IMG/VR virus record: IMGVR_UViG_3300044619_002061
Span: 1-20,627 of that record
Source: a virus
Reading direction: 5' to 3' (one strand)
DNA: 20,627 bases
In this document: piece after piece, positions 1 to 20,627 of the stretch
Position numbering within the stretch: the stretch's first letter is position 1
Layout of the letters: each line of letters opens with the position of its first letter
Translations under genes and position numbers: made by a program
The notes under the pieces: generated by a model
What the model was told of the DNA's origin: nothing
Databases searched by the model: none
Seen by the model: only the letters and a program-made list of their open reading frames with translations

Positions 1-125
1 AGTGGGACTGGAACAACGCGGGATACTTCGAGGCCCGAAGCGTCTCGAAGATCGAGCGCAAGTCGATGAAGCCCGAGACGCCCACGGCGACTCCCGCGAA
101 CTTGGACGACGACGTCCCCTTCTGA
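1..125 (+). CDS. SSB-like protein, C-terminal end only (partial)
   Basis: The third forward frame is open from the left edge to a TGA at 123-125 and encodes about 40 residues. They start with an aromatic stretch (WDWNNAGYFEA), continue through a basic patch (KIERKSMK) and a Pro/Thr/Ala linker, and end in LDDDVPF. An acidic tip ending in Pro-Phe is the hallmark of bacterial and phage single-stranded-DNA-binding proteins, where it docks replication and repair partners. The next gene starts 10 bases later and is a Gp157-family protein, a common neighbour of phage SSB and recombination genes. The OB-fold lies outside the window, so the assignment rests on the tail and the context. A DUF669-type or other phage ssDNA-binding protein could carry a similar tail. 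Confidence 0.55.
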   Translation, partial: WDWNNAGYFEARSVSKIERKSMKPETPTATPANLDDDVPF

Positions 126-135
126 AAGGAACCGC

Positions 136-645
136 ATGAGCCTGTACGCAATCAAGTCCGAGATGCTTGGGCTGCTTGAGGCCTTCGACCAGTTCGGCGC
201 GGAGTCGCCCGAGGTGGAGAACGCTTTCCGCGAACACGCTGCGGCGCTCGCGGAGGCCTTTGATTCGAAGGCCGACGACTATGCGGCGCTCATCCGCGTC
301 GCGGAGACGAGGGCCGCTGCACGCAAGGAGGAGTCCGAGCGCATCGCGCTTCTCGCCGCTTCCGACGAGGCGCTCGCGAAGCGCCTGCGAGAGGCGCTGA
401 TGATCGCGATGCAGCAGACGGGCCGGACGAAGGTCGACACCGACCGATTCCGGCTGTCTGTGAAGCGCAACGGCGGGAAGATCCCCGTCGAGATCACGGA
501 CACGGCGGCGCTGCCTCCGGAGTACATGATTCCGAAGGTCACGCACGCCGTGGATCGCGATGCGATCCGCGCCGCGCTCGAAGCAGGCACTCCGGTGCCC
601 GGGGCGGCGCTCGGCGAGCGCGGGTGGCGTCTCGACCTGAAGTGA
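136..645 (+). CDS. Siphovirus Gp157-family protein
   Basis: 169 residues, a usual length for the family. Residues about 1-95 are helical and charged (MSLYAIKSEML..., then a long Glu/Ala/Arg-rich coiled-coil-like stretch). The C-terminal part has the typical pattern of a Lys/Thr-containing DTDRFRLSVKRN strand, a NGGKIPVEI turn, PPEYMIPK, and a D-x-x-x-I-R-x-A-L-E-x-G-x-x-V-P-G-A ending. This matches the phage Gp157 family first described in Streptococcus thermophilus phages, whose molecular role is not settled; it usually sits beside ssDNA-binding and recombination genes. The ATG at 136 has GAAAGGA (124-130) ahead of it, overlapping the stop of the SSB-like gene, so the two are probably co-transcribed. 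Family call is firm; function is not. Confidence 0.88.
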   Translation: MSLYAIKSEMLGLLEAFDQFGAESPEVENAFREHAAALAEAFDSKADDYAALIRVAETRAAARKEESERIALLAASDEALAKRLREALMIAMQQTGRTKVDTDRFRLSVKRNGGKIPVEITDTAALPPEYMIPKVTHAVDRDAIRAALEAGTPVPGAALGERGWRLDLK

Positions 646-660
646 CCCGGCCTACTCCTC

Positions 661-691
661 GGGGCGGGTGGCGCCTGCGGCCACCCGCCCC
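661..691 (+). terminator. Strong GC hairpin after the Gp157 gene
   Basis: Arms 661-672 and 680-691 are perfectly complementary over 12 bp around a 7-base loop. The hairpin begins 16 bases after the stop at 645. There is no T-run after it, so it is either a U-less terminator or an RNA 3'-end stabiliser rather than a classical intrinsic terminator. Confidence 0.55.
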
Positions 692-853
692 GCACCGGGC
701 CCGGGCGCTGCAGGACGCCTCGCCAAATGCCCCCAGACGCGTCCGCGCCGCCCGGGTGACCCGGTGGCCCGTCCGGGAGCCCGGGGCCTCCTAGAGCATT
801 TACGGTCGAACCGGGCCTGCCGCCCTCACTTGGGATGCCGGAATGCGGGGCGC

Positions 854-923
854 GAGAATTTCTCCGAAAGTCGCCACTTTGACGGTCAGGGGGACTAGCG
901 CCTACGGCGGGGTAGGGTATGAT
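854..923 (+). promoter_or_regulatory. Possible promoter/operator region upstream of the 987 operon
   Basis: The stretch holds the palindrome GAGAATTTCTC (854-864), a TTGACG (879-884) and a TATGAT (918-923) 64 bases before the ATG at 987. TTGACG and TATGAT are 33 bases apart, too far to form one sigma70 promoter, and neither has a good partner at 16-18 bases. The region is plausible as regulatory because it opens an operon and is locally AT-richer than its surroundings, but the exact elements are not established. Confidence 0.25.
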
Positions 924-986
924 GCCTGCAGTGGCGCATGTCGCGCCGCGCCGATCTCGCCGGACGCGAGCGAAGGAGAACGAACG

Positions 987-1295
987 ATGATCAGCGCAAG
1001 AACTCGTGAGGACCTTGGTCGCCTCGTGCTGCAAGCAGCCGAGATGCAGATGGACCTGACCTTCAACCCGGGCGGACAGGCGACCATCTGCGCCATGCTC
1101 CGCATGGTCGAGAGCGTCGGAGGCATCGAGTACGACCTGCTCAACCGCGCCGTGTTCGAGTACTGCCACATGATGCTGCAGAACAAGGCCGATACGTTCG
1201 CCTACGCGCACGGCCTGACCGATCGCCGTCCCGCTCAACCCACCATGCCGGAGTCCATGTGTCAGGTTCAGGCCGCTCTGCGAGGGAGCCGCTAA
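987..1295 (+). CDS. Hypothetical phage protein, 102 aa
   Basis: I do not recognise a family. The frame stays open upstream to 843, but the ATG at 987 is preceded by AAGGAG (973-978) at ideal spacing, and the residues upstream of it do not look like protein. The product begins MISARTREDLGRLVLQAA and is mostly helical with a central amphipathic segment (ATICAMLRMVESVGG) and a Met/Tyr/Phe-rich helix (VFEYCHMML). There is no signal peptide or membrane segment. It is the first gene of a group of five closely packed plus-strand genes; the next starts three bases after its stop. A small cytoplasmic accessory protein is the safest description. Confidence 0.72.
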   Translation: MISARTREDLGRLVLQAAEMQMDLTFNPGGQATICAMLRMVESVGGIEYDLLNRAVFEYCHMMLQNKADTFAYAHGLTDRRPAQPTMPESMCQVQAALRGSR

Positions 1296-1298
1296 ACC

Positions 1299-1562
1299 AT
1301 GATTCGGCACATCAGCAGCTCCCAAGTGGAAGTCAAGACCAAGGACGGACGCACGGCCAAGACCGTGTTCGTGGACGAGCGCATTTGCTTCGGGATCCTG
1401 TGGTTCGCCACGGAGGCGGACGCAGCCATCGCGCATGATGCCGTGCGCGAGGAGGGCCGCTGCTACAACGGCGGCTGGTTCGACGGGATGCCGTGCGGAC
1501 GCAGCAAGTGTTGGGATCAGCCAGACAAGTCGGGCGCGATGACCTTCGCCGTGACCTACTGA
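1299..1562 (+). CDS. Hypothetical phage protein, 87 aa
   Basis: Starts 3 bases after the previous stop, with GAGGGAG as ribosome site inside the end of that gene. The N-terminal half alternates polar and hydrophobic residues like a small beta sheet (SSQVEVKTKDGRTAKTVFVDE), followed by a helix (EADAAIAHDAVREEG) and a Cys/Gly/Trp-rich end containing CYNGGWFDGMPCGRSKCW. The three C-terminal-half cysteines plus one near residue 30 could hold a structural metal or disulfide, but no known zinc motif is complete. No family is recognised. A strong hairpin follows 11 bases after the stop. Confidence 0.68.
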   Translation: MIRHISSSQVEVKTKDGRTAKTVFVDERICFGILWFATEADAAIAHDAVREEGRCYNGGWFDGMPCGRSKCWDQPDKSGAMTFAVTY

Positions 1563-1572
1563 CGCACACGCC

Positions 1573-1597
1573 GGGGGTGGGCACCGTGCCCACCCCC
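1573..1597 (+). terminator. G-rich hairpin between small genes
   Basis: Arms 1573-1583 and 1587-1597 pair perfectly over 11 bp around a CCG triloop. It lies 11 bases after the stop at 1562 and 38 bases before the next ATG. No T-run follows, so it may be a partial terminator or a processing/stability element between two genes of the same unit. Confidence 0.5.
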
Positions 1598-1634
1598 ACC
1601 TTCACTCGCAACACTCAAGCACAGGAGAAGCATC

Positions 1635-1919
1635 ATGCCTGACGCCGTCACGCCGCGCCGCAAGCCACACTCGCCCGTTCCGGGCTACATCTGTGAGCGG
1701 CGAGGCAACACGGCCGACACCCGGCGCGGCCACTACGCCATCTTCGATGGCACCATCACCGGACACGGAGCTGACCACAAGTGGGTCGTGCTGTGGATCG
1801 GCGAAGGCGTGTCCGTGCCCGACGCCACCGTGATTCGATCGTTCCCGTCCTGCAACAAGGCGCGTGCGTTCTTCCGCACGCTGTTCACTTCAACCCCCAC
1901 TACGGAGACTGCGTCATGA
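1635..1919 (+). CDS. Hypothetical phage protein, 94 aa
   Basis: ATG with AGGAGAAG (1623-1630) just upstream. The N-terminus is basic and Pro-rich (VTPRRKPHSPVPG), followed by a beta-rich core (GHYAIFDGTITG, KWVVLWIGEGVSVPDATVIRSF) and a helix with aromatic residues (NKARAFFRTLF). No membrane segment and no family recognised. The last four bases overlap the next gene in an ATGA junction, which suggests coupled translation. The small, basic, beta-rich form fits a regulatory or host-takeover protein, but that is only inference from size and place. Confidence 0.7.
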   Translation: MPDAVTPRRKPHSPVPGYICERRGNTADTRRGHYAIFDGTITGHGADHKWVVLWIGEGVSVPDATVIRSFPSCNKARAFFRTLFTSTPTTETAS

Positions 1920-2188
1920 CGACTGCAACCAAGATCAGCGCCGCCGATGTGCGAGCGCTCCGCGACCTGCTTGAGTTCGCCCGTACCTCCTTGTCCGAGA
2001 TCGGCCCGTGCGATCATGCCGTGAACGTGTGCGCGTGCGATGCCAAACGCACCATCGAGTGCGCCTCCGCAGCGCTGCACGGGCTCACGGACGGCGCTGT
2101 CGGCGATCCGCCGCAGCGCGATCCGGATGCCTCCCTGCTCGATGTCATGCCTTCGTGGATGCTCGGCCACCCGGTGGAGATGGACTGA
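1916..2188 (+). CDS. Hypothetical phage protein, 90 aa, with Cys cluster
   Basis: The frame is open from 1781, but the ATG at 1916 overlaps the previous stop in ATGA and has GGAG (1904-1907) at good spacing, so it is the preferred start. The product begins MTTATKISAADVRALRDLLEF, a long helix, then CDHAVNVCACDAKRTIECASAAL with four cysteines in a C-x7-C-x-C-x7-C arrangement followed by a second helix and an acidic tail. Similar helix plus C-x-C-D segments occur in small phage hypothetical proteins; I cannot name a function. A bound metal is possible. It shares one base with the next gene (TGATG). Confidence 0.7.
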   Translation: MTTATKISAADVRALRDLLEFARTSLSEIGPCDHAVNVCACDAKRTIECASAALHGLTDGAVGDPPQRDPDASLLDVMPSWMLGHPVEMD

Positions 2189-2586
2189 TGCAGACCTTCC
2201 TCCCCTACCCCGGGTTCGCCGAGTCTTGCTCCGTGCTGGACACTCGCCGTCTGGGCAAGCAGCGAGTCGAGTCGTACCAGATCCTGCGCGCCCTGATGGG
2301 CGAGTCGCGTGGGTGGGCCAACCACCCGGCCACGAGGATGTGGTCAGGCTATGACCGGGCGCTCCGCAACTACCTGCGCGAGAACATCGTGGAGTGGATC
2401 GGGCGCGGCTACCGCAACACGATGGCAATCCCGGATCACGACCCGGATGCGCCGCTCCCGCCTTGGATCGGGCGCGTAGACCTACACGCCTCGCATCGCA
2501 GCAACCTGCTCCGCAAGGAGCCGGAGTACTACGGGCGATTCGGCTGGAGCGAGCCGCCTGATCTGCCCTACGTCTGGCCCACCTGA
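2188..2586 (+). CDS. MSMEG_6728-type pyrimidine-dimer-glycosylase-like protein
   Basis: 132 residues from the ATG at 2188, which overlaps the previous stop as TGATG; GGAG lies 9-12 bases upstream. The sequence carries the landmarks of the small MSMEG_6728 family, related in databases to T4 endonuclease V (Pyr_excise): MQTFLPYP, then VLDTRRLGKQRVESYQIL, W-x-NHPATRMWSGY, EW-x-GRGYRNT, and a C-terminal half with PPWIGRVDLHASHR, LLRKEPEYYG and DLPYVWP. Both halves are present, so it looks intact. In T4 endonuclease V the catalytic amine is the N-terminal Thr2; here residue 2 is Gln, so glycosylase activity by that mechanism is doubtful. Position beside SSB-like and Gp157 genes fits a DNA repair or processing role. 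Confidence 0.82.
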   Translation: MQTFLPYPGFAESCSVLDTRRLGKQRVESYQILRALMGESRGWANHPATRMWSGYDRALRNYLRENIVEWIGRGYRNTMAIPDHDPDAPLPPWIGRVDLHASHRSNLLRKEPEYYGRFGWSEPPDLPYVWPT

Positions 2587-2615
2587 CGGACGAGCGCGGT
2601 CGCCTGACGAGGGGA

Positions 2616-2633
2616 GGGAGGCTCGTGCCTCCC
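2616..2633 (+). terminator. Small hairpin after the plus-strand operon
   Basis: GGGAGGC (2616-2622) pairs perfectly with GCCTCCC (2627-2633) around a TCGT loop, 30 bases after the stop at 2586. No T-run follows. It is the first of two hairpins in the convergent intergenic zone. Confidence 0.4.
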
Positions 2634-2658
2634 GACCCGGCCCCGACCCGTCCGCCAA

Positions 2659-2695
2659 GAACCGCCTCGGCCCCACGACGGAGCCGGGGCGGTTC
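2659..2695 (+). terminator. Hairpin terminator in the convergent intergenic zone
   Basis: Left arm 2659-2671 and right arm 2683-2695 form a 13-bp stem with one G-U wobble around an 11-base loop. On the plus strand it is followed by CCTTTCCC, a weak pyrimidine tail. It lies between the last plus-strand stop (2586) and the last minus-strand stop (2777) and could stop transcription in both directions. Confidence 0.6.
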
Positions 2696-2776
2696 CCTTT
2701 CCCGGGCCGCTGGATCGCCTTTAGAGCCGCCCGAGCCGCGCCCGGGCGGCGGGGCCACCCGGGCCTCCCGAGCGCT

Positions 2777-3019
2777 TTACGGGGCCTCTGCCGGGCCTTC
2801 CGGCGCTCGCCCGGGGAACGGCACCGCCCGGTTCAGCCCTTCCCGCCTCTTGTCGCACCCGGGGCAGGGCCGGATCCCGAGGGCTCCCGTCACCCGGGCG
2901 ACCGCATCGCCGAGGCCACGCATCGGCTGAGCCTTCTCGAACGAGACGACCTCGAGCCTGCCGTCCTCGTGCAGTTCGACCTCCCACGTGCCGATCCGGT
3001 TCGTCAGGTGAGCTCGCAT
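2777..3019 (-). CDS. Small CxxC-KRR phage protein, 80 aa
   Basis: Last gene of the minus-strand block. The ATG shares one base with the stop of the Cys-rich gene (TGATG). Residues 1-30 form short beta strands (TWEVELHEDGRLEVVSF); residues 30-50 are helical; then GIRPCPGCDKRREGLNRAVPF (Cys at about 52 and 55) is a short motif that recurs in small phage late proteins and looks like half of a zinc ribbon or a dimer-formed zinc site. The last 12 residues are Pro/Gly/Ala-rich and may be disordered. Function unknown; the location after lysis-like and virion genes suggests a late-expressed protein. Confidence 0.72.
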   Translation of the reverse strand: MRAHLTNRIGTWEVELHEDGRLEVVSFEKAQPMRGLGDAVARVTGALGIRPCPGCDKRREGLNRAVPFPGRAPEGPAEAP

Positions 3020-4485
3020 CAGACCCTCGCGACCTCGAAGTACTTGGCCGTATGCCAGCCGCTGACCTCTTCGTATCGCAGGCAGTAGTTGTCAACAGCC
3101 TCTCCGCAGCCGCACAAATCTGATTCTGAATCGGTGTAGGTATAGCAATACGTCGGAACTGGGACGCTTGCATCCGAACAGATGTCCATGCCAGTGCCAC
3201 AGGTCGTGGCGCGGGTTCCGTACGGGCCGAGCAGGAATCCCCAGCCAAATCCCGGGTCCGGCGGCGATGAGCAGTCCGGCGGTGTCCAGACATACTGCGG
3301 AGATGGATCGGAGCAGTTGATGCTCCATGATCCGAGCCAGCCAATACCGAACACTCCTGCTCCATACAGGCCGTATGTCGCGAAGTTCGGGTCATTAAAC
3401 GGGTCGTAAGTGTTCGCAAGGTCTACCTGCTGCGCCGCGATGCACTTGCAGAACGAGAGCTCCGCGCCCTTGCCCGTGCCGCCCGTGAAATCCGCGCTGC
3501 TTGGATCGCACGCAGCCTTGAGCGGGTACTTGATCGACAGCGCGATCGCGCCGCTATTCGGATTTGAACCGAGTCGCGTGTAGACGGTCCAACTCGGTCC
3601 GTAGTTCCCGTGCTGGTACCACTCCACCTCCCTGCTCAGCGGAGCGAACAAGGGGACGGGCTGGTAGGCCAGCGGGAGCAGCGCGTTCGCCTTGTCCTCG
3701 ATCAACGAGGCGGGCATCGTGTTGGCCGGGATGGTTCCGAAGTTCGCGATGCACTGCACTCCCGCAAGCGCGTCAATCGCGGCTCGGGCCTGCGCAAGCG
3801 TGAGCGGCAGAAGGTTCACGGACGAAACGATCACGCCGAGCGCATTCTTGACCACGAACTGGCCTCCGTTGATCTCGTAACTCCAGTTCAGGTAGATGCC
3901 GGAGACCTCGCGGCGCACGCTGAAGTAGGAAGGGGGAGCGAGATACAAGCAGCGCCACCTGTAGTCGACATGGAGCACGACGTCCGTCGCCCCGCTCGCA
4001 TTCACATCGACCTCGACGCACCGGGCGCAGGTCGAGTAGTTCAGGTCGTACTTCACCACCGCATAGTTTCGGTCGACCTCGCGCTGCCCCGTGAACGTCA
4101 TTCCTGACTGCACGGGGCCGGCTCCGAGATCAACTCTCCATCCGCAGGCCGGCTCGATGCCCTGCGTCTCGGTCGTGGTCTGCCAGTACGGGACGCTGAT
4201 GACGAGGTCGCTCGTGTCGAGGTACGACACGAGGTTCTGCTCCCGGTTGATGATGCTGCATGGCTGCGTCGGGTTGTCCAGAACCGCGACACACGCTAAT
4301 TCCGGACAGTCACAGACCAGTGAAACGGGAGGGCACGGCGGCGGTGGTGGGTCTGCAGAGCGGTTTCCCGCAAACTTCATGTGCCGCTGATACGCGGCGC
4401 GATAGCGCATCGTGACCTCGAAAGGCCTCTTGCGCTGGCAGGACTGATCCGTGCAGCAGCAGGCGGCGTTCAGGATGCCGCTCAT
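3019..4485 (-). CDS. Cysteine-rich late phage protein, 488 aa
   Basis: ATG with a very strong purine-rich site (AAGGGGGAGGG on the minus strand, within 4487-4497) and a clean 15-base gap, so it is independently translated. It has about 25 cysteines in 488 residues, including CCC near residue 9, C-P-P after a run of five prolines near residue 50, FCKC and a CGCGE-x-VDNYC end. The middle is beta-rich (DVVLHVDYRWRCLYL, EVEWYQHGNYG). There is no signal peptide or membrane segment. The family is not recognised. Position after fibre and lysis-like genes and the composition fit a virion surface protein or an extracellular stable protein, with cysteines as disulfides or metal ligands. Nothing in the sequence shows an enzyme motif. 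Confidence 0.75.
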   Translation of the reverse strand: MSGILNAACCCTDQSCQRKRPFEVTMRYRAAYQRHMKFAGNRSADPPPPPCPPVSLVCDCPELACVAVLDNPTQPCSIINREQNLVSYLDTSDLVISVPYWQTTTETQGIEPACGWRVDLGAGPVQSGMTFTGQREVDRNYAVVKYDLNYSTCARCVEVDVNASGATDVVLHVDYRWRCLYLAPPSYFSVRREVSGIYLNWSYEINGGQFVVKNALGVIVSSVNLLPLTLAQARAAIDALAGVQCIANFGTIPANTMPASLIEDKANALLPLAYQPVPLFAPLSREVEWYQHGNYGPSWTVYTRLGSNPNSGAIALSIKYPLKAACDPSSADFTGGTGKGAELSFCKCIAAQQVDLANTYDPFNDPNFATYGLYGAGVFGIGWLGSWSINCSDPSPQYVWTPPDCSSPPDPGFGWGFLLGPYGTRATTCGTGMDICSDASVPVPTYCYTYTDSESDLCGCGEAVDNYCLRYEEVSGWHTAKYFEVARV

Positions 4486-4486
4486 G

Positions 4487-4497
4487 CCCTCCCCCTT
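4487..4497 (-). promoter_or_regulatory. Strong ribosome binding site of the Cys-rich gene
   Basis: The minus strand reads AAGGGGGAGGG directly before the ATG at 4485. Most neighbours rely on overlapping stops and starts, so this site marks an independent initiation point and supports the chosen start. Confidence 0.6.
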
Positions 4498-4500
4498 CCG

Positions 4501-4602
4501 TCAAAGACGGTGGCCGTACTTGCCCTTGACGAACCATCCGGCCGCGAATCCGACGCAGCCGAGGAGAAGGGCGAACCAAAGCGATCCGATGAACTGGCTC
4601 AT
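4501..4602 (-). CDS. 33-aa single-span membrane microprotein
   Basis: A very short frame, starting with an ATG that shares one base with the upstream stop (TGATG). The product begins MSQFIGSLWFALLLGCVG and ends KGKYGHRL. Residues about 4-24 are a continuous hydrophobic segment with Trp at both ends, and the tail is basic, so an N-out/C-in membrane peptide is likely. It sits between a lipobox/TM protein and the Cys-rich gene. Tiny single-span proteins in phage lysis regions are often holin, antiholin or accessory lysis peptides; that role is inferred from context only. The precise overlap and the clean membrane pattern argue that it is a real gene. Confidence 0.62.
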   Translation of the reverse strand: MSQFIGSLWFALLLGCVGFAAGWFVKGKYGHRL

Positions 4603-5093
4603 CACGGTCCTTTCTTCTTGCGGGACTGCGCTCTTCGGAACGCAGCGTCGAACTCCGGGTCCTGTGCCCGCATGGCTGCAACATACTCCCGATCACCCTC
4701 CGGGCGCGAGGGGTCGAGCATATCGACTGCGAGCTCCGCGGCGTTCGCCTTTCGGCGCGGGATCCACCCGACCGCGATTCGAAGCGCCTGTCCGGCCCCG
4801 GACTGCCACAGAATCAACGCGCAGGCCACCGCCGCAAGCGCAATGCCCCACCACTTGAGCGTACTGAGCCACTCCGGCGTCTTGTTCTGGACGTTGGGAA
4901 TCTCTCCGTGAATGTCGGATGCGTATCCGTCGATTCGCTGCGCGCTCGTGACGACCACCTGATCCCCGGTAGCCCTGCCGTGCTCCTCGAGGGCCTTTGC
5001 CTCCGTCCTGATGTCGTTGGCGCGTTCGGAGATGCGCTCGACCGGGTTGCAGGCCGCGAGGGCCACGCAGACGCTAGCGGCGAGGGCTCTCAT
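4602..5093 (-). CDS. Lipobox protein with a second TM segment (spanin-like candidate)
   Basis: 163 residues from the ATG at 5093. A TTG at 5117 would add eight residues and overlap the preceding gene further. The N-terminus MRALAASVCVALAACNP is a short signal with lipobox LAAC and Cys15. Residues 17-78 are polar and helical (ERISERANDIRTEAKALEE), expected in the periplasm; residues 81-96 (WWGIALAAVACALILW) are a membrane span; after it comes a basic IPRRK and a 60-residue charged tail ending RKKKGP. Lipobox plus internal span recalls unimolecular spanins such as T1 gp11, which join the two membranes at lysis, but those lack a long cytoplasmic tail. Alternatively it is an uncharacterised phage inner-membrane lipoprotein. 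It overlaps the 69-aa gene by 20 bases and is followed by a 33-aa membrane peptide. Confidence 0.72.
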   Translation of the reverse strand: MRALAASVCVALAACNPVERISERANDIRTEAKALEEHGRATGDQVVVTSAQRIDGYASDIHGEIPNVQNKTPEWLSTLKWWGIALAAVACALILWQSGAGQALRIAVGWIPRRKANAAELAVDMLDPSRPEGDREYVAAMRAQDPEFDAAFRRAQSRKKKGP

Positions 5094-5283
5094 CCAACTT
5101 GGTCTCAATCCGATCAAGCCTGTTGTTCGTGTACTGCTGCTGCGTCACCAACTGCGTGAGCAGCCTGTCGTGATGCAGATACACCCCGATCAAACTTGCC
5201 GCTAGCCCTAGGGCCACGCCGCCGATCTTGAACCAATCACCTGCGGACAACTTGACGATGTTGGAACCGGGCTCTACGGTCAT
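5074..5283 (-). CDS. 69-aa TM plus coiled-coil protein, holin-like
   Basis: The ATG at 5283 overlaps the stop of the 59-aa gene in ATGA, which fixes the start although the frame is open further upstream. Residues 1-16 are polar, 17-37 (FKIGGVALGLAASLIGVYL) a membrane span, and 38-67 a Gln/Leu/Arg heptad-like helix (LLTQLVTQQQYTNNRLDRIE) ending in DESPRR. One span with a short coiled coil is common among small phage membrane proteins of the lysis region (holin or holin-associated, XhlA-like in reverse order). No enzyme is encoded next to it in the window. Membrane assignment is strong; holin function is inferred. Confidence 0.72.
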   Translation of the reverse strand: MTVEPGSNIVKLSAGDWFKIGGVALGLAASLIGVYLHHDRLLTQLVTQQQYTNNRLDRIETKLDESPRR

Positions 5284-5459
5284 GGGACGAATCTCGGGGT
5301 GTCCTCGGCACGATACAGCCAGCCCATGTCGCAGTCCTCCCCGGGATTCAGGAGGATCTGAAAACAATCATCATCGCAATGCCACGCCTGATCCGGCGCG
5401 ACCGCGACGATGGTGCGGACGATGTTGTCTTCCTCTTGGATGAGTGCGTACCGTTCCAT
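5280..5459 (-). CDS. Small fibre-associated phage protein, 59 aa
   Basis: An intact 59-residue frame one base after the stop of the glycine-rich adhesin gene. It begins MERYALIQEEDNIVRTIVAV, has a CDDDCFQILLNPGEDCDMGW middle and ends AEDTPRFVP. The pattern of YALI near the start, a short beta hairpin with IV-x-x-IV, then G-W-x-Y and a Pro-Pro/Phe-Val-Pro end resembles many tiny proteins coded right after tail fibre genes. Their role is unclear: fibre assembly helper or small virion component. Four acidic and cysteine residues (C-D-D-D-C) are unusual. The next gene overlaps its stop in ATGA. Confidence 0.68.
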   Translation of the reverse strand: MERYALIQEEDNIVRTIVAVAPDQAWHCDDDCFQILLNPGEDCDMGWLYRAEDTPRFVP

Positions 5460-5460
5460 G

Positions 5461-6489
5461 TCAGGGGGTCCAAAGGAGCATGCAGTAGCCAGTTCCGCCC
5501 GTGCCGCCTGCGCCTGACGAATAGGTGCCCGGGCTTGCGCTCATGTAAATCCCGCCGCCCCCGCCGCCTCCTCCGCCACGGATTCCGTTGCCGCCGTTGA
5601 AGGCATTCGCGTTGTCCGCGATGACTGCCGAGTACCCGCCACCGCCGCCGCATCCGGCGAAGATCATGTCCTGCAAGGTGGCGTCTCGTCCTGCGCCAGT
5701 GCCCCCATCGGCTGCAAGATACGCCTCGTACCAGAAGTACCCGGTGCCGCCCGAACCTCCCGTCTGCCGGGACACGCCATCGGTGTTGATCACCCCGCCG
5801 CTTCCTCCCCCGCCGCAGATGTATGGGATGCTTGGGATGTCGTACGAAGAGGTACTCCATTGGCGAGGGAATCGGAATCCGCCGGAGTTCCACCCCGGAG
5901 TGCCGCCGCCATCCTGCCCACGAATCCCAAGCGAGGTGTTTCGCGACAGGCCACCCATCATCATTCCTTCGCCACCGACGCCCTGTCGCTGACCGCCCGA
6001 TCCGGATCCGGGAAGTCCGCCTGCTGCCCAAGCAAGACGCATCAGGTTGGTGTCGTTGGTCAGTGTCAGATTCACGGAGGTCGTACCTCCGGTCGAACCT
6101 CCGTTGCCGAGTCCGGCAGTATTCCTGCCTGCTCCGCCAGCGCCGCCTGCACCAACGATTACTTCAAGCACCATCGGCTTCCGGAGCACGAACTGGTTCG
6201 GGAAGTACCGAAGATCAAAACTGACAAGTGCGGTGCCTCCGCCTCCGCCTCCACCGCCGCCGGTTGTTTCCACTGCGGTATTCCGGGCACCTCCGCCCTG
6301 CCCGCCGCCTCCGCCGCCGAAAGCAAGAATGGTCAGGTAGTTGGCGCCACCAGGAGGACTGATGCGTCTGTATGTGCCGCTCGTGGTGTATTCGTCAACA
6401 CGAATAGCGTTGCTCGTGTTGAGCATCCACAGCCGAGTCGCCAGATCGGACGACTTTCGATCAGGAAAACCGTATATCCCTTGGTTCAC
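5461..6489 (-). CDS. Glycine-rich tail adhesin/fibre protein, 342 aa
   Basis: The preferred start is a GTG at 6489 overlapping the previous stop (GTGA) with GGAG about 10 bases upstream; an ATG at 6519 would force a 34-base overlap. After about 45 residues the sequence follows the phage glycine-rich domain: SGTYRRISPPGGANYLTILAFGG, then alternating beta strands and long Gly runs (up to nine in a row), ending GGTGGTGYCMLLWTP. Such domains form polyglycine-II-like or beta-helical adhesin tips, as in the S16 long-tail-fibre adhesin gp38, and bind host surface receptors. It follows four other fibre-type genes and precedes a fibre-associated microprotein, consistent with a receptor-binding role at the tail tip. 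Confidence 0.82.
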   Translation of the reverse strand: MNQGIYGFPDRKSSDLATRLWMLNTSNAIRVDEYTTSGTYRRISPPGGANYLTILAFGGGGGGQGGGARNTAVETTGGGGGGGGGTALVSFDLRYFPNQFVLRKPMVLEVIVGAGGAGGAGRNTAGLGNGGSTGGTTSVNLTLTNDTNLMRLAWAAGGLPGSGSGGQRQGVGGEGMMMGGLSRNTSLGIRGQDGGGTPGWNSGGFRFPRQWSTSSYDIPSIPYICGGGGSGGVINTDGVSRQTGGSGGTGYFWYEAYLAADGGTGAGRDATLQDMIFAGCGGGGGYSAVIADNANAFNGGNGIRGGGGGGGGGIYMSASPGTYSSGAGGTGGTGYCMLLWTP

Positions 6490-6899
6490 AGCAGCGCAGA
6501 CTCCACGATGACATTCCAAGTTTCGGTGTCGGAGGTGGTTGCGAACAACTTGTTTGCCGTTCCACCGGGCAGCATCATGCCCACGAGTTCCGCAACCTCA
6601 ATCCTGACTGCCGAGACACTGCTGCTCGGAGTGACATTGGGCTTCGGCTTTTCGAGGATCAGTCGCTTGGTTGTCCCGTTGTCAAGAGACACGAAGAAAC
6701 GGAGCATTCCGTTCACGGTGTTTCCCGTTGCGTGACAAGTCACTTTCGTGATTCGCTTGCCGACACCTGCGCCAGCAGTCGCGTTCGGACCTGCCGTGAT
6801 TTCCACGGCATTGGTCGGAGCGGTGCGCGAGGCATCTCCCGTCGTGAGTTGCGAGTACTCAAGGATCGGCTGCGCCGTGTATTGGGCTGATGTCGCCAT
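6486..6899 (-). CDS. Phage structural protein, 137 aa, fibre/tail associated
   Basis: Begins MATSAQYTAQPILEYSQLTTGD, followed by a beta-rich body: NAVEITAGPNATAGAGVGKRI, KVTCHATGNTVNGMLRFFVS, then KRLILEKPKPNV and a C-terminal SDTETWNVIVES strand. The order 'start strand, TA-G-P/N-A-x-G loop, G-M-x-R-F-F/x-S-x-D' is frequent in small virion proteins coded within tail fibre clusters of metagenomic siphoviruses. A weak ribosome site (AGGA) lies ahead of the ATG. No enzymatic or membrane feature. I infer a beta-sandwich tail or fibre accessory protein. Confidence 0.7.
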   Translation of the reverse strand: MATSAQYTAQPILEYSQLTTGDASRTAPTNAVEITAGPNATAGAGVGKRITKVTCHATGNTVNGMLRFFVSLDNGTTKRLILEKPKPNVTPSSSVSAVRIEVAELVGMMLPGGTANKLFATTSDTETWNVIVESALL

Positions 6900-6908
6900 G
6901 TCGGGATC

Positions 6909-7598
6909 CTAGATGATGCCTGCGTTGAACAGCAGGAAGTCAGGCACGGAACCGCTGCCGCTCGGTGTTGACCACGAAAGCGTGCCCGTGCCGTTGGTCG
7001 TGAGGACTTGCCCGTTGCTCCCTGCGGTGGCAGGCAAAGTCAGAAAGACATTGGAAGTGATCTCGTTTGCGGCTAGAAGCGTTACAGAGTGCGACTGATT
7101 GGCGTCCCAAAGTGAAATCTGCGGGGCTCGCAGACCGACTTCCGCAGTGAACTCTGTGGCCTCACAGGCAATCCTGTTATTGGCTTCATCCACGACGAAC
7201 CGGATGCTGTCTCGTTGAAGCAGACCGTCCCCGATCACCACCTTGCCGCCGTTTGCCTGCATCAAGTTCAACTGTCGTGAACTGTTTCCGGTACGGGCGA
7301 TGGTCGTATGCGTCGTGTCGTTTGTGACTTGCAGCGAACCAGCCGTCAGCGTGCCTGCCGATGCATCGAAGGTGAGGGTGCTGCTGTCCGTGAGTGCCCC
7401 GGTTGACGAAGACAACTGGATGCGGGTCGATGCGCCGCTGTTGCTGCTTGCCGCACGGCGCGTCAACTCATGCGTGTTCGTGCCGTCCCCGACGAACAGC
7501 GTCTTGTCGGTCGTGTTGACGGCAAGTTCCCCGGCCTGCAATCCCGATGGGACTGCGCTTGCCGTGGAACTGCGCTTGGTGCGGATCGTGTTCGGCAT
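6909..7598 (-). CDS. Tail fibre protein 2, 229 aa, shares N-terminus with the large fibre
   Basis: Starts MPNTIRTKRSSTASAVPSG then LQAGELAVNTTDKTLFVGDG, the N-terminal fibre module 'RIKR...L-x-x-GELA-x-N...TL-(F/Y)-G' used by many tail fibre proteins. The next gene upstream, the 711-aa fibre, starts with the same module, and the first 29 coding bases match at all but two. The rest is beta-repeat-like (ASTRIQLSSSTGALTDSSTLTF, LNLMQANGGKVVIGDG) and ends with the fibre motif GSNGQVLTTNGTGTLSWST. It starts three bases after the preceding stop and has no Shine-Dalgarno, so it probably depends on coupling. Likely a shorter paralogous receptor-binding or fibre-extension protein. Confidence 0.82.
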   Translation of the reverse strand: MPNTIRTKRSSTASAVPSGLQAGELAVNTTDKTLFVGDGTNTHELTRRAASSNSGASTRIQLSSSTGALTDSSTLTFDASAGTLTAGSLQVTNDTTHTTIARTGNSSRQLNLMQANGGKVVIGDGLLQRDSIRFVVDEANNRIACEATEFTAEVGLRAPQISLWDANQSHSVTLLAANEITSNVFLTLPATAGSNGQVLTTNGTGTLSWSTPSGSGSVPDFLLFNAGII

Positions 7599-7601
7599 GA
7601 A

Positions 7602-9737
7602 TCAGAAGGTACCGCCGTCAAGGACGATGCCGTCGATGGTGCCGCCCGTGATGCTCACATTGGACGCCGCCTGCGTGGACATCGTGCCGAGCCCGGTGAT
7701 GTCCGTGTTCGGGATCGTGGCCGCAGCGGTCATCGCGCTCGTGCCGTTGCCCTTCACATAGCCCGTGAGCGTGGTCGCCCCCGTGCCGCCGAACCCGACC
7801 GCAAGGGTTGCGGACAGCCCTGCCGCAGTGCCCGTGATGTTGCTGTCAAGGAAAGCGAAGGTCTTGGTGGACGAAACGCTGTTTCGGAACTTGATCGCCG
7901 TGCCCGTAGACCACACATCGCCCGCAACAGGCGAGGTTGGATCGATGCCCGTGGCGATGTTGAAGGAAGCGTCCGAAGCGGTCGATGCAGCAAAGAAGAC
8001 TTCGCCGACCGTCAGCGTCCCGGCCTTGACGAAATCCGTTCCGGCGGTCGCCGTGAGGATCGCGCTCGTGCCGTTGCCCTTCAGCAGCGCACCCGCCGTG
8101 AAAGAGGTTGCGCCCGTGCCGCCCTGCGCCGGGGACACGGTGGCGGTGAGGTTGCCAAGGTCTGCCCACAGGATGCGGTTGTTCTTGGACGCATCGCGCA
8201 GGAACAGGTTGCCGCCGTTGTTCCAAAAGTCACCCGTGACCGGGGAAGTGGGATCCTGAGTGCCCTGCGGGATGTTGTAAGGCGCGGTGGTGTCACTCGC
8301 CTTCATCGTGATCTTGCCCGACATGGTGCCGCCGCTGCTGCGCGACAGGGCACCATCGGCGACATCCTTTGCGGCCTTGACGGCGGTAGCGGTCGCCGCA
8401 AGCGTGCTCGAAGTCGTGGATGCAGAATCCGTCAACTGCACGATGCCCGCTGCCGAGGTAGACGCGACTACCGCCGGGGAGGTCGTGACCGAAGTGACAC
8501 GGCCATAGCCATCGGTGGCAACCGCCGACACGAACGAAGTGCCTGCGGAGCCCGTGGGCGTGGTCGTGGTGACGGTCGCAAGGTCAACGCCGGAACCGCT
8601 GACGGCAATCCGGGCCGCGTTCGCGGACAGCACGGACAGCGTGTTGCCCGTCTTGGTCAGGCCGTTGCCTGCCGTGATCTGACCCGCACCGCTGAACTGC
8701 GTGAAGGTGATGGCCGTCGTGCCGACTGTGATCGGCTCGTTGGTCGTGCAGATCCATCCTGAGTCTGCGTTGGTGGATCCTTCCTCAACGAACTCAAAGG
8801 ACGCCGGGAACTCCGACGCCTGATCCATGTCCGTGGCGCGAGTCAGCACGAACGGCGCTCCGGCGCTGCCCGTGTTCGTCACGACATAGACACCGTTCTG
8901 AAGTTGCGACGCATCCTGATTCTTGACGAGGATGCGGTCGTTCGTAGCGACCGTAACTCCATCGACGGTCAGCGCCCCGTTCGCGGTTGCCGTCAGGGTT
9001 GCGCCGACACCGCTGCTGCCGTTTGCGTAGGTGCAGGTCGGAAGCGCCGCAGCGGTAGCCATTCGGCACGAGGTGTGCGTGTGGATGCCCTGCGCGGTCG
9101 TATCGACATAGTTCTTCGTTGCGGCATCCGAAGCGTTGATCGGCTCGGACAGGCTCGTGATTCTGAAGTTCGACAGCGACAGGTTGCCGCCGATGTTCAG
9201 GAAGTTGATCGACGGGACATCGTCAGCGACCAGTGCGCGGAAAGTCGGCGCCGCACTAGAACCAATGCTCGGTCCGGCGAAAATCTGATTCGCTGGTTGC
9301 GCGGCAAGCGTGCCCGTCAGAGTGCCCGAGGTCGTGACCGGGCTGTTGGAGACCGAGATGAAGGACGGGAGCGACAGGCCGACGCTCGTGACCGTGCCCG
9401 TGCCGAATCCGGTGGTCTTGGAAACGACGAACGCGGTGGTGGCGACCGTTGTGTCGTTGCTGCCCGTGCCCGGAGTCGTGGCGGTCGCCGACGATCCGAG
9501 GCTGACGGTGCCGCTGAAGGTCTTGTTCCCGGTGATCGTCTGCGTCTCTGCCAGCGCGACAAACGAACCGACGCCTGCGATAGCGGGGCGAGTAGTCGCC
9601 ACTCCGCTGCCGTTGTCGCCGCGCCCGTAGTACAGCGTGTTGTCCACATCGTTGAATGCGAGCTCGCCTGACTGAAGGCTGGCGGGTGCCCCGGCATTTC
9701 CGGTGTTTCTGCGCTTGATGCGAATCGTGTTCGGCAT
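7602..9737 (-). CDS. Large tail fibre protein, 711 aa
   Basis: N-terminal module MPNTIRIKRR...LQSGELAFNDVDNTLYYG (1-40), likely docking to the tail. Then DAATKNYVD (204-212), typical of phage fibres; a beta domain with ALTVDGVTVATNDRILVKNQ (255-274) and NGVYVV; SVLSANAARIAVS; and two tandem modules at about 471-571 and 572-672, each with DPTSPV-x-GD-x-W and GGTGAT...KGNGTSA. It ends DGGTF. Ser/Thr/Ala/Gly-rich repetitive composition fits a trimeric beta-structured fibre. AGGAG precedes the ATG at 9737. The upstream 121-aa gene also ends in DGGTF, and its junction with this gene is repeated at the next boundary. Host-recognition fibre is a confident class call; the receptor is unknown. Confidence 0.88.
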   Translation of the reverse strand: MPNTIRIKRRNTGNAGAPASLQSGELAFNDVDNTLYYGRGDNGSGVATTRPAIAGVGSFVALAETQTITGNKTFSGTVSLGSSATATTPGTGSNDTTVATTAFVVSKTTGFGTGTVTSVGLSLPSFISVSNSPVTTSGTLTGTLAAQPANQIFAGPSIGSSAAPTFRALVADDVPSINFLNIGGNLSLSNFRITSLSEPINASDAATKNYVDTTAQGIHTHTSCRMATAAALPTCTYANGSSGVGATLTATANGALTVDGVTVATNDRILVKNQDASQLQNGVYVVTNTGSAGAPFVLTRATDMDQASEFPASFEFVEEGSTNADSGWICTTNEPITVGTTAITFTQFSGAGQITAGNGLTKTGNTLSVLSANAARIAVSGSGVDLATVTTTTPTGSAGTSFVSAVATDGYGRVTSVTTSPAVVASTSAAGIVQLTDSASTTSSTLAATATAVKAAKDVADGALSRSSGGTMSGKITMKASDTTAPYNIPQGTQDPTSPVTGDFWNNGGNLFLRDASKNNRILWADLGNLTATVSPAQGGTGATSFTAGALLKGNGTSAILTATAGTDFVKAGTLTVGEVFFAASTASDASFNIATGIDPTSPVAGDVWSTGTAIKFRNSVSSTKTFAFLDSNITGTAAGLSATLAVGFGGTGATTLTGYVKGNGTSAMTAAATIPNTDITGLGTMSTQAASNVSITGGTIDGIVLDGGTF

Positions 9738-9749
9738 GGTCTGCTCCTA

Positions 9750-10115
9750 TCAGAAGGTTCCGCCGTCTGTCAGCGTTTCCTTGGGGTTGTTTGCAAATGC
9801 TGCTGCGGCATTAGCGTAAATGAGAACATCGCCATCCTGTGGGTTGGTGATGGCGAAATAGCCGGAATCCCCCGTGAACTCAATCCAATCCTGATTGCCT
9901 ACGCCGCCTACGAGCGAGTAGTACTTCTCGGTCGAGATGACGTACACGATCATTCCCTGCTGCCTTCTGGCGGAAGGGATGTCGTTGCGAGCCGTGATGT
10001 CCGCGACCGTCCGAAGGCCCCCAAGCCCGTACTGCGGATCCGTGACGGGATACGTATCGCTCGTCGATGACGGCGCGATCGGCCCTGACAGCGGGACTGT
10101 TCCTGCGATGGGCAT
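9750..10115 (-). CDS. Tail fibre-type protein, 121 aa
   Basis: Starts MPIAGTVPLSGPIAPSSTSD, then YPVTDPQYGLGGLRTVADIT, ARNDIPSARRQQGMIVYVI and YYSLVGG, the 'VTD-x-x-x-GLGG-x-R-x-VAD...IP-x-xRR-x-x-GM-x-V' pattern found in phage adhesin and fibre proteins. The end is KETLTDGGTF, the same DGGTF as the large fibre. It begins two bases after the stop of the 452-aa fibre gene. Probably a small fibre subunit or a detached fibre domain. No ribosome site is obvious; coupling is likely. Confidence 0.78.
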   Translation of the reverse strand: MPIAGTVPLSGPIAPSSTSDTYPVTDPQYGLGGLRTVADITARNDIPSARRQQGMIVYVISTEKYYSLVGGVGNQDWIEFTGDSGYFAITNPQDGDVLIYANAAAAFANNPKETLTDGGTF

Positions 10116-10117
10116 GG

Positions 10118-11476
10118 TTACGAAGTCGGGTTCACCACGATGGTGATGGCGTCGCTGAGCGAGTTGGTTGCCTTGTACCGCTTGTACGTCGAGCTCACGC
10201 CGTAGGCGTTCGTCAGGTTCACGGTCGTGACCGGATCCTGCGCGAGAGCGTTGCCGCCGTACTTCAGGCCGTAGTACGGGGCATCGTTGTTCAGCGTGTA
10301 CGAGTCATGGATGAACAGGTAGAAGAATCCGGCTCCTGCACCGACCGAGGCAGAGAAGTTCGTCGGACCCTGCGCCGCCGTGGTCTGAAGCAGGGCTCCG
10401 CTGTTCGTGCCAGTGATGTCAAACGTCGGGGTCGTCAGGTTCGCGTTCGTGGACTTGCCGAAGTACCAACGCGAGTACCAAGCGCGGTCGATGTCGGCGG
10501 GCGTTGTTGAGCCCTGCTGCTGAGTCGCGGACAGCCGGATCTTGATCGTGTTCTGCGTGCGCGGCAGCGTTGGAATCGTGAACGCCGGATAGGTAATCGG
10601 CGTCGAAAGCGTGGTCGCATTGAATCCCGATGCGATCTGCGTCGCGAATCCCGTCGGGTCTGTGAACGTCACCGTACCGCTGCCTGCGACCCAGTTGCCG
10701 CTCGGGCCGTTGATCGTCCAAGATGCCGTGCTCGTCGTCGGGAAGATCTGCCCGATCTCGTACACGGACTGCACCCCGGACGCCGCGAAGTTCGAGAACG
10801 AGACGGTCTGGTACGGGTACAGGATCCTCTCGAGGACATCAATGGCCGTTTCCCCGGACGGGATGATCGTCCCGGCCGGAACGCCAGAAAGGTTCGTCGC
10901 GACCGTAGGCGTCGAGTCTGACCACGGCACGATCCGGGTGTCGTCCGCACGCACGGCCTTCGTGGAGCTCGACGCTCCGTTCGCCGCGAAATCCACGGCG
11001 AACGATGGGTTGTCCTTGACATCTCCGCCACCCGTCAGGCCTGTTCCTGCAGTCACAGTCGCCGTAGCAGGAACTACCGCGTTTGGATCTACGATCAGGG
11101 AGCCGCCGCTCAACTTCAAGCCGCTGCCAACGGTCAGTTGCTCACTCGGGCCCGTTCCGGTGGTGGATCGACCGATGAGTCGAGCGCTCGTCATCCCGAG
11201 CAGATCAGTCGGGCCAAGCGTGACCGCCCCGGTCCGGCTGTTCACGGAGTCAACAGCCCCTCCGCCGCCCTGCTGATTCACCCATTCCGTGTCGTAGTCC
11301 GCTCCGGAGGCCTTCGCGAGCACCTGTCCCGTTGCGCCGCCTGCCGGGATTCCGACTCCGGGCTGACCGGAAGCGATCGTGACCTCGACCTCGATTGGCG
11401 TGACCGCGACGGTGACGTTCGTTCCGTCAACCGTCACCTCCGCGTCTCCGGTCGTCGTTACGGAGACATCAGGCAT
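10118..11476 (-). CDS. Tail fibre protein, 452 aa
   Basis: N-terminal about 45 residues are Val/Thr-rich strands (DAEVTVDGTNVTVAVTPIEV), then the recurring fibre motif GGATGQVLAKASGADYDTEW (about 47-66), a Gly run, VNSRTGAVTL (79-87), a GSGLKLSGGSLIVDP beta-repeat and GTGLTGGGDV. Residues 210-330 look like an Ig/beta-sandwich region, and the C-terminus has aromatic FFYLFIHDSYTLNN and APYYGLKYGG followed by a final strand. Such mosaics are typical of phage fibres or side-tail proteins. It starts two bases after the 109-aa gene. Fibre class is firm; receptor and assembly partner are not known. Confidence 0.84.
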   Translation of the reverse strand: MPDVSVTTTGDAEVTVDGTNVTVAVTPIEVEVTIASGQPGVGIPAGGATGQVLAKASGADYDTEWVNQQGGGGAVDSVNSRTGAVTLGPTDLLGMTSARLIGRSTTGTGPSEQLTVGSGLKLSGGSLIVDPNAVVPATATVTAGTGLTGGGDVKDNPSFAVDFAANGASSSTKAVRADDTRIVPWSDSTPTVATNLSGVPAGTIIPSGETAIDVLERILYPYQTVSFSNFAASGVQSVYEIGQIFPTTSTASWTINGPSGNWVAGSGTVTFTDPTGFATQIASGFNATTLSTPITYPAFTIPTLPRTQNTIKIRLSATQQQGSTTPADIDRAWYSRWYFGKSTNANLTTPTFDITGTNSGALLQTTAAQGPTNFSASVGAGAGFFYLFIHDSYTLNNDAPYYGLKYGGNALAQDPVTTVNLTNAYGVSSTYKRYKATNSLSDAITIVVNPTS

Positions 11477-11478
11477 CG

Positions 11479-11808
11479 TCAGCCTGCCTTCGGGTTGACC
11501 TGAACGTAGCCGTTCGAGATGTAGCGGCGCACGATGTTGCCAGCCCAGAGGATGTCGAAGTCGTACCTGCCGTTCCCTGTCTCAAACGCCGCCGTCAAGG
11601 TGGACGGGACGGTGAGCACCTTCTGATTGCTCGTCGCGCCTGCGCTGATGTAGTTGTCGGTCGTCGCGACCAAGAACGCATCGTCGTTCTTCATCGCGCA
11701 CGTGATTCGCCAGCCTGTCGCCGTCTCGATCAGCGGCACGCCCGTGACGGTGATAGTGACCTGATAGGTCGCCCCCTGCTCGAAGATGATGTTCCAGCGC
11801 TGCTGCAT
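11479..11808 (-). CDS. Small beta-rich baseplate/fibre protein, 109 aa
   Basis: Preceded by GGAGG at proper spacing (minus strand, between 11809 and 11822). Begins MQQRWNIIFEQGATYQVTIT, then PLIETATGWRITCAMKNDDAF and DILWAGNIVRRYISNGYVQV. The 'F-x-QGAT(Y/F)...GW-x-x-x-x-x-x-R/K' pattern is like N-terminal domains of baseplate upper proteins and of small virion proteins coded just ahead of fibre genes. Entirely beta in appearance, no TM. It may adapt the fibre to the tail tip; that is inference from location and fold-like features. Confidence 0.7.
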   Translation of the reverse strand: MQQRWNIIFEQGATYQVTITVTGVPLIETATGWRITCAMKNDDAFLVATTDNYISAGATSNQKVLTVPSTLTAAFETGNGRYDFDILWAGNIVRRYISNGYVQVNPKAG

Positions 11809-11826
11809 TCCATCCTCCGCTGCGGT

Positions 11827-13626
11827 TCAGGGCTGCACGCATACTACGCGGACGGCGTTCGGCATCGAGAACCAGAACGCGGGACCTTCGGCGGCAGTCA
11901 TGGGTGGATCGGTTCGGGCGGTCCGGAACTGCTCAACCATCTCGACGATGGTGCCCGTGCTGATCGGCTCCGCCTCGATGTCCGCATTCGCGTAGTCGTT
12001 CTGGTACACGCCGGGGGCGATGACGTTGCCGGGATTGCTCGCACCGAGGTAGGTGTTCCCGCCCTCCGCCATGTTCCGGGCGTGCCCTGTCCGGGCGTAC
12101 GCGCCCATCGAGGCCGAAGGAGCGGGATCCGTTTCCGGCGGGACCTGAGGCTCTACCTCCGTGAAGGTGTATCGCCACTTCCACGGCGCGAGCTCCGTGG
12201 CCCCGGTGATGCGCGCAGGGAACACGCGGGTGTTCGGGGGCGGCACGTCGATGATCGTGGCTCCGACGCAGTTTCGGTATGCCTGAGCCTTGCCCTTGGC
12301 GGTCACGATCTGGCTCGGTTCCGACCACGCCTCGCCGGACAGCCCAAAGCGCCAATCCGACTGATCGCACTCCGACACGGTGAACGGCGACATCTCCCCG
12401 TCGATCTCCGCGATGCGATAGGTCACGCACCCGATCTGCCCGAGGTTCTGCTCGGGCGTCTGGCCATGCTGCGGCTTGTACGACGGAAGCCATCCTGCCC
12501 AGACCGTGCGGCCGAAGGGGATCTTGGTGTACCGCTCGAGGTAGTCGGTGCGAATGGACGCCGCAAGCGCCACCGGATTCCAGCCGGGGAAGGTCGTGAG
12601 CGTCGAGCCGTCTGCGCCGGAGCAGACCACTGCGGCATCCGGGATGAATCCCTGCCCCTTGTCGAGCGGCGCACGCGGCCATGTCGGGATGTCCCCTGCC
12701 GTGTACAGGAAGGAGTAGGGGAAGTTCTCCTGCGTGGCTGGCGTCACGAGCTCCGAGCAGTTGTCGTAGACGGTCAGGCCCTCGATTGATCGGTTCGGCA
12801 GCACGACGCTGCACGATGCGGGTGCGCGGTGCGTGTACCCGTACTGCGACCAGAGGTTCACCATCGGGTCCGTTCCGCCTGCCGGGTCGTTCGTCGCCTG
12901 TCCTCCGCCACAGATGGCGAGGCGGTATGCGTTCATTGCCGCGTCATACTTCGATTGCAGGTCGTCCCGCAGCCGGAAGCGAACGTGCTCTCCGTCCGCG
13001 ACGATGATCTGCCTCGTCGCCACGGCGATTGCATCGAGAATGGTCGCGAGGGACACCGTAGGAGAACCGATCAGGTCGGACAGCCTTCGGATGTAGGGCG
13101 TGGCCGGGGCCGTGAAGTGCGCCGGCATCTGCAGGTTGTTGGCCGTGGCCCAAGAGTCGATCGCCAGCAGCAGGTCGTCGTACGACGTAACCGAATCCAG
13201 TTGCCATCGGCCGTCGGACGACCACATGAACGAGAACTGAGATCCCGTCAGCGCCGCAGCGCTGTACCGCCAATACCACCTCTCGTCCACGAGCTCGAGC
13301 AGCACGGGTCCGCCCGACTGCCGCCAGAGAAAGGGTTGAGGAGGACGGACATACAGATCCTTGATCTCGATCTGCCTGCCGCTTGAGTCCTCGAGGAACA
13401 GATGAACCTTGTCGTGCGAGAACACCGTCGCGATCTGCGTGCTCGCGACGAGGCACGAGATCCGCGTGTGCCGAGTCATGCCAACAGGCACGGAAACGCT
13501 GAACAGGTCGCTCTCTGGGATGCCGATCTGCCCTGCGATCTCCCGCATCTTGGCGTCCGGCAGCAGGATCGGAACGATCGGGGCGTTCTGAGAGTGTCCG
13601 ACCTTGATGTACGCCTTGAGGGTCAT
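11827..13626 (-). CDS. Large tail/baseplate protein B, 599 aa
   Basis: ATG overlaps the stop of the 620-aa gene (ATGA). The N-terminal 110 residues are beta-rich (HTRISCLVASTQIATVFSHD, VHLFLEDSSGRQIEIKDLYV). The next 100 carry a helical/aromatic region (ELVDERWYWRYSAAALTGSQ, YDDLLLAIDSWATANNLQMP), followed by VADGEHVRFRLRDDLQSKYD, resembling hub-type domain organisation. The second half has many loops and aromatics. The last 60 residues (MAEGGNTYLGAS..., PAFWFSMPNAVRVVCVQP) look like a virion surface end. No family is confidently recognised. Its place between another large tail protein and the fibres suggests a tail-tip or baseplate hub component. Confidence 0.68.
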   Translation of the reverse strand: MTLKAYIKVGHSQNAPIVPILLPDAKMREIAGQIGIPESDLFSVSVPVGMTRHTRISCLVASTQIATVFSHDKVHLFLEDSSGRQIEIKDLYVRPPQPFLWRQSGGPVLLELVDERWYWRYSAAALTGSQFSFMWSSDGRWQLDSVTSYDDLLLAIDSWATANNLQMPAHFTAPATPYIRRLSDLIGSPTVSLATILDAIAVATRQIIVADGEHVRFRLRDDLQSKYDAAMNAYRLAICGGGQATNDPAGGTDPMVNLWSQYGYTHRAPASCSVVLPNRSIEGLTVYDNCSELVTPATQENFPYSFLYTAGDIPTWPRAPLDKGQGFIPDAAVVCSGADGSTLTTFPGWNPVALAASIRTDYLERYTKIPFGRTVWAGWLPSYKPQHGQTPEQNLGQIGCVTYRIAEIDGEMSPFTVSECDQSDWRFGLSGEAWSEPSQIVTAKGKAQAYRNCVGATIIDVPPPNTRVFPARITGATELAPWKWRYTFTEVEPQVPPETDPAPSASMGAYARTGHARNMAEGGNTYLGASNPGNVIAPGVYQNDYANADIEAEPISTGTIVEMVEQFRTARTDPPMTAAEGPAFWFSMPNAVRVVCVQP

Positions 13627-15485
13627 GCGAGATATGCCGGACGAGCTCCGACCGAGTAGCCCTGTCCGGTAGTGGAGGCGACGAGGACCGACGCACTAGT
13701 CGCCTGCATATCCGTGTCGTAGCCGAGCGACAACGGGGGCTGCACCTCGAGCGATGGGCTCCACCACGTACGGATCGAACTCGAAGTCGCGTAGCCGTTG
13801 CTCGTAGTGCCACCGCCGTCGTACGCGAGCAGCGTGCGCGTATAGACGCCCGTGAACGTTCGATTGCCGTTCTGGTCGATGGCCCCGAAGTTGGTCTTCC
13901 AATCATCCTCGAGGACCACGAATCCGGCAGGGATTGGCCTCATGATCCGGTTCGGGGGCTTGTTGATGCGCTTGATCTCCATGCGCTCGGTGATGACCAC
14001 CGACGGCTTCCCGTTCTGGAACACGAAGTCCGACCCTTCCGTGTAAAGCGTTTGCAGCCTGTGCATCCGGGTCTTGCTGTTCACGTGGGTGTGGCTGCTC
14101 GCTGCCTCGACGGTCTCGATCGGTCGCGTCGTCCCCTGCTCCGACCCACCCACCGCGATCGTCATCTTGTTCGCGAACGGCCCGACATTCATGACCGCGT
14201 TCACCGAAATGAGATCCGTCGCCGGGGCGATGATCGTGATGACCGGGGCGGCCGGAGAGACAGCAGTCTGCGTGAAGGCCTCGACGGCAGCGCGAGCGAT
14301 CTCGCTCGGGGCCGCAGTCTTGCCGCTCAGCGTGTTTCCCTCCCAGTGCGGATAAGCCCAGTAGGAGTTGGTAGGCGTGCCATACGGGTCGATGACCTGC
14401 GAGTTGGCGCGAGCCATCGTGAAGTTCTTGCCGATGTACTGCGCCATCGGGACGGCGATCGTGGTCGCCCCGGGAGTATTCAGTTCGATGGCAGTCGCAA
14501 GCGCCTCCGCTTCGAGCTCAAACCGGATCTTCGACCTCTTGAGCAACTGCATCTCCTGAACCACCATGCGGGAGATCAGGCATTGATCGAAGCGGATGCG
14601 CGACTGCGCGAGAACGACCGCACCCCAGATCAGGCGGCGTACATCCCCGTCAACGGGTCCTTCGAGCTCGCATTCGAACCGAACGATGGCGAGCGCAAGC
14701 GATGAGCGCTTTCTCTCGTACGAGTAGTCGGCGGTGCCTGCATACGCGCCGTCCGGCAACTGCACACGCGCTTGCGAGTCAACGATCTCGTAGGTCAGTG
14801 CGGTCCCGGCCTCGTTGACCGCAAAAGTCTGGGACTCCCTTCGCCAGATCTTCCCCTCCGGGATGATCGGCAGGCAGACGCGGCGGAACAGGTCTGCCCA
14901 CGCAGCGATGTCGTTCGTATACGCCAGCGTTCCGTCCTTCGCTGGCTCGAACTCCGTTCCGTTCGCGGAGATGTCGATCGACAGGGTTCCCCGGACGGTT
15001 CGAGTGATGAGTCCGCCTGCGTCCAGCGAGAATGACTGCGTCCAGCAGTGTGCGATCGGTGCGTATGTCTGAGTCGCAAGCCCCCCATACCAACTGCGCC
15101 GCTCCGTCACGTGCGCGGCGATGGTGAACGTTGCGACCGCCGCACGCACGCCAACGATCTCGGTCACGGACAGCGTCAGGAACGGGCCCTGCCGCGAGTC
15201 TTCGGGGATGTAGTAGAACTCCTCCCCCCCGATCTCGATCAGCACGTCTTCGATCTTGCCGGGGCCGTCGATGGAGACCGCTTGCAGGGCCTCGTACAGA
15301 TCGGGCGGCGTCTGCTCTCCGAACACGCACGTACCAGAGATCGTCAGGGCGATCTCCTGAATCGTTCGTCCGTCCGGCGCATACTCCGGACGCTCATTGA
15401 AGTCCGTGATCGTGCAGAATGGCAGCACATAGTTCCTGCCGTTGGACGAATACGTGATCGTGGCGTTTCCTGTCGGCATCGGCAT
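13623..15485 (-). CDS. Large tail/baseplate protein A, 620 aa (distal-tail candidate)
   Basis: Start overlaps the tape-measure stop (TGATG); a second ATG two codons later is possible. N-terminus GNATITYSSNGRNYVLPFCT then EIALTISGTCVFGE, with later GPFLTLSVTEIVGVRAAVAT and LSLDI-like strands, gives a beta-barrel/sandwich look. Residues about 265-330 contain a charged helical part (YERKRSSLALAIVRFECELE, RMVVQEMQLLKRSKIRFELE). The C-terminal third has IKRINKPPNRIMRPIPAGFV and a Ser/Thr/Gly-rich end. The location directly after the tape measure is where distal tail and hub proteins are usually coded. Homology is not recognised from motifs alone, so function is inferred from order and fold appearance. 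Confidence 0.68.
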   Translation of the reverse strand: MPMPTGNATITYSSNGRNYVLPFCTITDFNERPEYAPDGRTIQEIALTISGTCVFGEQTPPDLYEALQAVSIDGPGKIEDVLIEIGGEEFYYIPEDSRQGPFLTLSVTEIVGVRAAVATFTIAAHVTERRSWYGGLATQTYAPIAHCWTQSFSLDAGGLITRTVRGTLSIDISANGTEFEPAKDGTLAYTNDIAAWADLFRRVCLPIIPEGKIWRRESQTFAVNEAGTALTYEIVDSQARVQLPDGAYAGTADYSYERKRSSLALAIVRFECELEGPVDGDVRRLIWGAVVLAQSRIRFDQCLISRMVVQEMQLLKRSKIRFELEAEALATAIELNTPGATTIAVPMAQYIGKNFTMARANSQVIDPYGTPTNSYWAYPHWEGNTLSGKTAAPSEIARAAVEAFTQTAVSPAAPVITIIAPATDLISVNAVMNVGPFANKMTIAVGGSEQGTTRPIETVEAASSHTHVNSKTRMHRLQTLYTEGSDFVFQNGKPSVVITERMEIKRINKPPNRIMRPIPAGFVVLEDDWKTNFGAIDQNGNRTFTGVYTRTLLAYDGGGTTSNGYATSSSIRTWWSPSLEVQPPLSLGYDTDMQATSASVLVASTTGQGYSVGARPAYLA

Positions 15486-16507
15486 CAGATTGGTACTCCC
15501 ATGAACCGCAGGTCCTGCAGGAACGGCTGGTTGCTGTCCGAGATCTCGTCCTTGGACGTATTGCGCTTGATCTGCGACACGTCCCGGCCGATCTGGTCAA
15601 TGGTGTCTCCGGATGCCTCAAGCGCCTTGAACATCGCAGCCATCGCCGGATTGCCTGCCGCAAACATCTTCATCAGCGGATGGCTGTAGATGCCCTTCAC
15701 GAATCGGCCGATCATCGAGATCAACCCGCCCGGGCCTCCGATCGCCTGCATGATTCCCTCGATCCCCCGGATGAGGAAGTCAACGCCTCCGATCAGGGCC
15801 TTGGTCATGAGGATGACCAGCGGTCCGAAGTTGTGGGTGAGGCTGGTCTTCAGGCGCATGAACGCGGCGTCCAGAAGTGCCTGCGTCTGAACCTGCTTGC
15901 CGAGCAGAGCTCCGACTTCGGCGTTCGCTCGCAACTGCGCTTTCAGTTTCGTGAGCTGCGCGATTGCGTCTCCGAGCGCGATCTGCGGGCTGATGTCCCG
16001 GAGGGAATCAGTCAAGCCCTCCATGATCTCGCGAACCTTCTTGAGCGCCTGATACGCTACGTAGGCCGCAGATCCGATGGCAGCAATCGCAATCGCGACC
16101 GGGATGGCGATCTTCCCCAAGAACAGGAGTGACCGGGCCATCACTCCGCCGGGCCCAAGAAGACCCGCCGTGTGCCTGCCGATACCGTGCAACGCGCCTC
16201 CCCTCTGCATCGCCTTGCCGATCGCGCCATCCGGCCCCATGATCTTGGCCATGCTTGCCCGGAGGGACCCAAATGCCTGCCTCGTCGCGGATTCCGGAGA
16301 CAGAACGTCTCCGACGTTTCGGAGCGTCGGCTGTCGCAGGAACCCAGACACTTCGGAACCAGCGCGCAGGCGCTGCTCGTTGATCCCGAGCAGCCTGCTC
16401 ATCAGGCTGGTGGGCTTGGCCGCATCGGTCGGGCTGAACAACTCGCCGCCGCCGCCGCCGCCCTTCTCGTTGATGTTGATGTCGATTTGCCCGAGATCGG
16501 TTGCCAT
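15485..16507 (-). CDS. Short tail tape-measure protein candidate, 340 aa
   Basis: ATG at 16507, one base after the previous stop (an earlier ATG at 16531 would overlap by 23 bases). N-terminus has ININEKGGGGGGELF (six glycines from (GCC)n codons), then a helical, Arg/Ala-rich region, a strong membrane-like segment at about 126-153 (SLLFLGKIAIPVAIAIAAIG onward), a long helix with LTKLKAQLRANAEVGALLGK, and a second hydrophobic stretch at 230-260. Helix-rich make-up with internal hydrophobic segments and its place after the chaperone genes suit a tape measure, which sets tail length and helps DNA entry. It is short: by the usual 0.15 nm per residue, the tail would be about 50 nm. A tail-tip membrane protein with the real tape measure elsewhere is less likely. 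Confidence 0.7.
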   Translation of the reverse strand: MATDLGQIDININEKGGGGGGELFSPTDAAKPTSLMSRLLGINEQRLRAGSEVSGFLRQPTLRNVGDVLSPESATRQAFGSLRASMAKIMGPDGAIGKAMQRGGALHGIGRHTAGLLGPGGVMARSLLFLGKIAIPVAIAIAAIGSAAYVAYQALKKVREIMEGLTDSLRDISPQIALGDAIAQLTKLKAQLRANAEVGALLGKQVQTQALLDAAFMRLKTSLTHNFGPLVILMTKALIGGVDFLIRGIEGIMQAIGGPGGLISMIGRFVKGIYSHPLMKMFAAGNPAMAAMFKALEASGDTIDQIGRDVSQIKRNTSKDEISDSNQPFLQDLRFMGVPI

Positions 16508-16508
16508 C

Positions 16509-16961
16509 TCAGTACCCCCACTCCGGCGCATACGCGCACCCGAAAGTCTCGGTCGCTCGCATCCAGCCCTCGAGCTCCGAGACCGCTTCGACCGTTCCGC
16601 CGTTCCTCCACACCATCGGGATCGTGAGCGTGTTGTTCAGCCTGTTCCCGTTCAGGAGGATCCGGAGTCCCTCGACGAACTGCTCGACGCCGTCATCCCC
16701 GCCGATGCGGATGCTCGCCTGTGCCACGGGATCGAGGAGATTCCTCCACCACACCACGATGTCGATCGTGACCTCAACGAGCGCGGCACCGCTCTTGGGG
16801 TGCATCGCCGCATCCCCGCGAGGGATGATCTGGACGGCGTAAGGTGCCGTCACCGCCTCGTTCGGGCCTTCGGTGAGGTAGACCTGATCGCCCCACCCGC
16901 GCTGCGACATCCATGCGCGGATCTCGGACTGCAGTTCGTCCCAGACGGCGTTGCTGTTCAT
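16509..16961 (-). CDS. Tail terminator-like minor tail protein, 150 aa
   Basis: Overlaps the end of the frameshifted chaperone frame by four bases (ATGA). Begins MNSNAVWDELQSEIRAWMSQ, then RGWGDQVYLTEGPNEAV, YAVQIIPRGDAAMHPKSG and a long strand VEVTIDIVVWWRNLLDPVAQ. The order helix, 'Y-x-x-x-x-x-P' strand, SG-x-x-x-x-EV-x-x-I-x-(I/V)W strand recalls DUF3168/gpU-type tail terminators, which cap the tail tube and join the head. It also has VEGLRILLNGNRLNNTLTIP and a C-terminal strand with aromatic WGY. Its position behind the chaperone, not ahead of the tube, is unusual, so another minor tail role is possible. Confidence 0.6.
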   Translation of the reverse strand: MNSNAVWDELQSEIRAWMSQRGWGDQVYLTEGPNEAVTAPYAVQIIPRGDAAMHPKSGAALVEVTIDIVVWWRNLLDPVAQASIRIGGDDGVEQFVEGLRILLNGNRLNNTLTIPMVWRNGGTVEAVSELEGWMRATETFGCAYAPEWGY

Positions 16962-17466
16962 TGTGATGCCGCCCGGGCGTGCTGCGCCCTGATGCGTGCG
17001 GCGAATGCCAGAGACGCATCCCCGGTCGCGATATGGAGAACGTGCTCAAGCGTCTTCTCGTCCCCGAAGGCCGCGGAGATTCCCTGCATGAGGGATAGCG
17101 CGACTCGCGCCTCGATCATGGGGATGTTCAAGGCAAGTCCCATGGCGGTCGTCTCGTCGAACTCCGAGGGGAGGCGACCGTAGGCCGCCAAGAATCTGGC
17201 CGCTCCCCTCAGGCGTTTCCCGCCGAGAGCGCAGCGGTCGTCATCCTCTGGAAGAAGGCGAACAACTCCGCGTCGCTGCACTTGTTCGCGACCTCTGGAG
17301 TCCGGCTGCACTTTCGGATTGCCGCAACAGCCTGCTCGGGCGTAGGATTCTCCACGCCCTGCTTGTGCATCTCATACATCATCTCCGTCAACTGCACGGC
17401 CATCTGGCCATGCGACGTCTCGATGAGGAACAGGAGCGGATCTTCGGCTAGGGTGAGGTTTGGCAT
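16958..17466 (-). CDS. Tail assembly chaperone GT (-1 frameshift product)
   Basis: Predicted 169-residue product: 84 residues of G are read, the ribosome slips back one base on GGGAAAC (17221-17215), and translation continues in the -1 frame from CGC at 17215 to a TGA at 16958-16960. The T part (RLRGAARFLAAYGRLPSEFD, LNIPMIEARVALSLM, TLEHVLHIATGDASLAFAAR) is helical and has no usable start or ribosome site of its own near the junction; the open frame merely extends upstream inside G. In lambda, G and GT bind the tape measure and tail-tube subunits during tail assembly and are not in the virion. The gene sits between tube and tape-measure genes, exactly where this pair is expected. Confidence 0.82.
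17166..17221 (-). promoter_or_regulatory. Programmed -1 frameshift site (GGGAAAC plus stem)
   Basis: In the G frame the codons are gcG GGA AAC gcc TGA, giving a canonical X XXY YYZ heptamer (17221-17215) two codons ahead of the stop; lambda uses GGGAAAG at the same place. After a 4-base spacer, GAGGGGAG (17210-17203) pairs perfectly with CTCCCCTC (17173-17166), with two possible extra pairs (one wobble), a plausible stimulatory stem. The -1 frame is open for 85 more codons. Confidence 0.82.
17209..17466 (-). CDS. Tail assembly chaperone G, 85 aa
   Basis: ATG at 17466 shares its first base with the tail-tube stop (TAATG). Residues: MPNLTLAEDPLLFLIETSHG, then QMAVQLTEMMYEMHKQGV, PTPEQAVAAIRKCSRTPEV and a helix AELFAFFQRMTTAALSAGNA. 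It is a short, all-helical, acidic/Met-rich protein with the size and location of a lambda gpG-type chaperone, ending two codons after a slippery heptamer. The longer GT form shares the first 84 residues. The upstream part of the open frame (to 17748) lies inside the tube gene and is not protein-like. Main role: keep tape measure and tube subunits competent for tail assembly. Confidence 0.82.
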   Translation of the reverse strand: MPNLTLAEDPLLFLIETSHGQMAVQLTEMMYEMHKQGVENPTPEQAVAAIRKCSRTPEVANKCSDAELFAFFQRMTTAALSAGNA

Positions 17467-17963
17467 TACGTGATCGCAGCGTAGGTGCAGAGTTGGCCGT
17501 TGTTGTCCGGGATCGCACGGAACGTGATCGCGAGCCTCCGCTCCACGTTCCCGAAGTTGGAATCGCTCGTGTCGTTCATGAGGTAACAGCGGGTGAACGT
17601 GTAACCCGCCTGCGTCGCCTCGACCGGAGCGAGCTGCACTCCGAAGACCCGAGGGGTGGCGTTGTTGACCATCATCGTCCCGATGTCGGCCGTGAAGGCC
17701 GCTCCGCGCTGATGCGCCTGCAGCGCTTCCCAAATCTCGACATCCCACTTCACGAGCGTCACGGTGATGGTGGCGCTGATGCCCTGAAGGACGAGCTCCT
17801 CAGGAACCGCGCCGCTCGCGCTGGTCTTGATCTCGTGGATGTGATCCGTGATCGTCACGCTCGGCAGCGTGTCGTTGTCGGCCATTCCGAGATCGACGTA
17901 CGTGCCTGCGGTCGTCGCAACCTTCAGCATCGTAGGTCCGGAGACGGTGAATGATGTCGCCAT
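17466..17963 (-). CDS. Major tail tube protein
   Basis: 165 residues, starting with an ATG that overlaps the previous stop (TAATG). Beta-rich throughout: MATSFTVSGPTMLKVATTAG, YVDLGMADNDTLPSVTITDH, then ISATITVTLVKWDVEIWEAL, a long loop before RVFGVQLAPVEATQAGYTFT and a final RRLAITFRAIPDNNG strand. Size and the alternation of strands with one helix (KWDVEIWEALQAHQRG) match siphovirus tube subunits, which stack as hexamers around the tape measure. The immediate downstream gene is the G/GT chaperone pair, the usual order. No other tube candidate exists in the window. Confidence 0.78.
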   Translation of the reverse strand: MATSFTVSGPTMLKVATTAGTYVDLGMADNDTLPSVTITDHIHEIKTSASGAVPEELVLQGISATITVTLVKWDVEIWEALQAHQRGAAFTADIGTMMVNNATPRVFGVQLAPVEATQAGYTFTRCYLMNDTSDSNFGNVERRLAITFRAIPDNNGQLCTYAAIT

Positions 17964-18646
17964 TACGAGGCTCTGCCTTTCAGGATTTGTGCGAGCGCGA
18001 CCTTGATCGTCCGACCGATCTCGCCGAACTCAGCGTTCGTCGGGACGAGAAATGGCCGTGCGGGTACGGTAACACCGTTCCACGCCATTGTGAAGTCCTT
18101 GCCCCGGACGAGGTCTTCCGTTTCCGGGTTCGACCCCGTCTTGTGCTTTCGCTTGCCCTTCTTGGTCAGCGGGATGTAGTTCGGGCCGGAAGTCTTGAAC
18201 CCCTTCTCGTGGTAGATGCCGTACTGCTCGCCGCGCAGCACGACCGATACTTTCGTCGGCCCGGTGGCCTTTGCCTTGGCGCTGAGGGAGCGCAGCAGCC
18301 GCCCGGTGTCCCGCAGGGGCTGTCCGCCTGCCCGATATGACCGCCCCACCACGAGGTACTGCTTCAGTTTCGCCATGACGAAACGATGCCCGGTGCCGTC
18401 TTTGACCTTCTTCAAGCCCGGGACCTCCCGGGTGTCGAGGATGTCAGATTGGTTTCGGGGCTTCTTGAAAGTCCAGAACCGCCCCGTCATGTTCGCGAGA
18501 GGGGCGAACTGTGACTTCGTGCCAGATCGGCCACGGCCTGCCCCTTGCTCAATGTGCTGCTGCGCATAGGTCGCCACCGCCGCAGCGATTCCCTTCCGAA
18601 CCTCCGGGCGCTTCAGGGCCTTGGAGACTCGGCTTCCCCATCCCAT
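17963..18646 (-). CDS. Virion morphogenesis / tail completion protein (Mu gpG, P2 gpS-like)
   Basis: 227 residues from the ATG at 18646, two bases after the previous stop. The frame is open to 18715, but the extra residues lie inside the preceding gene. Helical basic start (SKALKRPEVRKGIAAAVATY), FAPLANMTGRFW, then PLRDTGRLLRSLSAKA, a strand VSVVLRGEQYGIYHEKG, FKTSGPNYIPLTKK and ARPFLVPTNAEFGEI. The 'L-x-DTGRL-x-x-S...Y-x-x-x-H-x-G...PARPF' pattern is typical of the phage virion-morphogenesis/HK97 gp10-like family, which finishes the head-tail junction. Its place between the connector and tube genes agrees. Confidence 0.84.
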   Translation of the reverse strand: MGWGSRVSKALKRPEVRKGIAAAVATYAQQHIEQGAGRGRSGTKSQFAPLANMTGRFWTFKKPRNQSDILDTREVPGLKKVKDGTGHRFVMAKLKQYLVVGRSYRAGGQPLRDTGRLLRSLSAKAKATGPTKVSVVLRGEQYGIYHEKGFKTSGPNYIPLTKKGKRKHKTGSNPETEDLVRGKDFTMAWNGVTVPARPFLVPTNAEFGEIGRTIKVALAQILKGRAS

Positions 18647-18648
18647 GG

Positions 18649-19137
18649 TCAGCCGGGATAGGTGCTGCCGCGCCGGAAGGGGAAGAACCCGCTGTTCGAC
18701 ACGGCGTTGTACCACGACAGGTTTGAGGTCGGGATCGCCTTGATCGTCGGCGTCCCGGCATCCACGTTCGACGCGACCCCGCCGAACAGCATCTTGCCGT
18801 CCCGGAGGCCCTCAAGCATGGAGTAGGTCTGCTTGATCCGCTGCTCGATGGCAGGGGTCAGCCGCGTGCCGCGCCTCTGGAACAGGAACTCCGTGGCGAG
18901 ATCCACGCACATGGTCACGAGCAGCGGGTCGTTCGCCGCGTCAAGCGCTGCGAGCTCCTCCTCGGAATACACCCCGCCCACACGGACGTAGGAGCGGATG
19001 ATCGCCGTGGCTCGGTCGAGCGCACTGGTCGTCATCGGGTTTGGTCCGGGCATCGGAACCCCCGCATCGCCGCACAACTCGGCGATGATGCGCTGATCGA
19101 GCGCGGCCTCCATGTCCTCGTACTCAGCGTAGGCCAT
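18649..19137 (-). CDS. Head-tail connector protein (Gp36/DUF1320-like)
   Basis: 162 residues; a GAGGG site lies ahead of the ATG at 19137. Begins MAYAEYEDMEAALDQRIIAE, then LDRATAIIRSYVRVGG, DPLLVTMCVDLATEFLFQRR, AIEQRIKQTYSMLEGLRDGK. This is the helical arrangement of the phage Gp36/DUF1320 family (start 'MAYA-x-x-x-D', central 'A-x-x-x-I-x-S-Y', hydrophobic helix with R at its end, then 'Y-x-x-x-x-x-L-x-x-(L/I)-x-x-G'), whose members close the head at the portal ring. The tail end (FFPFRRGSTYPG) is extended and may contact neighbours. It directly follows the capsid gene across a UUCG hairpin. Confidence 0.8.
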   Translation of the reverse strand: MAYAEYEDMEAALDQRIIAELCGDAGVPMPGPNPMTTSALDRATAIIRSYVRVGGVYSEEELAALDAANDPLLVTMCVDLATEFLFQRRGTRLTPAIEQRIKQTYSMLEGLRDGKMLFGGVASNVDAGTPTIKAIPTSNLSWYNAVSNSGFFPFRRGSTYPG

Positions 19138-19159
19138 TTGCCGCCCTCATGCGATGGGA

Positions 19160-19181
19160 GGGAGGGGCCGAAGCCCCTCCC
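19160..19181 (-). terminator. cUUCGg hairpin after the capsid gene
   Basis: The minus-strand RNA reads GGGAGGGGC-UUCG-GCCCCUCCC: a perfect 9-bp stem closed by the extra-stable C(UUCG)G tetraloop. It starts 24 bases after the capsid stop and is followed by UCCCAUC without a U-run, then by the next gene. It could partly terminate transcription or protect the 3' end of capsid mRNA, so that capsid is made in excess over downstream genes. Confidence 0.6.
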
Positions 19182-19204
19182 GCCCATGCATCTCCATGCT
19201 GCGA

Positions 19205-20242
19205 TCAGGTCAGCACGTCGCTGATGAGGTAGCCGCCGACAGGGGCGACCACCGCTGCCACCGAGTTGTCGATGACGCGGCCCTCGAGGCGACGGTTGAG
19301 CGGATCATTGAACTGCTCGACGGTCATGTCCTCGTACGCGAAGATCTGAATCGTGCTGAAGGACGAAGCGCCCTCCACGCCGACCAGACCGCCCGGACGG
19401 GACACGAACACGGCCGACTCTCCGTAGATGTACGAGGTCGACAGGGTCGCGCCCTTCTTGCTCGTGACGACCACGGAGTCGTCGACCACGACGTCGCCGA
19501 GGCCGAACAGGGTGGGCGGGATGCCCCAGCGCGAGAACGTGTCGCTGCCCTGATAGAACGACAGGGCGGCGGGGTAGTTCTTCACGTACTCCTTCGTCTC
19601 GGGCGCCTGCGAGATCGCCTGCGCCACGGTCGGGGAGATGACCATGATGAGCTGGTTGGGAGCGATCGCGCCGCCGCTCGACAGGCTGACCTGCCGCATG
19701 ACGGACTGGATCGACTTCTGGATGTTGCCCTCCGAGGCGGTCGTGCTGTTCCAGTACCCCGTCGCCGAGATCGGCGCCACGGTCGGGTTGGCCACCACGT
19801 TCGTGCCCCAGTTGCCCGAGGTCGTCAACACGCTCGCCGCACGGCTCGTGCGCGCCGTCATGGCGAGCTGGGCCTTGCTGCGGGCGTGCTGCGCAACCAC
19901 ATCCCAAGCGGCCTGATTCGCCGTCTCCTGCGGGATGTAGAACGGGAACGCGAAGCGCTGCGTGGCGTACTGCACGAAGTCGAACGCGTTCTGCTTGCCC
20001 GTCGGGCGGTCATTGCCCAGCGGCCACGCGAACTCGTTGTTGCTCGTCAGTCGGACATTGTCCGGCACGTCCTGACGGAGGTAGTAGCCCGTCATCTTCG
20101 TGACGGGAACGATCTGCGCGTAGCGCGAGAGAGCGAACGAGTTGACCGAGCGGGTGAACTCCACCTGCAGGGCACCCGTTGCGAGATCATTGGTGGACGG
20201 GACGTAAGTCGAGAGTCCACCACCGACAACAGTGAAAGCCAT
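19205..20242 (-). CDS. Major capsid protein
   Basis: 345 residues, about the length of lambda gpE. The ATG has a textbook AAGGAGG eight bases ahead. Sequence elements: N-terminal arm MAFTVVGGGLSTYVPS, then VPVTKMTGYYLRQDVPDNV, a helix IPQETANQAAWDVVAQHARS, ALAMTARTSRAASVLTTS-like helix-turn, LIMVISPTVAQAISQAPETK and a beta end GVEGASSFSTIQIFAYEDMT. Long spine-like helices with a central 'P-x-VA-x-A-I' segment and a final strand fit the HK97-like fold of tailed-phage capsids. Upstream is a decoration-like gene and downstream are connector genes, the standard order. Motif-level homology alone cannot place it in a named capsid subfamily. Confidence 0.82.
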   Translation of the reverse strand: MAFTVVGGGLSTYVPSTNDLATGALQVEFTRSVNSFALSRYAQIVPVTKMTGYYLRQDVPDNVRLTSNNEFAWPLGNDRPTGKQNAFDFVQYATQRFAFPFYIPQETANQAAWDVVAQHARSKAQLAMTARTSRAASVLTTSGNWGTNVVANPTVAPISATGYWNSTTASEGNIQKSIQSVMRQVSLSSGGAIAPNQLIMVISPTVAQAISQAPETKEYVKNYPAALSFYQGSDTFSRWGIPPTLFGLGDVVVDDSVVVTSKKGATLSTSYIYGESAVFVSRPGGLVGVEGASSFSTIQIFAYEDMTVEQFNDPLNRRLEGRVIDNSVAAVVAPVGGYLISDVLT

Positions 20243-20250
20243 GGTTCAGT

Positions 20251-20257
20251 CCTCCTT
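20251..20257 (-). promoter_or_regulatory. Strong ribosome binding site of the capsid gene
   Basis: AAGGAGG on the minus strand, eight bases before the ATG at 20242. It is one of the few full Shine-Dalgarno matches in the block, as expected for the most abundant virion protein, and it decides the start. Confidence 0.75.
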
Positions 20258-20270
20258 GTTGGGTGATGGC

Positions 20271-20627
20271 TTAGGCGACAGTGCGAGTACCGAAGCGGAA
20301 CGCACGGATGATCTCACCCGACGCTCCGGCTTCGAGGGCGAGGTAGTAGCAGACATTCCCCGACGCTCCGGCGACGGCCCTGCCGACCGAATCGGAGGTC
20401 AAGATCGCGCCTGCGGTGATGTTTCCGCCTGCCTCGACCTGAACGGTGTTGGTCGGCTGCATGCTGATCTGATCGCCGCTGACCGCGTTCAGCGTGGAGT
20501 CAAAGCGGCGAACGCTGCCGTCCGTCACGCCGAGGATGTTGTCCGATGCGGCGTTGGCCTGCGAACCAGTCCAAGCGCCGGACAGTTCAACGAAACGGAA
20601 CGGGTTGATGTCGCCGGAGGCGACGAG
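20271..20627 (-). CDS. Capsid decoration-like protein, N-terminus outside window (partial)
   Basis: The frame is open to the right edge; a GTG at 20528 lies inside the protein and is not the likely start. About 118 residues are visible: ASGDINPFRFVELSGAWTGS, NILGVTDGSVRRFD, ISMQPTNTVQVEAGGNITAG, AILTSDSVGRAVAGAS, ALEAGASGEIIRAFRFG. The pattern 'SG-x-I-x-P-x-RFV-x-L', '(I/L)GV', 'V-x-x-GG-x-I-x-AG-x-x-L-x-SD-x-x-GRA', 'AL-x-x-(A/G)-(A/S)G-x-x-I-x-x' is that of small beta proteins coded just ahead of the capsid gene (capsid cement or DUF2190-type). It probably binds the outer capsid surface. The 28-base gap to the capsid gene holds that gene's ribosome site. Confidence 0.75.
   Translation of the reverse strand, partial: LVASGDINPFRFVELSGAWTGSQANAASDNILGVTDGSVRRFDSTLNAVSGDQISMQPTNTVQVEAGGNITAGAILTSDSVGRAVAGASGNVCYYLALEAGASGEIIRAFRFGTRTVA

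Follow-up and report, generated by a model that had tools for sequence, protein, structure and literature searches.

The window analysed here is the entire IMG/VR virus record IMGVR_UViG_3300044619_002061 (20,627 bp). Its structural genes all lie on the minus strand in the order capsid, adaptor, neck, tail-tube-like gene, G, T, a 150-aa gene and a tape-measure candidate. The capsid gene (20242-19205), a Mu gp36-like adaptor (19137-18649) and the neck protein (18640-17963) have clear family matches. The putative tail-tube-like gene upstream of G (17466-17963) is named by its position, which is the same in the relatives, and its sole PHROG match is weak ("protein with Ig domain", E 0.004). The putative tape measure protein, which is short (348 aa, 15485-16531), is likewise named by its position and a weak PHROG match to tail length tape measure proteins (E 0.011), and the tube and tape-measure identities are therefore put forward tentatively. 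The G/T pair sits between these two genes, as a lambda-type G/GT cassette requires. One extra gene, which follows T directly (150 aa, 16509-16961, minus strand) and is conserved at this place in the relatives, separates T from the tape-measure candidate; it has no family match in PHROGs or Pfam.

Several features of the surrounding genes are recorded here as side observations. The 150-aa gene may encode a tail terminator or a tail completion protein at an atypical location. The 348-aa tape-measure candidate is hardly conserved and was detected in 4 of the 80 capsid-anchored loci described below, where the capsid is at most 89% identical outside the near-identical contig; this suggests a short tail and rapidly changing tail-length genes. 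In one relative (L054:5807-6791) the tail-tube-like gene is doubled in tandem directly before G, with copies that are 46.6% and 47.6% identical to that of the window. Elsewhere in the window (6909-9737, minus strand), two successive genes of 711 and 229 aa open with nearly the same peptide (MPNTIRIKRRNT and MPNTIRTKRSST) and are perhaps paralogous tail fibre genes with a common anchor segment.

The G frame (17209-17466, minus strand) starts with an ATG that overlaps the upstream gene's stop codon (TAATG) and encodes an 85-aa product, the predicted short form of a tail assembly chaperone. Its 3' end reads GCG GGA AAC GCC TGA. This contains the slippery heptamer GGGAAAC (17215-17221), which is read in phase as G_GGA_AAC and is followed by a single GCC codon (17214-17212) and the TGA stop (17209-17211). 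The T frame (16958-17221), which lies in the -1 frame, stays open for 85 codons beyond the heptamer, and its stop (16960-16958) overlaps the start of the next gene (ATGA). A shift at the heptamer would join G residues 1-84 to 85 further residues, yielding a predicted G-T fusion of 169 aa. Downstream of the heptamer, two arms (GAGGGGAG, 17203-17210, and CTCCCCTC, 17166-17173, minus strand) are perfect complements and can form an 8-bp stem composed entirely of G/C pairs that begins 4 nt past GGGAAAC. An earlier note on this DNA had proposed a -1 frameshift at this place, and its positions for the heptamer, frames and stem (17221-16958, minus strand), the phase of GGGAAAC before the G stop and the length of the open -1 frame are all right. 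Judged from the window alone, chance is barely disfavoured and the case is weak, as GGGAAAC occurs five times in the window versus 2.2 expected.

The relatives provide the stronger evidence. Direct searches with G, the upstream gene and a 620-aa gene gave nothing beyond one near-identical contig, and the capsid protein was the productive anchor. It retrieved 80 loci (61-100% identity), 56 of which carry T, and G is detectable in nearly all of these 56. Further relatives were added by profile searches with T and G. The related set comprises 107 contigs with both frames and the same gene order, of which 54 are distinct at <95% identity; the capsid- and G-based searches made no selection for the slip site. 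G homologues lie directly behind a tail-tube-like gene in the relatives. Neither G nor the capsid had a match among annotated phages, and the capsid had none in bacterial or archaeal genomes.

The earlier note had named the lack of an in-phase heptamer in relatives as evidence against its reading. An in-phase X_XXY_YYZ heptamer is found just 5' of the G stop in 107 of 107 contigs (GGGAAAC in 86, GGGAAAA in 20 and AAAAAAC in one). The last of these, L073, lacks GGGAAAC and carries A_AAA_AAC at exactly the same place. Two loci without a readable slip site (L056 and L209) are truncated by the contig end. In each of the 54 distinct relatives, 0 or 3 nt separate the heptamer from the G stop. The base preceding GGA is a G in 53 of 54, despite a codon that varies between GCG, TCG, CAG, AAG, GTG and CTG. 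The slip-site glycine is encoded by GGA at every site that bears one, versus 25 of 158 glycine codons (16%) elsewhere in G. Where the slip site holds a lysine, its codon is AAA in 12 of 12 cases, and the upstream lysine codons of G are AAG 87 times versus AAA 14 times. The cassette may thus suit hosts where AAG does not permit slippage, such as those with two lysine tRNAs, since the lambda heptamer GGGAAAG is used in none of the 107 contigs though AAG outnumbers AAA six to one among the lysine codons of G. As a side observation, the lysine tRNAs of the hosts may be behind the avoidance of AAG at the slip site. With the relatives taken into account, chance is excluded on comparative grounds by the in-phase heptamer in all contigs, the enforced GGA and the covariation of the stem.

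The stem of the window is less striking by itself. Its 8 bp are better than expected after synonymous reshuffling of the T-frame codons (p about 0.02), the local fold energy is ordinary (z -1.05), and the inner stem in a 9-bp register does no better than the reshuffled sequences (p 0.67). The T-frame region past the heptamer aligns gap-free in the relatives, and base pairs can thus be taken directly from the alignment columns. Numbered from the heptamer start (from 0), position i pairs with position 66-i. In the outer six pairs (14-19 with 47-52), 93.8% of cells hold a standard pair, and the same 6-bp stem slid by one to three columns is 30-58% paired. The conserved stem begins 6-7 nt past the heptamer. 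The 4-nt gap of the earlier note is therefore exact for the window, where two extra outer pairs (GA/TC) shorten the distance, but these pairs are not general in the relatives. RNAalifold alone proposes the outer 6 bp only, and in a longer 12-bp stem the inner pairs hold in fewer sequences. The distance between stem and heptamer stays fixed even where the G stop moves.

Covariation across the 54 distinct sequences backs what had been a candidate stem in a single genome. Two-sided changes in the outer stem occupy 57 cells versus 17.8 ± 3.1 in shuffles, and 0 of 500 shuffles reached as high a value. The pair types seen are CG/GC/AU, AU/GC/GU, GC/AU/UA and CG/UG/UA. In some of the pairs, one partner is a coding position and the other is synonymous. 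Of 30 sequences in which T codon 17 (Leu or Pro) is four-fold degenerate, 28 have a wobble base there that is Watson-Crick complementary to the middle base of codon 6 (Fisher p 8e-7, uncorrected for relatedness). In the sequences with a C in the middle of codon 17, codon 6 always ends in G (12 of 12). Judging from these alignments, protein-level selection or protein co-evolution does not explain the matching of the wobble positions. Not every two-sided change arose independently across the relatives. A tree of the capsid protein implies 8 to 17 changes for the variable pairs (at least 13 for columns 31/61), which thus arose repeatedly. Independent-pair tests mostly agree in direction with too few pairs for significance, and that for columns 32/60 gave no clear outcome. 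Few stems are broken; in L066/L138 and L072 the stem is bulged or broken, so that the hairpin may be dispensable in some relatives. As a side observation, in two further relatives (L069:3434-3535 and L070:11003-11104) the stem appears to be kept three bases out of the usual register (GGCGACCG / CGGTCGCC), perhaps through a register slip of the conserved hairpin.

A frameshift that is real but not stimulated by the hairpin is the alternative that survives best, though it is considered unlikely. The stem would then mostly reflect protein constraint or serve another role, such as stabilising the mRNA, keeping independent initiation of T low or coupling to the next gene. The stem region does encode a T peptide that is conserved (GKRLRAxARFLAxYGRLP), the stem is broken in a few relatives, lambda has no comparable stem, and some tailed phages seem to do without stimulators (PMC5009743). 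Against this alternative, wobble bases at synonymous sites follow the other arm of the stem, and the stem keeps its distance from the heptamer while the stop codon moves. The 6-7 nt spacing of the relatives also falls inside the 5-9 nt reported for -1 frameshift stimulators (PMC8211752; PMC5009743), with the window at 4 nt if its two outer pairs form. A hairpin that stimulates the shift is the preferred reading.

The T frame behaves as a coding sequence that is fused to G. Its identity to the relatives is 45-55% across the whole frame, beginning at the heptamer, and that of G is lower (32-45%). The dN/dS of T is 0.07-0.19 for close non-identical pairs and has a median of 0.41 over more divergent pairs, where saturation makes the estimate unreliable. 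By these comparative measures, the T frame is under purifying selection, and G and T are both conserved as proteins. A T protein made mainly on its own from an internal in-frame start codon is very improbable. Its possible starts are a start-like codon 27 in 50 of the 54 distinct relatives and, in the window, a TTG at T codon 11 with a purine-rich stretch before it. In nine of the 54, however, the T frame lacks any ATG, GTG or TTG between the preceding stop and the end of T codon 20, which agrees with the proposal of the earlier note that T is not independently started. A start at codon 27 would leave the strongly conserved peptide upstream of it, from the heptamer on, and the invariant heptamer with its enforced GGA without a reason. 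A shorter internal product from codon 27 is possible beside the fusion and would miss the well-conserved first third of T.

Transcriptional rather than ribosomal slippage as the source of the longer product is more improbable still. The six-A run in the AAAAAAC of L073 could favour it, but the runs in GGGAAAC are just three bases long, ribosomes are themselves known to slip at A_AAA_AAC (PMC5009743), and a downstream stem at ribosomal spacing fits slippage of the ribosome. That a true indel or a sequencing error splits one gene into two frames, which would look alike in a single metagenome contig, can practically be dismissed, because the two-frame arrangement and its in-phase heptamer recur in all relatives from many samples.

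Neither protein resembles a named family. G and T have no match to a named family in PHROGs or Pfam, tail-chaperone families included, and profile searches of PDB sequences gave nothing for T and weak, chance-like matches to deaminases and designed repeats for G. AlphaFold2 models built with the relatives are all-helical for T (pLDDT 92) and start with a β-hairpin that is followed by helices for G (pLDDT 87). Foldseek and VIA-align comparisons with solved structures returned no convincing fold; the best VIA Z was 5.4 to 3fgx, which is below the trust level of the tool. The best viral-model match of G is unnamed (TM 0.72, E 2.7e-3). As neither G nor T matches a family or a solved structure, their predicted chaperone identity is based on gene order and architecture.

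Taken together, the locus very probably encodes a lambda-type G/GT programmed -1 ribosomal frameshift that gives a tail-chaperone G-T fusion, as the conserved heptamer, the selection on T and its startless versions in nine relatives indicate. The majority of ribosomes would terminate at the TGA one codon past the heptamer, releasing the 85-aa G protein. A fraction would slip at G_GGA_AAC, where the P- and A-site tRNAs re-pair with GGG and AAA, and would continue in the T frame to yield the 169-aa fusion. From its position, the hairpin could pause the ribosome while the P and A sites cover the slip site, and it most likely raises the rate of slippage. By analogy to lambda, G may coat the tape measure protein and the T part may recruit the tail tube. 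The odds are about even that the relatives form a clade of uncultured tailed phages that, unlike lambda, combine a heptamer with a non-AAG A-site codon and a conserved, covarying stimulatory hairpin.

A sizeable phage group that is absent from the annotated collections searched would thereby join the G/GT frameshift class. Its fusion product is likely overlooked by ordinary gene callers. The 54 distinct cassettes constitute an evolutionary data set with natural variation in heptamer, stop position and hairpin, and they raise the testable question of whether a hairpin keeps the chaperone ratio in some phages and the slip site alone does so in others.

Slippage by -1 that gives two protein versions from one gene is well known in phages, and other frameshifts in bacteria, among them those of dnaX and IS911, are known to have stimulatory structures. 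The closest comparison is the lambda G/GT cassette. Both lie between the tail tube and the tape measure genes, have an X_XXY_YYZ heptamer close to the G terminus where the -1 shift takes place, and fuse G to a C-terminal T domain, and the heptamers differ by one base. In contrast to the window, lambda uses GGGAAAG, its G stop lies 22 nt from the heptamer start, and its T reading frame is followed immediately by H, with no extra gene in between. A control with the lambda sequence found no stem of >3 bp at the corresponding spacing. The earlier note, which had described a lambda-like cassette with another last base and a stem, was thus correct about the place and the stem, but the other last base is no novelty, as GGGAAAC has been reported for HCTV-1 (PMC5009743).

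In the gpG/gpGT pair of TP901-1, the -1 shift also occurs at a GGGAAA-type site (PMC4493119), with the difference that the heptamer is GGGAAAG; the likeness is drawn from the published description alone. Both products are needed for its tails, and a permanent fusion leads to non-infectious particles (PMC4493119). A set ratio of the two products is needed in lambda and TP901-1 alike (PMC4493119; PMC5009743). For the g-t genes of two haloarchaeal tailed viruses, HCTV-1 and HCTV-2, shifts are reported at G_GGA_AAC and A_AAA_AAC, both of which are among the three heptamers found here (PMC5009743); no mention of a hairpin was found in the text consulted. These viruses differ in their archaeal hosts and are likened by the published heptamers alone. 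The tail assembly chaperone of the actinobacteriophage Bush shifts by -1 at GGGAAAA, the second heptamer of the relatives (PMC11749239); Bush belongs to another named cluster and is likened by its published heptamer alone. Outside phages, E. coli dnaX shares a heptamer with a simple downstream stem-loop in bacterial translation (PMC5009743), with the differences being an A_AAA_AAG site, an extra upstream Shine-Dalgarno stimulator and another gene and purpose.

The slip site itself is therefore ordinary, since GGGAAAC, AAAAAAC, GGGAAAA and GGGAAAG have all been reported or seen in other phages and viruses. A review states that certain tailed phages seem to shift without the help of stimulatory signals, and it also lists -1 pseudoknots used by bacterial ribosomes (PMC5009743). 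Given these stimulator-free phages and the stemless lambda, the clade-wide covarying hairpin is the less ordinary part of the cassette, with an earlier report being possible beyond the open-licence literature searched. Given the structures of dnaX and IS911 and the bacterial pseudoknots, it would represent a further use of a known principle rather than a new one.
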